The translations under genes and the position numbers were made by a program. Below, in pieces: positions 1 through 64,000 of a stretch of 64,000 bases of DNA. The notes beneath the pieces are model-generated. The model was not told the origin of the DNA and ran no database searches. It was given only the letters and a program-made list of their open reading frames with translations. How positions within the stretch are numbered: position 1 is the first letter of the stretch; the number at the start of each line of letters is the position of its first letter. Where the stretch lies: assembly GCF_900066015.1 (NCBI RefSeq), contig NZ_LN890655.1, positions 3,326,726 to 3,390,725 of the forward strand. The letters are read 5' to 3'. Source of the stretch: Candidatus Promineifilum breve. Lineage in GTDB: Bacteria > Chloroflexota > Anaerolineae > Promineifilales > Promineifilaceae.

Positions 1-2
1 AG

Positions 3-743
3 CTCAACGGCCTGCAATGGACGACGTTCGATCAGATCGCCTGCGGCGATTACATCTATGCCGCCCCGCCTTCGGCCGCCTTCCGGGCGCATATGAAGGC
101 CGTCGTCGCCGATCTGGTCGAGCGGTATAACGTGGACGGCATTCATCTGGATCGGATTCGCTACATCAACCGCACGACCTCGTGCGACCCGGTCAGCGAG
201 GCGGCCTTTGGCGCGCCGTGTTTCACCAGCAACGGGCTATCATACGAGGACTGGCAGCGGCAGCAGGTCAATGAATTGGTGCGCGAGTTGTATGAGGACG
301 TGATTGTCCCGGTCGGGCGCGACGTGTGGCTGACGGCCGCCGTCTGGCATACCTACCGTGACCTGTGGGGCTGGGGCTATAGCCAGGGCTACAGCGACTA
401 CTATCAGGATTCGCAAGCGTGGGTGAAGGGCGGCTATATCGACGCCATCTCGCCGATGATCTACTCCAGCAACCCAGAGACCTTCCGGCTGGAGCGCTGG
501 CGCACGCTGGTGGAGAACTTTCAGGCTAACCGCGGCGACCGCTTCATCATCCCCGGCATCGGCGGCGATCAGACGCCGTTCAGCGAGATCGCCGACCGCA
601 TCGCCGCCGCGCGGCAGTTGGGGACGGCCGGCCACGCCATATTCTCCTATACGGCGCTGGAGGGCCACGACTACTTCGACGATCTGGCCGCCGGGCCATA
701 TGCCACGCCCGCGGCCGTGCCCGACCTGACCTGGCACGATTAA
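3..743 (+). CDS. Glycoside hydrolase-like protein (GHL10/DUF187 type), 3' part only
   Basis: The reading frame is open through the left edge, so only the C-terminal ~246 residues are here; the first ATG inside the window (93) is internal. The run DLVERYNVDGIHLDRIRY is the hallmark of GHL10-type TIM-barrel proteins, in which the Asp-rich strand end carries putative catalytic residues. Later features are a WLTAAVW strand, DAISPMIYS and a final FSYTALEG segment, all consistent with the C-terminal half of the barrel. Family members are usually secreted or surface-attached and thought to act on polysaccharide. It sits 21 nt upstream of the glycosyltransferase run, so a role in processing the glycan made next door is plausible but inferred. 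The signal peptide cannot be seen. Confidence 0.75.
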   Translation, partial: LNGLQWTTFDQIACGDYIYAAPPSAAFRAHMKAVVADLVERYNVDGIHLDRIRYINRTTSCDPVSEAAFGAPCFTSNGLSYEDWQRQQVNELVRELYEDVIVPVGRDVWLTAAVWHTYRDLWGWGYSQGYSDYYQDSQAWVKGGYIDAISPMIYSSNPETFRLERWRTLVENFQANRGDRFIIPGIGGDQTPFSEIADRIAAARQLGTAGHAIFSYTALEGHDYFDDLAAGPYATPAAVPDLTWHD

Positions 744-764
744 GGCACTCGTCAACAATCCACA

Positions 765-2276
765 ATGAACGTCGAACCACAAGACGATGATCCGTTGGCT
801 GAACTGCGGCGGCGGGCCACCCTGCGCGAGTTTACCTTTGTCTCGGGCGCGCCCGTGGTCGGCGGCCTGATGGCCCGGCTGCGCGCCGCCTGGAACAGCG
901 TGGCGACCAAGTGGCAGGCCCGGCCGGTGATGGCCCAGCAATCGGCCTTCAACCGGGCGCTGGCCGACTGGCTGGCCCAACCGCCAAACGCGGCCGAGGT
1001 GGACGAGCGGCTCATCGCCCAGGATCACCGGCAAACGGCTTTAAGCGGCGAGATGGCCCGGCTGACGGCGCAGGCGCGGTGGGCGCGCGGCGAGCGAGCC
1101 GAACGACGCCCGCGCCTGGCCTATTTCAGTCCGCTGCCGCCGTCGCCCAGCGGCATCGCCGACTATAGCGCCGAGTTGCTGCCCCATCTGGCCGAACTGG
1201 CCGACATCACCCTTTTCAGCGATCAGCCCGAAGTTGACATCCTCGGCTTACCGAGCTACGCGACGGGCGACTACCCGGCCCTGCGCCACGCCTTCGACCT
1301 GCCCCTCTACCAGATGGGCAACAGCGACCGGCACGAGGCGATGTTTGCGATGATGATGCAATATCCGGGGGTTGTCGTCTTGCACGATTATTTCCTCCAC
1401 CACTTCATCCACTACCACACCGTCGGGCGCGGCGACTGGCCCGGCTACGAGCGCGAAATGGCCTACGCCGGTGGGCGCGACGGCCGCCGCCGGGCGCGCG
1501 CCATACGCGACAATCAGGCCACGTTCCCCTTGTTCGATGAGCCGCTCAACGCCCGCCTGATCGATGCCGCCGTGGGCCTCATCGTCCATAGCGACTTTGC
1601 CGCGCGGCGAGCGCGCGCCGCCCGGCCGGGTTTGCGCGCGGCGGTCATCGCCGCGCCGGTTGCGCCCCACCCCGGCCGATCGCGGCGCGCGCAGTTGGGC
1701 GTGGCCGATGACGCCGTGATCTTCGGCAGCTTCGGCCAACTGACGGCCGAAAAGCGGATCGACACTGCCCTGCGCGCCTTTCGCCGGGTGCGCGAGCAGT
1801 ATCCCCACAGCCGCTTCCTGCTGGCCGGCGGGGCGCAGCCCGACATTGACCTGCCGCGCCTGCTGGCCGATCTGCAACTGGCAGATGCGGTCATCGCCAT
1901 CGGTCACGTGGCCGAACTGGGCGAGTTCGTGGACTGGATCCACACCGCCGACGTGGTGGTCAATCTGCGGCAGCCGACGGTGGGCGAGACCTCGGCCGTC
2001 GCCCTGCGGGCCTTGGCCGCCGCCCGGCCGGTCGTCGTCTATGACCACGGCTGGTACGCCGAACTGCCGGACGCGGTCGCGCTGAAGGTGCCGCCGGGGG
2101 ACGAGGACGCGCTCTTCGCGGCCATGGAACGGCTGGCGGCGTCGGCCGCGTTGCGCCGCGCGTTGGGCGAGGCGGGCGAGGCTTACATTCAGGCCCATCA
2201 CCAGCCACAACAGGTCGCCCGCGCCACCATCGATTTTGTGCTGACGATCCTGGCAGGTGGGTCCGCCTATGCCTGA
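765..2276 (+). CDS. GT4-type glycosyltransferase with an extra N-terminal module
   Basis: 503 residues. A typical GT-B glycosyltransferase begins near residue 118 (LAYFSPLPPSPSGIADYS, the N-terminal Rossmann opening). The C-terminal donor domain includes FGSFGQLTAEKRIDTAL, LLAGGAQPDIDL and the VNLRQPTVGETSAVALRALA nucleotide-sugar region. Residues 28-72 (APVVGGLMARLR followed by a Q-x3-N pattern) are not part of the GT fold and match a module in the two proteins at 4439-5815 and 5837-6337. No strong ribosome binding site precedes ATG 765. The 3' end overlaps the next gene by 8 nt, indicating translational coupling. Donor and acceptor sugars cannot be predicted. Confidence 0.85.
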   Translation: MNVEPQDDDPLAELRRRATLREFTFVSGAPVVGGLMARLRAAWNSVATKWQARPVMAQQSAFNRALADWLAQPPNAAEVDERLIAQDHRQTALSGEMARLTAQARWARGERAERRPRLAYFSPLPPSPSGIADYSAELLPHLAELADITLFSDQPEVDILGLPSYATGDYPALRHAFDLPLYQMGNSDRHEAMFAMMMQYPGVVVLHDYFLHHFIHYHTVGRGDWPGYEREMAYAGGRDGRRRARAIRDNQATFPLFDEPLNARLIDAAVGLIVHSDFAARRARAARPGLRAAVIAAPVAPHPGRSRRAQLGVADDAVIFGSFGQLTAEKRIDTALRAFRRVREQYPHSRFLLAGGAQPDIDLPRLLADLQLADAVIAIGHVAELGEFVDWIHTADVVVNLRQPTVGETSAVALRALAAARPVVVYDHGWYAELPDAVALKVPPGDEDALFAAMERLAASAALRRALGEAGEAYIQAHHQPQQVARATIDFVLTILAGGSAYA

Positions 2277-4437
2277 GTGGTTCTTCGGGGCGCTCCTGGT
2301 CGGTTTGATCGTTGCCGGGGGTATGTTGGCCGTCCGGCTCTTTCTCCCACGCGGTGCGCCGCTGCATCCCACCCACCTCTTTGCCGGGTTGGCGTTGGGT
2401 CTCATCGTCACCGGCTGGCTGGCCCTCGTCCTGGCCGAACTGAACCGATTCTTTCTCGGCGCGCTTCTGGCGATCCTGGTGGTCGGGGTGGCCGCCCTGC
2501 TCTTGTGGTCGTGGCGACGGCGCGGCGGGGATGCGCTCGCCCCGCCGGCCCCGGAAGCGCCACTGGCGCGGTGGGAATGGGCCATGCTGGCCGTATGGCT
2601 GGCTGCCGCGGCGTGGCTCTTCTTCCGGCCCCACGAGTACGTCTATGGCGGCGCGGATGCCGGGGTCTACATCAGCCTGGGGGCGGAGATCGCCCAACAC
2701 GGGGGCTTCCGCATCGACGATGGGACGTTGGCCGGATTGTCGCCGGAGATGCGCGCCGCCGTCCTGCGCCCGCTACCCGACACGCCGGGGGCGGCCGCCT
2801 ACCTGCTACCCGGCTTCTACGTCAGCGACGCGGCTGCCGGCCGCCTGATACCACAGTTCTATCCGCAGCATCCCGTGTGGCAGGCGGTGGCTTTTGCCGT
2901 GGCCGGTGGCATGGACGACGCGGCTGGGATCGACGCCCAATTGCTGCTGACCGGCCTGTGGATGGCGCTGGGGACGCTGGCCGTCTACCTGACGGCGCGC
3001 GACCTGGGCGGGCCAGTGGTGGGGGCGCTGGCGCTGGCCGGGTTGTCGCTCTCGGCCTTGCAGGTGTGGTTCGGCCGCTACCCAACCAGCGAGGCCCTGA
3101 CCCAATTCCTGCTGTGGGTGGGGGTGTGGAGCGGCGGCCGGTGGCTGGGCGACCGCTCCCCGACGCGGCTGTGGGCCTTCCTGGCCGGTTGCGCCCTGGG
3201 GGCCGTCTTCCTGACGCGCATCGACGCGCTGGTTTTGCTGCCGGTCTTCGCCCTGGTGTTGGTCTGGCGCTGGGCGCGGGGCTGGGCGCGGGCCGATAAC
3301 TGGTTCGCCATCCCGTTCGTGGCTCTGGTCGTCCAGTCGCTGCTGCACGGCTATTTCCTGAGCGGGCCCTATTTTTACGAGACGGTCGGCTATGGCCTGC
3401 TTCTCCTGACGAGGCTGTGGCCGTTGTTGCTGGTCGCCATCTTCATTGGCGGGGCGGGGCTGTGGTGGCTGGCGCGCCTAACCGCCCGGCGCGGCGCGCC
3501 GGAGCGGTGGCGACGGCCGATTTTAGGCGGGCTGGTCGCCGCGTTGCTGCTCTATGCCCTTTACGGCTGGTTCCTGCGACCGATATTGCCGGCCGTCCTG
3601 TCCCGGCCCGACTTTTTTAGCGGCGGCCAAATTCCAGTGACGAACCACGAGAACTGGTTGCGCCTGGGCTGGTATCTGTCGCCGCTGGGGGTGTGGCTGG
3701 GCGTGCTGGGCGGCTGCCTGCTGCTGTGGCGCGTCGAGCGGCGGACCTTGCTGGTCGTGGCGATCGGCTGGCTGTTCGCCGTGGTTTATCTGTGGAATAT
3801 CAGCGCCAACCCCCACCACATCTACGTCATGCGCCGTTACGCGCCGGTCGTCGCGCCGTTTTTTGTCCTGGGCGCGGCCTACCTGCTGGGCCGTTGGCCG
3901 CTCGACCGGGCGGGCTGGGCCGGTTATGAGGCCCGCGCCGGCCGCCGGCTGCCCTACCCGCTGGGGCCGGTGCTGCTGGCGGCGGCGGCCGTCGTCTGGC
4001 TGGCCGGGCTGGGCTGGTCGGCGCGCGGCTTTGTCAGTCAGGTCGATCACGCCGGGCTGGCCGGGCAACTGGACCAACTGGCCGGGCGGCTGCCGGACGG
4101 GGCGGTGCTGCTGTTCAACGACCAGTCGCCGGTCGGCCAGGGGGACGTATGGGGCACGCCGCTGCGCTTCATCTACGGCCACGACGCCTTCGCCCTGCGC
4201 CAACCGCCGGCCACTGTGGCCGCGCCGCTGGTAGAGAGCATCAAAACGTGGCAGAATAGCGGCCGGCCCGTCGTCTGGGTGGGCGATAGCGCCTGGCTGG
4301 ATGACCAACAGATTGCGTATCGAACGGAGCAGATAACATTGCAAAGCGAGCGGCTGGAGAGCAGCTACGATCACAAGCCCACCGCCATTTGGGTTGAGAC
4401 CGTTCTTCTGACGCTGAATTATCTGCAAGCGGAGTAA
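2269..4437 (+). CDS. Polytopic membrane protein, probable GT39/PMT-like glycosyltransferase
   Basis: 722 residues from ATG 2269, which overlaps the upstream stop; AGGTGGG lies 8 nt ahead of it, so this start is preferred over an in-frame GTG at 2257. It has about a dozen or more hydrophobic segments and an early periplasmic-type loop carrying EYVYGGADAGVYISLG, whose Asp/Glu position resembles the first loop of lipid-linked-sugar-dependent (GT-C) enzymes. The C-terminal ~150 residues after the last membrane helix form a soluble domain. Its place between a cytoplasmic glycosyltransferase and an FkbM methyltransferase supports a role in transferring sugars across or at the membrane. The family is not certain; a plain membrane protein of unknown function is the alternative. 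Confidence 0.65.
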   Translation: MPEWFFGALLVGLIVAGGMLAVRLFLPRGAPLHPTHLFAGLALGLIVTGWLALVLAELNRFFLGALLAILVVGVAALLLWSWRRRGGDALAPPAPEAPLARWEWAMLAVWLAAAAWLFFRPHEYVYGGADAGVYISLGAEIAQHGGFRIDDGTLAGLSPEMRAAVLRPLPDTPGAAAYLLPGFYVSDAAAGRLIPQFYPQHPVWQAVAFAVAGGMDDAAGIDAQLLLTGLWMALGTLAVYLTARDLGGPVVGALALAGLSLSALQVWFGRYPTSEALTQFLLWVGVWSGGRWLGDRSPTRLWAFLAGCALGAVFLTRIDALVLLPVFALVLVWRWARGWARADNWFAIPFVALVVQSLLHGYFLSGPYFYETVGYGLLLLTRLWPLLLVAIFIGGAGLWWLARLTARRGAPERWRRPILGGLVAALLLYALYGWFLRPILPAVLSRPDFFSGGQIPVTNHENWLRLGWYLSPLGVWLGVLGGCLLLWRVERRTLLVVAIGWLFAVVYLWNISANPHHIYVMRRYAPVVAPFFVLGAAYLLGRWPLDRAGWAGYEARAGRRLPYPLGPVLLAAAAVVWLAGLGWSARGFVSQVDHAGLAGQLDQLAGRLPDGAVLLFNDQSPVGQGDVWGTPLRFIYGHDAFALRQPPATVAAPLVESIKTWQNSGRPVVWVGDSAWLDDQQIAYRTEQITLQSERLESSYDHKPTAIWVETVLLTLNYLQAE

Positions 4438-4438
4438 T

Positions 4439-5815
4439 ATGGAGCTTGACGAACACGACCAGGCCGCGGCCGACGCGGTTGACATTGAAAACGTGATGCA
4501 GGAAGTGCGGCGCGAGATATTGGGCCGCCGCCTGCCGGGCCAGGTGGCCTTGTCCGACATAACCGACACCTTACCGCGCGAATATTACGAGCACCTCTTC
4601 CGCGCCGGGCTGGCCCAGAGCCGGCTCGACGTGGCCGTGATGGTCGCCCCCAGCCGCGCGCCGCTGGTGGGGCCGATCATCGATCGCCTCCGGGTGAAGT
4701 TCCATCAACTCATCGTCTACTACATGAACCTGTTCGTCGAGAATCAGTCCAAGGTGAACGCCCATATGTTGTCGGCGTTGGGTCTGTTGGGCCGGCCGGT
4801 GAGCGATAGCCAACTGGCGAGCGAACATTATGCCGGCGGGCGACGGCTGGAAGAAGGTCAGACGTTGGACCAATGGGCCACCCCCGACGACGTGTATGCC
4901 TGCTATCGCCTGCTGCTGGACCGCGAGCCGGATCAGCATGGCTGGGAGTACTGGTCGGGCCTGGTGACCCGGCAGCACCTGACCCGCGCCTACCTGGTCG
5001 ATTCCTTCGTCAACGGGCACGAATTCCAGGCCAAACAAGCCGAACGCAACACGCCTTTGCTGGTTGAGCTGCCCGAGTTCAAGATGTACGTGCGGCTGAA
5101 CGATCAATTCATCGGCGCGGCCATCGCCCGCGACAAGCAGTATGAGCCGCACGTAACCCGTGCCCTGCGCGACACGCTCGGCCGCGGCGCGACCTTCATC
5201 GACGTGGGGGCCAACATCGGCTACTTCGCGCTGCTGGCGGCCAAGATCGTCGGCCCGGCGGGGCGGGTCGTGGCCTTCGAGCCGAACCCGGCCAATTGTG
5301 ATTTGCTGCGCCGTAGCATCGAAGCCAACCAATTCGGCACGATTACCCTACACCAGAATGCCGTGGCCGAGGCCAGACAAACCATCCACTTCGCCACGGC
5401 GGGTATCGACAGCAACGGCCGGATGGTCAACCCCGCCGAGGCGGCGGCCGAGGTCGTGGCCCTGCCCACGGTCGAGGCCGTCACGCTCGATGAGACGCTG
5501 GCCGATCTGGGACGCATCGATGTGATCAAGCTCGACGTGGAGGGGGCCGAGGCGCGGGCCTGGCGCGGGATGCAGGCCGTTATCGCCCGTCACAAGCCGA
5601 CGCTCATCTTCGAGTTCTCGCCCATCCTGTTGCGCCACACCAGTGAAGTGGAACCCGACGCCTTTCTGCGCGAGGTGAGCGAGCGGTATGACCTGTTCAT
5701 CATTTCGCCGGTGGGCACGACGGCCGACAAGCCGGACAGCGTGGCCGCCATCGTCGCCCGTCAGGCCGAATCCGGCCAGACTCATCTCGACCTCCTGGCC
5801 CGGCCGCGGTCTTAG
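4439..5815 (+). CDS. FkbM-family methyltransferase with DUF4214 and shared N-terminal module
   Basis: 458 residues, starting 1 nt after the previous stop. Order of domains: an N-terminal module (EVRREILGRR at 22-31, then 73-117 with APLVG and NQSKVN); a DUF4214 segment at about 148-197 (YRLLLDREPDQHGWEYW); then an FkbM methyltransferase with FIDVGANIGYF at 253-263 (SAM loop), FEPNP at 280-284 and a later IDVIKLDVEGAE motif. FkbM enzymes methylate sugar hydroxyls, and DUF4214 is common on proteins tied to surface glycans, so methylation of the glycan built by this cluster is likely. Substrate unknown. Confidence 0.88.
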   Translation: MELDEHDQAAADAVDIENVMQEVRREILGRRLPGQVALSDITDTLPREYYEHLFRAGLAQSRLDVAVMVAPSRAPLVGPIIDRLRVKFHQLIVYYMNLFVENQSKVNAHMLSALGLLGRPVSDSQLASEHYAGGRRLEEGQTLDQWATPDDVYACYRLLLDREPDQHGWEYWSGLVTRQHLTRAYLVDSFVNGHEFQAKQAERNTPLLVELPEFKMYVRLNDQFIGAAIARDKQYEPHVTRALRDTLGRGATFIDVGANIGYFALLAAKIVGPAGRVVAFEPNPANCDLLRRSIEANQFGTITLHQNAVAEARQTIHFATAGIDSNGRMVNPAEAAAEVVALPTVEAVTLDETLADLGRIDVIKLDVEGAEARAWRGMQAVIARHKPTLIFEFSPILLRHTSEVEPDAFLREVSERYDLFIISPVGTTADKPDSVAAIVARQAESGQTHLDLLARPRS

Positions 5816-5836
5816 CCGACAGCGCGGCGATAGCCT

Positions 5837-6337
5837 ATGACCAACACAACCATGACGACACAATCACGGCCGCCCGGCGACCCCTGGATCGAGATCCACG
5901 ACGAAGTGATCACGTCGGCCGAACTGGTGACCGAGGTCGAGCGCCGGGTGGCGCGGCGGCGGGCCGAATTAGGCGCGGTGAACCTGGTCTTCCCGACCTT
6001 TGGCCACGTGTCCACCTTCCCCGAACCGTCGCCGGGCGGCCGGATCAGCCCCGACCTCTACTACTACCTGAAGCAGGCCAACCAGACCCCGGCCACGGCC
6101 GTCGAGCCGCTGCTGGCCCCGTCGCCGGCCACGCAACTGCCGGTCGTCGGCCGCTTCTGGCAGCGGGTGCGCGGCCAGGTGCATAGCCTGGTGCTCTTCT
6201 ACGTCAATCGCTCGGTGCGCGACCAGAACCGCCTCAACGTCAACCTCATCAGCGCCCTCAACGAACTGACCCGCGTCGTCCAGGAACAGGCGGCCGAGAT
6301 CGATGCGCTGCGGGCCGAACTGCGCCGCCGCGACTGA
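5837..6337 (+). CDS. Orphan protein made only of the shared N-terminal module
   Basis: 166 residues, no enzyme domain recognised. Residues 66-144 align by eye with residues ~47-117 of the preceding FkbM protein: YY-x-L, then an APS/P-x-VG stretch (LPVVGRFWQRVR at 101-112) and a Q-x3-N helix (130-134). The C-terminal 25 residues (VVQEQAAEIDALRAELRRR) form a heptad-type coiled coil. The early EVERRVARRRAELG mirrors EVRREILGRR of its neighbour. The segment may be a helical membrane-interface or oligomerisation element that tethers the cluster's enzymes; that is inference. The gene is in the glycan operon, between the FkbM gene and a glycosyltransferase. Confidence 0.8.
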   Translation: MTNTTMTTQSRPPGDPWIEIHDEVITSAELVTEVERRVARRRAELGAVNLVFPTFGHVSTFPEPSPGGRISPDLYYYLKQANQTPATAVEPLLAPSPATQLPVVGRFWQRVRGQVHSLVLFYVNRSVRDQNRLNVNLISALNELTRVVQEQAAEIDALRAELRRRD

Positions 6338-6356
6338 GCGCCCGGCCACCCACACC

Positions 6357-7412
6357 ATGAGCGGGCGCGTTCTGCACCAATTCCTGACCGGGGCCACCTC
6401 GGGCGACGCCATCACCGATCAGGCGTTGCTCATGCAGCGCTGGCTGCGCGAGGCGGGCTTCACGTCGGAGATTTACGCCTGGCATCTGCACCCCAGCATG
6501 GAGGGGGCCGTGCGCCCCTTGCCCACCTATCACCACACGCGGGGCGAGGCGTGGGCCATCTACCACCACAGCATCGGCTCCGACGTGCCCGACTTCCTGC
6601 TGCGCCAGGCGATGCGCCTCATCCTGGTCTATCACAACATCACCCCGGCCGACTATTTCACCGGCAGCGACCCCCTGCGCGCCCATCTGGCCCGGCAGGG
6701 GATCGAGCAATTGGCGGTGCTGCGGCCGATCACGGGGCTGGCTCTGGCCGTCTCAGCCTACAACGAGGCCGATTTGATCGCCGCCGGCTATGAGCAGACG
6801 GCCGTGCTGCCCATCTGCTTGCAAGCCGAGCGGTATGAGTCCGCCGAACCGCTGCCGCCTGTCCCCGGCCCGCGCCTGTTGTTCATCGGCCGGCTGGCTC
6901 CTAACAAGCGGCAGGAAGACCTGGTGAAGCTGCTCGCCTGCCTGCGCCGCATCCGCCCCACGGCCCATCTGACCCTGCTGGGCGACCGTTGGGAGATCGG
7001 CTACGACCGCTGGGTCGAAGGACTGGCCGCCGAAATGAGCGTGGGCGACGGCCTGACGCTGACGGGCAAGGTGTCGCAGGCGGCGATGGTGGCCCATCTG
7101 CGGGCGGCCGATCTCTTCGTGTCGATGAGCGAGCACGAGGGCTTCGGCGTGCCGCTCATCGAGAGCATGGTTCTGGGGCTGCCGGTGCTGGCCTATGGCG
7201 CGGCGGCCGTGCCGGAGACGATGGGCGGCGCGGGCCTGTTGTTCCATGACAAGGACTACGAGGCGTTGGCCGAACTCATCGATCTGTTGCTCGACGACCC
7301 GGCCCTGCGGCAGCGCATCATCGCCGGGCAGCGGGCCAGGGCGCGGGCCTTTTTGGAGCCGGCGGTGCGCGGGCAATTCATCGAGCGCCTGGGCGAGGTG
7401 GGACTGTGCTAA
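6357..7412 (+). CDS. GT4-type glycosyltransferase (paralogue of 8598-9689)
   Basis: 351 residues from ATG 6357; an upstream in-frame ATG at 6303 would lie inside the previous gene and add a non-conserved tail. The N-terminus (VLHQFLTGATSGDAITDQ) and the loop YHHSIGSDV are closely matched by the gene at 8598. The donor domain has FIGRLAPNKRQEDLVKLL and the classical acidic motif SEHEGFGVPLIESMVLGLPV. Retaining transfer from an activated sugar is expected from the family. It ends overlapping the next start, so the genes are co-translated. Sugar specificity cannot be read from the sequence. Confidence 0.88.
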   Translation: MSGRVLHQFLTGATSGDAITDQALLMQRWLREAGFTSEIYAWHLHPSMEGAVRPLPTYHHTRGEAWAIYHHSIGSDVPDFLLRQAMRLILVYHNITPADYFTGSDPLRAHLARQGIEQLAVLRPITGLALAVSAYNEADLIAAGYEQTAVLPICLQAERYESAEPLPPVPGPRLLFIGRLAPNKRQEDLVKLLACLRRIRPTAHLTLLGDRWEIGYDRWVEGLAAEMSVGDGLTLTGKVSQAAMVAHLRAADLFVSMSEHEGFGVPLIESMVLGLPVLAYGAAAVPETMGGAGLLFHDKDYEALAELIDLLLDDPALRQRIIAGQRARARAFLEPAVRGQFIERLGEVGLC

Positions 7413-8605
7413 AGGGCAAGCGCGTGGCTCTGGTGGTGCAACGCTACGGCGAGGAGGTCAACGGCGGGGCCGAGATGCTGGCCCGCTGGCTGGCCGAGCG
7501 GCTGGCGAACATGGTGGAGACCCGGGTCATCACCACTTGCGCCGTGGATTATCTGACCTGGGACAACGTCTATCCGCCCGGCGAAAGCGAGTTGAACGGC
7601 GTGCGCGTGCTGCGTTTCGCCGTGGACGCGCCGCGCCATCCTGACTTCGCCCGGCGCACGGTGGCCCTGTTCGAGGAGAAGCGCACGCTGTTCGACGAGT
7701 TGCAATGGATGAAGGATCAGGGGCCCTATTCCACCGACCTGCTCGATTACATCCACGACGCCCGCGACTTATTCGACCTGTTCATCTTCGTGACCTATCT
7801 CTACCCACCGACGTTTTTCGGCCTGCCGCTGGTGGCCGACAAGGCTATCCTGGTGCCCAACGCCCATGATGAGCCGTATCTCCGCCTGCCCATCATGCGG
7901 CCCCTCTTCCACATGCCGCAACTGATCGTCTACAACACCGAGACGGAGCAAGCGCTGGTCAATGAGGTGATGCACAACCGGTACGTGCCCCAGATCGTCA
8001 CCGGCGTGGGCATCAACGTGCCCGACAACGTATCGGCGGCCCGCTTCCGGCAGAAGTTCGGCATCGACGGCTCCTTCGTGGTCTACGTCGGCCGGGTCGA
8101 TTCGGCCAAAAACGTGCCCGAACTGCTCGACCATTTCGCCCGCTTCCGCGACGAGACCGACCACGATACCAGGCTGGTGCTCATCGGCAAGTCGAGCCTG
8201 GAAATGCCGGTCCGGCCCGACATTATTCCCCTGGGCTTCGTCAGCGAGGAAGACAAATTCGACGCCATCCGCGCCGCCGACGTGCTGGTGATGCCCTCGC
8301 TCTATGAAAGCCTGTCGCTGGTGGCGATGGAGGCCTGGTTGATGGGCGTGCCCACGCTGGTCAACGGCCAGTGCGAGGTGCTCAAATCGCAGACCCGGCG
8401 CAGCAACGGCGGGCTGTATTACTACTCCTACGATGAATTCGCGGCGGCGCTGCAACGCCTGCTCGACGACGCGCCGCTGCGCGCCCAACTCGGCCGCCAG
8501 GGTCGGGCCTTCGTGGCCGCCAACTATAGTTGGGAGGTGGTCATGGCTAAGTATCGCGCCATCCTGGAGACGCTGATGCCGCGGCCGAGGGAGGGGCATG
8601 GCTGA
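7406..8605 (+). CDS. GT4-type glycosyltransferase
   Basis: 399 residues. The start is GTG 7406, overlapping the preceding stop, with GAGGTGGG just upstream. The N-terminus VALVVQRYGEEVNGGAEML is the glycine-rich acceptor-domain opening typical of GT4. The C-terminal domain shows VVYVGRVDSAKNVPELL and MPSLYESLSLVAMEAWLMG, the donor-binding E-x7-E region. It lies between the two paralogous glycosyltransferases at 6357 and 8598 but is only distantly similar to them. The stop overlaps the next ATG by 8 nt. Confidence 0.88.
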   Translation: MLKGKRVALVVQRYGEEVNGGAEMLARWLAERLANMVETRVITTCAVDYLTWDNVYPPGESELNGVRVLRFAVDAPRHPDFARRTVALFEEKRTLFDELQWMKDQGPYSTDLLDYIHDARDLFDLFIFVTYLYPPTFFGLPLVADKAILVPNAHDEPYLRLPIMRPLFHMPQLIVYNTETEQALVNEVMHNRYVPQIVTGVGINVPDNVSAARFRQKFGIDGSFVVYVGRVDSAKNVPELLDHFARFRDETDHDTRLVLIGKSSLEMPVRPDIIPLGFVSEEDKFDAIRAADVLVMPSLYESLSLVAMEAWLMGVPTLVNGQCEVLKSQTRRSNGGLYYYSYDEFAAALQRLLDDAPLRAQLGRQGRAFVAANYSWEVVMAKYRAILETLMPRPREGHG

Positions 8606-9689
8606 GCGCGCCCTGCATCAATTCACCGAGGGGGCCTACATCGGCGACGCGGTCAGCGACCAGGTTTTCGCCATCCAGCGCTGGCTGCACGATTTGGGCT
8701 TCGCCTCGGAGGTCTACGCCGAGCGCATCCAACCCGAACTGACGGGGCGGGTGCGGCCGGCCCGCGACTACCGGCCGGGGCCGGGCGAAAGCTGCCTCAT
8801 CCACCACCACGCCGTCGGCTCCGAGATCGCCGAGCGGCTGATGGCGATTGGCCTGCCGCAACTCCTCATCTACCACAACATCACCCCGCCCGAGTTCTTC
8901 GCCTTCACCGACCCGATTCTGGCGACCCATCTGCACAAGGGCCGCCGCCAACTGGAGGCCATGCGGCCCAACACGCTGTTGGCCCTGGGCGATTCCGGCT
9001 ACAACGCCCGTGAGTTGGCCGCCCTGGGCTACGACAAGACCGGCGTGTTGCCCATCGTCCTGGACGAAAGCCAGTTCCGCGCGCCGCTTAACGAGACGCT
9101 GGCCGCCGAATGCGCCGCCGCCCGGCCGCTGGTGCTGTTCGTCGGCCGCTTCGCGCCCAACAAGCGGCAGGAAGATCTGCTGAAGCTCCACCACTGCCTG
9201 CGGCGCATCCTGCCCACGGCGCGGCTGGCGCTGGTCGGCAATACCGATTTCACCGATTACGTGGCCTGGCTGCGGGCGCTGGCCGGCGATTTGGGGCTGG
9301 GCGATGACGCCGTGCGCATCACCGGCCACGTGAGCCACCGCGACATGATCACCTACTACCGCCGCGCCGACGTGTACGTGTCGATGAGCGAGCACGAGGG
9401 CTTCGGCAAGCCGCTGATCGAGAGCATGTATTGCGGCTTGCCGGTCGTGGCCTACGCTTCGACGGCCGTGCCCGACACGCTGGGCGAGGCGGGCATCCTC
9501 TTCCACCGCAAGGATTTCGAGGGGCTGGCCGAACTGATCGCCGCGCTGCTGGCCGATGAGCCGTTGCGGCGGCGGGTCATCGCTCGCCAGACCGGGCGGG
9601 TGCGCGCCTTTCTGGAGCCGCAGGTACGCCGGCAATGGGAAGCGCATTTGCAATCGGCCGGCCTCCTGCCGGGTGGGGCGGGGCAATGA
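8598..9689 (+). CDS. GT4-type glycosyltransferase (paralogue of 6357-7412)
   Basis: 363 residues. It aligns almost end to end with the product of 6357-7412: ALHQFTEGAYIGDAVSDQ at the N-terminus, HHHAVGSEI, LIYHNITPPEFF, FVGRFAPNKRQEDLLKL and SEHEGFGKPLIESMYCGLPV. The conserved FVGRFAPNKRQEDL and SEHEGFG motifs place it in GT4. The pair probably arose by duplication and now adds related sugars in the same glycan. It overlaps its neighbours at both ends (ATGA-type overlap at 9686). Confidence 0.88.
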   Translation: MAERALHQFTEGAYIGDAVSDQVFAIQRWLHDLGFASEVYAERIQPELTGRVRPARDYRPGPGESCLIHHHAVGSEIAERLMAIGLPQLLIYHNITPPEFFAFTDPILATHLHKGRRQLEAMRPNTLLALGDSGYNARELAALGYDKTGVLPIVLDESQFRAPLNETLAAECAAARPLVLFVGRFAPNKRQEDLLKLHHCLRRILPTARLALVGNTDFTDYVAWLRALAGDLGLGDDAVRITGHVSHRDMITYYRRADVYVSMSEHEGFGKPLIESMYCGLPVVAYASTAVPDTLGEAGILFHRKDFEGLAELIAALLADEPLRRRVIARQTGRVRAFLEPQVRRQWEAHLQSAGLLPGGAGQ

Positions 9690-10954
9690 GCGACACCCCC
9701 CTCCACGTGGCGTTTGTTACCCCGGCCTACCCGCCGCTGATGGGCGGTGGCGAGCGTTACGCCGCGGCGCTGGCTCGCGGGCTAGTGGCCGCCGGGGCGC
9801 GGGTCACGGTCGTCACCAGCGCCGCCACAACCGAGGCCGACCTGTGGCAAGGCGCGGCCGGCGCGTCGGATGCCATCGAGGACGGCGCGCGCGTCATCCG
9901 CTTGCCCGTGTTGCCCACCCCCCACGGCCGGCGCGGTCTGCTGTTGTGGCGCAAGGCGATGGTGCTGCTGTCGGCCTTGCCCGGCGATCAGGCGGCGTGG
10001 CTGACGGGCATGGCCCGGCGCGTGCCCGCCATCGACGGGCTGGCCGAGACGCTGGCCGGGTTGGCCGACGTTGACGTCTTTCATGCGTTTAACCTGTCCT
10101 GGGAACGGGCGATGGTGGCCGCCCACGCCCACAGTCGCGAGGTGGGCCGGCCGCTGTTCGTCACCCCCTTCCTGCATCTGGGCGAGGGCCACGACCGCGT
10201 GGCCCGCAACTCAACGATGGATCACCAGTTGCGCATCATGCGCGAAGCCGACCGCCTGCTGGTGCTGACGCGCGTCGAGGCCGACGGGCTGGCCCGCTAC
10301 GTCTATGGGCCGGAGCGCATCTCCGTCATCGGCGGCGGGGCCGACGCGCCGCCGGCCGACTTCGCCGCCTCGCCCTATTTCGCCGCCGACCACCCCGAAG
10401 CGCGCGGTGAATTCGGCCTCTACATCGGCCGCCACTCCTTCGACAAGGGCGCGCTCCATGCCGCCGACGCCGTGCGCGTGTTGCGGCGGCGCGGGCGGGA
10501 TATTGCCCTGCTGCTCATCGGCGCCTCCACGCCGGAGTTCGAGCGCTACCGGCGGCGGCTGTCGCCCGAAGATCGTGCCGCCATTCGGCCGCTGGGCGCG
10601 CTGTCCGACCGCGACAAGCACGCCGTGCTGAACCGGGCCAAATTCCTCATGTTGCCGTCGCGCAGTGATTCGTTCGGCATCGTCCTGCTGGAAGCGTGGG
10701 CGCATGGCGTGCCGGTCATCGCCGCCCGCGCCGGGGGCATTCCCGGTGTGGTCGACGACGGCGCGACGGGGCTGCTGGTGCCCTTCGCCGATGTGGATAA
10801 CCTGGCGATGGCCGCCGAGCGCATCCTGGGCGACCCGATGTTCGCCGAGCGTCTGGGCCGGCAGGGGCGCGAAAAGCTGGTGGCCGGCTATCATTGGGAC
10901 GTCGTCGTCGAACGGGTGCTCGGCCAGTACCGCGCTCTGCTGGACAAGTCGTAG
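9686..10954 (+). CDS. GT4-type glycosyltransferase
   Basis: 422 residues from ATG 9686, which forms an ATGA overlap with the upstream stop; an in-frame extension to 9635 is inside the previous gene. It opens with VAFVTPAYPPLMGGGERYAA, the GT4 acceptor-domain signature, and carries YIGRHSFDKGALHAADAV and PSRSDSFGIVLLEAWAHGVP in the donor domain. The RAGGIPGVVDDGATGLLVP stretch is typical of the family's C-terminus. A soluble or peripheral membrane enzyme acting on the growing oligosaccharide is expected. Confidence 0.9.
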   Translation: MSDTPLHVAFVTPAYPPLMGGGERYAAALARGLVAAGARVTVVTSAATTEADLWQGAAGASDAIEDGARVIRLPVLPTPHGRRGLLLWRKAMVLLSALPGDQAAWLTGMARRVPAIDGLAETLAGLADVDVFHAFNLSWERAMVAAHAHSREVGRPLFVTPFLHLGEGHDRVARNSTMDHQLRIMREADRLLVLTRVEADGLARYVYGPERISVIGGGADAPPADFAASPYFAADHPEARGEFGLYIGRHSFDKGALHAADAVRVLRRRGRDIALLLIGASTPEFERYRRRLSPEDRAAIRPLGALSDRDKHAVLNRAKFLMLPSRSDSFGIVLLEAWAHGVPVIAARAGGIPGVVDDGATGLLVPFADVDNLAMAAERILGDPMFAERLGRQGREKLVAGYHWDVVVERVLGQYRALLDKS

Positions 10955-10964
10955 TCGCCACGCC

Positions 10965-12248
10965 ATGCGTATCCTCCACCTCGTCCATCAGTACCCGCCC
11001 GACCACCTGGGCGGGACGGAACTCTATACGCGGGCGCTGGCCCGGCGGCAGGCGGCGGCCGGGAATGAGGTGGCCGTGTTCTGTCCGGAGGAAGGGGATG
11101 ATAGCGGCGAACCGGCCGTCGAGGATGGCGTGCGCGTCTATCGGGCGGGCGGTGGGCGGCGCGGGCGGCTGGCCGTTTTCCTGAGCCTGCTGGGTTCGGG
11201 CCGGCTGTCGGCGGCCTTCGATGCCGTACTGGCCGCCGAGCGGCCCGACGTTGTCCATGTGCAACATCTCATGGGCTTGCCCGTGGGCCTCATCGACACA
11301 CTGCGCGCCGCGGGCATCCCCTACGTCATCACGCTCCACGATTACTGGTACGGCTGCGCCAACGCCCAGCTATTGACCAATTACGATGCGTCCCTGTGCG
11401 CCGGGCCGAACGCGCGGTTCACCAATTGCGGCCGCTGCGCCCTGGCCCGCGCCGGGTTGGGCGGGCCGGCCGCGGCCGGATCGTTGCCCGCCCCGCTGAT
11501 GGCCCGGCGCTACCGGCTGCTGCGCGAGGTTTTCAGCGGCGCGGCCCAGGTGATGGCCTCCACACCGTTTGTGCTGCGCGCTTATGGCGGCATGGGTTTC
11601 CCCCTGGAGAAGGCTCGCGTCCTGCCCCTGGGCATTGACGTATCGGCCGCCGACGTGGCCGCCGCCCGGCGCGCCCGCGACCAAAAAGCGCCGGATGGGC
11701 CTTTTCGTGTCGGCTACGTCGGCGGGCTGAGCCGGCAAAAGGGCATTCATGTTTTGGTGGCGGCCATCAATCGGCTGCCGGCGGGCGTGACCTGCGCCAT
11801 CTATGGCCCGACCGACGCCTTTCCGGAGTACGTGGCCGAGTTGCGGCGGCTGGCGACCCACCCCGGCATCCGCTTCATGGGGCCGGTGGAGCGCGCGGCG
11901 CTGTGGCCGGCGTTGGGCGAGCTGGACGTGCTGGTCGCGCCGACGCTGTGGTACGAGACCTACGCGCTCATCGTCCACGAGGCATTTGCCGCCGGCCTGC
12001 CTGTGGTCGCCTCGCGGATCGGCGTGCTGCCGGATGTGGTGCGCGAGGGCGTGGACGGCCATCTCTTTCCGCCCGGCGACGCGGAGGCGCTGTCGGCCAT
12101 CCTGCGCCGTCTGATGGAACAACCGGACGAGCTCGCCGTTCTGCGCGCCGGACAGCCGGCCATCGTCACGATGGACAGCCATGCCGCTGAGATCGATGGC
12201 GTGTATCGCGCATTGCCGGCGGGCGTTAAGCCGATGCTCCGGCGCTAG
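10965..12248 (+). CDS. GT4-type glycosyltransferase
   Basis: 427 residues from ATG 10965; the longer in-frame reading from 10665 only shadows the preceding gene. It begins MRILHLVHQYPPDHLGGTE, a standard GT4 opening. A Cys-rich insert (HDYWYGCANAQLL, then CAGPN and NCGRCALA) is seen in a subfamily of GT4 enzymes and could bind a metal or form disulfides. The donor site has YVGGLSRQKGIHVL and TLWYETYALIVHEAFAAGLP. It is the last gene of the glycosyltransferase run and begins 10 nt after the previous stop. Confidence 0.88.
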   Translation: MRILHLVHQYPPDHLGGTELYTRALARRQAAAGNEVAVFCPEEGDDSGEPAVEDGVRVYRAGGGRRGRLAVFLSLLGSGRLSAAFDAVLAAERPDVVHVQHLMGLPVGLIDTLRAAGIPYVITLHDYWYGCANAQLLTNYDASLCAGPNARFTNCGRCALARAGLGGPAAAGSLPAPLMARRYRLLREVFSGAAQVMASTPFVLRAYGGMGFPLEKARVLPLGIDVSAADVAAARRARDQKAPDGPFRVGYVGGLSRQKGIHVLVAAINRLPAGVTCAIYGPTDAFPEYVAELRRLATHPGIRFMGPVERAALWPALGELDVLVAPTLWYETYALIVHEAFAAGLPVVASRIGVLPDVVREGVDGHLFPPGDAEALSAILRRLMEQPDELAVLRAGQPAIVTMDSHAAEIDGVYRALPAGVKPMLRR

Positions 12249-12298
12249 GTGCAGGGCCTTCTCCCCTTCGTGTTCTTCTCAATGATCTCTGTGTCCGC

Positions 12299-12327
12299 TT
12301 GTCATTCCCCGCCGCCTACAGTACGAT
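12299..12327 (+). promoter_or_regulatory. Candidate sigma-70 promoter for the DinB gene
   Basis: TTGTCA (12299-12304), a 17-nt spacer and TACGAT (12322-12327) lie 40 nt upstream of ATG 12367. Spacing is ideal and four to five positions of each hexamer match consensus. It would start transcription near 12334 and separate the DinB gene from the glycosyltransferase operon. Not experimentally shown. Confidence 0.45.
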
Positions 12328-12366
12328 CATGCCCGATCCCAATTCGCATTGGAGAGGAGTCGCGGT

Positions 12367-13401
12367 ATGGAATCGACCGACACCCCCATCACCCCCCAGC
12401 GAGCGCAATTGCTGGGCCAACTGGCCGCCGAGCGCGCCTTCTTGCTCCTCCGCCTGGAAGGGGTCGGCGAAGAGGCGTTGACCCACGACCCGGTCTTCGA
12501 GGGCTGGACGATCGCCGGTCTGTTGGCCCATCTGGCCTACTGGGACGCCTTCGCCGCCGACCGCCTGATGAAGCTGGCCGAGGGCCGGGTGAGTGACATC
12601 CGCCCGCTGGACAGCCACGACACCATCGAGGGGCGCAATCAGGCGATGCAAGCGCGCTTCGCCGGCCTGACCTTCTCTCAGGGGCTGGCGATGTCCCAGA
12701 AGGAGCGGCGCGGCCTGCGTCTGGCCCTCGCTCGCGTGACCGACGCCATGCTGGAGACCCCCGTCCGGCTGCGGCCCGGCCGGCAGAGCACGCCGCGCAT
12801 CTGGGCGCGCTGGTCCGCCCGCCACGACGCCCAACACGCCGCCGATCTGGCGCGCTGGCGGGCCAATTACCCGCCCAATCATCCCTCGCTGCGCGTCATC
12901 CACCGCGACCTGTTGCCGCCGCTTCTCAGCCTGTCGCGCCACGAGTTTATGGCCTTGGCCGCCCTGATCCCCGCCGCCGAGCGCGAGACGCGGCCAATCG
13001 AGGGGCAATGGACGCTCAAGCAAGTCATGGGCCATATCATCGATTATGAAATGATGGGCATTGTCGCCCTGGCCGCTATCGACGCCGGGCGCGAGCCGGA
13101 ATACGAGAGCACCATCCCCGATTCCGATGCCTTCAACAGTTTACAGGCTGATGGTTGGCAGGCGCGGCCGTGGGCCGAGGTGTGGTCGCTTCACCAACAA
13201 GTGCGGCAGACGCTGCGGCAACTGGCCGGCCGGCTCGATGACGCGGCGCTGGCCCGGCCGTTCGTGGCCCCCTGGCTGGGCACGACGACGGCCTGCGGCT
13301 TCCTGCTCGACATGGCCCAGCACGAGCAGGAACATGCCGACGATCTGCGCCGGGTACTGGGCGTGAAGCCTCTGCCGCGCCGCCTGGGCCGGGCCGGTTA
13401 A
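12367..13401 (+). CDS. Double DinB-domain protein
   Basis: 344 residues from ATG 12367; GGAGAGGAG sits 6-7 nt upstream, so this is preferred over a TTG at 12349. Two four-helix DinB-like domains follow one another. Domain 1 has LLAHLAYWD and RHDAQHAADL; domain 2 has VMGHIIDYE and QHEQEHADDL. Each keeps the three-His metal site typical of DinB/YfiT metal-dependent hydrolases or thiol-dependent transferases. Tandem fusion is less common than single-domain members (~160 residues). Possible roles are bacillithiol/mycothiol-type transfer or detoxification; the substrate is unknown. Confidence 0.82.
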   Translation: MESTDTPITPQRAQLLGQLAAERAFLLLRLEGVGEEALTHDPVFEGWTIAGLLAHLAYWDAFAADRLMKLAEGRVSDIRPLDSHDTIEGRNQAMQARFAGLTFSQGLAMSQKERRGLRLALARVTDAMLETPVRLRPGRQSTPRIWARWSARHDAQHAADLARWRANYPPNHPSLRVIHRDLLPPLLSLSRHEFMALAALIPAAERETRPIEGQWTLKQVMGHIIDYEMMGIVALAAIDAGREPEYESTIPDSDAFNSLQADGWQARPWAEVWSLHQQVRQTLRQLAGRLDDAALARPFVAPWLGTTTACGFLLDMAQHEQEHADDLRRVLGVKPLPRRLGRAG

Positions 13402-13415
13402 GGTTTGCCGGGGCC

Positions 13416-14168
13416 ATGCGTGAGCAACTAGAGCGGCAGGCCGGGGTGCTGCGCTCGTTGGCGATCTACTATGCCCCCGGCCGGGTGCGCCGCCTGAGCC
13501 GCTTCTATGCCCCCTTCATCCGCCCCGGCGACCTCTGTTTCGACGTGGGCGCCCACGTGGGCAACCGTGTGGCCGCCTGGCGGCGGCTGGGGGCGCGGGT
13601 GGTGGCCGTGGAGCCGCAGAGCCACCTGCACGGCTGGTTGCGCCGCCTCTATGGCCGTTCACCCGACGTGACGCTGGTTCCCTTCGCCGTGGGGGCCGCG
13701 CCGGGGACGGCCGTCCTGCGCCACGACCCGCGCAATCCGACCGTCTCCAGCCTGTCCGATGAATGGATCGCCGCCGTGGGCCGCGATCCGTCGTTTGCCG
13801 GGGTCAGCTGGTGGGCCGCCGAGACCGTGCCGGTGACGACGCTCGACGCGCTCATCGCCCAATACGGCCGCCCCGTCCTATGCAAAATCGACGTCGAGGG
13901 GTTCGAGGCCGAGGTCTTGCGCGGCCTCGGCCAACCGCTGCCGGTCATCGCCTTTGAGTACATCCCGGCGGCCATGAGCGTCGCCGCGAACTGTCTGGCC
14001 GAGTTGGCCCGGCTGGGGGCGTATGAGTTCAACTGGTTCAGCGGCGAGAGCCACCGCTGGGCGTCGCCGGGCTGGCTGAGCGCCGCGACGATGGGCCGGC
14101 GATTGGCGGAGTTGGCCGCCGGGCGCGCTTCCGGCGATGTGTTTGCCCGCCTGGTCTCAGTCGCCTGA
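13416..14168 (+). CDS. FkbM-family methyltransferase
   Basis: 250 residues. The SAM-binding loop is CFDVGAHVGNRV near residue 38, followed by VVAVEPQ, and the late motif CKIDVEGFEAEVLRGL is diagnostic of FkbM enzymes. Unlike the FkbM protein at 4439 it has no N-terminal extension. FkbM proteins commonly methylate sugars of exopolysaccharide or glycolipid, which fits the glycan cluster upstream. Its last 12 nt overlap the convergent MFS gene. Confidence 0.88.
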   Translation: MREQLERQAGVLRSLAIYYAPGRVRRLSRFYAPFIRPGDLCFDVGAHVGNRVAAWRRLGARVVAVEPQSHLHGWLRRLYGRSPDVTLVPFAVGAAPGTAVLRHDPRNPTVSSLSDEWIAAVGRDPSFAGVSWWAAETVPVTTLDALIAQYGRPVLCKIDVEGFEAEVLRGLGQPLPVIAFEYIPAAMSVAANCLAELARLGAYEFNWFSGESHRWASPGWLSAATMGRRLAELAAGRASGDVFARLVSVA

Positions 14169-15413
14169 GGCCGGGGCGTGGGCCAGGGCGCGCGGCGACT
14201 TCGCGGCGTGGGACGTATAGAATAGCCACAACCCGACCGCCGACAACAGCCCCACCCCGCCAAAGACCAGCCAGGGCAGCGCCGGTAGTTGCCGTTGCGC
14301 CGCCACATCGACCAGCGAACCGCCCAGCACGTGGCCCAGCCCGCCGCCGACGGCCATCGCCAGCGAGCCGACGCCGAAGTAGGCCCCGCGCGCCCGGTCG
14401 TCGGCCATCTCGGCCGTCACCGTCTGGGCGCTGGGCGTCGCCAGCACCGAGCCGAGGGAGAAGAAGAACAGGCTGACGTAGAAGGCCACGACCGTCTGGC
14501 TGAGGGCCACCAGCCCCATGCCCAGGGCCATGCTGATCATGCCGGCGATGATCGTCGGCGTCGGCCGCAGGTAGCGCTGGGCCAGCCGCAACGCGGGCAC
14601 TTGCAGCACAATCGCCAGCACGGCGCTGACCGTGAACATGATGCCGACGCTGCTGTCCAGCCCGGTCAGATGCTTGATCTGCAACGGCATGGCGATGGAC
14701 AACTGCACCCACATGAACCAGTAGCCCATCATCAGGACGGTGAAGGCGACGAAGGGCAGGTCGCGCCCGGCCAGCCGCAGCCCGGCCCGCATCGTCTGCG
14801 GCGTGGAGCAGACGCTAATCGGCGGCAGAAAGGCCAACGTCACGAAGAAGGCCATCATAAAGAACGCCGCCGAACCCAGACCGACCATCTGGAAGTCGTA
14901 ACGGATCAGGAACGCGCCGATGAGCGGGCCAATGGTGCGGGCCACGTTTTGCAGGATGCCCAGGCGGCCGTAGAGTTCGCTTAGCTGCTCTTCGGGGGCC
15001 AGCGCGGCCAGCGTCGCCCGTTGCGGCGCGTCGAACAGCGCCCCGCCGATGGCCGCCAGGAAGCCCGACAGCATCAGCAGCCAGGGCACGGCGGCGTACC
15101 CCATGATGACAAAACTGACGGCGCGAATGAGCACCCCGGCCAGGATCAGCCGCTTGGGGCCGAAGCGGTCGGCCAGCGCCCCGCCGAAGACGGTCAGGCC
15201 CTGCTGGGCGAATTGGCGCACGGCCAGCACCAGGCCGATGTAGGCCGCCGCCCAGCCCAGCTTATCGACGTAATGGACGGAGACCAGGGGAATGATCAGG
15301 AAGAAGCCCGCGTTCATCAAGAAGGTCACCGCGAATACGGTGTAGAGTCCGCGGCGGCGGGCGGCCGGGGACAGATCGCTGACAGACTGTTGCATAATGG
15401 TTGATTTTACCAC
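14157..15413 (-). CDS. Major facilitator superfamily transporter
   Basis: 418 residues with about 12 hydrophobic helices. The loop between helices 2 and 3 reads GALADRFGPKRLILAG, the MFS signature motif A. Other MFS marks are the central cytoplasmic loop and the paired six-helix halves. It resembles drug-efflux-type permeases (YajR/MDR-like) in general pattern, but no substrate can be assigned. Two starts are possible: GTG at 15413 and ATG at 15395; neither has a clear ribosome binding site. It overlaps the convergent FkbM gene by 12 nt. Confidence 0.85.
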   Translation of the reverse strand: MVKSTIMQQSVSDLSPAARRRGLYTVFAVTFLMNAGFFLIIPLVSVHYVDKLGWAAAYIGLVLAVRQFAQQGLTVFGGALADRFGPKRLILAGVLIRAVSFVIMGYAAVPWLLMLSGFLAAIGGALFDAPQRATLAALAPEEQLSELYGRLGILQNVARTIGPLIGAFLIRYDFQMVGLGSAAFFMMAFFVTLAFLPPISVCSTPQTMRAGLRLAGRDLPFVAFTVLMMGYWFMWVQLSIAMPLQIKHLTGLDSSVGIMFTVSAVLAIVLQVPALRLAQRYLRPTPTIIAGMISMALGMGLVALSQTVVAFYVSLFFFSLGSVLATPSAQTVTAEMADDRARGAYFGVGSLAMAVGGGLGHVLGGSLVDVAAQRQLPALPWLVFGGVGLLSAVGLWLFYTSHAAKSPRALAHAPASGD

Positions 15414-15419
15414 AAATCA

Positions 15420-15482
15420 GACCGGACAGGTCGGCGGGCGGCGTCTGTTCAATCGTTGCTAAGCCCGCCGGCCTGTCCGGTC
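15420..15482 (-). terminator. Long hairpin downstream of the kinase gene
   Basis: Arms 15420-15439 and 15463-15482 form a 20-bp stem with one mismatch (GACCGGACAGG outer part) and a 23-nt loop, 7 nt after the kinase stop on the minus strand. No long T run follows, so it may stabilise the 3' end or act as a Rho-type/processing signal rather than as an intrinsic terminator. Confidence 0.5.
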
Positions 15483-15489
15483 GGAGAAG

Positions 15490-18400
15490 TTAAGGGCAGA
15501 GGGGATTGCCGACGTCGGCCCAGGTGTTGGCCTGAGTGCCGGAGGCCGTGGCCGGGAAGGTGGCCGTGTCGCCGGTGTAGAAGACCTCGGCCATGAGGCC
15601 AAACGGGTTCGTCAGCGCGCCCAGTTCGGCCGTGGCGTCGATGGACAGTTCGACCGCCCATTGCCCGCTGCCCGGCTCGCCCACGACCGATGTCCAGTTG
15701 GTGGAGGTGAAGTTGGAGTTCCATGCCTGGCCGTCGGCGTTGCTGCCAATGCCGGCCCATATCAATCGCGAACCGTCGCGGTTGACCTGGAAGAAGCGAT
15801 CGGCCGTGTCCGGGTCGCCGCCGTTGTTGGTCGTGTCGATGTAGAGGCGGGCCGAATCGGCCGGGTCGTTCACGTTGTCATTGATGAGATAGGCGAAATA
15901 GAGGCGGCTCGCGTCGCGCACGCCGTAGACGCGGACGATGCGCTCCGGCCCCACCACCGCCGGCTGGAAGGTGAAGAGGGGCGTGCCCGGCCACTCGGTG
16001 CCGATGTTGAGCGTGCCGTCGAGAGTGGGCGGGGCCAGCACACAGGTCAGAGTGATGGCCGGCGCGGCGGTCGTGGGCGTGGGCGAGATGGTCGCGGTCG
16101 GGGTGGCCGTCGGCGTGGCCGTGGCCGTGCCGGTGGCGGTCACCGTGGCGCTGGCCGTGCCCGTCGGGGTGATCGACGGGGTGGCCGTCCAGGTGGCTGT
16201 CGGCGGCAGCACCGTCAGCGTCGGCGTCTGGGGCGTCACGGTAGGCGGATTGGGCACCAGCGGGTCAGTCCCCTGGGCCACTTCCAGCCCGTCGGAAATG
16301 CCGTCGCCGTCGCCATCGGGCGAGCGCGGGTTGGTCTTGTGTGTGTTGACCTCGTCGAAATCGCTCAGGATGTCGGCGTCGGTGTCGCGGTTGCGCGGGT
16401 CGGTGGAGTAGATGAGCACCTCATCGCCGTCGTTCAGGCCATCGGCATCGGTGTCGGGATTATTGTTTTCGGTGTTCAGGAGGGATTCCTGCCTATCGGC
16501 CAAACGGTCGCCGTCGGTATCCCCATCCACGGTCTGGGTGCCGGCCACGTTGGTGGCGGCGCTGATCTGGGTCGCCACGACCATCGTCTGCGCCGCCGCG
16601 ACCGAGGTCTGGGTGGCGGCCATGAATTCAAACGAAAGCGTGGGCGTGGGCGTGGCGGTGGCGCCGATGCCCAGGAAGCGCCCCCAATTGGAAAACAACA
16701 ACATACCGCCTAACGCGCAGAGGAAGATGGCTAAAAAGGCCGCGCCATAGACCACGGGGGAGGGCAACAGGGCGCGCACGTGGGCCTCGCCGGGCAGCGC
16801 GCGGCGGCCGCCCTCGGCCCCCACCACCTCGACCTCGAAGGGGTAAACGTCGCCCTCGCCGAACCAATTCGTCTCGCGCGGCTCCAGCGCCAACTCGATA
16901 TTGGCCGATTGGTTGGGTTGCAGGGTGATGCGGTCGCGCTCGCCGCGAAAGCGGATGACTTGTTGCAGATCGCGGCCGGTCACCTTGAACTCGGTCGCCT
17001 TATTGCCGTTGTTGTGAATGGTCACCAGCGTGCGCCCCGGAACGCGCAGCTCGGTCGGCTCCATGACCGCCTCGAAGCTCACGAAGCCGCTGACGGTCAG
17101 GGCGGCGCTGACGCCGATCTTGGCCTCCGGGTAGTGCTGCGAGACCACCTCGAACCGCACGCGCTGCCGGCCGGAGGGAACGCCTCGCCCGCGCGGCGGG
17201 CTGATGGTGATGGGCACGGAGACCGTCTGGCGCGGCGGCACGGTGATGAACTCGGCCGGTTCCTCGACCCAACTCGGATCGAGACCCCGCACGCGCACCG
17301 TCACCTTGTCTTCCACGTCGCCGCGATTCTCCACGTCGACTTTCACCTCGACCCGCTGGCCGGGGTCGGCGGTGATGGTGTTGCGGGCCAGGTGGAGGGC
17401 GAGCGGCGCGTCGGCCCCGGCCGGCGGCAGGGTCGGTTGTTCGGCCACCACGGCCCCGGACGAAGAGGCCGAGCCGGACGCGGGCGGCGCGGCCGAAGGT
17501 GGTGCGGCCGAAGGTGGTACGGCCGATGGCGGTACGGCCGAGGCAACCGCCCCAGCCCCCAACCCGATCAATCCGGGCGTGATGGGCGCGGAAATCGGCT
17601 CGACCTGTTTGGCCTGGGGGTCGGCCACCGGCGTCTCCGGCCCCTCCAGCAGCATCTCATACGGGCCGATGCGCAACAGGGAACCAACGGATAGGGGCGT
17701 CGGCTCTTCCGGCCGCAGGCGGTGCTCATTGAGCCACGTGCCATTGACGCCGCCCAGATCGACCGCCTCCCAGCCCAGCGAAGTGGCCTGCAAGCGCGTG
17801 TGGTGGCGCGAAACGCCGTCGGCGGGCAGCACAATGTCGTTGTCCAGATTGCGCCCCAGGGTGATGACCGCCCGCGTCAAGGGCACAATGCTGTCCTGGT
17901 GGCCGGGGGTGTGGATGTGCAGCTCAAAACCGGCCGGCGGCTCGGCCACCTGATCGAGGATGTCCAGTTCCTGATGCAGCATGACCCGCGTCGGCAAGCC
18001 CTCCAGGGCCACGAAGGCGCTCCGCAGGGCGTCGGCCATCTCCGCGCCGCTGGCGAAACGATCAGCCGGCGATTTAGCCAGGGCGCGCACCAGCAGCGAA
18101 TCGATAATCGGCGGCACTTCGGGCCGCAGGCTGCTGACGGGCGGCGGCTGAACGCCGTTGCGATGGGCGGCGATGGCCTCGGACAGCGTCTGGAAGGTGA
18201 ACGGCATCTTGTTGGCGATCAACTCGTAGAGCACGACGCCCAGCGAGTAAAGGTCGGAGCGGCTATCCAGTTCGCGCCCCTCGCATTGCTCCGGCGACAT
18301 GTAGGTCGGTGTGCCGACGGTGGCCCCACTCTGGGTCAGGCTGACCCCCTCTTGCAGCTTCACCAGCCCGAAATCGGTCAGCAGGGCGCGGAACGGTTGC

Positions 18401-18876
18401 GCGCCGGCCTCGTCCGGCCGGTTGAGCCGCTTGAGGATGATGTTGCCCGGCTTCACGTCGCGATGGATGATCTTGCGCTGGTGGGCATAGTCGAGCGCCT
18501 CGCCGATCTGGATGCCGATTTGCAGGCATTGGACGAGCGGTAGATATTTTTGCAGCCGTTGCAACCGCCGCAAATGGTCGCGCAGGCTGCCGCCGTCGAC
18601 GTACTCCATGCCGATGAACAGCCCCTGGTCGGAGTCGCCGAAGTCGTAGACGCGGACGATGGAGGGATGGTCGAGTTGGGCGGCCGTGCGCGCCTCCTGC
18701 ACCAGCCGCTGGCGAAACTCTTCCTTGTTGGCGAAGTGGCTGTGCATCAGCTTGATCGCCACCTGCCGCTCCAGATTGAGATCGGCGGCGCGATAGACCG
18801 TGCCCATGCCGCCGTCGCCCAGCAAGGCGTCGAGGCGATACCGTTTATTCAGGGTTTGACCGATAAGGCTGGTCAT
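15490..18876 (-). CDS. Receptor-like Ser/Thr protein kinase: kinase, FHA, Ig-like, TM, TSP3 repeats, CBM9-like
   Basis: 1128 residues. The kinase occupies ~13-290: glycine loop GDGGMGTVY at 20-28, Lys 42, HRDVKPGN at 138-145 and TDFG at 167-170. An FHA domain spans ~330-410 (GRNLDNDIVL, SRHH, NGTWLN). A Pro/Ala/Ser linker and two Ig-like repeats (~487-700) precede a membrane segment (~708-728). Beyond it lie Asp-rich thrombospondin-type-3 calcium repeats (~784-875), a Thr/Pro linker and a C-terminal ~185-residue beta-sandwich resembling CBM9/DOMON domains (LDGTLNIGTEWPG, then RLYFAYLINDNV). The layout suggests an outside sugar or ligand sensor coupled to an inside kinase, although the Ig-like repeats fall on the cytoplasmic side of the single predicted helix. 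TAGGAGGG precedes the start. Confidence 0.9.
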   Translation of the reverse strand: MTSLIGQTLNKRYRLDALLGDGGMGTVYRAADLNLERQVAIKLMHSHFANKEEFRQRLVQEARTAAQLDHPSIVRVYDFGDSDQGLFIGMEYVDGGSLRDHLRRLQRLQKYLPLVQCLQIGIQIGEALDYAHQRKIIHRDVKPGNIILKRLNRPDEAGAQPFRALLTDFGLVKLQEGVSLTQSGATVGTPTYMSPEQCEGRELDSRSDLYSLGVVLYELIANKMPFTFQTLSEAIAAHRNGVQPPPVSSLRPEVPPIIDSLLVRALAKSPADRFASGAEMADALRSAFVALEGLPTRVMLHQELDILDQVAEPPAGFELHIHTPGHQDSIVPLTRAVITLGRNLDNDIVLPADGVSRHHTRLQATSLGWEAVDLGGVNGTWLNEHRLRPEEPTPLSVGSLLRIGPYEMLLEGPETPVADPQAKQVEPISAPITPGLIGLGAGAVASAVPPSAVPPSAAPPSAAPPASGSASSSGAVVAEQPTLPPAGADAPLALHLARNTITADPGQRVEVKVDVENRGDVEDKVTVRVRGLDPSWVEEPAEFITVPPRQTVSVPITISPPRGRGVPSGRQRVRFEVVSQHYPEAKIGVSAALTVSGFVSFEAVMEPTELRVPGRTLVTIHNNGNKATEFKVTGRDLQQVIRFRGERDRITLQPNQSANIELALEPRETNWFGEGDVYPFEVEVVGAEGGRRALPGEAHVRALLPSPVVYGAAFLAIFLCALGGMLLFSNWGRFLGIGATATPTPTLSFEFMAATQTSVAAAQTMVVATQISAATNVAGTQTVDGDTDGDRLADRQESLLNTENNNPDTDADGLNDGDEVLIYSTDPRNRDTDADILSDFDEVNTHKTNPRSPDGDGDGISDGLEVAQGTDPLVPNPPTVTPQTPTLTVLPPTATWTATPSITPTGTASATVTATGTATATPTATPTATISPTPTTAAPAITLTCVLAPPTLDGTLNIGTEWPGTPLFTFQPAVVGPERIVRVYGVRDASRLYFAYLINDNVNDPADSARLYIDTTNNGGDPDTADRFFQVNRDGSRLIWAGIGSNADGQAWNSNFTSTNWTSVVGEPGSGQWAVELSIDATAELGALTNPFGLMAEVFYTGDTATFPATASGTQANTWADVGNPLCP

Positions 18877-18913
18877 CGATCCCTCCTAGCCATCCAGTTG
18901 CCCGGCGCCGGCC

Positions 18914-19960
18914 CTAAGCCCGCGCCAGGACGTTCTCCAGCGCGTCCAGAAACACCCGCACCTCGTCAGCGCCGATCCAGCAGTGGGTGACGGCGCGAAA
19001 GCCGCGCCGCCCGTTGGTTCCCAGCCAGACGTTGGCCGATTGGCGCAGACGGTCGGCCACTTCGTCGGCCGATAGCGCCACGTCGTCGCTCAGGTCGAAG
19101 AAGACCATATTGGTGCGCACCATCTCACCGTTGACGCCCACACCGGGCAGCCGCGCCAGCCCCTCGGCCAGCCGGCGGGCGTGGGCGTGGTCGTCGGCCA
19201 GCCGGTCGATCATCTCGTTCAGGGCCACCAGACCGGCCGCGGCCAGCACGCCCGCCTGGCGCATCCCGCCGCCCAGCGATTTGCGGGCGCGACGGGCGCG
19301 ATAAATGAAGTCGGCCGAGCCGCACAACACCGAGCCGACGGGCGCGCACAGCCCCTTGCTGAGGCAAAACGTCACTGAATCGACGTGGCGGGTGATCTCC
19401 GTCGCGTCGATCTGTTGGGCCACGGCGGCGTTGAACAGCCGCGCCCCGTCCATGTGCACCGCCAGGCCGTTTTGCCTGGCCACGGCGGCGATCTCGGCGA
19501 AATAAGCCGGCGGCAGAGGGTAGCCGTGTTTGGCCCCATAACTGTTTTCGACCAGCACCAGGCGGCTGCGCGGCAGGTGGGGGTCGTCCTCGCGCACGGC
19601 GTCGGCCACCGCTTCGGGATCCATTCGGCCGTAGGCATCGGTCGGCAATGGATGGGGGATGACGCCGCCCAGCGCGGCCATGCCCCCCGCCTCCCAGGAA
19701 TAGACGTGACTATCCGCGCCGAGGATGGCCTCCTCGCCGCGCCCGGCGTGGGCCAGCACGGCGCACAGGTTGCCCATCGTGCCGCTGGCGACGAACAGGC
19801 CGGCCTCCTTGCCGGTTCTGGCCGCGGCCAGCGCCTCCAGTTCGTTCACCGTCGGGTCTTCGCCGTACACGTCATCGCCGACCGGCGCGGCGGCCATGGC
19901 CGCCCGCATGGCCGGCGTGGGCCAGCTAACGGTGTCGGAGCGGAAGTCGATCCTGTCCAT
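18914..19960 (-). CDS. ltaE: Low-specificity L-threonine aldolase
   Basis: 348 residues, matching the family's usual size. This PLP enzyme cleaves threonine or allo-threonine to glycine and acetaldehyde. Visible marks are DFRSDTVSWPTPAMR at the N-terminus, GDDVYGEDPTVNELE, the HMDGARLFNAAVA segment (Asp contacts the PLP ring) and SVTFCLSKGLCAPVGSVL with the PLP Lys. The kinase gene begins 37 nt downstream on the same strand, so they may share a transcript, although their functions are not obviously linked. Confidence 0.93.
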   Translation of the reverse strand: MDRIDFRSDTVSWPTPAMRAAMAAAPVGDDVYGEDPTVNELEALAAARTGKEAGLFVASGTMGNLCAVLAHAGRGEEAILGADSHVYSWEAGGMAALGGVIPHPLPTDAYGRMDPEAVADAVREDDPHLPRSRLVLVENSYGAKHGYPLPPAYFAEIAAVARQNGLAVHMDGARLFNAAVAQQIDATEITRHVDSVTFCLSKGLCAPVGSVLCGSADFIYRARRARKSLGGGMRQAGVLAAAGLVALNEMIDRLADDHAHARRLAEGLARLPGVGVNGEMVRTNMVFFDLSDDVALSADEVADRLRQSANVWLGTNGRRGFRAVTHCWIGADEVRVFLDALENVLARA

Positions 19961-20012
19961 AGGCTTAGTTTACGTCAAGCTGACGACATTGCAAAGCGTC
20001 GCCGGTGGGGAT

Positions 20013-20103
20013 GTAGGCGGAACTTCCAGTTCCGCACCCTGGGGGAACGTGGAGCTGGAAGCTCCACCTACGAGAGCGTGGAGCTGGAAGCTCCACCTAC
20101 GAG
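20013..20103. repeat. Intergenic palindromic direct repeats (GGAGCTGGAAGCTCC type)
   Basis: A 27-nt unit (CGTGGAGCTGGAAGCTCC and a following CACCTACGAG-type tail) occurs at 20048-20074 and 20077-20103. A related palindrome, GGAACTTCCAGTTCC, lies at 20019-20033. Each unit is self-complementary. The block fills most of the 165-nt gap between threonine aldolase and the lipid kinase gene. No gene is visible. Confidence 0.85.
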
Positions 20104-20125
20104 TCTATTTATGTATTGAAATGAA

Positions 20126-21136
20126 TTACAGAATATCGTCCAGCGGCACACCGGGCTGGGTAAACAGCGCGGCCGGGGCCGAGGGCGGGGCCAGCAGGCG
20201 CAGGGCGCGGGGGTGAATCTCGCAGGTCAGGGGCGTATAGCCGGCCCATTCGCCATCGGTCTGACAGGGCATCTTTGGCTCGGTTTCCACGACGACGCGC
20301 TTGCCGCTCAGGTTGATGACCCCCGGATCCCACTCCTGCAAGTTCAGTTGCACCGCCGTCAAATAGCGGGCCATCAGGCCGGCGCGCGGCGTCTCCAGCC
20401 ACGACGACACCTCCCCGGCCCGGAACAGCGACACCTCGAAATGGCCGTCGTCGAATAGGGCGCTGGAGCTGAGGGCGATCAGCCCCCCGGCATAGAGGCG
20501 CGTGGTGGAGATGACGATCAACAGCAGATCGGTCTCCACCGTCTGGTTGTCCACCTGCACCACGGCATGCATGGCCGGCAGCCGGTGGAGCACGGACAGG
20601 GCCTGGATGCTGTAACCGATGGGGCCGAGCCGCTTCGACCAGGCCGGGCGCGGCTCGATCTGCTGCACCAGAAAGCCGTCGGCGCCGATGCCCGTCCACA
20701 GCAGGGCGTAGCCGGCGGCCGTCTGGCTGCGCACGAAGTTCAGGTCGATCTGCTGCACGCGCCCGGCCAGCAGGGCTTCCGAGGCTTCGATGGGCGCGTT
20801 GGGGTCGAGCAGTTGCGGCCGGGGCAGGCGCAACTCGCGGGCCAGGGCGTTGGACGTGCCGATGGGCAACGGGGCGAGAATGGTCTCGCTGCCGGCCAAT
20901 CCATTGGCGACCTGGCTCATCGTGCCGTCGCCGCCGGCGGCCAGCACGACGTGGACGCCGGCATCGGCGGCGCGGCGGGCCAGTTCGGTGGCGTGGCCGG
21001 GGGCCTCGGTCGGCCGCAGGGCGACGCGCCAGCCGCGCTTGCGCCAAAAGTTGACCACCGGCTCGACTTTGGCGGCCATGTTCAGTTGCCCGGCTTGCGG
21101 ATTAAAGATGAGCGTCGCTCGTTTCATCGGCTTCAT
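20126..21136 (-). CDS. Diacylglycerol/lipid kinase family protein (YegS/BmrU type)
   Basis: 336 residues from ATG 21136 (MKPMKRATLIFNPQAG); ATG 21127 is an alternative. The reading frame could extend to 21187, but that part encodes the 34-bp palindrome and is not likely to be translated. The catalytic GGDGTMSQVANGL motif and the preceding NPQAG loop mark the DAGK catalytic domain; PIGTSNALAREL follows. Members phosphorylate diacylglycerol or related lipids using ATP at the membrane. No operon partner is evident, because the neighbouring NTF2-like gene is divergent. Confidence 0.88.
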   Translation of the reverse strand: MKPMKRATLIFNPQAGQLNMAAKVEPVVNFWRKRGWRVALRPTEAPGHATELARRAADAGVHVVLAAGGDGTMSQVANGLAGSETILAPLPIGTSNALARELRLPRPQLLDPNAPIEASEALLAGRVQQIDLNFVRSQTAAGYALLWTGIGADGFLVQQIEPRPAWSKRLGPIGYSIQALSVLHRLPAMHAVVQVDNQTVETDLLLIVISTTRLYAGGLIALSSSALFDDGHFEVSLFRAGEVSSWLETPRAGLMARYLTAVQLNLQEWDPGVINLSGKRVVVETEPKMPCQTDGEWAGYTPLTCEIHPRALRLLAPPSAPAALFTQPGVPLDDIL

Positions 21137-21146
21137 TCTACCCGGT

Positions 21147-21180
21147 AGGTGCAACGCACTTCGGAAAGTGCGTCGCACCT
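21147..21180. repeat. 34-bp palindromic repeat, copy 1
   Basis: Begins AGGTGCAACGCACTT and ends AAGTGCGTCGCACCT around a CGG-type centre. Copies lie at 62765-62798 (exact reverse complement of this one) and 63607-63640 (one base different). Here it sits in the divergent spacer between the lipid kinase and the NTF2-like gene. Confidence 0.95.
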
Positions 21181-21221
21181 GACTCAACCCATGTTACAAT
21201 CGTTTTGAAGAAAGGAGAAAC

Positions 21222-21644
21222 ATGAACAGCGAACAAGAAATCTGGGACTTCCTGCACACTCATCTGCGCAGCATCTTCACCCGCGACGCGGCGACCTACC
21301 GGGCCACCACCGGCGCGGATCTCTCGCTCTACGAGTGGTTCGTCGCCCCCCACCGGCAGGATGGGCTGGACTTCCACTTCTTCATGATCGAGCACAGTTG
21401 GGCCGGAGTCGGCGAGGATTTTCGCTACGACCTGCTGGAGCCGCGGCTGCAACGCTACGGCGACACGGCCATCGTCAGTTACACCTTCATGCTGACCATC
21501 GCCACGGACTTCGATATCCGCCACACGCTCCACAACGAGAGCCGCGTGCTGGTGCGGCGCGATGGCGCGTGGCAGGTCGTCCATGTCCACAAGTCGCCGG
21601 CCTGGAAAGCGCCGCGCGACGAACCCAACCCAGCCACTCACTGA
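21222..21644 (+). CDS. NTF2/SnoaL-like fold protein
   Basis: 140 residues with AAAGGAG 5 nt before ATG 21222 and a TACAAT -10-like hexamer at 21195-21200. The pattern of an N-terminal helix (EQEIWDFLHTHLRSIFT), repeated beta strands (AIVSYTFMLTI, ESRVLVRRDGAWQVVHVHKS) and length match the SnoaL_3/CaMKII-association type of NTF2-like proteins. The closing W-x-V-V-H-x-H-x-S is typical. These proteins may be small enzymes or ligand-binding domains; no specific substrate can be named. Confidence 0.78.
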   Translation: MNSEQEIWDFLHTHLRSIFTRDAATYRATTGADLSLYEWFVAPHRQDGLDFHFFMIEHSWAGVGEDFRYDLLEPRLQRYGDTAIVSYTFMLTIATDFDIRHTLHNESRVLVRRDGAWQVVHVHKSPAWKAPRDEPNPATH

Positions 21645-21709
21645 CCCCCAAGACCCGTCAGATTTCCTAACGCTGCAAGATTTCGGCCCTTGTGGCGTTA
21701 TAGGGGTAT

Positions 21710-22306
21710 ATGGCTTCCGTGATCACGAAACCAACCCCTTATCCGGATGAAGCGGCCCTGGTGGAGCAGGCCAAGAGCGATCCGGCGGCGTTCGGCGTCT
21801 TGTACGACCGCTACGTCGACCGCATCTACGGCTACGCCCTACGGGAGACCCGCGACGTGGCCGCGGCGCAAGATGTCACCGCCGCCACCTTCGAGAAGGC
21901 GCTGCGCCACCTGCGGCGTTTTCGCTGGGACCAGATGGGCCTCGCGCCGTGGCTCTATCGCATCGCCCGTAATGAGATCGTCCAGCAGTATCGCCGCGAC
22001 AAACGGCTCAGCCCGCTAATCACGGGTGACGACGACACTTCCGAGCGAAGCGCCGGCCCCCACCTTTGGGAAGCGCGGCCCATCGAGTCGGCCGTCCTGT
22101 CCGGCGAGCGCGACCGGGCCTTGCACGACGCCCTGGGCCGGTTGAGCGCCGCCGACCGCGAACTGCTGACGTTACGCTTCCTGGAGCAGCTATCGACCGA
22201 GGACGTGGCCCACATCCTGGACTGCTCGCGCGACAACGTCTACGTGCGTCTGCATCGGGCCTTGGGCCGCCTGCGCGAGCAACTCGGCGCACATGAGGTG
22301 AAATAG
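21710..22306 (+). CDS. ECF-type RNA polymerase sigma factor
   Basis: 198 residues. Region 2 includes FGVLYDRYVDRIYGYAL and the -10 recognition helix FRWDQMGLAPWLYRIARNEI; region 4 has LSAADRELLTLRFLEQLSTEDVAHILDCSRDNVYVRLHRAL, a helix-turn-helix for the -35 element. The linker (LITGDDDTSERSAGPHLW) is unstructured. It directs transcription of an unknown regulon. The next gene starts 2 nt later and encodes a membrane protein that is probably its regulator, the common arrangement for ECF systems. Confidence 0.92.
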   Translation: MASVITKPTPYPDEAALVEQAKSDPAAFGVLYDRYVDRIYGYALRETRDVAAAQDVTAATFEKALRHLRRFRWDQMGLAPWLYRIARNEIVQQYRRDKRLSPLITGDDDTSERSAGPHLWEARPIESAVLSGERDRALHDALGRLSAADRELLTLRFLEQLSTEDVAHILDCSRDNVYVRLHRALGRLREQLGAHEVK

Positions 22307-22308
22307 CA

Positions 22309-23979
22309 ATGGCCGAAAATAAAGATAACCTGCAAGAATGGTCGGAACGATTGGAGGCGGGCGCGCGCGATGATGAGCTGTTAGCCGTCGCTGCCCGGCT
22401 GGAGAGCGCCGCAAAGGATGAGCCGTCCGCGCCGACTATCGAATTTCGACGCCAGTTGCGGCGCGATTTGCTCAACCGGCACGCGGCGCAAACAAATAGG
22501 GCAACCGGCCGTCTGTGGCGCTGGGCCGGATCGGTGGCGGCGCTTGGCCTCCTGGCCGTGTTAATTGGCGCATTCTGGCTCACCATGAGCGGCGTACAGC
22601 GCCCATCATTCGGCGGCATCGCGGCCACAGAGGGGAATGCGACCCCATTCTACATCCCGACTGCACCCGTATCGGCTGCGGCGTTAGGCTCCTATTCGGT
22701 TAACGCGCCGGATGGTCTGGAGGCCGGACGGACATTGGAATTGTTGGCCTATTGGCACGTGCCTGACGATCTCGGCGCGACCGGCGCGTTTGCGCAGCTT
22801 CAGAACGACGCCGGGCAGGTGGTTGCCCAAGCGGACGGGCCACTCACGGACATGGGCGGCGAAGCGTATGAGGTCAAGCTGGCTATCCCATTGCCCAACC
22901 CGTTGTCCGACGGCAGCTACAGCCTGTTGTTCGGACTTTCTGATGCCACGGGCGCGCGTTTACCTCTCTATGACTTTGCCCGATCCATCGTGGTCTATGA
23001 GGAGCAGACCTCACCTCTCCTTGTAGGTTCGACCGGACTAGCGGAGGGGGGTGTGATAGAGACGGCCATCACCCCGGCGATAACACCTTCATCCGCTTCC
23101 GGCTATCGCCTTCTCGACTACTCGACCAACGGCGGCGTGGTGACGGAGACGGTGGAAACGGACGACCCGGCCAACCAGACGGTAACCCATCTGCTGGTTC
23201 CCGGCCTGACGATGACCGTGACGCTGGGCTGGAGCCTGCCGCCCGAGGCGGCCATTGTGTCGGCCTTCGTCCATTTGCTGGACGACGATGGGCAAATCGT
23301 GGCCCAGGCCGACGCGCCGGTGAAGCCGGCAACAGGCTCGGCTGATCGCCCCTTCGAGGCCGCGTTGGCCCTGAATCTGCCGGCCGATTTGCCCGCGGGC
23401 GCGTATGAGGTGGTCGCCGGACTGTATGAGCCGGGGACGGGCGCGCGATTATCCTTCACCACGGCCGATGGCGAGGTTATGAACCTGATCCGGACCGATT
23501 TCGTTGTCTCGGACAGGAATGCGAATTCAGAGCAAATGAATGAAACTGTCATTGAGTTGCAAGATGAGAACCATTCCCTTATACCATTGCACCCAACAAC
23601 CGAAACAGGCCAGAATGTCGTAAGCGTAATTGATATCGAACCGGCGGCCGGGGCGGTCGTCAGTGGTACAGCGCCGATTCACTTTAGAATCACGTTGTCC
23701 TATTCGCTGGACAGCCTGTCCAGCGCCTTCCTTGAGGTGCGCGTAGCCGAGTTGATGGCGGGAGGTGGACGGCAATTGGGAAAAGCGACGGCCGATTTAA
23801 GTGGGCGCAATGGCGCGCTCGAATTAGAGATCGTAATAGACCCTGCATCCGCTCTGTACGGTCTGAACGGTCCGGGCGACCTGGGTCTCGAATTTGAGAT
23901 CAGACCCAACCCCACCGGGGAAGCCATCCCCTTCGTGGTCGAGACGCCGGGCGACGTCCGTTGGCGCTACGAACCGTAA
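22309..23979 (+). CDS. Single-pass membrane protein, probable anti-sigma partner with extracytoplasmic sensor domains
   Basis: 556 residues. Residues 1-70 are charged and cytoplasmic, 72-92 form one membrane helix, and the rest is outside. Two related beta-sandwich repeats can be seen at ~130-230 and ~295-400, both with an AQ-x-D-(G/A)-P core, a D/A-G-x-Y turn and a GL-x4-G-(A)-R-L end. This repeat type is frequent at the C-terminus of Chloroflexota membrane proteins. A third region (~430-556) is different. No zinc anti-sigma motif (H-x3-C-x2-C) is present, so anti-sigma function rests on gene order and topology. Confidence 0.7.
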   Translation: MAENKDNLQEWSERLEAGARDDELLAVAARLESAAKDEPSAPTIEFRRQLRRDLLNRHAAQTNRATGRLWRWAGSVAALGLLAVLIGAFWLTMSGVQRPSFGGIAATEGNATPFYIPTAPVSAAALGSYSVNAPDGLEAGRTLELLAYWHVPDDLGATGAFAQLQNDAGQVVAQADGPLTDMGGEAYEVKLAIPLPNPLSDGSYSLLFGLSDATGARLPLYDFARSIVVYEEQTSPLLVGSTGLAEGGVIETAITPAITPSSASGYRLLDYSTNGGVVTETVETDDPANQTVTHLLVPGLTMTVTLGWSLPPEAAIVSAFVHLLDDDGQIVAQADAPVKPATGSADRPFEAALALNLPADLPAGAYEVVAGLYEPGTGARLSFTTADGEVMNLIRTDFVVSDRNANSEQMNETVIELQDENHSLIPLHPTTETGQNVVSVIDIEPAAGAVVSGTAPIHFRITLSYSLDSLSSAFLEVRVAELMAGGGRQLGKATADLSGRNGALELEIVIDPASALYGLNGPGDLGLEFEIRPNPTGEAIPFVVETPGDVRWRYEP

Positions 23980-23980
23980 T

Positions 23981-24019
23981 AAAAAGGCCGGATGGCCGCG
24001 TGATGGCGGTCATCCGGCC
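23981..24019 (-). terminator. Rho-independent terminator of the PspC gene
   Basis: On the minus strand GGCCGGATGACCGC pairs with GCGGCCATCCGGCC (14-bp stem, one G-U pair, 6-nt loop) and is followed by TTTTT. It begins 26 nt after the PspC stop codon, and the T run abuts the stop of the convergent sensor gene. On the plus strand no T run follows. Confidence 0.85.
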
Positions 24020-24045
24020 AATTGATATGGCGGAGATACTTTCGC

Positions 24046-24240
24046 TTACTGCTTAGGAATAACGATCCACAGCAGCAAATATGCCAGCAACCCCGGCACG
24101 CCACCCGGCAGGGCCATAATCACGAACAGCAGCCGGAACCAGAAGGCGCTGATGCCGGTGAACTCGGCCAACCCGCCGCACACGCCGCCGATCATGCCGT
24201 TCTGGCGGCGCAATAGTTTTGTCCCATTCATTTCTTTCAT
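24046..24240 (-). CDS. PspC-domain membrane protein
   Basis: 64 residues; GGGAG lies 9 nt before ATG 24240. The whole protein is a PspC domain: KLLRRQNGMIGGVCGGLAEFTG followed by two hydrophobic stretches ending in LLLWIVIPKQ. PspC-type proteins help the response to membrane stress. It stands alone here, with its own terminator downstream. Short single-domain versions like this are common in Gram-positive and Chloroflexota genomes. Confidence 0.92.
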   Translation of the reverse strand: MKEMNGTKLLRRQNGMIGGVCGGLAEFTGISAFWFRLLFVIMALPGGVPGLLAYLLLWIVIPKQ

Positions 24241-24344
24241 CGTTGTCTACTCCCAACCGCGCCGGCCACGCTGTCGGCCGTTCGCGATTCTATTCAATGT
24301 CTCTCAAGAACCATTACGCACAACAGCGACCTGGGTTGCGGATT

Positions 24345-24582
24345 AATGATTAACCACGGATTCCCACGGATTGGACGGATGTAACGGATAGAAGCTCTTC
24401 AATCCGTAAAATCCGTTTAATCCGTGTCCATCCGTGGCTAATGATTATTCTTCAACCGCTCGTTGAATGATTAACCACGGATTCCCACGGATTGGACGGA
24501 TGTAACGGATTGAAGCTCCTCAATCCGTTACATCCGTTTAATCCGTGTCCATCCGTGGCTAATTATTATTCTTCAACCGCTC
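24345..24582. repeat. 121-bp tandem duplication of an ATCCGT-type hairpin repeat reaching into tgt
   Basis: Two near-identical copies start at 24345 and 24466. Each contains AACCACGGATTCCCACGGAT, a short spacer and an inverted half with TCCGTGTCCATCCGTGGC. Each copy ends in a TTCTTCAACCGCTC-type tail; in copy 2 this tail is the last coding part of the tgt gene, so the duplication copied the 3' end of that gene. The 24241-24558 spacer (318 nt) holds little else besides this repeat. Confidence 0.9.
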
Positions 24583-25656
24583 CATGAGCATCGTCATAAA
24601 CCGCAAATTGTGCAGCGTCGCCAGCCGGAAGTAGAGGCTATCGTTGAGCTTGAACAGGTGATGGAGATAGGCCAGCGAGTAGCGGGCGCAGGCCGGGCAA
24701 TCGCAATAGGCCGACACCGGCGCGGCCGTCTTCACGTGCTTGTCGTCGCCGGGATAGACGTAGGCGAACCAGTCGCCGCCCGGTCCCAGCGGCGCGGCGG
24801 CCGGGTCGCGGGTGAACAGCAGCAGCCGGCCGTGGCGGGCGTCGCGGGTGGGCATGGTACTGTCGAACAGTTCGTAGCCCATGCCCACGCAGGCCACCAC
24901 GTTGGCCGGGTGGCCGATGCCCAGGGCGTGGACGGGATATGCGGGCGGCACGAGTTCGCGCACCAGGCTGACCATCTCCGTCAGCAGGTTGCCGCCCGCG
25001 TCCAGCGGCCAGCCGCCGTAGCCATAGGCGTCGAAGCCGATGTCCAGCAGCGCCGTGGCGCACTCCCGCCGCAACTCCGGCGACAGGCCGCCCTGGATGA
25101 CGGCCATCAGCCGCGGCCGTTGCGCCTCGCCCAGCCGCTTTTGTTCCACCAGGCGCAGGTAGGCCCGCTTGCACTCGGCCGCCCAGCGGATGGTGCGCCG
25201 CACCGAGTCGGCCTGGCGCGCCGGCGGGTCGTCGGGGCCGGTGCAGTCGTCGAGACAGATGAGCATGTCGCTGCCGTAGGCGAACTGGAGTTGGATGCTC
25301 TTCTCCGGGGTCAGGATATATTTGCGGTCGCCGCCGGGCCGAAAGGTGGCCCCCCGGTCGGTGATCGAGCCGGCCTTGGGGTTGCCGCGAATGAGCGAGT
25401 ATACTTGGAAGCCGCCGGAGTCGGTGAAGATGGGGCGCGACCAGCCGGCCAGCCGGTGCAGCCCGCCCAGGGCCTGGATGGTCGAAGTGCCCGGCCGCTG
25501 CATCAGGTGATAGACGTTCATCTGCACCGCCCGGACGCCCACGGCTTCCAGGTCTTCGGCCGACACCGCCCGCACGACGCCCTGTGTGCCGTCGGGCAGG
25601 AAAGCGGGCAGCGGTAAGTCGCCGTGCGGCAGCGATAGCGTTTTAACGTTGGTCAT
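24559..25656 (-). CDS. tgt: tRNA-guanine transglycosylase family protein (divergent)
   Basis: 365 residues from ATG 25656; the open frame continues upstream only as the shadow of the opposite gene. Bacterial TGT exchanges guanine 34 for preQ1 in tRNAs for Asn, Asp, His and Tyr. Visible are FTDSGGFQVYSL, VIQGGLSPELRREC, the nucleophile region ELFDSTMPTRDARHG and a zinc site CDC-x2-C plus H (CDCPACARYSLAYLHH). Two family motifs differ: canonical FDEC is LDDC, and canonical GGLSVGE is GGWPLDA, with an insert before the zinc site. The core reaction is likely retained but specificity may differ. Confidence 0.85.
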   Translation of the reverse strand: MTNVKTLSLPHGDLPLPAFLPDGTQGVVRAVSAEDLEAVGVRAVQMNVYHLMQRPGTSTIQALGGLHRLAGWSRPIFTDSGGFQVYSLIRGNPKAGSITDRGATFRPGGDRKYILTPEKSIQLQFAYGSDMLICLDDCTGPDDPPARQADSVRRTIRWAAECKRAYLRLVEQKRLGEAQRPRLMAVIQGGLSPELRRECATALLDIGFDAYGYGGWPLDAGGNLLTEMVSLVRELVPPAYPVHALGIGHPANVVACVGMGYELFDSTMPTRDARHGRLLLFTRDPAAAPLGPGGDWFAYVYPGDDKHVKTAAPVSAYCDCPACARYSLAYLHHLFKLNDSLYFRLATLHNLRFMTMLMERLKNNN

Positions 25657-25665
25657 ATTGTCACG

Positions 25666-27117
25666 ATGAAATCCAATCCATCCACCGATCCGCCGGCCGA
25701 ATTTTTGGCCCGCATGAGCGCGTTGCTCCCGGCCGCGGAGTTCGCCGCCTTTCTGGCCGCCTTCGACCGGCCGGCGCGCGTCGGCTTGCGGGTCAACACG
25801 CTCAAAATCTCCGTGCCGGATTTTATCAGCATCGCCCCGTTCTCGCTTGCGCCGCTGGGGGATTGGGAGCCGGCCGGCTTCCTGGTGACCGACGACAGCC
25901 GCCCCGGCCGCCACCCCTACCACGACGCCGGGCTGTACTATTTGCAGGAGCCGTCGGCCATGGTCGCCGCCGCGCTGCTGGCCGCCGCGCCCGGCGAGCG
26001 CGTGCTCGATCTGGCCGCCGCGCCGGGCGGCAAGGCCACCCACCTGCTGAGCCGCATGGCCGGGCCGCTGCCCGACGCGCCGCTTTCCGCGCTGCGCCGT
26101 GGGTTGAGCAGCGGCGGCCTGCTGGTCGCCAACGACGTGCACGGCGGGCGCGCCCGGCTGCTGGCCGACAATCTGGCCCGCTGGGGGGCGGTCAATGCGT
26201 TGGTGACGCAGGCCGAGCCGGCGCATCTGGCGGCGAGCTTCGGCCCCGTCTTTGACCGGGTGCTCATCGACGCGCCCTGCTCCGGCGAGGGGATGCTGCG
26301 GCGCGGCGAGCCGGTGGAGTGGAGCGCGGCCATCGTCGCCGCCTGCGCCCGGCGGCAGCGCGGCATCCTGGCCCACGCCCCGCAACTGGCCCGGCCGGGC
26401 GGGCGGCTGCTCTACTCCACCTGCACCTTTGCCCCGGAGGAGAATGAGGCCGTCATCGCCGCTTTTCTGGCCGGCGCGCCCGATTTCACCGTCATCGAGC
26501 CGGCGCGCCACGCGGCCTTCGAGCGCGGGCGGCCCGACTGGTCGGCCGCGCCCCCGGCGATTGCCGACCAACTGGCGCGGGCCGTGCGCCTGTGGCCCCA
26601 CCGCTTTCCGGGCGAAGGGCACTTCATGGCCCTGCTCGGCCGGGATGGCGAACCGGGGGACGAGGCGACGCGGGTCGCGCCCTTTCGGCGCGTACCGCCG
26701 TCCGGCGAGCAATGGCGTCTGTGGCGCGATTTCGCCGAGGCTTCGCTGACTGTGGCCTTGCCGGAGGAGCGAATTCACGCCCACAACGACCGCCTCTACC
26801 TGCTACCGGCGGCGGCCGTGGCGGTGGAGCGACTTCGCATTGTGCGCTATGGGCTGTTGCTGGGCGAGATGCGGCCGGGTCGCTTCCAGCCCGCGCCCGA
26901 TCTGGCGCTGGCCCTGCGCGCCGGCGACGCCACGGCCGCGCTCGATCTGTGGCCCGACGATCCCCAACTGGCGGCTTACATGTCCGGGGCCGAACTGCTA
27001 CAGGCGGGGGCAGATGGCTGGGTGCTGGTGGCCGTCGCCGGCTTCGGCCTCGGCTGGGCCAAGCGCGCCGCCGGGCGGCTCAAGAATCACTACCCGCGCG
27101 GCTGGCGGAGGGGCTAA
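25666..27117 (+). CDS. NOL1/NOP2/Sun-family rRNA m5C methyltransferase (RsmF type)
   Basis: 483 residues. It methylates cytosine C5 in rRNA (or tRNA) with SAM. The core shows VLDLAAAPGGKATHLLSRM (SAM loop), VLIDAPCSGEGMLRRGE and LLYSTCTFAPEENE; the PCSG and STC cysteines are the two catalytic Cys of the family. The length and the C-terminal ~150 residues after the catalytic core match RsmF-like proteins. The start is 9 nt from the divergent tgt start, so both translation initiation regions and promoters must overlap. Confidence 0.92.
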   Translation: MKSNPSTDPPAEFLARMSALLPAAEFAAFLAAFDRPARVGLRVNTLKISVPDFISIAPFSLAPLGDWEPAGFLVTDDSRPGRHPYHDAGLYYLQEPSAMVAAALLAAAPGERVLDLAAAPGGKATHLLSRMAGPLPDAPLSALRRGLSSGGLLVANDVHGGRARLLADNLARWGAVNALVTQAEPAHLAASFGPVFDRVLIDAPCSGEGMLRRGEPVEWSAAIVAACARRQRGILAHAPQLARPGGRLLYSTCTFAPEENEAVIAAFLAGAPDFTVIEPARHAAFERGRPDWSAAPPAIADQLARAVRLWPHRFPGEGHFMALLGRDGEPGDEATRVAPFRRVPPSGEQWRLWRDFAEASLTVALPEERIHAHNDRLYLLPAAAVAVERLRIVRYGLLLGEMRPGRFQPAPDLALALRAGDATAALDLWPDDPQLAAYMSGAELLQAGADGWVLVAVAGFGLGWAKRAAGRLKNHYPRGWRRG

Positions 27118-27131
27118 GATCTAACGCAAAG

Positions 27132-27222
27132 GCGCAAAGAGGTGGCGAGTAGCGGGTAGCGGGTAGCGGGTAGCAGGTCGCTTCGAACCCGCTACTCGCC
27201 ACCCGCCACTTTGCGTTTTTTG
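27132..27222 (+). terminator. GGCGGGTAGC-type repeat hairpin acting as terminator
   Basis: CGCAAAGAGGTGGCGAGTAG with tandem AGCGGGT units pairs with the arm 27187-27215 (ACCCGCTACTCGCC ... CTTTGCG) and is followed by TTTTTT on the plus strand. It lies between the convergent rRNA methyltransferase and UDP-sugar dehydrogenase genes. The same repeat type is at 38548-38617 and 44563-44620. Confidence 0.7.
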
Positions 27223-27230
27223 TGACTGGC

Positions 27231-28544
27231 TTAGAGTCGCACGACCCGCGCCGTGCCGCCGCTCTTGACCGCGTTGCGCGCGTCGACGATGAGGCGGGCG
27301 TGGTTGACGATCCATGACCAATCGTAGGCGCTGTGGTCGGTGACGACGACGACGCAATCGGCCGCCGCCAGCAATGCTTCATTCAACTCCACCGATGACA
27401 GGCTATAACCATCAAATCGCACCGTGGCGATGTGGGGGTCGTTGTAGGCCACGTCGGCCCCGCGCTCGCGCAGCAGGTGGATCACATCCAGCGCCGGGCT
27501 TTCGCGCACGTCGCCCACGTCCCGCTTGTAGGCCGCGCCCAGCACCAGGATACGGCTGCCGTTGACCGCCTTGCGCTCGACGTTGAGTGCATCGGCCACC
27601 TTGCCGACGACGTAATCGGGCATGTGGCTGTTCACTTCGGCGGCCAGCTCGATGAAGCGCGCCGTATAGTTCAGCGTGCGCAGCTTCCAGCTCAGGTAAT
27701 GGGGGTCGATGGGGATGCAATGCCCGCCCAGGCCCGGCCCCGGATAGAAGGGCATGAAGCCATACGGTTTGCTGGCCGCCGCGCCCACCACTTCCCAGAC
27801 GTTCAGCCCCAGCTTGTCGCACATGAGGGCGACCTCGTTGACCAGGCCGATGTTGACCGCGCGGAAGGTGTTCTCCAGCAGCTTGACCATCTCGGCCGTG
27901 GCCGTGCTGCTCACCGGCACGGGCTGGTCGACGACCGTGCCGTAGAGGGCCACGGCGACCTCCAGGCAATCAGGCGTCACGCCGCCGATGACCTTGGGGG
28001 TCGTGCGCACGGTGTAATCGGTGCGACCGGGGTCGATGCGCTCCGGCGAGAAGGCCATGAAGAAGTCGCGGCCCACTTCCATGCCGTTATCGGCGAAGCG
28101 CGGCAGGACGATCTCGTCGGTCGTGCCGGGGTAGGTGGTGCTCTCCAGGACGATCAGTTGGCCGCCGCCCGGCGGCATATGGGCCGCCAGACAATCGGCG
28201 GCGTCGACGATGTAGGAGATATCCGGGTCCTTGGTCTTGCGCAGCGGCGTGGGCACGCAGATGGAGATGGCGTCGGCCGCGGCCAGATCGGCGTAATCGG
28301 TCGAGGCCCGCAGGCGACCGGCGGCCAGCAGCGGCTCCAGCACGGCGTCAGGCACGTCCTCCACGTAACTCCGGCCGCGATTGAGTGCGGCCACCTTGCC
28401 GGCGTCAACGTCGACGCCGATGACGGTGAATCCTTCCTCGGCAAAGGCCACGGCCAGCGGCAAGCCGACGTAACCCAGCCCCACGATGCCGATGATCGCC
28501 TCCCGGTCGGCGATTCGTTGTAACATGCGCTGTTTGCGATCCAT
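27231..28544 (-). CDS. Nucleotide-sugar dehydrogenase (UDP-N-acetylglucosamine 6-dehydrogenase type)
   Basis: 437 residues from ATG 28544, where AGAGGA is 6 nt upstream; ATG 28550 is too close to that site. NAD-binding GLGYVGLPLA begins at 22. The catalytic Cys is in GPGLGGHCIPIDPHYLSWK. The fold consists of the UDPG/MGDP dehydrogenase N, central and C domains; the central helix EMVKLLENTFRAVNIGLVNE and the long catalytic motif resemble WbpA/TviB enzymes rather than UDP-glucose dehydrogenase. The product, a UDP-uronic acid, would feed surface glycan synthesis. Confidence 0.88.
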   Translation of the reverse strand: MDRKQRMLQRIADREAIIGIVGLGYVGLPLAVAFAEEGFTVIGVDVDAGKVAALNRGRSYVEDVPDAVLEPLLAAGRLRASTDYADLAAADAISICVPTPLRKTKDPDISYIVDAADCLAAHMPPGGGQLIVLESTTYPGTTDEIVLPRFADNGMEVGRDFFMAFSPERIDPGRTDYTVRTTPKVIGGVTPDCLEVAVALYGTVVDQPVPVSSTATAEMVKLLENTFRAVNIGLVNEVALMCDKLGLNVWEVVGAAASKPYGFMPFYPGPGLGGHCIPIDPHYLSWKLRTLNYTARFIELAAEVNSHMPDYVVGKVADALNVERKAVNGSRILVLGAAYKRDVGDVRESPALDVIHLLRERGADVAYNDPHIATVRFDGYSLSSVELNEALLAAADCVVVVTDHSAYDWSWIVNHARLIVDARNAVKSGGTARVVRL

Positions 28545-28550
28545 ACTCAT

Positions 28551-28733
28551 TCCTCTGTGTACTGCTCAGTTTCGTGGCGACCGGCGCGTTTGTCCACCGG
28601 CGCTACCCATCGCTTCACACCATATCATACCGCGCCTGGGGCCAATCGTATCCGGCCGGGCGGTTGAATTCACGGCTTTTTTGGCCTTTGTCATGGTCTT
28701 CTTTGCGCCGGGGGGCAAAAGGAACAGGGTTGC
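28551..28733. other. Intergenic spacer between the sugar dehydrogenase and the membrane operon
   Basis: No coding signal, RNA gene or clear terminator seen. An isolated TATGAT on the minus strand (28624-28629) could be a -10 box for the dehydrogenase, but no -35 match is found at normal spacing. Confidence 0.4.
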
Positions 28734-30065
28734 TCAACCGAGACCGAGCAGTCGCGCGACGAGGCCCGGCAGCAGATTGGGCCACAGGCCGCACAACACC
28801 GCCAGACCGAGCAGAACGAGCGTCAGGCTAACTTCGGCCGGCCCCAGCGGTGGGCCAACCGGCGGGCCGTCCACCGCTGGCTCGACCACCGGCCGGCGGA
28901 GCAGGGCGCGCCAGGCCACGAGCATTCCCAGCAACATCGCCGCCACCAGCCCGATTGCCGGCCACGGGCCACCCGGCGTGCCCGCCGCCAGCAACGCCCA
29001 TCGCCCGCCGAATCCGGCCGTCAGGGGCAGGCCCACAAGCGACAGCAGACCGAACGCGAAGGCCGCCGTTGGTAGGACCGCCCAGCGGGAACCGGGCTGT
29101 GGCGGATGGGAGGCTGCGAAACGCTCCATCCCCAGGGCGATCAACAGGAGACTCAGGCAGCGGCTGATGAGCGCCGGCAGCGCCAGCAGCAGCCCGTCCG
29201 CGCCGGGCGAGAGCGTCGCCAGGAGGACGAAAGCCATGTCGAGCAACACCGCGCCGGCCACCAAGGCGCGGCCTTCTGCGGCACGGCCCATGTGCCAGAC
29301 ACCGACCCAGGCCGTCAGGGCGGCGCTCCAGCGCACGGCCGACTGGAAGCCAACCGCCGCCCGCGCCGCCGGGGCGTGATCCAGCAGGCCCAGCACGAAG
29401 GCCACCACGACCAGCGGCATTACCCCCAGGACGAGGGCCAACGACACCGGCGAGGCGGTTCGTCCCAGACCGGCGGCCCCGCTATAGAACGGGAAGCCGC
29501 CCAATAGCAGGAGCGCCGCCGGCAACGCATACAGCCAGCCCGCTGCGTCGCTGCCGGGCGAGGAAACGGCCAACAGCGCCGGCGCGACGGCTACGGCGGT
29601 AAATAGAAAAGTGCGCCACGTCGCCCCGGCCGGTTCGTGCCGCCCGCCATGCAGCGCGGGCACAACGAAGGCCGCGGCCACGACCAGCAGCACGGCTCCC
29701 AGACCCGGCGGATCGATCATCAGGGCCGCCGCCAGCGGGGCCAACGCCGCCAACCCGGCCGGGACGAGCGCCCGCCCGGCGGGGCGAAACCAGGCCACGG
29801 CGAACAGGGCCGCCAGTGCCGGATAGATCACTAGAAACAGCGCGCGGATAAAGGGGGTGAGGGTTAATTCCCGCCCATAGAACCCGACCGTGTTATCGGC
29901 CAACAGGCCCGTGCCCGGCTCGGCCAGCGCCAGGAGCAGCGTCAACAGGGCCAGAGCGACGAGACCGGCCGCCGTTTGCCCGCGCCGGAAGCGGCGCAAC
30001 AGCAGGGCGACGATGGCCGCCAGCGCCGGCCCAACGAGCATGACGAGGGGAAAGCCGGTCTCCAT
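28734..30065 (-). CDS. Complex I/Mrp antiporter-like membrane protein (NuoM/N-like), degenerate
   Basis: 443 residues, about 14 hydrophobic helices. The segment GGFPFYSGAAGLGRTASPVS is where proton-conducting subunits read P-x-H-x-WLP-DAH..P-x-PVS; the His and Asp are missing. SLVGLPLTAGFGGRWALLAAG matches the late GLPPTAGF motif of NuoM/N/MnhD. The strong homology pattern with few charged residues suggests a non-pumping or altered relative. It is the third gene of a three-gene minus-strand operon with 30067-30759 and 30765-32276 (1 and 5 nt spacing). Confidence 0.65.
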   Translation of the reverse strand: METGFPLVMLVGPALAAIVALLLRRFRRGQTAAGLVALALLTLLLALAEPGTGLLADNTVGFYGRELTLTPFIRALFLVIYPALAALFAVAWFRPAGRALVPAGLAALAPLAAALMIDPPGLGAVLLVVAAAFVVPALHGGRHEPAGATWRTFLFTAVAVAPALLAVSSPGSDAAGWLYALPAALLLLGGFPFYSGAAGLGRTASPVSLALVLGVMPLVVVAFVLGLLDHAPAARAAVGFQSAVRWSAALTAWVGVWHMGRAAEGRALVAGAVLLDMAFVLLATLSPGADGLLLALPALISRCLSLLLIALGMERFAASHPPQPGSRWAVLPTAAFAFGLLSLVGLPLTAGFGGRWALLAAGTPGGPWPAIGLVAAMLLGMLVAWRALLRRPVVEPAVDGPPVGPPLGPAEVSLTLVLLGLAVLCGLWPNLLPGLVARLLGLG

Positions 30066-30066
30066 A

Positions 30067-30759
30067 TCACTCCAGGATGTCGACCGGCAGGTAGCGCGCC
30101 TGCGCCAGATAGGCCACGACCAGCGCCACCGTCAATTGAGCGACGACCAGGGCCACCGTCATGGCGATGGATTGATCCAGCAAGCCGTAATAGAGAGCGA
30201 ACCCGGTCAGGAAGAGCAGCAGCCCGATGCCCGACGGCAGCGGCTCGGCCGACGTGGTTAGCCCCACCAGCCCCAGCGCCACCAGACCCACGATGGCCGG
30301 CTCCAGATAGCCGGCGGTTTCGGGCACGACGGCCGGCAACAAACCCGGCGCGCGCCAGACCCAGACCGTGGCGACGATGGCCAACACGGCCGCCGCCAGA
30401 CGCACCACGGCGCGATTGGTGACGGCAAAGCGGCCGACACGGCGCGAGCGCGCCAGCCCCAGCCGCGCCATTTCCTCGGCCGACAGCCCGGCCGGCGGGC
30501 GGCCCCAATTCACCTGCCAGGCCGTGACCAGCAGCATGGCGCTGACGAACAGCCCGGCCAGCGTATAGACGACGGCCAGCCGCGGATCGAGTACATCGAC
30601 GAACAGCAGCCCGGCCAGCAGGTAATGGACGAAGACGCCCAGAATGGCCGGCCGCATGTCCCAAGCGACGACGGCCACGAAGGCCGCGCCCAGCAGCACG
30701 ACGACCGACGGCATACCCCGCAAAAAGGCCAATTGGTCGAGCAGATCGAAGATTGTCAT
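30067..30759 (-). CDS. Small polytopic membrane protein of the NuoM/N-like operon
   Basis: 230 residues from ATG 30759; a longer frame to 31335 overlaps the upstream gene and is not supported. About seven hydrophobic helices are visible (VVVLLGAAFVAVVAWDM, AVYTLAGLFVSAMLLVTAW, TVALVVAQLTVALVVAYLA). The final SAEPLPSGIGLLLFLTGFAL helix region is loosely reminiscent of NuoJ/NuoK/HyfE-type small subunits, but I cannot assign a family. It sits between two NuoM/N-like proteins, so a small partner subunit of the same membrane complex is the best inference. Confidence 0.6.
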   Translation of the reverse strand: MTIFDLLDQLAFLRGMPSVVVLLGAAFVAVVAWDMRPAILGVFVHYLLAGLLFVDVLDPRLAVVYTLAGLFVSAMLLVTAWQVNWGRPPAGLSAEEMARLGLARSRRVGRFAVTNRAVVRLAAAVLAIVATVWVWRAPGLLPAVVPETAGYLEPAIVGLVALGLVGLTTSAEPLPSGIGLLLFLTGFALYYGLLDQSIAMTVALVVAQLTVALVVAYLAQARYLPVDILE

Positions 30760-30764
30760 GGCGT

Positions 30765-32276
30765 TCAGGCCAGCCACAGCAGCAGGAGCAACAGCCCCAG
30801 CAGCCATAGCAGACCATACTCTCCTTCCAGGATCGCCAGCGCGTCGCCCAGGGCCTCGTAGGTGGCCCGGCCCGCCTGACGGGCGCGTTGAGTGAGGCGT
30901 GTCGCCGCCGGCGGCGGCAACGTCGCCGCCTCGCGCAGCAGGCCGCCCAGCGTCTCCGGGGCTGGCGCGAAACGGCCCAGCAACAGACCGGCCATAATGG
31001 GTAGCCCAATTGCTACCCAGACGACCACCCCCAGGCCGAGCGCGGCCGTATTGAAATGGACAAGACCGGCCAGCAGCGGCAACTGCGCCAAGCCGCGCAG
31101 CCACCCGATGCGACCGGCCGGCGCGCCGTCGTTTATTAATAATCGCGCCACGCCGAAGAGTGTCGCCAGCCATATCGTCAGCAGGATGACGGTGACGGCC
31201 AGCAATACCCAGCCGCCGGACGCCAGCCATGCCTCGTACAGCGGCGCGAGGACGCCGGAGCCGACCGTCAACGGCAGCCCGGCCACGGCCAGCAAGACGG
31301 CCGCCACGGCAATGGCTTGCGGGGTAATGGCCCAACGAACGCGCGTAACGGTGCCTTCGGACGGGCGCAGGGCATTAGCGACGACCAGCAGTGCCGGGGC
31401 GAAGACCGCCAGCCGCGCCGCCGGCAGCAGCGCTGCCGGGCCGGCCCAGACCGCGGCCGTCAGGAGCAGCCCACATAGGGCCAAACCCAACGCCTGCGGC
31501 AACCGCTCCGGCCACTGATACCAGGCGCGCCACAAGCCGATGACCAGCCCCAGCAGGCCGAGCGCGGTGGCCGCGGCCACGGCCGCGCCGGAGGGGACGA
31601 CCCCCCGCAGCGCGGCAAGCAAAACCGCCGCCCCGGCCACCAACGGCAGCCCGCCGCGCAACAGGTCTAACGCTGTTTTCTCGCTGGCCGTAAGGTTGCC
31701 GGGCGGTTGGACGCAGAACAGGAGCACGGCGGCCAACAGGCTGAACGGCAGCGCCGCTGTGGGCAGCACCCCGGCCAGCCACAGGCTAAAAAGCGCCGGG
31801 GCAAAGGGCAGCGCCGGGATCAGGCGGCGGCCGAGATCGTCCGGCCCACGGCTGCGGTCGAAGGCGATGGATGCGGCCCAGACCAGCGCCAACAAGCCCA
31901 GCCCCAACACCCGCGTCCAGGCGTCGGCCGCCCAGACCACCGGCAGCGCCGCCGCCGCCAGCGCGAATAGCCACACGGGTTGCTGTTCGTCGCCGTTGCG
32001 GCGATGCAGCGCGAAATGGGCGACAGCGGCCAGCAACAGCAGCAGCGTGATGCCGGTCAATTGCCAGGCCGGTTCGTCGATGGCCCATTGACGCCCGGCA
32101 AAGGCCCAGGCTGTGGTGGCCGAGGCGGGGCGCGCCAATAGCCAGAGGATGAAGACGGCCGCCGGCAGGGCGAGGATCATCGCCCAGGTGAACCGGGGCC
32201 GGCCGCGAATGACCGCCAACAACCCGGCGGCCACGACCAGCGCCACCCACAAAACGGCATAGGCTGCAAAAGACAT
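30765..32276 (-). CDS. Complex I/Mrp antiporter-like membrane protein (NuoN/MnhD-like), degenerate
   Basis: 503 residues with about 14 hydrophobic segments and a charged loop near the C-terminus (LTQRARQAGRATYEALGDA) before a last helix. AVAGLPLTVGSGVLAPLYEAWL recalls the GLPPTVGF-x-GK motif of NuoN/MnhD, but the Lys is absent. No HxWLPDAH motif is seen. It is the first gene of the three-gene operon and probably forms a membrane complex with the next two. Function is unknown; a complete NuoA-N set is not present in the window. Confidence 0.62.
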   Translation of the reverse strand: MSFAAYAVLWVALVVAAGLLAVIRGRPRFTWAMILALPAAVFILWLLARPASATTAWAFAGRQWAIDEPAWQLTGITLLLLLAAVAHFALHRRNGDEQQPVWLFALAAAALPVVWAADAWTRVLGLGLLALVWAASIAFDRSRGPDDLGRRLIPALPFAPALFSLWLAGVLPTAALPFSLLAAVLLFCVQPPGNLTASEKTALDLLRGGLPLVAGAAVLLAALRGVVPSGAAVAAATALGLLGLVIGLWRAWYQWPERLPQALGLALCGLLLTAAVWAGPAALLPAARLAVFAPALLVVANALRPSEGTVTRVRWAITPQAIAVAAVLLAVAGLPLTVGSGVLAPLYEAWLASGGWVLLAVTVILLTIWLATLFGVARLLINDGAPAGRIGWLRGLAQLPLLAGLVHFNTAALGLGVVVWVAIGLPIMAGLLLGRFAPAPETLGGLLREAATLPPPAATRLTQRARQAGRATYEALGDALAILEGEYGLLWLLGLLLLLLWLA

Positions 32277-32308
32277 AGAGGAGCGATTCTAGACCCGATG
32301 CGCGCCAC

Positions 32309-32339
32309 AGGCAACGCCACTTCAGAAAGGCGTAAGGTT
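32309..32339. repeat. Possible diverged copy of the 34-bp palindrome
   Basis: GCAACGCCACTTCAGAAAGG followed by CGTAAGG resembles the 34-bp repeat (CAACGC-ACTTCAGAAAG-GCGT) with small insertions or deletions. It lies between the patatin stop and the membrane operon start. The match is imperfect, so the identity is tentative. Confidence 0.4.
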
Positions 32340-32360
32340 CAGGACAAAGACAGGCGGCGC

Positions 32361-33215
32361 TTAGTTGGCGGTGATGACGGGCGCGAACTCAGGCCAGGCG
32401 ACCGGCTGTGGGGGCTTGGGCCGTCCGGCCGGCACGTCGGCGCGTCCCAGCGCCGCCAGGATGGCCGGCAATTGCTGCCGCGTCGCCTCCTCGCCCAGGG
32501 TGATCAGCCGTTGGTAGTCCGAGAATTTGAAGTAGGAGCGCCCCTCCATGTGGGGGACGATGAGGGCGTCGCATTCGTTGCTGCCCTGGCCGGCGTGGCG
32601 CACCAGCGTCTCGACGGCGGCCAGCCCCTGACCGAGCGGCCCCAGATAGCGGCGCAGGGCGGGCATGAAGATGTCGACGCCGATGACGTAATCCGCGCCC
32701 AGCAGCCGGGCCACGTCGGCCGGGATGTTGTCGGTGATGCCGCCGTCGACCAGCTTACGGCCGTCTAGCTCGACCGGCGGGACGAAGCCGGGCACGGAGC
32801 AACTGGCGCGGATGGCCGTGCACAGCCGCCCCTTGTCGAGCACCACGCGCTCACCGGATACCAGGTCGCTGGCGACGGCGGCGAAGGGGATAGCCAGATC
32901 GCCGACGTCGAATTCGCCGATGGTGTCGATGAGCCATTGCTCCAGGCGCATGAAGGTGACGAAGCCGCCGGCCGAGAGCAGCGGCCGGGACACCTGCCAC
33001 CAGCCGGTGCGGGCGGCGATATCGTGCAGGTCGTCGATGCCCAGCCCGGCGCAGTAGGACGCGCCGATGATGGCCCCCATACTGGTGCCGGCGATGCAAT
33101 CGATGGGCACGCCCGCCTCTTCCAGCACTGACAGGACGCCGATATGGGCCAGTCCGCGGGCCACCCCGCCACCCAACGCCAACCCCACGCGCAAGCGGCC
33201 GTTGCTGCTACTCAT
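32361..33215 (-). CDS. Patatin-like phospholipase (RssA type)
   Basis: 284 residues. It is a Ser-Asp dyad hydrolase that cleaves acyl esters. LALGGGVARGLAHIGVL (12-28) is the oxyanion loop, GTSMG at 43-47 holds the nucleophile Ser 45, and VDGGITDN near 156 supplies the Asp (157). The short size and motifs match RssA-like bacterial patatins. It shows no signal peptide and would act in the cytoplasm or on the inner membrane surface. Confidence 0.92.
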   Translation of the reverse strand: MSSSNGRLRVGLALGGGVARGLAHIGVLSVLEEAGVPIDCIAGTSMGAIIGASYCAGLGIDDLHDIAARTGWWQVSRPLLSAGGFVTFMRLEQWLIDTIGEFDVGDLAIPFAAVASDLVSGERVVLDKGRLCTAIRASCSVPGFVPPVELDGRKLVDGGITDNIPADVARLLGADYVIGVDIFMPALRRYLGPLGQGLAAVETLVRHAGQGSNECDALIVPHMEGRSYFKFSDYQRLITLGEEATRQQLPAILAALGRADVPAGRPKPPQPVAWPEFAPVITAN

Positions 33216-33304
33216 CGTTCTTTCCCTCTATTCCGGCCGGCCGAGAGCACTGATTCCATGCCCTCTTCTTAATCTGTGAAATCTGCGAAATCTGTGGTTC
33301 CTTC

Positions 33305-33715
33305 TTATGCCGGCCACTCGGTATCGACCTTCATCGCGCAGCCCACCAACTCTGTCGCCGCCTTGGGCGACTTGAGGACGGTCATCATATTGCCCTTCAG
33401 CTTGAGCTGGCCGGTCATGATGCCGCGAATCGGGTCGATCTTCTTCTCCATGACCTTGCGCCAGACGTCGATCGGTGCGCGCAATTCAAAGGCCACGGAT
33501 TTGGAAGTCGGGTCATCGACCATGTAGGCGTCGCGGGCCTTGCCGTGCCACAGGTCGAGATACAAATAGGTATCCTTCGCCATTCCCGGCCCGGCGGTGG
33601 TGATGAAGTAGAAATCACCTTCCCAGTGGGACGCGGCCTTGGCATAGGCCTCGCTGCTGTTCACGGCCTCCATCAATGCCTTGCCCCATTCATCGGTCGC
33701 AAACTTGATACCCAT
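33305..33715 (-). CDS. SCP2 sterol-transfer-like domain protein
   Basis: 136 residues from ATG 33715, where GAGGGAGA is 5 nt upstream; an in-frame TTG at 33730 overlaps that ribosome binding site. The chain alternates strands and ends with IRGIMTGQLKLKGNMMTVLK, the late G-x-LK-x-KG motif of SCP2 domains. These fold into a hydrophobic pocket that carries acyl chains or other lipids. The upstream crotonase gene on the same strand suggests a link to fatty-acid metabolism, but a 200-nt repeat region separates the two. Confidence 0.82.
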   Translation of the reverse strand: MGIKFATDEWGKALMEAVNSSEAYAKAASHWEGDFYFITTAGPGMAKDTYLYLDLWHGKARDAYMVDDPTSKSVAFELRAPIDVWRKVMEKKIDPIRGIMTGQLKLKGNMMTVLKSPKAATELVGCAMKVDTEWPA

Positions 33716-33803
33716 ATCGCTCTCCCTCAATTAACGTTTCGTTCACGTGATTTTGCGTCAAAGATAACATATCCGGGCTGCGGTTGCCAGTCGAATCCGG
33801 AAA

Positions 33804-33907
33804 AGAATAGAACGCGGATGACACGGATTAGGCGGATTTACGCGGATCAGATTAGGTTCTTATCCGCGTAAATCCGCGTAAATCCGCGTCATCCGCGTTC
33901 TATCTCT
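33804..33907. repeat. ATCCGC-type quasi-palindromic repeat
   Basis: The left half AGAACGCGGATGACACGGAT pairs with ATCCGCGTCATCCGCGTTCT around a central GATTAGGTTCTTATC. The hairpin lies immediately before the stop of the crotonase gene on the minus strand, so it would form the 3' end of that transcript. Confidence 0.8.
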
Positions 33908-33908
33908 T

Positions 33909-34700
33909 CTACTTTCCTTTGAATTGCGGCGGGCGGCGGGTCATAAAGGCCTGCGCCCCCTCCAGGAAATCCTCGCTGGCGAACAGTTGGCTTTGCGCCC
34001 AGCCTTCCAGCAGCAGCCCACGGTCGATGTCGGCCAGCCCGTCGATGACGCGCTTGGCCATGCCCACGGCCAGCGGCGCGGCCTGCGCGATCTCGGCCGC
34101 CAGCGCCTCCCCCTTGCCGCTCAACTCCTCGCGCGTGGTGACGTAATTGACCATGCCCCAGCGCTCGGCGTCGGCCGCGTCAATGCGCCGGCCGGTAAAG
34201 ATCAGCTCCTTGGATCGCGCCGGGCCGACCAGGCGCGTCAGGCGCGTCGTGCCGCCCACGTCGGGGATGATGCCCAGCAGCGTCTCCGGCAAACCCAGTG
34301 CCGTGCCGGCCGCGGCCACGCGCAAGTCGCAGGCCAGGGCTAACTCCAGGGCCAGCCCCAGGCAGTGGCCGTGGAGCAGGGCGATGGTCGGCAACTCCAG
34401 CCGCTCCAGGCGGGTGAAGACGCCCTGAAACTCGTCGGTGATGGCCCGCATCCGCTGTTGCCAGTGGGGGCCATAAGTCTGGGCCAGACCCAACAGGGCG
34501 CTGACGTCGATGCCGGCCGAAAAGCTCTCGCCCGCGCCGCTGATCAGCACGGCGCGCAGGCCGGGGGCGCGGTTGGCCTGGGCCACGGCCGCGTCGAAGG
34601 CGTGGAGCATCTCCAGATTGATGGCGTTGCGCTTGTCCGGCCGGTTGAGAATGATCTCGAAATAGCTATCGCGTTGTCGGGTGATAACAAGTTCGCTCAT
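33909..34700 (-). CDS. Enoyl-CoA hydratase/isomerase family (crotonase)
   Basis: 263 residues from ATG 34700, with GAGAGG 6 nt upstream; a longer frame to 34769 lacks support. Crotonases act on acyl-CoA thioesters. The oxyanion-hole segments FSAGIDVSALLGL and LGLALELALACDLRVAA are present, as is LPETLLGIIPDVGGTTRL. The PDVGGT form, with Asp rather than Gly before VGG, occurs in dienoyl-CoA or delta-isomerases, so isomerase chemistry is possible. The precise substrate is unknown. Confidence 0.9.
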   Translation of the reverse strand: MSELVITRQRDSYFEIILNRPDKRNAINLEMLHAFDAAVAQANRAPGLRAVLISGAGESFSAGIDVSALLGLAQTYGPHWQQRMRAITDEFQGVFTRLERLELPTIALLHGHCLGLALELALACDLRVAAAGTALGLPETLLGIIPDVGGTTRLTRLVGPARSKELIFTGRRIDAADAERWGMVNYVTTREELSGKGEALAAEIAQAAPLAVGMAKRVIDGLADIDRGLLLEGWAQSQLFASEDFLEGAQAFMTRRPPQFKGK

Positions 34701-34732
34701 AGGCTGCCTCTCAAAATAAAAAACCGCCGATT

Positions 34733-34797
34733 CCACTGATGTCTCAGATTGGAGTCTAATCCAATCCACGAAATCGGCGAAATCTGCGGTTCTTTTT
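34733..34797. repeat. Short ATCCA/GAAATC-type imperfect repeat
   Basis: Contains CAGATTGGAGTCTAATCCAATCC and AAATCGGCGAAATCTGCGG. It resembles the ATCCGY family but has weaker pairing. No gene lies here. Confidence 0.5.
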
Positions 34798-34800
34798 TCC

Positions 34801-34879
34801 GTTCGTAGTCAGCAACTTTAGTTGCGCTCTTCACACCGACTCCTGTCACCCGACGGCGCTAAAGCGCCTGACTACGAAC
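34801..34879. repeat. Compound cruciform repeat with two inner hairpins
   Basis: The outer arms GTTCGTAGTCAG (34801-34812) and CTGACTACGAAC (34868-34879) pair perfectly. Inside are two small hairpins, GCAAC-TTTA-GTTGC (34812-34825) and GGCGC-TAAA-GCGCC (34855-34868). It is a multi-branched structure in the spacer between crotonase and YccF genes. Confidence 0.85.
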
Positions 34880-34928
34880 ATAGACGATAATCGGTGAAAT
34901 CTGTGAAATCTGTGGATTCTCTTTCTCT

Positions 34929-35297
34929 TTATCCCAACCGGAAGCTGAACGGCGCGAAGGCCACCGGGATCAGCTTGATGTGCTGCTTGGCAAAGGGGAT
35001 GCCGATGATGGTGATCGCCAGAATACCGGCGCTCACCAGATGGGCCAACGCGATCTCCCAGCCGAACAGGACGATCCACATAACGTTGAGCAGCAGCGGG
35101 AAGAAGCCCTCGCCGCGCTCGTCCGGGATGACGGCCTTGCCGAACGGGGCCAGCGTGGCCGCGCCCAGGCGCATGGCCTTCAGCCCGAACGGGATGCCGA
35201 TGATGGTCAGGCACAGCACCAGCCCGCCCAGGATATAGGCCAGGCCGGTGATCAGACCGCCGAAAATTAACCAAATGATATTACCTAAAAGACTCAT
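34929..35297 (-). CDS. YccF-domain membrane protein
   Basis: 122 residues from ATG 35297, with GAGGAGTT immediately upstream; a longer frame to 35339 lacks a site. It has four hydrophobic stretches in two repeats, each ending ITIIGIPF or LTIIGIPF, which is the YccF signature. The function of YccF proteins is poorly known. It stands alone, flanked by hairpin repeats on both sides. Confidence 0.9.
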   Translation of the reverse strand: MSLLGNIIWLIFGGLITGLAYILGGLVLCLTIIGIPFGLKAMRLGAATLAPFGKAVIPDERGEGFFPLLLNVMWIVLFGWEIALAHLVSAGILAITIIGIPFAKQHIKLIPVAFAPFSFRLG

Positions 35298-35394
35298 AAC
35301 TCCTCTATCTGCATGGCGTCGAATGACGCGCTTCATCAATGATCATTACGTAGGTAACGCGCTATGGTTTCATTTACAGGATAAAGATAAGAAA

Positions 35395-35488
35395 TGGAAC
35401 GCGGCTGACACGGATTAAACGGATTTTCGCGGATCGGAGCGATTTCTGATCCGCGTAAATCCGCCAAATCCGCGTCATCCGCGTTCCA
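35395..35488. repeat. ATCCGC-type quasi-palindromic repeat
   Basis: TGGAACGCGGCTGACACGGA pairs with TCCGCGTCATCCGCGTTCCA, with an inner GGATTTTCGCGGAT / ATCCGCGTAAATCC pair. It lies in the spacer upstream of trpA. Confidence 0.8.
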
Positions 35489-35523
35489 TTCCCGTTACCT
35501 TTTCCCGTCCCCGCCGGATGGTC

Positions 35524-35529
35524 TATAAT
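35524..35529 (+). promoter_or_regulatory. Consensus -10 box for trpA
   Basis: TATAAT at 35524-35529 is a perfect -10 hexamer. It overlaps an in-frame ATG (35528), which argues that this ATG is not the start. A start near 35536 gives a 5' leader of about 30 nt to ATG 35567. The -35 region is weak. Confidence 0.5.
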
Positions 35530-35566
35530 GGCTCATTATAAATCCACTGTCGAAGGTAGCTGGAAA

Positions 35567-36391
35567 ATGGTCAACCAACAAGAACAAACGGGATTGGATC
35601 AAATCATTGCCGCGTTCGCGCGGGCCGGGGCGCGGGGCACGGCCGCCCTCATGCCCTACTACACCCTCGGCTACCCCGACCGGGCCACGTCGCTCGACGT
35701 CATCGCCGCCATCGCCGCCGACAGCGACCTGCTCGAACTGGGCGTGCCCTTCAGCGATCCCCTGGCCGACGGCCCGACCATCCAGCACAGCACGCAGGTA
35801 TCTCTGGAGCGGGGCACGACGCTGGCCGGCTGCCTGGAAATGCTCCGCGAGTTGCGCGGTCGCGGCATCCAGACGCCCGTCCTGCTCTTCGGCTACTACA
35901 ACCCCTTCCTGGCCTATGGGTTGGACGCGCTGGCCGCCGACGCCCGCGCCGCCGGCGCCCAGGGCTTCATCGTCCCCGACCTGCCGCCGGAAGAGGCGGC
36001 CGACCTGGAATCGGCCGCCGCCGCCCAAGGGTTGGCCTACGTCCACTTTCTGGCCCCCACCAGCAGCCCGCGGCGCATCGCCGCCGTGGCGGAGCGAGCG
36101 CGCGGCTTTATCTATCTGGTCAGCGTGGCCGGCGTCACCGGCGCGCGGCAAACCGTCGGCTCAGATTTGGCCGGTTTCATCGGGCGCGTGCGCCAACGCA
36201 CGACGACCCCGTTGGCGGTGGGCTTCGGCATCAGTACGCCGGAGCAGGCCGCGGCCGTGGGTCGCCTGGCCGATGGCGTCATCGTCGGCAGCGCCCTCAT
36301 CAACGCCGTCGACCGCGCCGACGATAAACCCCAGGCCGCCGCCGCTTACATCCGTTCCTTGCATCGTGCGATCAACCATCAGAAGGAATGA
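35567..36391 (+). CDS. trpA: Tryptophan synthase alpha subunit
   Basis: 274 residues from ATG 35567. TrpA cleaves indole-3-glycerol phosphate to indole and glyceraldehyde-3-phosphate. ELGVPFSDPLADGP contains the catalytic Glu 57 and Asp 68. FIVPDLPPEEA, YLVSVAGVTGARQ and GFGISTPEQAA are diagnostic. The alternative ATG 35528 lies inside a TATAAT -10 box. No trpB or other trp gene is adjacent. Confidence 0.93.
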   Translation: MVNQQEQTGLDQIIAAFARAGARGTAALMPYYTLGYPDRATSLDVIAAIAADSDLLELGVPFSDPLADGPTIQHSTQVSLERGTTLAGCLEMLRELRGRGIQTPVLLFGYYNPFLAYGLDALAADARAAGAQGFIVPDLPPEEAADLESAAAAQGLAYVHFLAPTSSPRRIAAVAERARGFIYLVSVAGVTGARQTVGSDLAGFIGRVRQRTTTPLAVGFGISTPEQAAAVGRLADGVIVGSALINAVDRADDKPQAAAAYIRSLHRAINHQKE

Positions 36392-36411
36392 AGTAACCAG
36401 GACTGGAGCGT

Positions 36412-36446
36412 TCACCCCTGCTCCCCCGCACCCCTGCTCCCCTGCG
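36412..36446. repeat. CCCCTGC/CACCC-type minisatellite
   Basis: TCACCCCTGCTCCCCCGCAC and CCCTGCTCCCCTGCG units. It is the complementary sense of the GGGGTGCA repeats at 53770 and 59861. It fills much of the spacer between trpA and the YyaL-type gene. Confidence 0.7.
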
Positions 36447-36478
36447 ACCCGGCCCTCTAGGGCCACAAGGAGAACAAA

Positions 36479-38542
<2,064 letters not shown>

Positions 38543-38547
38543 GGAAA

Positions 38548-38617
38548 GTGGGGAGGGGTGGCGAGTGGCGAGTGGCGAGTCCACGCGAACCCGCCACCCG
38601 CTACCCGCCACCCGCCA
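38548..38617. repeat. GGCGAGT/GGCGGGT-type hairpin repeat
   Basis: TGGCGAGTGGCGAGTGGCGA pairs with the ACCCGCCACCCGCTACCCGC side. It occupies the spacer between the convergent YyaL-type and Eis-like genes; the Eis-like stop codon (38618-38620) adjoins it. Confidence 0.75.
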
Positions 38618-39901
38618 CTAGAAGTGCGTCATGCACCACGGCCGAGCCTTGGCGCGGAACAAACGGGTCAGCAGCGGCACGTGGGCGTCGTCGCTGAGCG
38701 TGACCCGGCCGTAGGCGTGGAGCCGGTCGAAGTCCACCGCGCCGACGATTAGCGAGGAGAAGTCGCTCACGTCCATGTTGACCGCCACGTCGGCCGGGCT
38801 GTCGGCGGCGGCCGGGGTCGCCCGCCCGGCGTTGAAATCGATGCGATAAATGCCCGCGTTCTCCGGCAAAAATGTATCGCTCAGATTCAGCCGCAGCCGG
38901 GTCGTCACGCCGCCGAAGTCGTGGTCGCCCAGCACGGCCCACAGCCGCGCCACGTCGATCACCCGGTACATGATGCCCAACCCCTGGGTGTTCGTCTGGT
39001 GCCATAGCCCGGCCAGCAGATTGCCGGAACCGTCGCGGGGATCGTTCAGCAGGTGGTGGAACGCCTCGTCCTGCGTCTCGTAGATGATGCGCCCCACCTG
39101 GTCGGCCTGCTTGCGCAAGAAGCCCAGCAGCGCCGCCAGCGCCGCCGCATCATCGTAGACCAGCGCCCGCACCTGGAGATCGTTCAGCAGCCAGTTGCCG
39201 TCCGGGACGGCCTCGAAGCGGAAGATGAGATAGCCGCGCAGTTGCCCGCCGGCCCAGTAGCCGACCAGATGAACGGCCGGATCACTGAACAGCCCGTTCA
39301 GCACGTGGGGCGGCAATTCCAGCAGGCCGTTCGTGCGCTCCAGGAAGCGGTCGTAGCAGGCGGCCACGTCGTCGCGGTCGGCCGCGCTCAGGTAATCGAC
39401 CCGTTCCGCCAGACCTTTGGCCGGCAAGGCGTCGGACGCCAGACCGTCGGCTGGCAGGGCTTCGGGCGAGAACTTGTAGCGGTTCAGCTTTACGCCATAG
39501 CCGAAGCCCATGCGCCGGTAGAAATCGGGCCGGAAGGGGTAGAGCGCCGCCAACGCCGCCCCTTTGGCCCGGTAGTTGTCCAGGTAATGGCGCACCATGT
39601 CGGCGGCCACGTGCTCCTTCTTGTGCCGCAGATCGACGGCCACACCACCCAGCCCGCCCACCGCCACGCGGCCGTCGTGGAGCTTCATCGTGAAGTCATA
39701 GCAGCGCATGACGCCCACCATTTGCCCCTCGTCGAAAACGCCGAAGAAGTGGACGATTGGCTCCTTCAACACCTTGCTCAGCTGCTCCAGCATCCGCCGG
39801 CGCGCCTCCGGCGTGTCGATCTTCAGGCCTGGAAAGGCCTCGACGGTGATGCGGGCGAATTCGTCCAGTTCTTTTTCGTCTACTTCGCGGATGATGCGCA
39901 T
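38618..39901 (-). CDS. Eis-like GNAT acetyltransferase
   Basis: 427 residues, GGAGGAAG 5 nt before ATG 39901. Eis-family proteins hold two GNAT domains and a C-terminal SCP2-like domain and acetylate amines, including aminoglycosides in mycobacteria. The N-terminus MRIIREVDEKELDEFARI, GVAVDLRHKKEHVAADMVRHYL (acetyl-CoA loop with R/K-x2) and YPFRPDFYRRMGFGYG are typical. The chain ends in MTHF, with a free C-terminal carboxylate thought to be catalytic in Eis. Substrate unknown. Confidence 0.88.
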   Translation of the reverse strand: MRIIREVDEKELDEFARITVEAFPGLKIDTPEARRRMLEQLSKVLKEPIVHFFGVFDEGQMVGVMRCYDFTMKLHDGRVAVGGLGGVAVDLRHKKEHVAADMVRHYLDNYRAKGAALAALYPFRPDFYRRMGFGYGVKLNRYKFSPEALPADGLASDALPAKGLAERVDYLSAADRDDVAACYDRFLERTNGLLELPPHVLNGLFSDPAVHLVGYWAGGQLRGYLIFRFEAVPDGNWLLNDLQVRALVYDDAAALAALLGFLRKQADQVGRIIYETQDEAFHHLLNDPRDGSGNLLAGLWHQTNTQGLGIMYRVIDVARLWAVLGDHDFGGVTTRLRLNLSDTFLPENAGIYRIDFNAGRATPAAADSPADVAVNMDVSDFSSLIVGAVDFDRLHAYGRVTLSDDAHVPLLTRLFRAKARPWCMTHF

Positions 39902-39942
39902 GAGACTTCCTCCGAAACTAAAATGCTATAAAATTAACCGGT

Positions 39943-40560
39943 ATGAAAAGCCTATTCCAGAAACTAACCCGCGCCGACGCCGCCAAGGACGAGTTTATCA
40001 CGGTCGTTTCCGGTCTGCCGCGTTCGGGCACGTCGATGATGATGAAGATGCTCGATGCCGGCGGCGTGCCCCCGGTGACCGACGAACTGCGCGAGGCCGA
40101 CGAAGACAACCCCAAGGGCTACTTCGAATTCGAGCGCGTCAAGCAGATGGATCAGGGCGACACGTCGTGGGTCGTAGGCGCGCGCGGCAAGGTGGTCAAG
40201 GTCATTTCGGCCCTGCTGAAGCACCTGCCGCCGGGCGAGCAATACCGCGTCGTCTTCGTGCGCCGCCACATGCCGGAAATTCTGGCCTCGCAGCGCAAGA
40301 TGCTCATCCGCCGCGGCGAAGACCCGGACAAGATGGACGACGCGCAGATGACGCTGCTGTTCGAGAAACACCTCAAGCAGGTTGACGAATGGCTGCGCGC
40401 CCAGCCCAACTTCCGAGTGCTCTACGTCCACTACAGCGACGTGCTCAGCGACCCGCAGCCGCAGATCACCGCCATCAACCGCTTTCTGGGCGGCAACCTG
40501 AACGTGGCGGCCATGGGTCAGATGGTCGACCCGCAACTGTATCGCAACCGGAAAGAGTAA
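39943..40560 (+). CDS. Sulfotransferase-family protein
   Basis: 205 residues. VVSGLPRSGTSMMMKMLDAGG near residue 22 is the 5'-phosphosulfate loop of sulfotransferases. YRVVFVRRHMPEILASQRKM provides the RR-x-S region for the 3'-phosphate. Sulfotransferases move sulfate from PAPS to sugars or other acceptors, in line with the sugar-modifying genes in the region. The start lacks a ribosome binding site and follows TATAAA (39927-39932) closely, so a leaderless or very short leader transcript is possible. Confidence 0.82.
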   Translation: MKSLFQKLTRADAAKDEFITVVSGLPRSGTSMMMKMLDAGGVPPVTDELREADEDNPKGYFEFERVKQMDQGDTSWVVGARGKVVKVISALLKHLPPGEQYRVVFVRRHMPEILASQRKMLIRRGEDPDKMDDAQMTLLFEKHLKQVDEWLRAQPNFRVLYVHYSDVLSDPQPQITAINRFLGGNLNVAAMGQMVDPQLYRNRKE

Positions 40561-40572
40561 CGTTGGCGGCGT

Positions 40573-41358
40573 TCAGCCCCCCACGTTCAAGCCGTTAGCC
40601 AGTTGCCCGCCATCGACGACGAACGTCGCCCCGGTGGTGAAGCTCGACGCGGCCGAGGCCAGATAAACGGCGATGCCGGCAATCTCTTCCGCCTCGGCCA
40701 TGCGCCCGGCGGGAATGGCCGTCACCAGCCGGTCGTGGATGTCGGGCGTGCTCCAGAGCACCTGGCTGAATTTCGTCTTGACGAAGCCGGGGGCGATGGC
40801 GTTGACCTGGATGTTATCGGCCGCCGTCTCAGCCGCCAGCACCTGGGTCATCATCAGCACCGCCGCCTTGCTGACGCAGTAGACGCCCATCATCCGCTGC
40901 GGCTCCAGCCCGGCGACCGAGGCCATATTGATGACCTTGCCCCCGCCGCGGGCGCGCATGAAGGGGATACAGGCCTTGGCGACGCGGAAATAGCCCTTCA
41001 CGTTGACGTCGAAGATTTTATCCCAATGGCTGTCCTCGGCCGTCAGGAACGGGCCGAAGTGGGGATTGGTGGCGGCGTTGTTGACCAGGATGTCGATGCC
41101 GCCGTATTCCGCCACTACGCGCTCGACGAGGGCCGTCACCGCCGCGCCGTCGCCGGTGTGGGCGGCCACGGCCAGCGCCTGGCCCCCGGCTCGGCGGATG
41201 CTCTCGGCCGCGGCGTCAACCGCCTCCTGCTTGCGGCCGGCCAGGGCCACATGCGCCCCGGCGGCCACGTAAGCCTCGGCAATCGCCAGGCCGATGCCCC
41301 GCGACCCGCCGGTGATCAGCGCCACCTTGCCCGTTAGATCGAAATTCGCTGCCGTCAT
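40573..41358 (-). CDS. SDR family oxidoreductase
   Basis: 261 residues from ATG 41358, with GGGAGG 4 nt upstream; the longer frame to 41571 is not supported. Classical short-chain dehydrogenase marks are visible: [28 protein letters not shown], and YCVSKAA with the Tyr-x3-Lys pair. The NAD(P)-binding pattern alone cannot decide substrate. 3-oxoacyl-ACP reductase or gluconate-type reductase are both possible. It converges with the sulfotransferase gene. Confidence 0.9.
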
Positions 41359-41429
41359 TGCGCCTCCCTGCTCGATTGATTCTGTTGCGCCCCACTTATA
41401 ACCCGCTCGCGCCATTCCGGCAATCCGGC

Positions 41430-41462
41430 AAAAAAAACGCGCCAGGCATTGTGCCTGGCGCG
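41430..41462 (-). terminator. Rho-independent terminator of the L,D-transpeptidase gene
   Basis: A perfect 11-bp stem (CGCGCCAGGCA pairing with TGCCTGGCGCG, 3-nt loop) is followed by eight T on the minus strand. It starts 30 nt after the transpeptidase stop codon. This is the strongest terminator in the window. Confidence 0.95.
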
Positions 41463-41492
41463 CCAACCAACTGACCGTTGACCGATCTTCGC

Positions 41493-42581
41493 CTACGGGC
41501 CGCCAAATTGCGCTCCGGCATTCGTCTGCTGGAAGTAGTTGTGCGGATCCGACGTATGAACCCAGACCCACAAGTCATTGGGCGCGTTCTCCGACCAGAA
41601 GTAGATCCATTCAGCGTCGCGCAGGGGCATATTGACGCAGCCGTGGCTGTGCTTGTAGCCGTAGCGGTCGTGCCAATAAGCGCCGTGCAGGGCAATATCG
41701 ACGTTGAAGTACATCGTGTGCGGCACTTCTTCGACCAGGTAGTAATCGACCTTGCCCTCCGCGCCGACCATATCAGCCTTCAGGTGGCGATCCCAGACCT
41801 GGAACAACCCCTCGTAGGTCGGCCAGCGATTGAGACCGCTGGACACCAGTCCGGCATAGACCATGCGGTCGCCCTCGTAGGCCACGAAATTCTGCTCGTA
41901 TAGATCGACCTCGACCCAAAACTCGCCAGGGCCAACCTCGGCGGGGCGCGGGTTGTGCTCGATGATGCTCAGATAGGTCTGCTTCATCCAGCGGCCGAAG
42001 CCGATGTCATACCAAATCCAGCCCTCGTCGTCGACCACGGCGTCATAGACCTCAACGAAGGTGTAGCGCGGCAGCTTGATCGCCGTGGGGCTTGGCTCCG
42101 TGGCGGGCGCGTCGCTATACCAGTAGTCCACCAGCATCCAGCCAAACGGCCGTTCGGGCACGCCATATAACTCAACGCCGGTGAAGTCGGAGGGCGAAGC
42201 CAGCTTGATATCCTCGCCGCGCACCCATTCGCCAGGGTTGATCATGTACCACAAGCGCCCCTCGGCGTTGTTGTTGGCGGTGTCGTGGATGCTGGAAAAC
42301 AGATAACCGTCGCCGGCATTGCGCACGATGGCGCTGCCCATATTCGGCTCGGCATAGACGTTGATGTTATCGGCCAGGCGGCCGAACTTCATGGCCGGCA
42401 AAATGCTGTCATGGCGCGGGGCCGGGGCGTTAAATATCGACGCCGCCGGGTTGGTGTCGCAGACGTAGCCCACGTCATCGGACAGGATGTAGCAATTGAC
42501 GGCCGCCGACGCCGCGCCGGTGACCACCATCAAGCCTATCCCCACCAGGAACAGGGCCAAAATAAGACGAATTCGATTCAT
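41493..42581 (-). CDS. Secreted L,D-transpeptidase (YkuD)
   Basis: 362 residues from ATG 42581; a longer frame to 42641 lacks a start signal. The first 26 residues form a Sec signal ([20 protein letters not shown] then ASA). The YkuD domain (about 220-341) ends with [14 protein letters not shown]313-P319 contains the catalytic His, Gly and Cys. It forms cross-links or protein attachments in peptidoglycan on the outer face. Middle residues 110-200 hold SH3-like strands. A dedicated terminator follows. Confidence 0.93.
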
Positions 42582-42705
42582 AAGCCAATCATTACCACGA
42601 TAATTCCGGCCATCCGGTTGATGTTGCACCCATTCTATCACGCGCCGGGGCCATTATCCAAGCCAATTGCCGGTCGGCTTAGGGGTTTCTACAGGTTGGC
42701 AAGGG

Positions 42706-42790
42706 ACACAGAGATCACAGAGGATCACAGAGAGCATGGAGAATTCGCCTTTTTCTCATTGCTCTCTGTGATCCTCTGTGATCTCCGTGT
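42706..42790. repeat. Long inverted repeat (ACACAGAGATCACAG type)
   Basis: Arms 42706-42736 and 42760-42790 are 31 nt each with one mismatch, loop 23 nt; the left arm contains ACAGAGATCACAGAGGATCA. It is one of the longest and best paired members of the intergenic repeats. It lies between the pabB-pabC fusion and the L,D-transpeptidase. Confidence 0.85.
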
Positions 42791-42817
42791 TAATTTTTAT
42801 TGGCCGTGCTTTCCGGT

Positions 42818-44572
42818 TCATGGTTTGAACACGGCCGATTGACGCCCGCGCACCGAATTGATGAGCCACAGCCGGGACGCGCGGGCCAGATCGTCGGGCC
42901 TCAGCACCTGCTCCATGATCTCTCCCTCGGCCAACAGCTGCGCCCGCAACGTGCCGGCCAGCAGACCGCAGGCCACCGGCGGGGTCACTTGCCGCCCGTC
43001 CAGCTCCAGGATGATATTGGCCACGCTCGCCTCGGTCAATTCGCCGTGCTCGTTCCACAGGATGACGTCGTCGCAGTCGGGCCGGGTGGCGCGGGCCAGT
43101 TCATACGGCTCGCGGCGGGTCGTCTTGTGGTAGAGGCGAGCGTCATCCGCGGCGATGGGCCGCCGCGCCAGCCCAACCCGCACCGGCTCCGGCGAAGCAG
43201 CCGGCAGCGCTGTCGCCGCGACTTCGATCCGCCCCGCACGGTCGAGCAGCAACCGCGCCTTGCTCGGCCCGGCCAGCCCGGCGGCCAAGTCGGCCAGCGC
43301 CAAGGCCACGGCCGCCCGGTCGCAGCGAAAGCCGCAATACTCGGCTGAGTCGGCCAGCCGCGCCAGATGCCGATCGAGCAGGAAGTAGCCCTCATCCGGC
43401 GTCCAGCGCAGCGTCTCGATCAGCTGGAAATCGGCCGTGGTCTGGCGCGGCGCGGCCAGCACCCGCGCCTTCAGCAGGCATTCGTCGTACTCGGCCGCCG
43501 CGTCCGAATCCCAGACGATGCCGCTGCCGACGCCATAGGTGGCCCGCCCATGTGCCCGGTCGATGACCGCCGTGCGAATGGCGACGTTGAACTGCGCCCG
43601 GCGGCCGGGGGCGATTGAACCGATGGCCCCGGTGTAGACGCCGCGCGGCCCCCGCTCCAGTTCGTGCAGCAGTTGCATCGTCCGCACCTTGGGCGCGCCA
43701 GTGATGGAGGCGCAGGGGAAGGTCGCGGCCAATACGTCGGTCAACGGCGCGCCGGTTTGAGCGGTCACGGTCGAGGTCATCTGTAGGAGCGTCGGGTAGC
43801 GCTCGATGGTGAACAGCGCGGGCACTTGGACGCTGCCGACCCGGGCCACGCGGCCGAAATCATTGCGGATCATATCGACGATCATCACGTTCTCGGCCCG
43901 GTTCTTCTCCGAGCCGCGCAGCCAGTCGATCTGCCGCCGGTCGTCGACCGTCGTCAGGCCGCGCGGGGCGGTGCCCTTCATCGGCCGCGCTTCCAGCGTC
44001 GCGCCGTCCAGGCGAAAGAACAACTCCGGCGACGCCGAGCAGATGACGTGGCGGCCCAGATCGATGTAGGCGCAATAGTTGGCCCGTTGCGCCCCGCTCA
44101 GGTCGGCGAACAGCGCCCACGGCTCGCCGTCGAACGTGGCCCGCAACCGGAAGGTGAAGTTGGCCTGATAGGTGTCGCCGGCGGCGATGGCCTGCTTGAT
44201 GTGGTCGATGGCCGCCGCGTAGGTGGGGTAATCGAGCGACGGCCGCCAATCGCCGAAGCGGTAAGCCCCGCCGGGGGTGGGGGCGGCGATCACTTCCCCC
44301 TCGCCAAACAGCCCAAACCACAGCAGCGGTGGCCCATCGGCATCGGGCGGGTGAGTGCTCAGGCCATAGGCCGCGCCCGCCTCGTAAGCCAGGTAACCGG
44401 CGGCATGAAGCCCCTCATCGTCCACGGCCCGCGCAATCGCCCGCAGCGCCGCCCCCACCTCGTGCGGACTATGGGCGACGACAACCCGCGCCGGATCGGC
44501 AAACCGCCGCCACAAGCCGCCCTGCTGCAACACAACATTCGGCGCGCCCCACGCCCGCTGCCTACCCGCCAC
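42818..44572 (-). CDS. pabBC: PabB-PabC fusion: aminodeoxychorismate synthase component I and 4-amino-4-deoxychorismate lyase
   Basis: 584 residues. Two steps of p-aminobenzoate (folate) synthesis are joined in one chain. The PabB part has MKGTAPRG, SEKNRAENVMIVDMIRND and SITGAPKVRTMQLLHELE. The PabC part (about 350-584) has a PLP-type fold-type IV pattern with KTTRREPYELAR and EASVANIILELDG. The N-terminus begins in the GGCGGGT repeat at 44563, so the true start could lie a little downstream at V/L codons near PNVVLQQG. It follows proC, 65 nt apart on the same strand. Confidence 0.88.
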   Translation of the reverse strand: MAGRQRAWGAPNVVLQQGGLWRRFADPARVVVAHSPHEVGAALRAIARAVDDEGLHAAGYLAYEAGAAYGLSTHPPDADGPPLLWFGLFGEGEVIAAPTPGGAYRFGDWRPSLDYPTYAAAIDHIKQAIAAGDTYQANFTFRLRATFDGEPWALFADLSGAQRANYCAYIDLGRHVICSASPELFFRLDGATLEARPMKGTAPRGLTTVDDRRQIDWLRGSEKNRAENVMIVDMIRNDFGRVARVGSVQVPALFTIERYPTLLQMTSTVTAQTGAPLTDVLAATFPCASITGAPKVRTMQLLHELERGPRGVYTGAIGSIAPGRRAQFNVAIRTAVIDRAHGRATYGVGSGIVWDSDAAAEYDECLLKARVLAAPRQTTADFQLIETLRWTPDEGYFLLDRHLARLADSAEYCGFRCDRAAVALALADLAAGLAGPSKARLLLDRAGRIEVAATALPAASPEPVRVGLARRPIAADDARLYHKTTRREPYELARATRPDCDDVILWNEHGELTEASVANIILELDGRQVTPPVACGLLAGTLRAQLLAEGEIMEQVLRPDDLARASRLWLINSVRGRQSAVFKP

Positions 44573-44620
44573 CCGCCACCCGCCACCCGCTACTCGCCAT
44601 CCCTAATTCCTAATTCCTAA
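44563..44620. repeat. GGCGGGT-type tandem repeat at the pabBC 5' end
   Basis: ACCCGCCACCCGCCACCCGC units on the plus strand. On the minus strand the pabBC start GTG (44572) is inside a unit. AATTCCTAATTCCTAATTCG microrepeats follow to 44637. Confidence 0.75.
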
Positions 44621-44637
44621 TTCGTAATTCGTAATTC

Positions 44638-45474
44638 CTACGCCGGCCCCTTCACCTTCTCGCCCTGCCCCAATTCGACCGACCGCTGATAGGCGGCCCA
44701 GATGGCGCGCGAGATGACCGTGCGCAGCCCGCCCTTCTCCATCTGGTAGAGGGCCGCCGCCGTCGTGCCGCCGGGCGAGGTGACCTGATTACGCAGTTCG
44801 GCCACGTGCTTGCCCGACTGGGCGGCGTACTCCAATGAGCCACGCATGGTCTGGAAGACCAGTTGCTCGGCCACGCGCCGCGAAAAGCCCAGATGGACGC
44901 CGGCATCGATGAGCGACTCCATGAACATGAAGACGTAGGCCGGGCCGGTGCCGCTGAGGGCCGTCGCCATGTCGAGATAGGCTTCGTCGTTGACGAAAAG
45001 CTCCTGGCCCAGCGCGCCCAGAATGGCCTGGGCCTGGCCGCGCTGCTCCTCGGTCACTTCCGGCGTGGCCGTCCAGACGGTCATGCCCATGCCGATTTGG
45101 GCCGGGGTGTTGGGCATGGCCCGCACGACCGAGGCGTGGGCCACGCCGTCGGCCAGCTTGCGGATGGGCGTGCCGGCCAGGATCGACAGCAGTAAATCCT
45201 GTCGCCGCAGGTGGCCGCGAATGCCCGGCGTCACCTCGGCCAGATTTTGCGGCTTGGTGGAGAGGACGATCACCTGCCCGGCTTCGGCCGCCTCGGCATT
45301 ATGGCTGGTCACGCGAATCCCATACCGCTCCCGCAACTCTTCCAGGCGGCTGGGCATGGGGTCGGCGGCGTAGATCTGCTCCGGGGCGACGATATTCTGG
45401 GTGATGAGGCCGCGGATCATGGCCTCGCCCATGATGCCGCTGCCGATGAAGGCTACGTTTTTGTCGGTAAACAT
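44638..45474 (-). CDS. proC: Pyrroline-5-carboxylate reductase
   Basis: 278 residues, TAGGAGGGAGC about 5 nt before ATG 45474. ProC reduces pyrroline-5-carboxylate to proline with NAD(P)H. AFIGSGIMGEAMIRGL is the nucleotide-binding loop, VRAMPNTPAQIGMGM is conserved, and SGTGPAYVFMFMESLIDAGVHLG with the later QVTSPGGTTAAALYQME is the substrate-binding and dimer helix region. It is 12 nt after the stop of the menC-like gene, in an operon. Confidence 0.93.
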   Translation of the reverse strand: MFTDKNVAFIGSGIMGEAMIRGLITQNIVAPEQIYAADPMPSRLEELRERYGIRVTSHNAEAAEAGQVIVLSTKPQNLAEVTPGIRGHLRRQDLLLSILAGTPIRKLADGVAHASVVRAMPNTPAQIGMGMTVWTATPEVTEEQRGQAQAILGALGQELFVNDEAYLDMATALSGTGPAYVFMFMESLIDAGVHLGFSRRVAEQLVFQTMRGSLEYAAQSGKHVAELRNQVTSPGGTTAAALYQMEKGGLRTVISRAIWAAYQRSVELGQGEKVKGPA

Positions 45475-45486
45475 GGCTGCTCCCTC

Positions 45487-46614
45487 CTAAGGGGTGGTGA
45501 AGGATTCGCGGCGCAGGGTGACCGCCGCCAGATAGTCGTGGTCGATCTCCACCCCCAGCCCCGGCCCGGCGGGCACGCTGATGGTGCTATCCTCCCGGTT
45601 CAGAGTGAAGGGCGCGGTGATGTCGCGCGTGTAGTAGCGCTCGGTGGCCGAGATGTCGCCGGGCAGGGTGAAGCCGGGCAGCGCCGCCAGCGCCAGTTGC
45701 GCCGCCCGGCCGACGCCCGTCTCCAGCATCCCGCCGACCCACAGCGGCATGCCCACCGCCCGGCAGCGGTCGTGGATGCGCCGCGCCTCCGTCCAGCCGG
45801 CCACGCGCGACGGCTTGACGTTGATGATGTCGCAGGCCTCAATCGCCAGCGCGTAGCGGGCGTGGTCGTCGGAGTGGATGCTCTCGTCCAGGCACAGCGG
45901 CGTCTTGATCAACGGCCGCAGCCGGCTGTGGTCGTAAATGTCCTCGTAGCCCAGCGGCTGCTCCAGCATCAGCAGGTTCAGCTCGTCCATCGCCTGAAAG
46001 ACGGCCGCGTCCTCCAGCCGGAAGGCCGAGTTGGCGTCGAGCATGATCGGCAGGTCGGGGAAAGCCGCCCGCGCCGCCCGCCCCACGGCCACGTCATGGC
46101 CGGGCTTGATCTTCAGCTTGATGCGCCGGTAGCCCTGGTCGTAGTATTGGCCGATGACCTCCACCGTGCGCTCCAGCGACGGCTGGATGCCGATGCTGAC
46201 GCCGACGGGCACGCGCGCCTTGGCCCCCTCGGCGTAGGGTTCGGCCAGCTTGGCGGCCAGCGAGACGCCGTCGGCCTGCGCCGCCAGATCCCATAGCGCC
46301 TGATCGAGCGCCGCCTTGGCCAATGGATGGCCGCGCACGAACGACAGGGCCGGGCCGAGCGCCTCCGGCCCGGCGATCTCCCGGCCGACGAGGGCCGGGA
46401 TGAGAAAATCGCTGAGAATGTGCCAGGCCGTGCCGGTGGTCTCATAGGAGTAGCCGGGGTCGTTGGTGGCGACGCTCTCGCCCCAGCCGGTCAGGCCATC
46501 GGCGTGGACGGCCGTTAGCAGGCAATCGCGCTGCTGCTGCGGCCCGAAGCTGGTGACGAACGGGCTGACCAGGCGCATACTGACGTGATAGAGATCGATG
46601 CGTTCAATTTTCAT
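45487..46614 (-). CDS. menC: Enolase-superfamily protein: o-succinylbenzoate synthase / N-succinylamino acid racemase
   Basis: 375 residues. The MenC/NSAR branch is shown by the KLKIKPG site (Lys 166/168/170), metal ligands Asp 193 (MLDANSAF), Glu 218 (LEQPL) and Asp 243 (CLDES), and Lys 267 (NVKPSR). The length equals that of the characterised NSAR enzymes. The adjacent GNAT gene is the usual partner of N-succinylamino acid racemase in D-to-L amino-acid conversion. No men gene is seen in the window. OSBS activity often remains, so either name may apply. Confidence 0.87.
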   Translation of the reverse strand: MKIERIDLYHVSMRLVSPFVTSFGPQQQRDCLLTAVHADGLTGWGESVATNDPGYSYETTGTAWHILSDFLIPALVGREIAGPEALGPALSFVRGHPLAKAALDQALWDLAAQADGVSLAAKLAEPYAEGAKARVPVGVSIGIQPSLERTVEVIGQYYDQGYRRIKLKIKPGHDVAVGRAARAAFPDLPIMLDANSAFRLEDAAVFQAMDELNLLMLEQPLGYEDIYDHSRLRPLIKTPLCLDESIHSDDHARYALAIEACDIINVKPSRVAGWTEARRIHDRCRAVGMPLWVGGMLETGVGRAAQLALAALPGFTLPGDISATERYYTRDITAPFTLNREDSTISVPAGPGLGVEIDHDYLAAVTLRRESFTTP

Positions 46615-46618
46615 AGGG

Positions 46619-47494
46619 TTAGGAGTCCTGGTAGGTCAGAAGATAGTAGCTGCGTGGTTGGCCGCGCTCGTCCTCGTGGGGCACGAAGTCGGTGACGATG
46701 AAGCCGGAATCGAAGAGCTTCTCGAATACGTCGCGGCTGTGCATCCGCCAGCGCTGCGCCAGATCGAAATCGGCGCGCTTGATGGCCTGGAAGTTGGTGG
46801 GAATCTCGACCAGCATCAGGTTGCTGGGTTGGCTGACGTAGTTGAGCGGTGGGATGGGCAGGCCGTCGTCGCCGATGGTGGCCTCGTTGACCAGCAAGGC
46901 CCCGCCGGCCAACAGCGCCTCCAGGCGCAACGGTCGCCACTTGCCCGCCGCGCGCGCCTTGACCCGGTTGTTGGTCACCCACCATTCGACCTCGAAGCGA
47001 TCCGTTTGCAGGCCGTTGTTGATACCCGACATATTGCCGTGGAAGTGGCGCAGATAGCGGCGGCAGACCGCGCCCAGCTTGCCGATGTTGAAGCGGCCGT
47101 TGAGGCTTTCCAGCGGGTCATACGTCCAGGTGATGAGGCGGATGCCGATGCGCAGGGCAAAGTCGCGCTGGGCCATCTTGAGCTGGTAGCCCACGTGCTG
47201 CTTCTGGTATTCCGGCAAGACCCCGGCGATGACCGAGTACATCTTGAGCCGGGCGGCGGCCACCTGATCGATGCGGTTGGGGTTCTCTTCCGTGCCCAGG
47301 ATGCCGAAGGTGAAGGCCACCAGCCGCTCGCCGTCGAACGCGCCAAGCAGGGCCGCGCCGCTGTGCTGCATGGCGTGCAGGGCGTGGGCGGGGATGATCT
47401 CCAGATCGCCCATCGTCCACGTTTGGCGCTGAATTTCCTCGGCCGCGGCAATTTCGGCCATTGTCTCCAGAGAGCGCACAGTTACTTCAGTCAT
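46619..47494 (-). CDS. GNAT-family acyltransferase paired with the NSAR/MenC gene
   Basis: 291 residues, 4 nt upstream of the menC-like start. The core includes HALHAMQHSGAALLGAFDGERLVAFTFG and the region PEYQKQHVGYQLKMAQRDFAL, whose Q/R-x2-G-x-Q/G-x-L pattern is the acyl-CoA loop of GNAT proteins. Then follow LITWTYDPLESLNGRFNIGKLG and W-rich strands. In species with NSAR this gene is proposed to be a succinyl-CoA:D-amino acid N-succinyltransferase (inference from context). Confidence 0.75.
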   Translation of the reverse strand: MTEVTVRSLETMAEIAAAEEIQRQTWTMGDLEIIPAHALHAMQHSGAALLGAFDGERLVAFTFGILGTEENPNRIDQVAAARLKMYSVIAGVLPEYQKQHVGYQLKMAQRDFALRIGIRLITWTYDPLESLNGRFNIGKLGAVCRRYLRHFHGNMSGINNGLQTDRFEVEWWVTNNRVKARAAGKWRPLRLEALLAGGALLVNEATIGDDGLPIPPLNYVSQPSNLMLVEIPTNFQAIKRADFDLAQRWRMHSRDVFEKLFDSGFIVTDFVPHEDERGQPRSYYLLTYQDS

Positions 47495-47578
47495 CGAATC
47501 GATTCTACCTCAGGGAACGACCGCGGACGACGGACGGCCGACCACGGAGCGCGAAATTCTCTCATGCCGCGGTCGTCT

Positions 47579-48196
47579 TTACACCACCATCACGACCACC
47601 GCCGCCAGAGCCATGAAATGTCCATACGGCAAGCTGTCGCCGCGGGTCGCCCGGCCGGATAGCAGCAAGACCAACGCCGCCGCCCCGGCCAAAAAGATGC
47701 CCAACGGCAACGCCAGCGCCAGCCGCTCCAGACCAACGACCGCGCCGATGAGCGCCGCCAGTTTCACGTCGCCCATGCCCAGCGCGCCGGGGCCATAGAG
47801 CCTGCGACCAACGGCATAGAGCAGCAGGAATAAGGCCCCCGCCGCCACGGCCCCGGCCACGGTCGCCCCCAGATCGCCGCCCGGCCGGACTACCAGGGCC
47901 AGGGCCAGGGCGGGCAACACGATCACGTCCGGCAAGCGGCGCTGCTCCAGATCGATGACCGCCAGCAAAACCAGAATGGCCGCGAACAGGCAGGCCGTCG
48001 CCACCTGCGCCTGAGCCATCTCGCGCCCCGCCAGAAGGGCGAACAGGACCGGCACGCCGGCCCATACCGCCGCTTGTCGCGCCGGATGGCGCGTCAGGCC
48101 GCAAGCCAGCCGCGCCGGACTGAACCAGCAATCGGCGGCGCGGTTGATCAGCGCGGCGGCGAAGAGGCCCACCAGGCCCCACCAGGCGATTGGCAT
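47579..48196 (-). CDS. Type IV prepilin peptidase (A24 family), short form
   Basis: 205 residues with about six hydrophobic helices. The two aspartates of the A24 aspartic membrane protease are in AVIDLEQRRLPD (first) and ALGMGDVKLAAL (second, G-x-GD). The short N-terminal part lacks the Cys motif and methylase domain of long prepilin peptidases. It would cleave the leader of prepilins or archaeal-like pilins/flagellins. No pilin gene is nearby. Confidence 0.85.
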   Translation of the reverse strand: MPIAWWGLVGLFAAALINRAADCWFSPARLACGLTRHPARQAAVWAGVPVLFALLAGREMAQAQVATACLFAAILVLLAVIDLEQRRLPDVIVLPALALALVVRPGGDLGATVAGAVAAGALFLLLYAVGRRLYGPGALGMGDVKLAALIGAVVGLERLALALPLGIFLAGAAALVLLLSGRATRGDSLPYGHFMALAAVVVMVV

Positions 48197-48233
48197 AGCG
48201 GCGAATTATAGCGGGCAATGGCCGCGCCGCGCA

Positions 48234-48261
48234 TTGTTTACGGGCGATAATTGGCTATGAT
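48234..48261 (+). promoter_or_regulatory. Candidate promoter for the serine hydrolase gene
   Basis: TTGTTT (48234-48239), 16-nt spacer and TATGAT (48256-48261) lie 31 nt upstream of ATG 48292. The -10 hexamer is strong and the -35 hexamer weak. It is in the divergent spacer next to the prepilin peptidase gene. Confidence 0.4.
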
Positions 48262-48291
48262 TGAGACATTCCCCAACAAGGAGCACCCGCC

Positions 48292-49677
48292 ATGATGAAC
48301 GTGACCGTGCAGCACGATAACACCGACGTCGATTTCAAGTGGATTTGCGACTTCGTGATGGCCGAGATGCACCGCCTGGGCGTGCCCGGCGTGGCCGTCG
48401 GCATTTTTTATGAGGGGCGGCAATATCTGGCCGGCTTCGGCATTACCAGCGTGGAGAACCCGCTGCCCGTCACCGCCGACACCCTGTTCCAGATCGGCTC
48501 GACCACCAAGACCATCACCGGCACGATCATCATGCAACTGGTGGAAAAGGGGTTGATCGACCTGGACGAGCCGGTGCGTCACTATCTGCCCACCCTGTCA
48601 TTGGCGGACAAGACGGCCGAGCAGACCGTGACGCCGCGCCACCTGCTGACCCACATGGGCGGCTGGCTGGGCGACTTCTTCCGCGAAACGGGCAACGGCG
48701 ACGATAGCCTGAGCCGCTACGTGGAGGAGATGGCCGAATTGCCGCAAGTCGTCCCCGTCGGCGCGCTCTGGTCCTATAACAACGCCGGTTTTGGGCTGGC
48801 CGGGCGGCTCATCGAGGTCGTCACCGGCAAGGTCTACGAGGATGTGGCGCAGGAACTGGTGCTCACTCCGCTGCGCATGAACGACTCGTACTTCTTCCCG
48901 GCCGACGTCATCTCGCGCCGCTTTGTCGTAGGGCATCGCAATAATAAGAAAACGGGGCCGGAAGTGTTGCGGCCGTGGGCGCTGGCCCGCTCGGCCCATG
49001 CCGTGGGCGGCCTATGCTCCACCGCGCGCGACCAGATGCGCTACGCGCGCTTTCATCTGGGCGACGGGACGGCGGCCACCGGCCAGCGCCTGCTGTCGGC
49101 CGACACCATCCACGCCATGCAAATCCCCCATGCGCCGGCCAATCTGGGCCGGCAAATGGGACTCAGTTGGATACTGAAGGATTATGGGGATGCCTGGGCC
49201 GTGCTGCATGGCGGCGCGACCAAAGGGCAGCTCTCGGCCTTCCAGATGGTGCCCACGCGCGGCTTCGCCATTACCGTGCTGACCAATGCCGAAGAGGGCG
49301 GGATGCTCGGCGACGCCGTGGTGGCCCGCGCCATGCAACATTACCTCGGCCTGCGCGAGCCGGAGATGACCTACCTCGACCTGACGCCCGATGAACTGGC
49401 CGCCTACGAGGGCCGCTACGAGGCCAGACTGTCCCATCTGGAACTGTACGTGAAAAAGGAGCAGTTGATGATGCGCTCCATCCCGCAGGGCGGCTTCCCC
49501 GATAAGGACTCCCCCGCCTCGCCCACGCCGCCGCCCAGCCGTCTGGCCTTCTTCGGCCCCGATCGCGTCGTCGCCCTCGATGAGCCGCTGATCAACACGA
49601 AGGCCGAGTTCATCCGCGACGAGGAGGGCCGTATCGTCTGGCTGCGCACGAGCCGCCTGCACCGGCGGGTTGAGTAG
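48292..49677 (+). CDS. Beta-lactamase-fold serine hydrolase (class C/AmpC-like)
   Basis: 461 residues, AGGAG 8 nt before ATG 48292. FQIGSTTKTITGTIIMQLVEKG holds the S-x-x-K motif (STTK). SYNNAGFGLAGRLIE has Y-x-N. LHGGATKGQLSAFQM corresponds to the third motif (HGGATKG), in place of the KTG triad. A C-terminal lipocalin-like extension runs after residue ~365. Members include esterases, D-aminopeptidases and penicillin-binding proteins. No signal peptide is visible, so it may be cytoplasmic. Confidence 0.88.
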   Translation: MMNVTVQHDNTDVDFKWICDFVMAEMHRLGVPGVAVGIFYEGRQYLAGFGITSVENPLPVTADTLFQIGSTTKTITGTIIMQLVEKGLIDLDEPVRHYLPTLSLADKTAEQTVTPRHLLTHMGGWLGDFFRETGNGDDSLSRYVEEMAELPQVVPVGALWSYNNAGFGLAGRLIEVVTGKVYEDVAQELVLTPLRMNDSYFFPADVISRRFVVGHRNNKKTGPEVLRPWALARSAHAVGGLCSTARDQMRYARFHLGDGTAATGQRLLSADTIHAMQIPHAPANLGRQMGLSWILKDYGDAWAVLHGGATKGQLSAFQMVPTRGFAITVLTNAEEGGMLGDAVVARAMQHYLGLREPEMTYLDLTPDELAAYEGRYEARLSHLELYVKKEQLMMRSIPQGGFPDKDSPASPTPPPSRLAFFGPDRVVALDEPLINTKAEFIRDEEGRIVWLRTSRLHRRVE

Positions 49678-49700
49678 GCCGGTAGGTCGCGATCCCTATC

Positions 49701-49730
49701 GCAATCGCAATCGCAATCGCAATCGTTCTG
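49701..49730. repeat. GCAATC microsatellite
   Basis: Five tandem copies of GCAATC between the serine hydrolase and thioesterase genes (convergent spacer). Copy number is likely to vary between strains. Confidence 0.9.
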
Positions 49731-49739
49731 CCCTACCGC

Positions 49740-50189
49740 CTACGGATACGCCGCCGGCGCCCAACCGCGCTGATACGTTTCCACGTATTGGCGCACGTCC
49801 TCGGGAATGGGGAAGGCCTGGCGGGTGATGTAGTCGTACATCACCTGCACGGTGCGGCCGTAGGCGATGAGGCGGCCGTCCTGTCCCTGAATGCGATAGA
49901 GCATATCGAAGCTCTTGGTGCCGAAGCGGGAAATGCCCGTGCCCACGTGGAGTATTTCGGTCAACAGGGCCGGGGATTTATAGGTGCAACTGGCTTCGAC
50001 CAGGATCAGCGGCAGATCGAGCAATTCGTTGCCCAGCGAACCGCTTTTCTCCATGATCTCGCCCAGGTACTTGATACGCACCGTCTCGAAATAGGCGAAG
50101 AAGACGGCATTGTTCACGTGGCCCATGGCGTCGATGTCGCGGAAGGCCACTTCCAGGGTGGTTTCGTAGGGGTAGGTGGTAGTAGTCAT
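49740..50189 (-). CDS. Acyl-CoA thioesterase, YbgC/FadM-type hotdog fold
   Basis: 149 residues. The opening LEVAFRDIDAMGHVNNAVFFAYFE contains the D-x-D-x2-GHVNN motif with the Asp and His of 4-hydroxybenzoyl-CoA thioesterase-type hotdog enzymes. The rest, including AYGRTVQVMYD, completes a single hotdog domain. It hydrolyses acyl-CoA to the acid and CoA. No ribosome binding site is seen ahead of ATG 50189; no operon link. Confidence 0.9.
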   Translation of the reverse strand: MTTTTYPYETTLEVAFRDIDAMGHVNNAVFFAYFETVRIKYLGEIMEKSGSLGNELLDLPLILVEASCTYKSPALLTEILHVGTGISRFGTKSFDMLYRIQGQDGRLIAYGRTVQVMYDYITRQAFPIPEDVRQYVETYQRGWAPAAYP

Positions 50190-50259
50190 AGATGGGTTCG
50201 GCGCGAGCGGCTTCTCTCGCGGCCAGTGAATCGAATTCTAGCACGTTTCGCCGCCGCCG

Positions 50260-51408
<1,149 letters not shown>

Positions 51409-51447
51409 AGGCAACCCCCGTGGCCGTGGACAGATGGCCGGGATCGT

Positions 51448-52425
51448 TTAGAGCAGCCGGTCGGCGAAGGCTGGCAGGGCGGCCGTGCCGCCGGTGTGCC
51501 AGAAGAGCACCCGCTGGCCGCGCGTGAAAGCCCCCCAGCGGATGAGATCGATCAGCCCGCCGAAGGCCCGGCCGGTGTAGACCGGGTCGAGCAGGATGCC
51601 CTCCAGTTGGGCCATCAGCTTGATCGCCTCGCGCTCGTTTTCGCCCACGCGGGCGTAGCCCTCGCCCAGATAATCATCGTTGACGACCACCGCCTCGGCC
51701 AGGGCCAGCGCGTCCAGGCCCAGGTGGGTGGCCGTGGCCGTGGCCAGGGCGGCGACCTGCGTCTTGAGCGCCTCGGCCGGGTGATCGACGCTGATGCCCA
51801 GCACGCCACCGCGATAGCCGAAGGCCCGCGCCCCCAGCACAATGCCCGCCTGTGTGCCGCCGCTGCTGCTGGCGAAGACGATGAAATCGAAATTCAAATG
51901 CTCGGCGGCCATCTGCTCCAGCAGTTCGCGCATCGCCAGCACGTAGCCGGTGGCCCCGATGACGTTGGAGCCGCCCAGCGGGATGAGATACGGCCGCCGG
52001 CCAATGGCCCGCAAGTCGGCCATGACGCGGCCGATGGCTTCATTGCATTCGTGGCTCTCGCTCCAATAGACGTGCGCCCCCAGGAGCTGATCGAGCAGGA
52101 AGTTGCCCGTCACCGCCGCCGGCTTTTGGCCGCGCAGCACCAGGCTACAGCCCAGTCCCAACCGCGCGGCGGCGGCGGCCGTCTGGCGGGCGTGGTTGCT
52201 CTGGGGCGCGCCGGTGGTCACCAGATGGTCGGCGCCCTGGGCCAGCGCGTCGGCCCCCAGAAACTCCAGCTTGCGCGTCTTGTTGCCGCCCATCGCCAGA
52301 CCGGTCTGGTCGTCGCGCTTGATCCAGATCTCCGGGCCGCCCAGGTGTTTGCTGAGGCGATCCAGCCGTTCCACCGGCGTGGGCAGGAAGGCGAGGGGTA
52401 CTCTCTCGGGGAATTTTGGTTCCAT
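51448..52425 (-). CDS. dcyD: D-cysteine desulfhydrase / ACC deaminase family protein
   Basis: 325 residues from ATG 52425 (MEPKFPERVPLAFLPTPVE). PLP-dependent; GGNKTRKLEFLGADAL contains the PLP Lys. TTGAPQSNHARQTAAAAARLG and VFASSSGGTQAGIVLG (phosphate-binding S/G loop) are conserved. LFWHTGGTAALPAF ends the chain. D-cysteine desulfhydrases convert D-cysteine to pyruvate, H2S and ammonia. Members overlap in sequence with ACC deaminases, so the symbol is provisional. galK begins 39 nt downstream. Confidence 0.83.
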   Translation of the reverse strand: MEPKFPERVPLAFLPTPVERLDRLSKHLGGPEIWIKRDDQTGLAMGGNKTRKLEFLGADALAQGADHLVTTGAPQSNHARQTAAAAARLGLGCSLVLRGQKPAAVTGNFLLDQLLGAHVYWSESHECNEAIGRVMADLRAIGRRPYLIPLGGSNVIGATGYVLAMRELLEQMAAEHLNFDFIVFASSSGGTQAGIVLGARAFGYRGGVLGISVDHPAEALKTQVAALATATATHLGLDALALAEAVVVNDDYLGEGYARVGENEREAIKLMAQLEGILLDPVYTGRAFGGLIDLIRWGAFTRGQRVLFWHTGGTAALPAFADRLL

Positions 52426-52564
52426 AAAGTGTTCGTCTGGGCCGGCGCGCGTTGATGAGCACACCGACCAGCCGGTATTGTAACCCAATCGCGGTCGGTG
52501 TCGATTGGCCGCGCCGGTCGATTCAACGTTTTCGCCAATGCTGGTAGAATGGGGCCGAGGCGAT

Positions 52565-53770
52565 ATGGCTCATTCATTCGATTCGGTTCCCGCAGACGAT
52601 CCCCTGATCAATAGCGTGTTTCACCGCGTGCTGGTGGCTTTTGCCTCGCCGGTGCACTGGCCGGGTTGGCTGCTCGGCGGCGTTGCCGGCCTGTTGGCTG
52701 TGGCTACGGCGGCCATCTGGCTCTGGCGCGGCAGCTCGCTCAACGATGCCCTGCTGGTGTTCCTCATCGTCGGCTCGTTTTTCCTGGCCGACCGGGACTT
52801 GCTGGCCGCTTTGCCCCGCCGCCGCATCACTTTCGGGCCGTGGCAATCGCAGCTCTTCGCCTTGGCTTTGCCGCGGACGGCCGTGGCCGTGGTGTTCGGC
52901 CTGTTGTTGCCCTGGCTCGGCTGGCGGGCGGCTTTCTATCTCAATATCGCCGTCCAGTTTCTGGGCACGCTGGCCCTCTACCGGGCGGCCATCGTCGAGC
53001 CGCGCCGCCTGGGCGTGACGGAAGTGGCCGTCACCAGCAACAAGATGCTGCCCGCCGCGCCGCCGCTGCGTGTGCTCCACATCAGCGATCTCCACATCGA
53101 GCGGCTCAGCGTGCGCGAGGATCAATTGCTGGCCGCCATGGCCGTCGCCCAACCCGATCTCATCCTGCTCACCGGCGATTACGTGAACATCTCATTCAAC
53201 GTTGACCCCGAAACCCATGCCCAGGTGCGCCAACTGCTGGGCAAGCTGGCCGCGCCTTATGGCGTCTTTGCCGTCCTGGGCACGCCCGCCGTCGATCTGC
53301 CCGACGTCATCGCGCCGCTATTCGCGGGGTTGCCCGTCCGGCTGCTGCGCGATGAGGCTGTCCGGCTGAGCGGGCCGGGCGGCCAACCCTTGACCATCAT
53401 CGGCCTGGAATGCCAACACGACATGGCTGCCGACAGCCGCACGCTCGATCGTCTGCTGGCAACTGTCTCCGGCGACGGCCCGCGCCTCCTGCTCTATCAC
53501 TCGCCGGACCTGATGCCGCAGGCGGTGGCCCACGGCATCGACCTCTATCTGTGCGGCCACACCCACGGCGGCCAGGTGCGGCTGCCGCTCATCGGCCCGC
53601 TGCTGACCAGTTCCAAGCTCGGCCGTCGCTACGTCATGGGCCACTACCACGAAGGCGCGACCCACCTCTACGTCAGCCGCGGCGTTGGCTTCGAGGGGCT
53701 GGGCGCGCCGCGCGTGCGCCTCTTCTGCCCGCCGGAGATCGCATTTGTGGAAGTGAGCGCCGAACGGTAG
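52565..53770 (+). CDS. Membrane-anchored metallophosphoesterase with an altered metal motif
   Basis: 401 residues from ATG 52565 with GAGG 6 nt upstream. Residues 20-150 contain about four hydrophobic helices. The calcineurin-like domain follows: HISDLHIE (D175, H177), LLTGDYVN (D205), LYHSPDLMP (H312) and CGHTHGGQVRLP (H332, H334). The usual GN(H/D) motif is replaced by LGTPAVD at 238-244, so the Asn and His ligands are missing. UDP-2,3-diacylglucosamine or phosphodiester-cleaving relatives are known, but the change could reduce activity. The TAG stop overlaps the downstream minisatellite. Confidence 0.83.
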   Translation: MAHSFDSVPADDPLINSVFHRVLVAFASPVHWPGWLLGGVAGLLAVATAAIWLWRGSSLNDALLVFLIVGSFFLADRDLLAALPRRRITFGPWQSQLFALALPRTAVAVVFGLLLPWLGWRAAFYLNIAVQFLGTLALYRAAIVEPRRLGVTEVAVTSNKMLPAAPPLRVLHISDLHIERLSVREDQLLAAMAVAQPDLILLTGDYVNISFNVDPETHAQVRQLLGKLAAPYGVFAVLGTPAVDLPDVIAPLFAGLPVRLLRDEAVRLSGPGGQPLTIIGLECQHDMAADSRTLDRLLATVSGDGPRLLLYHSPDLMPQAVAHGIDLYLCGHTHGGQVRLPLIGPLLTSSKLGRRYVMGHYHEGATHLYVSRGVGFEGLGAPRVRLFCPPEIAFVEVSAER

Positions 53771-53890
53771 GGGTGCAGGGGTGCAGGGGTGCAGGGGTGC
53801 AGGGGTGCAGGGGTGCAGGGGTGCAGGGGTGCAGGGGTGCAGGGGTGATTGACTTCTCCCCTGCTCCCCTGCTCCCCCGCTCCCCTGCGC
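53770..53890. repeat. GGGGTGCA minisatellite with a C-rich inverted half
   Basis: Nine exact tandem copies of GGGGTGCA (53770-53841) plus a partial copy, then a C-rich stretch (TCTCCCCTGCTCCCCTGC) that can pair with them. GGGG runs separated by TGCA are strong G-quadruplex candidates. It lies between two convergent genes, and the stop codon of the phosphoesterase enters the first unit. Confidence 0.9.
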
Positions 53891-53895
53891 TTCAT

Positions 53896-54975
53896 TTACC
53901 CCAACGCCGCCCACACCTCCAGCTTGCTCTTGACGCGGCGGATCACCTCGTCGGTGAACTGGTCGGTATGGGCGGTGCCGGCCAGATCGGCGGTGCGGAT
54001 GCCGTCGTAGACCGTCTCCAGGGTCGCCTCATAGATGGCCCGGCTGGCCGTCTTCAATTCCCTCTCGTCCATGTAGCCGAGCAGCCCCGCCGCGGCCAGG
54101 ATCATCGCCATCGGATTGGCGACGTTCTTGCCGAACAGGCTGGGGGCTGTGCCGTGGGGCGCTTCAGCCATCACGCAGTCGATGATCCCATCCTGATTGA
54201 GCGAGATGACCATCGACTCGGAGCCGGCGATGGAGCCGAACATCTGCAAGACCATGTCCGACAGCAGGTCGCCGTCGCGGTTGAGCGAGGGGATGACCAA
54301 CGGCTCGCCGCTGGTGGTGATGAGCAGGGCCATTGTGGCGTCGATGAGTTGCGGGTCGTAGCGCACCTCGCGGTGGCGGGCGGCGGCGGCGTCCATCTCC
54401 TCCTTGAACATGCCCTCGTAGACCGGACTGACGGTGTACTTGGGGCCGCCGAAGACCTTGGCCCCGTTTTCGCGGGCGTGCTGGAAGGCAAACTCGGACA
54501 CGGCCCGGCAAACCCAGCGGGAGATCTTCTCGGTGCGAAAGGCCATTTCGCCCATGCTGCCCCCCTCGCCCTCGCGCCATTCGCGCGCCCCGTAGGCGTC
54601 ATCGCGGGCCATGCGCACGATGCTGATCGGCGCGTAGATGCCGCCCACCGGCCGCACGCCGGGGATGCGCCGCCCGGTGCGCAGGATGATCTCGGCGTCC
54701 ATCACCTCGCGCAGGATGGCGTTGGGGCTGCCCACGTCGCCGGCCTTCTCCGGGGTGATGGTGGCCGCCTTCAGGCCGACACGAAATTCGCGTATGGCCC
54801 GGCCCGCCTCATAGACGACGCCGTTCTTGGTCGCCCGCCGGTTCTCCAGCGTCAGGTCGAACCGTTTGAATTCCAGGGGATAGCGGATGACGTCGGGCTG
54901 CAAGACGCGCAACGCCTCATCGAGCAACTCCTGTCCCGTCTGATCTCCATCCAAAATAACAATCGTCCGGCTCAT
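53896..54975 (-). CDS. Isocitrate/isopropylmalate dehydrogenase family protein (IDH-like)
   Basis: 359 residues from ATG 54975 with GGAGGG 8 nt upstream. Substrate-binding loop SPNAILR fits the S-x-N-x3-R pattern of isocitrate dehydrogenases, not the ExxLLxxR loop of isopropylmalate dehydrogenases. Other marks: GPKYTVSPVYEGMF (catalytic Tyr/Lys region), NRDGDLLSDM (metal Asp) and AEAPHGTAPSLFGKNVANP (NAD(P) loop). It is shorter than standard NADP-IDH (~416). Decarboxylation of isocitrate or a related 2-hydroxyacid is expected; cofactor unknown. Confidence 0.87.
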   Translation of the reverse strand: MSRTIVILDGDQTGQELLDEALRVLQPDVIRYPLEFKRFDLTLENRRATKNGVVYEAGRAIREFRVGLKAATITPEKAGDVGSPNAILREVMDAEIILRTGRRIPGVRPVGGIYAPISIVRMARDDAYGAREWREGEGGSMGEMAFRTEKISRWVCRAVSEFAFQHARENGAKVFGGPKYTVSPVYEGMFKEEMDAAAARHREVRYDPQLIDATMALLITTSGEPLVIPSLNRDGDLLSDMVLQMFGSIAGSESMVISLNQDGIIDCVMAEAPHGTAPSLFGKNVANPMAMILAAAGLLGYMDERELKTASRAIYEATLETVYDGIRTADLAGTAHTDQFTDEVIRRVKSKLEVWAALG

Positions 54976-55022
54976 TGAATGATCCCTCCAGTGATTTGAT
55001 CGCCACAGTCGGCGGCTGCGCG

Positions 55023-56159
55023 CTAACCGGGCAGGGCGGTTTCGTCCGACCGCCCGCGCCGCCCGCGCAAAAAATTCAGATAACGTGGGATGGCCTGGGT
55101 GTACAGGCGGTATAGCAACGGCCGCGTCGGGTAATCCCACGCGCCAATGAAGCGCACTACCTCGCCATTGAAACCGGCCTTGAAGCGCCACACACCCCAC
55201 AGCCGGTCGGCCTCGTTGAACTCATCCGGCGCGCCCCAGAAATCATAGACCCGGCAGCCCTGCGCCAGCGCCCAACGGATCGCTTCCCATTGCAGCAAAT
55301 GGTTGGGCATGCGCTCGCGGGCCTCGTTGCGCGACGCGCCATACATGTAAATGGCTCGCTCGCCGAAGCGCACGATGATGATTGCCGCCACCGGGCGGCC
55401 GTCCACCTCGGCCACGAACGGCTGGGCCAGACCCGCCTCGTACAGCCCGTTCCAGCCGTCCAGATAGTAGGCCGCCGGGCGGGCGGTGAAGCCGTCGCGG
55501 GCAGCCGTCTCGTGGTACATGGCGACGATGGTCGGGAAATCGGCCGGCCCACCGGGGCGCACGACCACGCCCTTGCGCTCGGCCAGGCGAATGTTGTAGC
55601 GCGTCTTGGGCTTCATGGCCGCCAGCAGTTGTTCTTCCGTACCCTCCAGCGGCAATTCGACTGTGTTGCGAAACTGAATCTGCTCGGCCGACGGCCGCCA
55701 GCCGCGCGCGCTCAGCTCACGCCGCACGGCCGCGCCCAGCGGCGACACCCGCTCATCCTCCAGCCCCCAGCTATGGACGACCTCGGGATCGATCTTGATG
55801 AAGATGGCCCGCTCGCGCCGCGCCAGATGCTCCAGCTTCTCCAGCACCAGCCGGCGCAGGGCCGCGTCATGGTAATCAAAAGCCGGGCCTTTGGGCACGT
55901 AGAGGACGCAAAACGGCAGGCGCGGCAGGCGGCGCTTGAGCACCATGGCCGCCGCCAGCGGCTCCCAACTGCCCTCGGCCACGGTCAGGGTCAGGGGCAG
56001 CGCCTCCCAGCCCCAGCGCGACTTGAACTCCCCCCAGGCCCAGCTTTGCAGCGCGTGGGCCTGGGGCAGCCGCGCCAACGCTGCCGCCCAGGCGGCGGGC
56101 GAGCGTTCGCGCTTGAGCGTCGAGGCGCGATAGGTTGGTTCGCCGGTGGTGATCGCCAT
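55023..56159 (-). CDS. FemAB-like peptidoglycan bridge-forming/GNAT-superfamily protein
   Basis: 378 residues from ATG 56159 (MAITTGEPTYR); in-frame ATGs at 56213 and 56258 are alternatives, and none has a good ribosome binding site. It opens with HALQSWAWGEFKSRWGWE, typical of FemABX. The second half has KPKTRYNIRLAERKGVVV, a VAMYHETAARDGF segment and ERMPNHLLQWEAIRWALAQGC. FemABX proteins add amino acids from tRNA to the peptidoglycan stem, while some related proteins act in glycan or lipid modification. It is a candidate cell-wall enzyme, beside the L,D-transpeptidase in theme. Confidence 0.85.
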   Translation of the reverse strand: MAITTGEPTYRASTLKRERSPAAWAAALARLPQAHALQSWAWGEFKSRWGWEALPLTLTVAEGSWEPLAAAMVLKRRLPRLPFCVLYVPKGPAFDYHDAALRRLVLEKLEHLARRERAIFIKIDPEVVHSWGLEDERVSPLGAAVRRELSARGWRPSAEQIQFRNTVELPLEGTEEQLLAAMKPKTRYNIRLAERKGVVVRPGGPADFPTIVAMYHETAARDGFTARPAAYYLDGWNGLYEAGLAQPFVAEVDGRPVAAIIIVRFGERAIYMYGASRNEARERMPNHLLQWEAIRWALAQGCRVYDFWGAPDEFNEADRLWGVWRFKAGFNGEVVRFIGAWDYPTRPLLYRLYTQAIPRYLNFLRGRRGRSDETALPG

Positions 56160-56248
56160 ATCAAAAACCAGGCAGCGGCTCCGGCCGCGGCCCGTGAATC
56201 TTATCCGGTTCATTGGTTCAATGCACGATTCGATGTTGCGGATAAATA

Positions 56249-56350
56249 AATTAACCACGGATAAACACGGATAGGACGGATGAACACGGATAGAGAGAAT
56301 TCAATCCGTTTTCATCCGTTTAATCCGTGTCCAATCCGTGTTTAATAATT
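56249..56350. repeat. ATCCGT-type quasi-palindromic repeat
   Basis: AATTAACCACGGATAAACAC on the left pairs with ATCCGTGTCCAATCCGTGTT on the right. It lies upstream of the exchanger gene and downstream of the region where the FemAB gene starts (minus strand). Confidence 0.8.
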
Positions 56351-56382
56351 TAATCTTCAAGATCGAACTCAGGCGCTTTCTA

Positions 56383-56410
56383 TTGAGGATCAGGACGCTT
56401 TTGTTACAAT
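56383..56410 (+). promoter_or_regulatory. Candidate promoter for the Ca2+/H+ exchanger gene
   Basis: TTGAGG (56383-56388), 16-nt spacer and TACAAT (56405-56410) lie 44 nt upstream of ATG 56455, giving a leader of about 38 nt. The -10 hexamer is strong. Confidence 0.45.
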
Positions 56411-56454
56411 CCGGCCACTTACCGGCGTAACAGGCGAATTCGGAGGGAAAAAAT

Positions 56455-57540
56455 ATGAATAGTGCGTTCGCAAGAATCGAGCATTTGGTTGGACTGAACA
56501 AGATCCTGCTGATCTTTGCGCTGTTTATCCCCGCTGCCATCATCCTGGAACTGACCCATGCGAACCCGATATGGATCCTGCTGGCTTCGGCCGCGGCCAT
56601 CATCCCCCTGGCGGCGATGATCGGCGAAGGCACGGAGGCGCTGGCCGAGAAGGTCGGCCAACGCGCCGGCGGCCTGCTCAATGCCACCCTGGGCAACGCC
56701 GCCGAACTCATCATCGCCATCGTCGCCCTGCAGAAGGGTTTGATCGACCTGGTGCTGGCCTCCATCACCGGCTCCATCCTGGGTAACCTGCTGTTGATCC
56801 TGGGCCTGTCGCTGCTCGTGGGCGGCTTGCGGCATGGGTTACAGCGCTTCAACAGCGAGAACGCCGGTCTTGACGCCACGCTGCTGGTGCTGGCCGTTTT
56901 TACTCTGGCGATTCCGTCCTTCTTCAATCAGGCCCTCGAACCCGACTTTCAGCGGGTTGAGTTTGTCAGTATCGGCGCGGCGATCGCCATTCTGGTCATG
57001 TACGGTCTGGTCATCCTCCACTCCTTCACCTCTAAACCGGCGGAGGGCGACCCGCAAGCCCGCGAAGCCCATGCTCCCACCGGCTGGAGCACCCCCCACG
57101 CCTTGATCGTGCTGGTTGTGGCCGTGGGCTTCATCGCCCTGCTGTCGGAGTTTCTGGTCGGCGCGGTGGAGCCGGTGACCCAATCGCTAGGGCTGAGCGA
57201 GTTCTTCTTGGGTATCATTCTCATCCCGCTGGTGGGCAACGCCGCCGAGCATTTCGTGGCCGTACAGGTGGCGGCCAAGAACAAGATGGACCTGGCGCTC
57301 AGCATCGCCATCGGCTCCAGCCTGCAAATCGCCCTGTTCGTCGCCCCACTATTGGTCTTCATTAGTCTGGCGATGGGCAACCCGATGCCGCTGGAGTTCA
57401 CGTCGTACGAGATTCTGGCTGTGTCGGCCGCCTCGCTCATCGCCGCGCTGGTGTCGCTCGATGGCCGCAGCAACTGGCTGGAGGGGGCGATGTTGCTGGT
57501 GTTGTACGTCATCCTGGCGGTGGCTTTCTTCTTCTTTTAG
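56455..57540 (+). CDS. Calcium/proton exchanger (CaCA family, Cax type)
   Basis: 361 residues, GGAGGG 7 nt before ATG 56455. It has about 11 hydrophobic segments in two inverted halves. The alpha repeats are GQRAGGLLNATLGNAAELII and ILIPLVGNAAEHFVAVQVAA, both with the G-NA-x-E core and acidic ion site. It exchanges cytoplasmic Ca2+ for H+ across the membrane. It carries its own candidate promoter and is not in an obvious operon. Confidence 0.93.
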   Translation: MNSAFARIEHLVGLNKILLIFALFIPAAIILELTHANPIWILLASAAAIIPLAAMIGEGTEALAEKVGQRAGGLLNATLGNAAELIIAIVALQKGLIDLVLASITGSILGNLLLILGLSLLVGGLRHGLQRFNSENAGLDATLLVLAVFTLAIPSFFNQALEPDFQRVEFVSIGAAIAILVMYGLVILHSFTSKPAEGDPQAREAHAPTGWSTPHALIVLVVAVGFIALLSEFLVGAVEPVTQSLGLSEFFLGIILIPLVGNAAEHFVAVQVAAKNKMDLALSIAIGSSLQIALFVAPLLVFISLAMGNPMPLEFTSYEILAVSAASLIAALVSLDGRSNWLEGAMLLVLYVILAVAFFFF

Positions 57541-57574
57541 GAATCAAAAGTCAACGCCGAGAAGCAAAGAAAAT

Positions 57575-57638
57575 AATCCGCAGATTTCGCAGATTACGCA
57601 GATTCAAGAGTGATAATAAATCTGCGTAATCTGCGGAT
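57575..57638. repeat. ATCCGCAGATTT-type hairpin
   Basis: ATCCGCAGATTTCGCAGATT and AATCTGCGTAATCTGCGGAT pair over a short loop. It lies in the spacer between the exchanger and prmC. Confidence 0.8.
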
Positions 57639-57652
57639 CGATCTCTTCTTCC

Positions 57653-58495
57653 ATGACGACTATTCGTGAGGCGCGGCAGACGGGCCGGGCCAGCTTGCGC
57701 CAATCGCCCACGCCGGCGCTCGATGCCCGGCTGTTGCTGGAGCACGCGCTGGGGCGCGACCATGCCTACCTCATCGCCCACGACGACGAAGCGCTGACGG
57801 CCGAGGCGCTGGCCGAGTACGAGCGCGCCCTGGCCCGTGCCGCCGCCGGCGAACCCATCCCTTACCTCACCGGCCACGCGCCGTTTATGGGGCTTGATTT
57901 CCTCGTCTCATCGAACGTTCTAATTCCGCGCCCGGAGACGGAGCAACTGGTGGAGATGGCGATTGAGTGGGCCGAGGGGCGAGGGGCTATTCGCATAGTC
58001 GATGTGGGCACGGGCAGCGGTTGCATCGCCGTCAGTCTGGCCCGCACTCTGCCGGCGGCCCACCTGCTGGCGGTGGACATATCGGCCGCGGCGCTGGCCG
58101 TGGCCGCCGCCAACGTGGCCCGCCATGTGCCCGGCCGGGTGCAGCTGGTGCGGGGCGATCTCCTGACCGCCATCGGCCCCGGCCTGGACCTGATCACCGC
58201 TAATCTGCCTTACGTCGCCGGCCCGGAGTGGCCGACTTTGCCCATTGGAGTAAAATCCTACGAGCCGGCTCTGGCGCTGGATGGGGGCGCGGACGGTCTC
58301 GACCTCATCCGGGCGCTGCTGCCCCAGGCGGCGGCCAGGCTGCGACCGGAGGGCCTGGCGCTGCTGGAGATCGGTTGGCAACAGGGTCAGGCCGTGACCG
58401 AATTGGCCCAGGCGGCCTTCCCGGCGGCCGAGGTTAGTGTGCAACAGGACTTTGCCGGGCATGACCGGATCGTCGTTATCAAGTTGGCGGGATAA
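57653..58495 (+). CDS. prmC: Release factor glutamine methyltransferase
   Basis: 280 residues. PrmC (HemK) methylates the GGQ glutamine of release factors. The N-terminal helical part has LDARLLLEHALGRDHAYLIAH. IRIVDVGTGSGCIAVSLARTL is the SAM loop. The NPPY catalytic motif is NLPY (TANLPYV), a change also seen in some homologues. tsaC follows 107 nt later, a frequent pairing in bacteria. Confidence 0.9.
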   Translation: MTTIREARQTGRASLRQSPTPALDARLLLEHALGRDHAYLIAHDDEALTAEALAEYERALARAAAGEPIPYLTGHAPFMGLDFLVSSNVLIPRPETEQLVEMAIEWAEGRGAIRIVDVGTGSGCIAVSLARTLPAAHLLAVDISAAALAVAAANVARHVPGRVQLVRGDLLTAIGPGLDLITANLPYVAGPEWPTLPIGVKSYEPALALDGGADGLDLIRALLPQAAARLRPEGLALLEIGWQQGQAVTELAQAAFPAAEVSVQQDFAGHDRIVVIKLAG

Positions 58496-58503
58496 GAATG
58501 GCG

Positions 58504-58570
58504 ACGGATTTACACGGAAGAAACGGATGGAAGAAAGCTTCTGAAATCCGTCTTCTCCGTCCAAATCCGT
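58504..58570. repeat. ATCCGT-type quasi-palindrome
   Basis: ACGGATTTACACGGAAGAAA and TTCTCCGTCCAAATCCGT pair imperfectly. It fills most of the prmC-tsaC spacer. Confidence 0.65.
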
Positions 58571-58602
58571 AGCTAATTCTGCCTCTGAGGTAAGACTTAG
58601 AA

Positions 58603-59262
58603 GTGTTAGCGGATTCAACTGTCGGACAACCGGAGACCAGCCTCTTGCGGGCGGGTGACGCGGCGGCCGTGGCCGAAGCGGCCGAATGGGCGCGCCGCGG
58701 CTATCCGGTCGTCTTTCCCACCGATACGGTCTATGGCGTCGGCGTCACGCCGTTCGACGCGGCGGCCATTGAGCGCCTCTACGCTCTGAAGGGCCGCCCG
58801 GCGGAGAAGGGCATCCCCATCCTGCTGGCCGATGTGGCGGCGCTCGAAGGCGTGGCGCGCGCCGTTCCTCCGACGGCCCGCGACCTGATCGACCGCTTCT
58901 GGCCGGGGCCGCTGACGCTGATCGTCCCCCGCCGGTCCGAGTTGCCGGCCATCCTCTCGCCCGACGACACGATCGCCGTGCGCGTGCCGGGCCATGCCGT
59001 GGCCCGCGCGCTCATCCGCGCCGCCGGCGGTGCATTGGCAACGACCAGCGCCAATCTGTCCGGCGAGGAACCGGCGCGCAGCGGCACAGCGGCCTACGCG
59101 GCATTGCGCGGTCGGGTGGCGGCCGTGCTCGATGACGGCCCTTCGCCCGGCGGCCAGGCTTCAACCATCGTCGATTGCACCGGCCACCGGCCGATCATCC
59201 TGCGCGCCGGGCCACTGTCGGCCGCCGATCTGGGTCTGGCTGACCCCGCGACCCCAAGCTGA
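58603..59262 (+). CDS. tsaC: L-threonylcarbamoyladenylate synthase (TsaC/YrdC/Sua5)
   Basis: 219 residues from GTG 58603. It makes threonylcarbamoyl-AMP for the t6A modification of tRNA. YPVVFPTDTVYGVGVTPFDAAAIERLYALKGRP is the family's N-terminal signature. PAEKGIPILLADVAAL, FWPGPLTLIVPR and ATTSANLSGEEPA complete the YrdC fold. The length suggests a short TsaC rather than a long Sua5. It shares a putative operon with prmC and the SH3-like protein. Confidence 0.93.
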   Translation: MLADSTVGQPETSLLRAGDAAAVAEAAEWARRGYPVVFPTDTVYGVGVTPFDAAAIERLYALKGRPAEKGIPILLADVAALEGVARAVPPTARDLIDRFWPGPLTLIVPRRSELPAILSPDDTIAVRVPGHAVARALIRAAGGALATTSANLSGEEPARSGTAAYAALRGRVAAVLDDGPSPGGQASTIVDCTGHRPIILRAGPLSAADLGLADPATPS

Positions 59263-59263
59263 T

Positions 59264-59854
59264 ATGACCGGCCTTCTGCTCCCCATTTTGCTCTTCGTCG
59301 GCGCGGTTGTGGCGACCTTCCTCACCTATCGCAATATTCGCCGCGGCGGGGCGCGCTTCTATACGCTGGAACGCGAGATCGTCCTGCGCCGGGCGATATT
59401 GATGCTGGTGGCCGCGGCGGCGCTCTATACGGCCGCGCTGGGCCTGCTATATTTCCAGCGGTCACAACTGATCGAGGCGTCATTGCCGGCCGAGACCGGG
59501 GAAGCGTCCGACGAACTTGGCGCGCCGGTGGTGACGACGCCGACGCCCTTGCTCGAAATCTTCCCGCCCACGGCCGAGCCGACCTCGCTGACGCCGCAGC
59601 CGACCGTCACCGTGACGCCGACGGTCTGCCGGGCGGTGGTCGAGGGGACGGGCGGCAATGGCCTCTATCTGCGCGACGCGCCCCAGGGGGCGGAGCTGGT
59701 GCTGCTGTCCGACGGGACGCTGCTGACCGTGCTGGACGACGCCCCGGTCGAGGCTGGCGGCATCATCTGGCGCAAGGTGCGGGCCGTGGGCGGCGAAGAA
59801 GGCTGGGCGGCCGAGGACTTTTTGACGATTCGCGCCCCGTGTGGGGTGGAGTGA
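59264..59854 (+). CDS. Membrane protein with C-terminal SH3-like domain
   Basis: 196 residues from ATG 59264, 1 nt after the tsaC stop. A longer in-frame reading inside tsaC is not supported. Two hydrophobic segments occur near residues 3-20 and 44-66. A Pro/Thr-rich linker (TPTPLLEIFPPTAEPTSL) leads to a C-terminal bacterial SH3-type domain (NGLYLRDAPQGAELVLLSDG). Such domains bind cell-wall glycan or peptide. No specific function is known. Confidence 0.75.
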   Translation: MTGLLLPILLFVGAVVATFLTYRNIRRGGARFYTLEREIVLRRAILMLVAAAALYTAALGLLYFQRSQLIEASLPAETGEASDELGAPVVTTPTPLLEIFPPTAEPTSLTPQPTVTVTPTVCRAVVEGTGGNGLYLRDAPQGAELVLLSDGTLLTVLDDAPVEAGGIIWRKVRAVGGEEGWAAEDFLTIRAPCGVE

Positions 59855-59860
59855 TGAAGC

Positions 59861-59935
59861 GCAGGGGTGCAGGGGGGCAGGGGAGCAGGGGTGCATCTCT
59901 CCCCTGCACCCCTGCTCCCCCGCACCCCTGCTCTG
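59861..59935. repeat. GGGGTGCA/GGGGAGCA minisatellite hairpin
   Basis: GCAGGGGTGCAGGGGGGCAG followed by a C-rich arm (CCCCTGCACCCCTGCTCCC). Same family as 36412-36446 and 53770-53890. It lies directly before the glycosyltransferase start. Confidence 0.75.
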
Positions 59936-59942
59936 AAAAATC

Positions 59943-61088
59943 ATGATCATCGGCATTGACGCCAGCCGCGCCGCCAGCGGGCAGCGCACCGGGACAGAGG
60001 CTTACGCCACATTCCTGATTCGCGCGCTTATCCCGGCGGCGGCCGAACGCGGCCACACGTTGCGCCTTTATTTCAATCAGCCGCCGCCCGAGGGACTAAT
60101 TCCCGAACAAGACGGTGTGGAGCGCGTGGTCATACCCCTCTCGCGCTTGTGGACGCACGCCCGTCTGGGGCACGAACTGCGCCGCCGCCCGCCGGACGTG
60201 TTTTTCACCCCGGCCCACGTCATCCCCGTGGGCATCCGCTGTCCGGCCGTGGCTACCGTCCACGATCTGGGCTATGAGCATTTCCCGGAGGCCCACCCGC
60301 GCCGGCAACTGGCCTACCTGCGCTGGAGCACGCGCCACAACGCCCGCGCCGGCCGCCGGGTCATCGTTGATTCCCAAGCCACCCGCGACGATCTGATCAA
60401 ATTTTACGGCACGGCCCCGGCCAAAATCGCGGTCGTCTATCCCGGTCGCGATCCCGACCTGAAGCGAGTGGATGACCCGGCCATCATCGCCGCCGCGTTG
60501 GCGCGGGTTGGCATCCAATCACCCTATCTGCTCTATTTGGGCACGCTCCAGCCGCGCAAGAATCTCGTCCGGTTGGTGGAGGCGTTCGTGGCGAGCGGGC
60601 TATACAATGAGGGTTATGCCCTCGTTCTGGCCGGCAAATCCGGCTGGTTGGCCGAGCCGCTGTTGGCTGCCGTGCGCGCCCTGCCGCCGGCCGTCCGCGT
60701 ACACATCCACCTGCCCGGCTACATCGGTGAGGCGGAGAAGGCCGCGCTCCTCTCCGGGGCGACGGCTTTGGTTTTCCCCTCGCTCTATGAGGGCTTCGGC
60801 TTTCCCGTATTGGAGGCCCAGACTAGCGGGACGCCGGTGCTATGCAGCAATAGTAGTTCGCTGCCGGAAGTGGCCGGCGACGGGGCGCTGCTGGTCGATC
60901 CGCTGGACACGGCGGCGCTGTCGCTGGCGATGCGGCGGTTGGCGTCCGATAATGCGTTGCGCGAGGCGTTGATCGCCAGAGGGTATGGCAATCTGGCGCG
61001 GTTCACCTGGGCAAAGGCGGCGCGCCAAACGCTGAGCGTACTGGAATCGGCAGCGAACGGTATAGCGCCTTCGCCCGGATTGGATTAA
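59943..61088 (+). CDS. GT4-type glycosyltransferase
   Basis: 381 residues. MIIGIDASRAASGQRTGTEAYATFL opens the acceptor domain and FFTPAHVIPVGIRCPAVATVHDLG is the mannosyltransferase-type central segment. YLGTLQPRKNLVRLVEAF and PSLYEGFGFPVLEAQTSGTPVLCSN form the donor site. It is separated from the main cluster by nearly 48 kb but belongs to the same superfamily and may serve the same glycan or a glycolipid. Confidence 0.88.
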   Translation: MIIGIDASRAASGQRTGTEAYATFLIRALIPAAAERGHTLRLYFNQPPPEGLIPEQDGVERVVIPLSRLWTHARLGHELRRRPPDVFFTPAHVIPVGIRCPAVATVHDLGYEHFPEAHPRRQLAYLRWSTRHNARAGRRVIVDSQATRDDLIKFYGTAPAKIAVVYPGRDPDLKRVDDPAIIAAALARVGIQSPYLLYLGTLQPRKNLVRLVEAFVASGLYNEGYALVLAGKSGWLAEPLLAAVRALPPAVRVHIHLPGYIGEAEKAALLSGATALVFPSLYEGFGFPVLEAQTSGTPVLCSNSSSLPEVAGDGALLVDPLDTAALSLAMRRLASDNALREALIARGYGNLARFTWAKAARQTLSVLESAANGIAPSPGLD

Positions 61089-61151
61089 GCTGGAAAGAAC
61101 GCAGCGGCCGGGCGAGTGTGCTCGGCCGCTCCTTCATTGAGGAACAACCGT

Positions 61152-62756
61152 ATGTCCTATCAAGAACTCGTCACCACGCTGGCCGAAGACCCGGAGCACC
61201 TGGAACAGGCCTACCAAGCGGCGCTGAAGGCCGGGGAAGCCGACGCCTTCAGGCAGGCCATCGCTGCCGGCCGCACGGCCGCGCCCGATAACCTGCTCTA
61301 CGCCGCCTGGTTCTACCGGCTGCAACACGCCGCGACACAGGTCAAGGGCGCGTTTATCAAATGGGGTTGGGCAATCCCCCTGGCCTTGCTGAACGGGCTG
61401 CTGTTCTGGTGGCTGTCGGATTTCGAGCGCTTTACGACCCAGATCGGCTTTCGCCCCGAGACTCTACAGGACTACCTGCCCACGCTGGTCTTTCTGGCCG
61501 CGCCGCTGGCCGCCGTCTTTGTGCTGGCCTATCTGGTGGCGACCGGGCCACGCCGTTGGCAACGGGCGGCGCTCATCGGGGCCGTCCTGGTGGCCGCCGC
61601 CGCTTACGTGCTGTGGGCCTATCCCCGGCTGGGCACGCGGCCGTATCAGGAGCAATACCTGACCCTGATGGTGATGCACCTGCCGCTGCTGGCCTGGGCG
61701 GGCGTGGGGCTATACCTGATTGCCGATCACCGCGACCCGGCCAACCGCTTCGCCTTCCTCATCAAATCGCTGGAAGTGTTCGTGATGGGCGGGCTGTTCG
61801 TCATCGCCGGCGGCTTGTTCACGGGGCTGACGATTGCCCTGTTTTCGGCGCTGGGGATTGAGCCGTCGGAGTTGGTGATGCGGCTGTTCATCGCCGGCGG
61901 CGGCGGTCTGCTGCCGGTCATCGCCGTGGCCGTCATCTATAACCCGGCCGCTTCCCCGGCCCGACAGGCGTTCGACGAGGGCTTGAGCAAGCTGGTGGCC
62001 CTGCTCATGCGCGTCATGCTGCCGCTGACTTTTCTGGTGCTGGTCGTCTATCTGGCCTTCATCCCGTTCAACTTTCGCGAGCCGTTCGACAACCGCGACG
62101 TGCTGATCATCTACAACGGCATGCTCTTCGCCGTCATCGCCCTGCTGGTGGGGGCGACGCCCATCAGCCTGAGCGACCTTTCGCCCACCGTGGCCCGCTG
62201 GCTGCGCCGGGGCATCGTGGCCGTGGCCGCCCTGGCCCTCGTCGTCAGCCTCTATGCGTTGGCGGCCATCGTCTATCGCACGGCGCTGGATCGCCTGACG
62301 CCCAACCGGCTGGCGTTCATCGGCTGGAACGTGGTCAATATCGGGCTGTTGATCCTGCTGTTGGTCAAACAGGCGCGGGCCGGGTCGGCCGGTTGGCTGG
62401 ATGGGCTGCATCGCGCCTTCAGCGTCGGAACCGTGGCCTACACGGTCTGGACGCTGGCGGTGATCGTGCTCTTGCCGTGGCTGTTCGGCATCGACCAGGG
62501 GGCGATCGATGCCCTACCCTCGGCGGTACAGGAACTTATCTACGAAGTCCCCGAACCCATCCTGCTAAAATGCGACGGCAGCCCGCACATCTATCTGCTC
62601 GATCAGGGGCAGAAGCGGTGGATCGACAACATCGCCACGTTCACCGACCGGGGCTACGTCTGGAAGGATGTGCAATTCCTCCAGTGCGATGATTTGCGCG
62701 CCATCCCTGACGGCGAGCCAATTCCGGCTGATGCGGGGCCGCCGCCGCAGCCGTAG
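61152..62756 (+). CDS. Polytopic membrane protein with a C-terminal YLLDQGQKRWI-type domain
   Basis: 534 residues from ATG 61152 with GAGG 9 nt upstream. About 12 hydrophobic helices cover residues ~75-470; the N-terminal 65 residues are helical and soluble. The C-terminal ~60 residues (ILLKCDGSPHIYLLDQGQKRWI then FTDRGYVWKDVQFL) are a small domain that recurs in Chloroflexota surface proteins. The membrane part resembles DUF4153-type proteins. No enzymatic motif is recognised. Confidence 0.7.
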   Translation: MSYQELVTTLAEDPEHLEQAYQAALKAGEADAFRQAIAAGRTAAPDNLLYAAWFYRLQHAATQVKGAFIKWGWAIPLALLNGLLFWWLSDFERFTTQIGFRPETLQDYLPTLVFLAAPLAAVFVLAYLVATGPRRWQRAALIGAVLVAAAAYVLWAYPRLGTRPYQEQYLTLMVMHLPLLAWAGVGLYLIADHRDPANRFAFLIKSLEVFVMGGLFVIAGGLFTGLTIALFSALGIEPSELVMRLFIAGGGGLLPVIAVAVIYNPAASPARQAFDEGLSKLVALLMRVMLPLTFLVLVVYLAFIPFNFREPFDNRDVLIIYNGMLFAVIALLVGATPISLSDLSPTVARWLRRGIVAVAALALVVSLYALAAIVYRTALDRLTPNRLAFIGWNVVNIGLLILLLVKQARAGSAGWLDGLHRAFSVGTVAYTVWTLAVIVLLPWLFGIDQGAIDALPSAVQELIYEVPEPILLKCDGSPHIYLLDQGQKRWIDNIATFTDRGYVWKDVQFLQCDDLRAIPDGEPIPADAGPPPQP

Positions 62757-62764
62757 TAGCCATC

Positions 62765-62798
62765 AGGTGCGACGCACTTTCCGAAGTGCGTTGCACCT
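62765..62798. repeat. 34-bp palindromic repeat, copy 2 (inverted)
   Basis: Exact reverse complement of the copy at 21147-21180. It lies just upstream of the toxin-antitoxin promoter and forms the left flank of that module. Confidence 0.95.
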
Positions 62799-62803
62799 TG
62801 CGC

Positions 62804-62832
62804 TTGTCCCTGTGTCTACCATCTGCTATGAT
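62804..62832 (+). promoter_or_regulatory. Candidate promoter of the AbrB/PIN operon
   Basis: TTGTCC (62804-62809), 17-nt spacer and TATGAT (62827-62832), 54 nt before ATG 62886. Spacing is ideal. The antitoxin would be expected to repress here, as in similar systems. Confidence 0.5.
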
Positions 62833-62885
62833 GTCGTTGCAGAAATTCAGACGACGCAGATAATCCGCCGAAGCCGAGGTAGCTG

Positions 62886-63155
62886 ATGGACACAACGGTA
62901 CAAGTTCGACAACGCGGCAGTCTGACCCTGCCGGCCGATTTGCGCGAGCGCTATGGCATCGAGCCGGGTGACACCTTTCGACTGCTCGATCTGGACGGCA
63001 TCTTTGTTTTGACGCCCATGACGCCGATGGTTCCCGAATTGGCGTGGGAGATCGAACGCGCGCGCGTTGAGGCCGGGCTGGATACGGCGGCGTTGCTCAC
63101 AGCGCTGCGCGAAGAGCGGGCGCGCTACGTGGCCGAAACGTATGGCGACGACTGA
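62886..63155 (+). CDS. AbrB/MazE-type antitoxin
   Basis: 89 residues. VQVRQRGSLTLPADLRERYGIEPGDTFRLL is the swapped-hairpin AbrB DNA-binding domain; the rest (~45 residues, WEIERARVEAGLDTAALLTAL) is the toxin-binding helical tail. It overlaps the PIN gene by 14 nt, the usual arrangement. It probably represses its own promoter alone and with the toxin. Confidence 0.88.
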   Translation: MDTTVQVRQRGSLTLPADLRERYGIEPGDTFRLLDLDGIFVLTPMTPMVPELAWEIERARVEAGLDTAALLTALREERARYVAETYGDD

Positions 63156-63597
63156 GTCTCGGAAACCGCGCGTTTTTATCGACGCCGACGTGCTGTTTGC
63201 CGGGTCGGCCTCGCCCTCGGAGCATGGGGCCAGCCTGACGATCCTGCGTATGGCTGAGATCACCCTGCTCGACGCCCTGACCTCGGAGCAGGTGATCGTC
63301 GAAGCCGAGCGCAATCTGGCGGCCAAGCTGCCGGCGACATTGCCAACGTTCCGCTTGCTTGTTGACCGCTGCCTGACGGTCGTCCCTATTCCGTCGGCTG
63401 ATGAGGTGGCGCGGCATCATGGGCTGGCCGAGGCCAACGACTTGCCCATCCTGGTGGCCGCTGTGCAACATGTATGTCCGTGGCTGGTCACGTTCAACGG
63501 CCGTCATTACCGACCGGGCCATCCTGACGTGACGATACTGTTACCAGGGGAGTTTGTGCAGCGGGTGAGATATTTGTTGTCGGCGTTGAATCGGTAG
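63142..63597 (+). CDS. PIN-domain toxin (ribonuclease)
   Basis: 151 residues from ATG 63142, overlapping the antitoxin stop. PIN signatures: RVFIDADVLFAG (Asp), VEAERNL (Glu) and LAEANDLPILVAAVQ (acidic), forming the metal-binding pocket. The fold is VapC-like, but the antitoxin is AbrB-type, a known combination. Expected target is RNA, not identified here. The stop is 9 nt before the third palindromic repeat. Confidence 0.85.
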   Translation: MATTESRKPRVFIDADVLFAGSASPSEHGASLTILRMAEITLLDALTSEQVIVEAERNLAAKLPATLPTFRLLVDRCLTVVPIPSADEVARHHGLAEANDLPILVAAVQHVCPWLVTFNGRHYRPGHPDVTILLPGEFVQRVRYLLSALNR

Positions 63598-63606
63598 CAA
63601 TGCAGA

Positions 63607-63640
63607 AGGTGCAACGCACTTCAGAAAGTGCGTCGCACCT
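63607..63640. repeat. 34-bp palindromic repeat, copy 3
   Basis: One base different from copy 1 (CAG at the centre). It is inverted relative to copy 2, so the two bracket the toxin-antitoxin pair. Its right part encodes the last residues and stop of the HIT gene (minus strand). Confidence 0.93.
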
Positions 63641-64000
63641 GGGTGGCGATGGCGTTCATCAACTCGTCGCTTAGCCGTTCGTCTTCAGGCACACCCAGAT
63701 AGCCGAACACCGCCGGCCCGCGCCGTTCGGCCGGCTGGTCGGTCATGCGCGGAATGACGTGGAAGTGGACGTGGGGGTGCTCGGCCTGCTCGGCGAACTG
63801 GCAGACGTAGGTCTTGGCGCAGCCCACCACCTCGCGCAGCGCGGCTGACGCCCGGCGCAACAGCACGCCCAGTTCGGCCGCTTCCTCGTCGGTCAACTCA
63901 TCGATGGCTTCAATATGCCGCCGCGCCACCAGCACCAGCCAGCCGGGCAACGACGTGTTGTAGCTGTGGACGAGGTCCCAATGGGCGGTGCGGTGGATGT
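63621..64000 (-). CDS. HIT-family hydrolase, truncated at the right edge
   Basis: The frame is open beyond 64000 (upstream residues include HRTAHWDLVHSYNTSLPGW), so only the C-terminal ~125 residues are present. Diagnostic HPHVHFHVIPR contains the H-x-H-x-H triad of nucleotidyl hydrolases (HINT/FHIT-like). The preceding TDEEAAELGVLLRRASAALRE helix is typical. The last residues QVRRTF and the stop are coded by the 34-bp palindromic repeat, suggesting that repeat insertion replaced the native 3' end. Confidence 0.9.
   Translation of the reverse strand, partial: IHRTAHWDLVHSYNTSLPGWLVLVARRHIEAIDELTDEEAAELGVLLRRASAALREVVGCAKTYVCQFAEQAEHPHVHFHVIPRMTDQPAERRGPAVFGYLGVPEDERLSDELMNAIATQVRRTF

What the first reader, a model, noticed from the sequence alone, without database searches (positions are those of the whole stretch)
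15490..18876. Kinase with FHA, Ig-like, TSP3 and CBM9-like domains in one membrane protein
A cytoplasmic Ser/Thr kinase with FHA domain is fused through a membrane helix to calcium-binding TSP3 repeats and a C-terminal beta-sandwich of the CBM9/DOMON type. This architecture would let an external carbohydrate signal drive phosphorylation, beside a large glycan cluster. The odd point is that the Ig-like repeats precede the helix and so would be cytoplasmic unless a second membrane segment exists.
Basis: partly seen in the sequence, partly recalled or inferred. Interest (0 to 1): 0.65.

Follow-up and report, generated by a model that had tools for sequence, protein, structure and literature searches.

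The report
Membrane kinase with CBM9-like outer sensor
This gene encodes a bacterial receptor-type protein kinase, kept as one copy by nearly all members of one family of Chloroflexota, that carries outside the cell a domain shaped like a sugar-binding module but without its usual sugar clamp; it is an unusual new version of a known kind of receptor, and what it senses is unknown.

Summary
The 1128-aa ORF (15490-18876, minus strand) encodes an intact Ser/Thr kinase, an intact FHA domain, two Ig-like domains, one membrane helix, TSP3 calcium repeats, a Thr/Pro-rich stalk and a C-terminal CBM9/DOMON-fold domain. Pfam misses that last domain in all 22 homologues tried, but profile comparison with CBM9 (97%; shuffles at most 11%) and structure matches support it. 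Two invariant cysteines bracket it; it lies outside the cell. The Ig pair is cytoplasmic; no second helix exists. Orthologues occur about once per genome in this family (40 of 52 genomes, 16 of 17 good ones) and nowhere else sampled. 'External carbohydrate sensor' is only partly supported: the loop carrying one CBM9 clamp residue is missing, a different conserved aromatic loop is present, and the neighbouring glycosyltransferase cluster is not a conserved neighbour (a threonine aldolase gene is). The same kinase-FHA-Ig-helix chassis carries other ectodomains in relatives, and unrelated kinases elsewhere in the class carry true CBM9_1 domains. Best reading: a receptor kinase with a divergent CBM9-superfamily sensor, ligand unknown; a new variant of a known kind.

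The parts
15490..18876 (-). whole receptor kinase gene, 1128 aa (includes the stop codon)
   Evidence: orthologues full length
18882..18887 (-). AGGAGG Shine-Dalgarno-like sequence, 5 bases before the ATG
   Evidence: sequence read
18052..18840 (-). Ser/Thr kinase domain, residues 13-275, catalytic residues intact (K42, E61, D140, N145, D168)
17665..17865 (-). FHA domain, residues 338-404, phosphothreonine-binding residues intact (G341, R342, S356, H359, N378, G379)
16762..17397 (-). two Ig-like domains, residues 494-705, cytoplasmic side
   Evidence: (FixG_C and NPCBM_assoc in 24 of 24 members), AF2 pLDDT 75.7, Foldseek to HYDIN/CEP192-type Ig
16699..16755 (-). single transmembrane helix, residues 708-726
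   Evidence: hydropathy in P0001 and the homologues
16237..16527 (-). TSP3-type calcium-binding repeats, residues about 784-880, four D-x-D-x-D motifs
16054..16236 (-). Thr/Pro/Ala-rich stalk, residues 881-941
15493..16053 (-). C-terminal CBM9/DOMON-fold domain, residues 942-1128
   Evidence: hhalign, Foldseek and VIA-align of a low-confidence model
16042..16044 (-). Cys945, invariant (25 of 25 sequences), proposed disulfide with Cys1127
15496..15498 (-). Cys1127, invariant (23 of 23 sequences)
15691..15759 (-). family-specific conserved loop, residues 1040-1062 (G-x-G-x-N-x-D...W...S..W), largely an insertion relative to CBM9; candidate ligand site
   Evidence: conservation; insertion seen
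18914..19960 (-). threonine aldolase (Beta_elim_lyase) gene 37 bases upstream on the same strand; the only conserved neighbour found

Best explanation
It is a single-pass receptor Ser/Thr kinase. Shown by sequence: the kinase and the FHA domain are intact and, with a pair of Ig-like spacer domains, lie on the cytoplasmic side; one helix crosses the membrane; outside, TSP3 calcium-binding repeats and a Thr/Pro-rich stalk hold up a CBM9/DOMON-fold domain bracketed by two invariant cysteines. Inferred: the outer domain binds a cell-surface or environmental ligand through a family-specific site, most likely the conserved loop 1040-1062, and not through the classical CBM9 sugar clamp. Binding or clustering brings kinase domains together, they phosphorylate each other (as in PASTA kinases), and the FHA domain then recruits phosphothreonine-bearing substrates or neighbouring receptors. 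The ligand may still be a glycan, but that is not shown.
For: All kinase and FHA key residues are invariant in the 24-26 homologues that cover them. There is one membrane helix in essentially all of them, with more K+R on its N-terminal side in 17 of 26 (mean 2.3 against 1.3). The outer domain is under selection: mean identity to the window protein 53%, against 34% for the helix and 47% for the Ig pair. Fold: hhalign Prob 97.4 against CBM9; VIA-align rows 1-10 are all CBM9/DOMON superfamily (Z 7.2-9.6), the next rows at 5.9 or less. The cysteine pair is invariant. Nearly always single copy, in 40 of 52 family genomes, 16 of 17 good ones. The chassis is reused with other ectodomains, as expected of a sensor slot. 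Two other kinases of the class carry a genuine CBM9_1 ectodomain.
Against: No ligand, phosphorylation target or expression is known. The structural model of the outer domain has low confidence (pLDDT 43, two-sequence alignment). The positive-inside signal is weak. Surface kinases can also be constitutive or adhesive. The insertion loop may be structural and not a binding site.
Confidence: 0.62

Rival explanations
1. Classical carbohydrate receptor: the outer domain is a working CBM9 that binds sugar chain ends in the usual aromatic clamp and reports glycans to the kinase.
For: CBM9 fold; kinases with Pfam-level CBM9_1 ectodomains exist in the same class; a chassis relative in the other sampled family of the order carries a glycosidase-like ectodomain with EVWNEMN and LTELG motifs; a glycosyltransferase run lies in the window.
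Against: The loop with Trp71 is deleted in the profile alignment and the Glu77 column is not acidic; a CBM9 lacking that loop (CBM9.1) bound no natural carbohydrate tested (PMC8280721). No Pfam CBM9 hit in 22 members. The glycan genes are not conserved neighbours.
Confidence: 0.12
2. Adhesion or mechanical sensor: the stalk and outer domain tether the cell to its sheath, wall or neighbour in the filament, and force or contact, not a soluble ligand, controls the kinase.
For: TSP3 repeats occur in surface and cohesion proteins (NCBIfam hits to the TSP3 regions of CglD and MtsD); the genus is filamentous (established knowledge); the locus carries only a Thr/Pro-rich tail in one relative (L132).
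Against: The conserved aromatic and charged residues of the outer domain point to specific recognition; no adhesion data.
Confidence: 0.2
3. Redox sensor: the outer domain is a DOMON-type haem b cytochrome, like the cellobiose dehydrogenase cytochrome or ethylbenzene dehydrogenase gamma.
For: These are among the best structural matches of the model.
Against: The domain of the window protein contains no histidine, and no His or Lys column is conserved in 22 members.
Confidence: 0.02

Closest known systems
PASTA-domain kinases (PknB, PrkC, StkP)
   Same: N-terminal cytoplasmic Hanks-type kinase, single helix, extracellular part that reads the envelope (PMC6213207); the kinase domain is closest to NCBIfam PknB_PASTA_kin
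   Different: no PASTA repeats; an FHA and two Ig domains sit between kinase and helix; the ectodomain is TSP3 plus a CBM9/DOMON fold
Mycobacterium PknD
   Same: receptor kinase with a non-PASTA globular ectodomain (PMC6213207)
   Different: beta-propeller ectodomain; to my knowledge no FHA or Ig domains in the chain
FHA-containing Ser/Thr kinases of cyanobacteria and Chloroflexus (PMC1262709)
   Same: kinase and FHA in one chain, phosphothreonine-binding residues kept
   Different: no Ig pair, TSP3 or CBM9-type ectodomain found in the passages of that survey that were searched
CBM9 modules (Thermotoga Xyn10A CBM9-2, 1I82; CkCBM9.3, 7NWO)
   Same: fold and order of the core motifs
   Different: clamp loop missing, extra conserved loop, end-to-end cysteine pair, kinase context instead of xylanase
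Kinase-helix-CBM9_1 proteins found here in G051 (L082) and G071 (L094)
   Same: Ser/Thr kinase, one helix, C-terminal CBM9-fold domain
   Different: no FHA, Ig or TSP3; the ectodomain is a true Pfam CBM9_1

Membership tests
Hanks-type Ser/Thr protein kinase | glycine loop, catalytic Lys, C-helix Glu, HRD Asp, DFG Asp | tested here: met
   Pfam PF00069 E 1.4e-45; residues invariant in 24-26 homologues
Hanks-type Ser/Thr protein kinase | protein kinase activity on Ser/Thr | not testable with these tools
   needs purified protein
PASTA kinase (PknB/PrkC) | extracellular PASTA repeats | tested here: not met
   no PASTA hit in Pfam; NCBIfam NF033483 scores 293 against a cut-off of 450 and only over residues 5-288
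FHA domain | GR, S..H and NG phosphothreonine-binding residues | tested here: met
Bacterial TSP3 repeat | aspartate-rich calcium motifs, score over the cut-off | tested here: met
   PF18884 40.5 bits against 25; four D-x-D-x-D motifs
CBM9 | CBM9 fold / common ancestry | tested here: met
   hhalign Prob 97.4, 150 shuffles at most 11; VIA-align Z 8.4 to 1I82 and 8.0 to 7NWN, though from a low-confidence model
CBM9 | score over the Pfam CBM9_1 curated cut-off | tested here: not met
   none of 22 members; own-genome search with PF06452 finds only another gene
CBM9 | aromatic sugar clamp (Trp71/Trp175 in TmCBM9-2) | tested here: not met
   8-column gap at the Trp71 loop; the Trp175 position could not be aligned safely
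CBM9 | carbohydrate binding | not testable with these tools
   needs binding assays
DOMON haem b cytochrome | axial Met/His or Met/Lys haem ligands | tested here: not met
   no His in the domain, no conserved His or Lys column

The most novel reading that the evidence does not exclude
A family-wide receptor-kinase chassis (kinase-FHA-double intracellular Ig-helix-TSP3) with an interchangeable outer sensor, whose main version carries a new ligand-binding subfamily of the CBM9/DOMON superfamily with its own binding loop, and which acts together with the threonine aldolase encoded just upstream.
Probability: 0.25. Interest if true: 0.6.

Novelty: new variant of a known kind. Interest (0 to 1): 0.42.

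Why it matters
Extracellular signals are known for very few bacterial receptor Ser/Thr kinases. A single-copy receptor, kept in nearly every good genome of a family of Chloroflexota whose namesake genus is filamentous, with a defined outer domain that can be made on its own, gives a direct way to find one. The interchangeable ectodomains on one intracellular chassis are natural experiments on what the kinase reads, and an intracellular Ig pair resembling eukaryotic ASH/HYDIN domains is uncommon in a bacterial kinase.

Tried and rejected
Pfam and PDB sequence searches of the C-terminal domain alone gave nothing significant. Haem/redox reading rejected (no His). A second membrane segment for the Ig pair was looked for and not found (isolated extra windows just over the threshold in single homologues such as L050 and L052, not shared). 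A conserved link to the glycosyltransferase cluster was looked for and not found. A fusion artefact is rejected by orthologues in many separate assemblies. Literature searches for kinase plus CBM9 found no paper on such a protein. Orthologue counts in fragmented MAGs are lower bounds.

Full report
OBSERVATION. The minus-strand ORF 15490-18876 encodes 1128 residues. It starts with ATG preceded by AGGAGG. Pfam finds a kinase (13-275), an FHA domain (338-404), bacterial TSP3 repeats and Ig-like matches around 500-700. Hydropathy gives one membrane helix, 708-726. The C-terminal 187 residues have no meaningful Pfam match, alone or in any of 22 homologues, and no significant PDB sequence match.

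HOMOLOGUES. A search with the C-terminal domain found it in 26 of 59 related genomes, all in the same family. The ORFs, complete or nearly so, were recovered for most; they align over the whole length at 41-75% identity with the same order of domains. With a profile, 40 of 52 family genomes have it, 16 of 17 among the good ones, nearly always once. In 298 genomes of the class and 400 of the phylum no other full match appears, only weak or partial ones in other proteins. One same-genus genome has a contig of the same length with the gene at the same coordinates as a record named Promineifilum sp., so the window most likely belongs to that genus of Chloroflexota (lineage); the species was not tested.

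INSIDE THE CELL. Kinase residues (glycine loop, Lys42, Glu61, Asp140, Asn145, Asp168) and FHA residues (GR, S..H, NG) are invariant. The region 494-705 matches Ig-like families in 24 of 24 members; AF2 predicts two beta-rich domains (pLDDT 75.7), and the best Foldseek matches include ciliary central-apparatus Ig domains and CEP192, which work inside cells. No second helix is shared by the homologues, so the Ig pair is cytoplasmic.

OUTSIDE THE CELL. After the helix come four TSP3 motifs, a Thr/Pro/Ala-rich stalk and the C-terminal domain. This domain has two cysteines invariant in all complete members; apart from kinase Cys198 and position 720 in the helix these are the only widely conserved cysteines. 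A disulfide joining the two ends is the natural reading and fits an extracellular place. K+R counts around the helix lean the same way but weakly.

WHAT THE OUTER DOMAIN IS. Sequences matching Pfam CBM9_1 were collected from the same class. Profile-profile comparison gives Prob 96.7, and 97.4 when two solved CBM9 sequences are added, over 137 columns; 150 column-shuffled profiles reach at most 11, a reversed profile 1.5, the Ig alignment 0.5. A two-sequence AF2 model is weak (pLDDT 43, pTM 0.42), yet the first ten VIA-align rows are all CBM9 or DOMON-type proteins (Z 7.2-9.6), with unrelated Ig domains at 5.9 and below. The fold is thus well supported though not proven. The sugar clamp of CBM9 (Trp71 and Trp175 in Thermotoga CBM9-2, Tyr89 and Trp191 in CkCBM9.3; PMC8280721) is not reproduced: the loop with Trp71 is a gap and the Glu77 column is not acidic (the role of Glu77 is from my own knowledge). 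Instead the domain has an insertion at 1040-1062 with invariant G1042, G1044, D1048 and W1052 and nearly invariant N1046, S1058 and W1061. Haem binding is excluded by the absence of histidine. Conserved acidic positions around 1014-1026 may hold calcium (inference; solved CBM9s bind three calcium ions).

NEIGHBOURS. A run of glycosyltransferase genes lies at 0.7-12.2 kb, but it is not a conserved neighbour in related loci. The gene found beside the kinase throughout the family is a threonine aldolase, directly upstream on the same strand in 23 of 26 loci and also in G005, G013, G022 and G102. The meaning of this link is unknown.

EVOLUTION OF THE ARRANGEMENT. The kinase-FHA-Ig-helix chassis occurs with other outer parts: a glycosidase-like domain after TSP3 repeats in the other sampled family of the same order (L134; weak GH113 hit E 0.006, motifs EVWNEMN and LTELG), a GON domain (L136), a FecR-like domain at the aldolase-linked locus of G022 (L123, the contig ends there), only a Thr/Pro tail at the aldolase-linked locus of G013 (L132), and nothing (L130). 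Separately, two other families of the class have kinase-helix-CBM9_1 proteins with Pfam scores above the cut-off. So the coupling of a CBM9-fold domain to a kinase is seen on more than one kinase lineage, and the outer part behaves as an exchangeable sensor slot.

MECHANISM. Most likely a receptor kinase: the outer domain binds or senses something at the surface, kinase domains come together and cross-phosphorylate, FHA recruits phosphothreonine partners. The anatomy is shown by sequence; activation, ligand and targets are inferred by analogy with PASTA kinases (PMC6213207).

VERDICT. Real, conserved and unusual, but of a known kind: a new variant of the bacterial receptor Ser/Thr kinase. The carbohydrate reading should be held at low confidence until binding is measured.

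Noticed in passing
18914-19960 (-): Threonine aldolase gene 37 bases upstream of the kinase gene; the pair is kept across the family even where the outer domain differs.
   Followed up: partly
L134:8325-11777 (-): Kinase of the same chassis, from the other sampled family of the order, with a glycosidase-like (weak GH113) extracellular domain: a possible enzyme or pseudo-enzyme sensor.
   Followed up: partly
L082:1495-3405 (-) and L094:220-2007 (+): Two other Ser/Thr kinases with a genuine Pfam CBM9_1 ectodomain; no paper on this combination was found in the library.
   Followed up: partly
L115:1215-5888 (-): Large protein (1558 aa) with a QELGHNLGRKH stretch that looks like a metalloprotease motif (not tested) and a distant copy of the same CBM9/DOMON-like domain.
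   Followed up: no
own genome, contig C2, 58-81 kb and 227-251 kb (L066-L069): Ser/Thr kinase genes are clustered on the 1.0 Mb contig, most with one predicted helix after the kinase and different remaining parts.
   Followed up: no
L060:7014-10379 (+): The orthologue in G034 is split over three frames (440, 122 and 558 aa): frameshifts or assembly errors.
   Followed up: no
765-12248 (+): Run of six GT4-type glycosyltransferase ORFs with a FkbM methyltransferase; the 726-aa ORF at 2257-4437 between them has no Pfam match at 1e-5.
   Followed up: partly

Follow-up and report, generated by a model that had tools for sequence, protein, structure and literature searches.

A three-gene membrane cassette derived from complex I/Mrp antiporter-type subunits in Candidatus Promineifilum breve lacks key proton-path residues

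Complex I is regarded as a product of modular assembly. Hydrogenase-4/FHL-2 is among the closest described systems, with the E. coli gene order hyfD-hyfE-hyfF. In the available text of one account, HyfE is described as related to NuoK, HyfDEF are dispensable for H2 production, and the biochemical role of the HyfDEF proteins is called undefined (PMC7384014). The Ehr complexes, in the available parts of two further sources, are defined by a NiFe-like large subunit without metal-binding cysteines, accompanied by a small subunit (PMC6349859, PMC7304191).

The locus described here lies in a window of 64,000 nucleotides (the whole stretch of DNA that was analysed). A first-pass annotation of the window placed a three-gene cluster at 28734-32276, with a seven-helix partner between two antiporter-like genes. 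Both points held, the coordinates being exact: A, B and C run in tandem along the minus strand with gaps that are nil or nearly nil, and B has seven long predicted helices plus a short N-terminal one. The features are as follows:

30765-32276, minus strand: gene A, 503 aa, NuoL/MrpA/HyfB-like antiporter-type subunit
30067-30759, minus strand: gene B, 230 aa, HyfE-like seven-helix subunit, its N-terminal part also MbhD-like
28734-30065, minus strand: gene C, 443 aa, NuoN/NuoM/MrpD/HyfF-like subunit
29238-29240, minus strand: codon of Asp276 in C, at the canonical NuoM His322 position
29160-29162, minus strand: codon of Arg302 in C, at the canonical TM11 His position (NuoM His348)
29001-29003, minus strand: codon of Arg355 in C, at the canonical TM12 Lys/Glu position (NuoM Glu407)
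32286-32314, minus strand: weak promoter-like match (9 of 12 consensus bases) just 5' of gene A
27231-28550: NDP-sugar dehydrogenase gene, neighbour of A-B-C

With the single window sequences, Pfam returned no match for A, B or C. NCBIfam searches with single sequences gave PRK12662 for C at E 0.0022 and two other, non-significant matches (one for C, one for A), and a PDB phmmer search with the C sequence reached E 0.26 at best. Since these single-sequence searches were empty or weak, family profiles were needed. In profile comparisons, the C family matched complex I NuoN (E = 6.6e-29) and the A family matched MrpA (E = 3.6e-18), bearing out the proposed derivation of the trio from complex I/Mrp-type subunits; the profile search suggested as a check thus found clear similarity of A and C to proton-conducting subunits. 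In addition, PF00361 was matched by 13 of 20 C family members. The predicted fold of C (mean pLDDT 84.0) matched complex I NuoM at E = 3.3e-9, with a NuoM/N/MrpD match at TM 0.74, and helix breaks are predicted in its TM7 and TM12 regions, as in complex I subunits. Chance similarity to complex I/Mrp subunits is excluded by the profile matches of A and C and the fold match of C. Sequence and predicted fold alike place C among the NuoM/NuoN/MrpD-type subunits; a narrower assignment to NuoN, NuoM or HyfF failed because the respective hhalign scores of 232, 220 and 223 are nearly equal. A is NuoL/MrpA-like by its sequence profile, at a level where hhalign leaves the exact antiporter subfamily unsplit, and DabB2 was a weak match of the A family profile.

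Gene B aligned end to end with a HyfE family profile, built from 14 of 30 returned loci together with E. coli, over 177 columns (P = 2.8e-5; reversed controls, 0.19 and 0.38). Significance was reached only with this profile, comparisons of B with NuoK, NuoJ or one HyfE sequence being non-significant; the NuoK alignment included some wrongly sized ORFs that were left uncleaned. In its N-terminal part, B is similar to the MbhD/MrpA C-terminal domain (PDB sequence search, MbhD match at E 0.0039), and similarity to MbhD was modest (0.00041 versus 0.02 for the reversed control). Searches with the predicted structure of B (mean pLDDT 87.5) were non-significant both in Foldseek (best E 0.31, to NuoL) and by VIA Z, where designed helical bundles held the top values. 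With B resembling HyfE, C of the NuoM/NuoN type and A NuoL-like, the trio corresponds to the HyfD-E-F membrane module without its catalytic subunits.

Proton-path positions were compared at the E. coli Nuo residue numbers that we take to be canonical, the letters at those numbers being confirmed in NuoM, NuoN and NuoL. The claim that two proteins retain the late GLP-x-T-x-G segment of the NuoM/N/MnhD type is sound, because C ends in GLPLTAGFGGRW and A reads GLPLTVGSGV. Mapping to NuoL/NuoM/NuoN positions also confirmed the loss of key charged residues, as the window copies of A and C both lack the TM5 Glu, TM7 Lys and TM8 Lys. In A, the TM5 Glu is replaced by Gly, the TM7 Lys by Leu, the TM11 His by Ala and the TM12 Lys by Leu343, which leaves no TM12 charge. 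The TM12 Lys after the GLP segment, annotated as missing, is indeed absent, but in C it is exchanged for Arg355 beside a new Asp/Arg pair, Asp276 and Arg302, which stand at two canonical His positions. Similarly, the annotated loss of HxWLPDAH applies to the window copies, which read PFYSGAAG in C and PPGNLTAS in A, but not to the family as a whole, with the HxW His retained in 23 of 37 C proteins.

Among the same 37 C proteins, neither the TM7 Lys nor the TM8 Lys occurs in any, and the TM12 position is Arg in 21, His in six and Lys in three. Position 276 is acidic in 28 and position 302 is Arg in 28; the two occur jointly in 26 and are both missing in seven (Fisher P = 1e-4, uncorrected for kinship). 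The pair is absent from the six Chloroflexia-type C proteins and from locus L135, and it may be merely a structural salt bridge.

Compared with the described systems, the cassette matches HyfD-HyfE-HyfF in gene order and subunit types, with a HyfE-like subunit between two antiporter-type subunits; unlike hydrogenase-4/FHL-2, the window has no HyfG- or HyfI-type catalytic gene and the canonical charges are lost. Complex I NuoL, NuoM and NuoN share fold and profile with C, and profile with A, whereas the trio has lost the TM5, TM7 and TM8 charges, has its TM11 and TM12 residues replaced and adjoins no redox subunits. Ehr complexes also combine antiporter-type and HyfE-like membrane genes, but the cassette lacks a large or small subunit, and Ehr further differs from the Chloroflexia-type loci, whose large subunits mostly retain cysteines. 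With respect to the Mrp (Mnh/Sha) antiporter, A resembles MrpA, C resembles MrpD and the N-terminal part of B the MbhD/MrpA C-terminal domain; however, the trio comprises three genes only, and no PF00420 (MrpC/NuoK) or PF13244 (MbhD) match lies in the window. In the literature searched, mostly non-subscription journals, we found no description of a free-standing module of this kind.

The annotated lack of the remaining complex I genes stands for the window, where searches with PF01058 and large-subunit profiles gave no match, but not for the genome, which carries complex I-type genes at other loci. PF00361 genes lie near 300 kb and in the intervals 2.016-2.032 Mb and 2.945-2.952 Mb, PF00420/PF13244 matches are confined to 0.30, 2.016 and 2.94 Mb, and matches to the NuoB, 49-kDa/large-subunit and NuoK families occur outside the window, as does a group-4-type hydrogenase locus in the same genome. 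Given these genes, an incomplete genome is excluded as the explanation for the missing complex I.

In the proposed survey of homologous neighbourhoods, the Chloroflexia-type loci were the only ones seen to have catalytic-type genes adjoining the trio. A 49-kDa-like large subunit is encoded in the same operon as the trio in Roseiflexus-, Chloroflexus- and Herpetosiphon-like relatives, and in Roseiflexus-type relatives the trio stands beside NuoD-like and NuoB-like genes. All four ligand-type cysteines are kept in five of seven Chloroflexia-type large subunits. A NuoH-like gene in these loci has weak NuoH similarity (P 0.015; reversed control, 0.86), in a comparison where one of nine NuoH rows (L272) is a wrong frame. 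Loci L270-L272 have an Ehr-like gene order and a large subunit without the usual cysteines. For Chloroflexus aurantiacus, the available text of one source describes two complex I gene sets and mentions no third cluster (PMC3150298).

Of 298 genomes sampled from the host's class, 225 carry gene B, and only one of the matches listed has an internal stop. Of 27 family matches, L057 (genome G012) is a group-4-type hydrogenase gene and not a member, and L060 (G007) is uncertain. The trio has a conserved gene order and is under purifying selection in relatives, with dN below dS in all 24 comparisons that had a defined dS (27 compared, window genes excluded), which disfavours pseudogene status. In addition, PF00346 (49-kDa/NiFe large subunit) was unmatched in six of 20 B-bearing draft genomes hand-picked, non-randomly, for small size and weaker B matches, all six being at least 90% complete. 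PF00361 was absent or single in four of 11 genomes, and in G118 and G130 its sole match is the cassette's own C. As read from draft genomes, the trio is present in species without detectable complex I. Gene A was undetected alongside B and C in 23 of 75 examined loci, some at contig ends, so A may be dispensable.

On balance, we consider it somewhat probable that A-B-C is a self-standing membrane module, non-redox and with remodelled charges, which does not use the canonical pumping route; the earlier suggestion of a remodelled and probably non-pumping complex is supported. A, B and C would assemble as a three-subunit membrane complex homologous to the HyfD-E-F distal arm, in which B would link A to C in the manner of HyfE-type subunits. 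The antiporter fold has been kept, with the redox module missing in the window lineage. The canonical proton route is dismantled at the TM5 Glu with the TM7 Lys, at the TM8 Lys in its centre, and at both the TM11 His and the TM12 Lys/Glu, and the second half of the path in C would be rebuilt on Asp276, Arg302 and Arg355, which are unlikely to be proton relays like Lys or His. Having neither that route nor a redox module, the module would act alone, without redox drive or canonical pumping, and would most likely carry or conduct an ion down its gradient via the remodelled TM10-12 half.

The trio could instead be an accessory or alternative membrane arm, encoded apart, that docks on the same cell's complex I or group-4 hydrogenase. 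The other complex I-type loci and the hydrogenase locus of the window genome would allow this, as would the operon shared with a large subunit in the three Chloroflexia-type groups, but we judge it unlikely, given that no large-subunit partner gene adjoins the cassette in the window genome and that six of the 20 selected B-bearing genomes have no large-subunit match. Similarly doubtful is a working cation/proton antiporter using other protonatable residues at shifted positions. A TM5 Glu is present in eight of 37 C proteins and a TM12 His or Lys in nine, a TM7 Lys/Arg occurs in 16 of 31 A proteins, and A of locus L135 retains the TM5 Glu together with a Lys at both TM7 and TM12; against this, the window A and C are both without the TM5, TM7 and TM8 charges, and the C family is uniformly without the TM7 and TM8 Lys.

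A permease or scaffold tied to the envelope, serving for instance polysaccharide synthesis, is a reading that gene context would fit but that we hold improbable. The window gene at 27231-28550 is an NDP-sugar dehydrogenase, and among 63 loci screened phylum-wide, an NDP-sugar dehydrogenase (10 loci) and a NusG/RfaH-like gene (nine loci) lie downstream of the trio on the same strand. This neighbourhood is limited to the window's own family, however, and other families have different trio neighbours. Least credible, to the point of being very improbable, is that the trio is what remains, in decay, of a hydrogenase-like complex since lost. Stepwise loss of pumping charges and the restriction of adjoining catalytic genes to Chloroflexia-type loci would fit decay, but purifying selection, the broad occurrence of a nearly always intact B among the matches listed, and conservation of the new acid276/Arg302 residues argue against it.

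Within the favoured reading of an autonomous, charge-remodelled module, a bolder and rather unlikely version is that the trio founds a class of its own among ion channels or carriers, new and built wholly from a detached complex I arm, in which a fixed Asp-Arg-Arg path replaces the Lys/His relay. If true, this would be a gradient-driven, perhaps anion, conductance without a redox enzyme, nearly universal in one class. As a module cut free, retained in most of the class and altered in its proton machinery, the trio makes its separate function directly testable. Furthermore, the family offers natural variants at every key proton-path residue for testing models of complex I pumping.

Three minus-strand open reading frames lie where the first-pass annotation had placed them, separated by 5 bases between A and B and by 1 base between B and C.

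30765-32276, minus strand: A, 503 aa, NuoL/MrpA-like, first of the trio
30067-30759, minus strand: B, 230 aa, start ATG at 30759, HyfE-like, between A and C
28734-30065, minus strand: C, 443 aa, NuoM/NuoN/MrpD-type subunit, last of the trio

The window covers positions 3.327-3.391 Mb in a genome of 5.03 Mb (G000) that is 99.96% complete. Searched as single sequences, none of the three window proteins matched Pfam. Family alignments were built from relatives (20 sequences for C, 19 for B and 17 for A), and profile C matched NuoN of complex I (E 6.6e-29) along with numerous other NuoM/N/L and MrpD chains, while profile A matched MrpA (E 3.6e-18) as well as NuoL/M/N. PF00361 is matched individually by 13 of the 20 C members and by 1 of the 17 A members. 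With enlarged families, hhalign aligned C to NuoN, NuoM and HyfF at 99.8% probability, and A to NuoM and NuoL at 99.1-99.2%. The structure model of C (mean pLDDT 84.0, pTM 0.88) matches NuoM/N/MrpD structures (E 3.3e-9, TM 0.74) and contains two broken helices, at about 190-192 (TM7) and 344-350 (TM12), with the lowest confidence in the stretch aligned to TM7. B is modeled with seven long helices (pLDDT 87.5) and aligns with the HyfE family over its full length (P 2.8e-5 over 177 columns, compared with 0.19 and 0.38 in the two reversed controls). These matches agree with the earlier proposal of two complex I/Mrp-derived subunits flanking a seven-helix partner. In combination with the gene order hyfD-hyfE-hyfF in E. 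coli, they allow A-B-C to be read, from sequence and predicted fold, as a HyfDEF-type module in which A is HyfD/HyfB/NuoL-like and C is HyfF/NuoN-like, with no finer placing. A literature search of partial coverage found no description of a free-standing HyfDEF-like operon. One account terms the function of HyfDEF undefined and shows that H2 production does not require these subunits (PMC7384014).

The residues of C were mapped for 37 proteins onto E. coli NuoM/NuoN, whose residue numbers, with the letters at those numbers checked, we take as the proton-path reference. The TM5 Glu is retained in eight of these proteins and is missing from window C, the TM8 Lys occurs in none, and the TM7 Lys likewise in none, being Arg in six, all from Chloroflexia-type loci (Roseiflexus-, Chloroflexus- and Herpetosiphon-like relatives with the trio beside a large-subunit gene). 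At TM12, the Lys/Glu position is Arg in 21 proteins and His in 6; a Lys persists there in 3 and a Glu in 1. Asp (24 proteins) or Glu (4 proteins) stands at the canonical His of NuoM 322, and Arg at the canonical TM11 His of NuoM 348 in 28/37; the acid and basic residues occur together in 26 proteins, singly in 4 and not at all in 7 (Fisher P 1e-4, uncorrected for kinship). The pair is present in 26 of the 30 C proteins outside the six Chloroflexia-type loci and L135, a locus from outside the window's class, and in 0/7 of those seven. In the C model, Asp276, Arg302 and Arg355 lie inside helices 265-283, 288-317 and 350-361. The HxW motif had been described as lost, and window C indeed has Tyr for His; however, the His persists in 23/37 C proteins, and the loss is therefore partly private to the window copy.

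Among 31 A proteins, the TM5 Glu is found in 2, TM7 carries Lys in 2 and Arg in 14, and TM12 carries Lys in 1 and Arg in 16. Window A lacks the TM5 Glu and has neither Lys nor Arg at TM7 or TM12, and the mapping of A and C thus bears out the reported absence of key charged residues. As the A protein of L135 still has Glu, Lys and Lys at TM5, TM7 and TM12, charge loss looks gradual across these sequences. The equivalent path in Thermus thermophilus is described as comprising an ion pair of Glu123 with Lys204, plus Lys235, His292 and Glu377 (PMC11496545); by this model, neither the ion pair nor the central Lys nor the relay His is present in the window proteins.

Upstream of the trio in Roseiflexus-, Chloroflexus- and Herpetosiphon-like genomes lies a gene for a 361-369 aa PF00346 protein (E 1e-30 to 5e-39 in three tested), and the Roseiflexus-like locus also encodes, after the trio, a NuoB-like protein (PF01058, E 3.4e-15) and one with weak resemblance to NuoH. 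Both CxxC motifs are retained in 5/7 large subunits beside the trio, and C from catalytic-type loci likewise lacks the TM7 and TM8 Lys. As the trio occurs with and without catalytic genes, the free-standing and catalytic forms are two states of one module. In seven Chloroflexus/Roseiflexus-type loci (L131-L134, L138, L265, L268), the trio shares an operon with a large subunit bearing four ligand-type cysteines and a NuoH-like gene, possibly an uncharacterised group-4-like enzyme; ABC transporter genes lie downstream in six Chloroflexus/Roseiflexus-type loci. Two complex I sets are reported for Chloroflexus aurantiacus (PMC3150298). As described in PMC6349859 and PMC7304191, the large subunit of Ehr complexes has no metal ligands. 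Ehr-like loci from Roizmanbacteria, Magasanikbacteria and Bryobacterales MAGs (L270-L272) have a large subunit without the usual cysteines and a HyfE-like gene of 219-231 aa.

The rest of complex I had been called absent. This holds near the cassette, where G000 has no small-subunit (PF01058) or large-subunit match, the nearest being more than 1 megabase away, but complex I genes occur elsewhere in G000. They are split over NuoB/CD/I-like genes at about 0.66 Mb (L163, 649-668 kb), a different set at 2.005-2.020 Mb, to which one more PF00361 gene is added at about 2.032 Mb (L165/L166, 1999-2038 kb), and, at 2.94-2.95 Mb, a membrane arm that includes two NuoM-like genes (L167, 2938-2957.5 kb). 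An apparent group-4 [NiFe] hydrogenase lies in L164 (288000-307500, at about 8582-15483 and 15935-16435 of the locus), with NuoL-, NuoM-, NuoB- (SCNGCDIE), large-subunit, NuoH-, MbhD- and maturation-protease-like genes. Among 20 small genomes with a B match, a non-random set picked by size and weaker B matches, PF00346 was absent from six drafts that are 90-99% complete (G118, G090, G130, G073, G227 and G576), and G149 gave a sub-threshold match only. In G118 and G130, PF00361 is matched by C of the cassette and by nothing else; one PF00361 match occurs in G149 and none in G090. In these draft genomes, therefore, the trio can persist where no partner from complex I, Mrp or a group-4 hydrogenase is detected.

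Profile B matches 225/298 genomes of the class and 70/301 of the phylum-wide sample. In a non-random set of 75 profile-screened loci, B and C were found in 70 and all three genes in 52, of which 48 also satisfy a strict criterion on spacing; the window trio falls outside this count solely because B was extended to an earlier start codon. Some loci stop at a contig end, and in others A was not detected by profile and may be lost or too divergent; L121, L125, L128, L129, L275 and others show B and C alone, as a two-gene form or with a very divergent A. Among close relatives, window genes excluded, dN was below dS in 24/24 comparisons with defined dS (27 compared); at dS values under about 1.2, dN/dS ranged from 0.03 to 0.39.

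A, B and C would be assembled side by side, as in HyfDEF or the distal arm of Mbh/Mrp. Canonical proton pumping by such an assembly is unlikely, given that redox subunits are absent and that neither the coupling ion pair nor the central Lys remains, and the conserved Asp276/Arg302/Arg355 set in C could serve either as a structural lock or as a fixed-charge ion path. An envelope-linked role is a less likely possibility: among 63 loci screened across the phylum, those from the window's own family have a NusG/RfaH-like gene after the trio in 9 cases and an NDP-sugar dehydrogenase in 10. One such NusG/RfaH-like gene follows C at L042:10047-10652; in the window, the dehydrogenase lies at 27231-28550, with no NusG-like gene between it and C. 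The autonomy and retention of the trio speak for a separate function, most likely gradient-driven ion movement.
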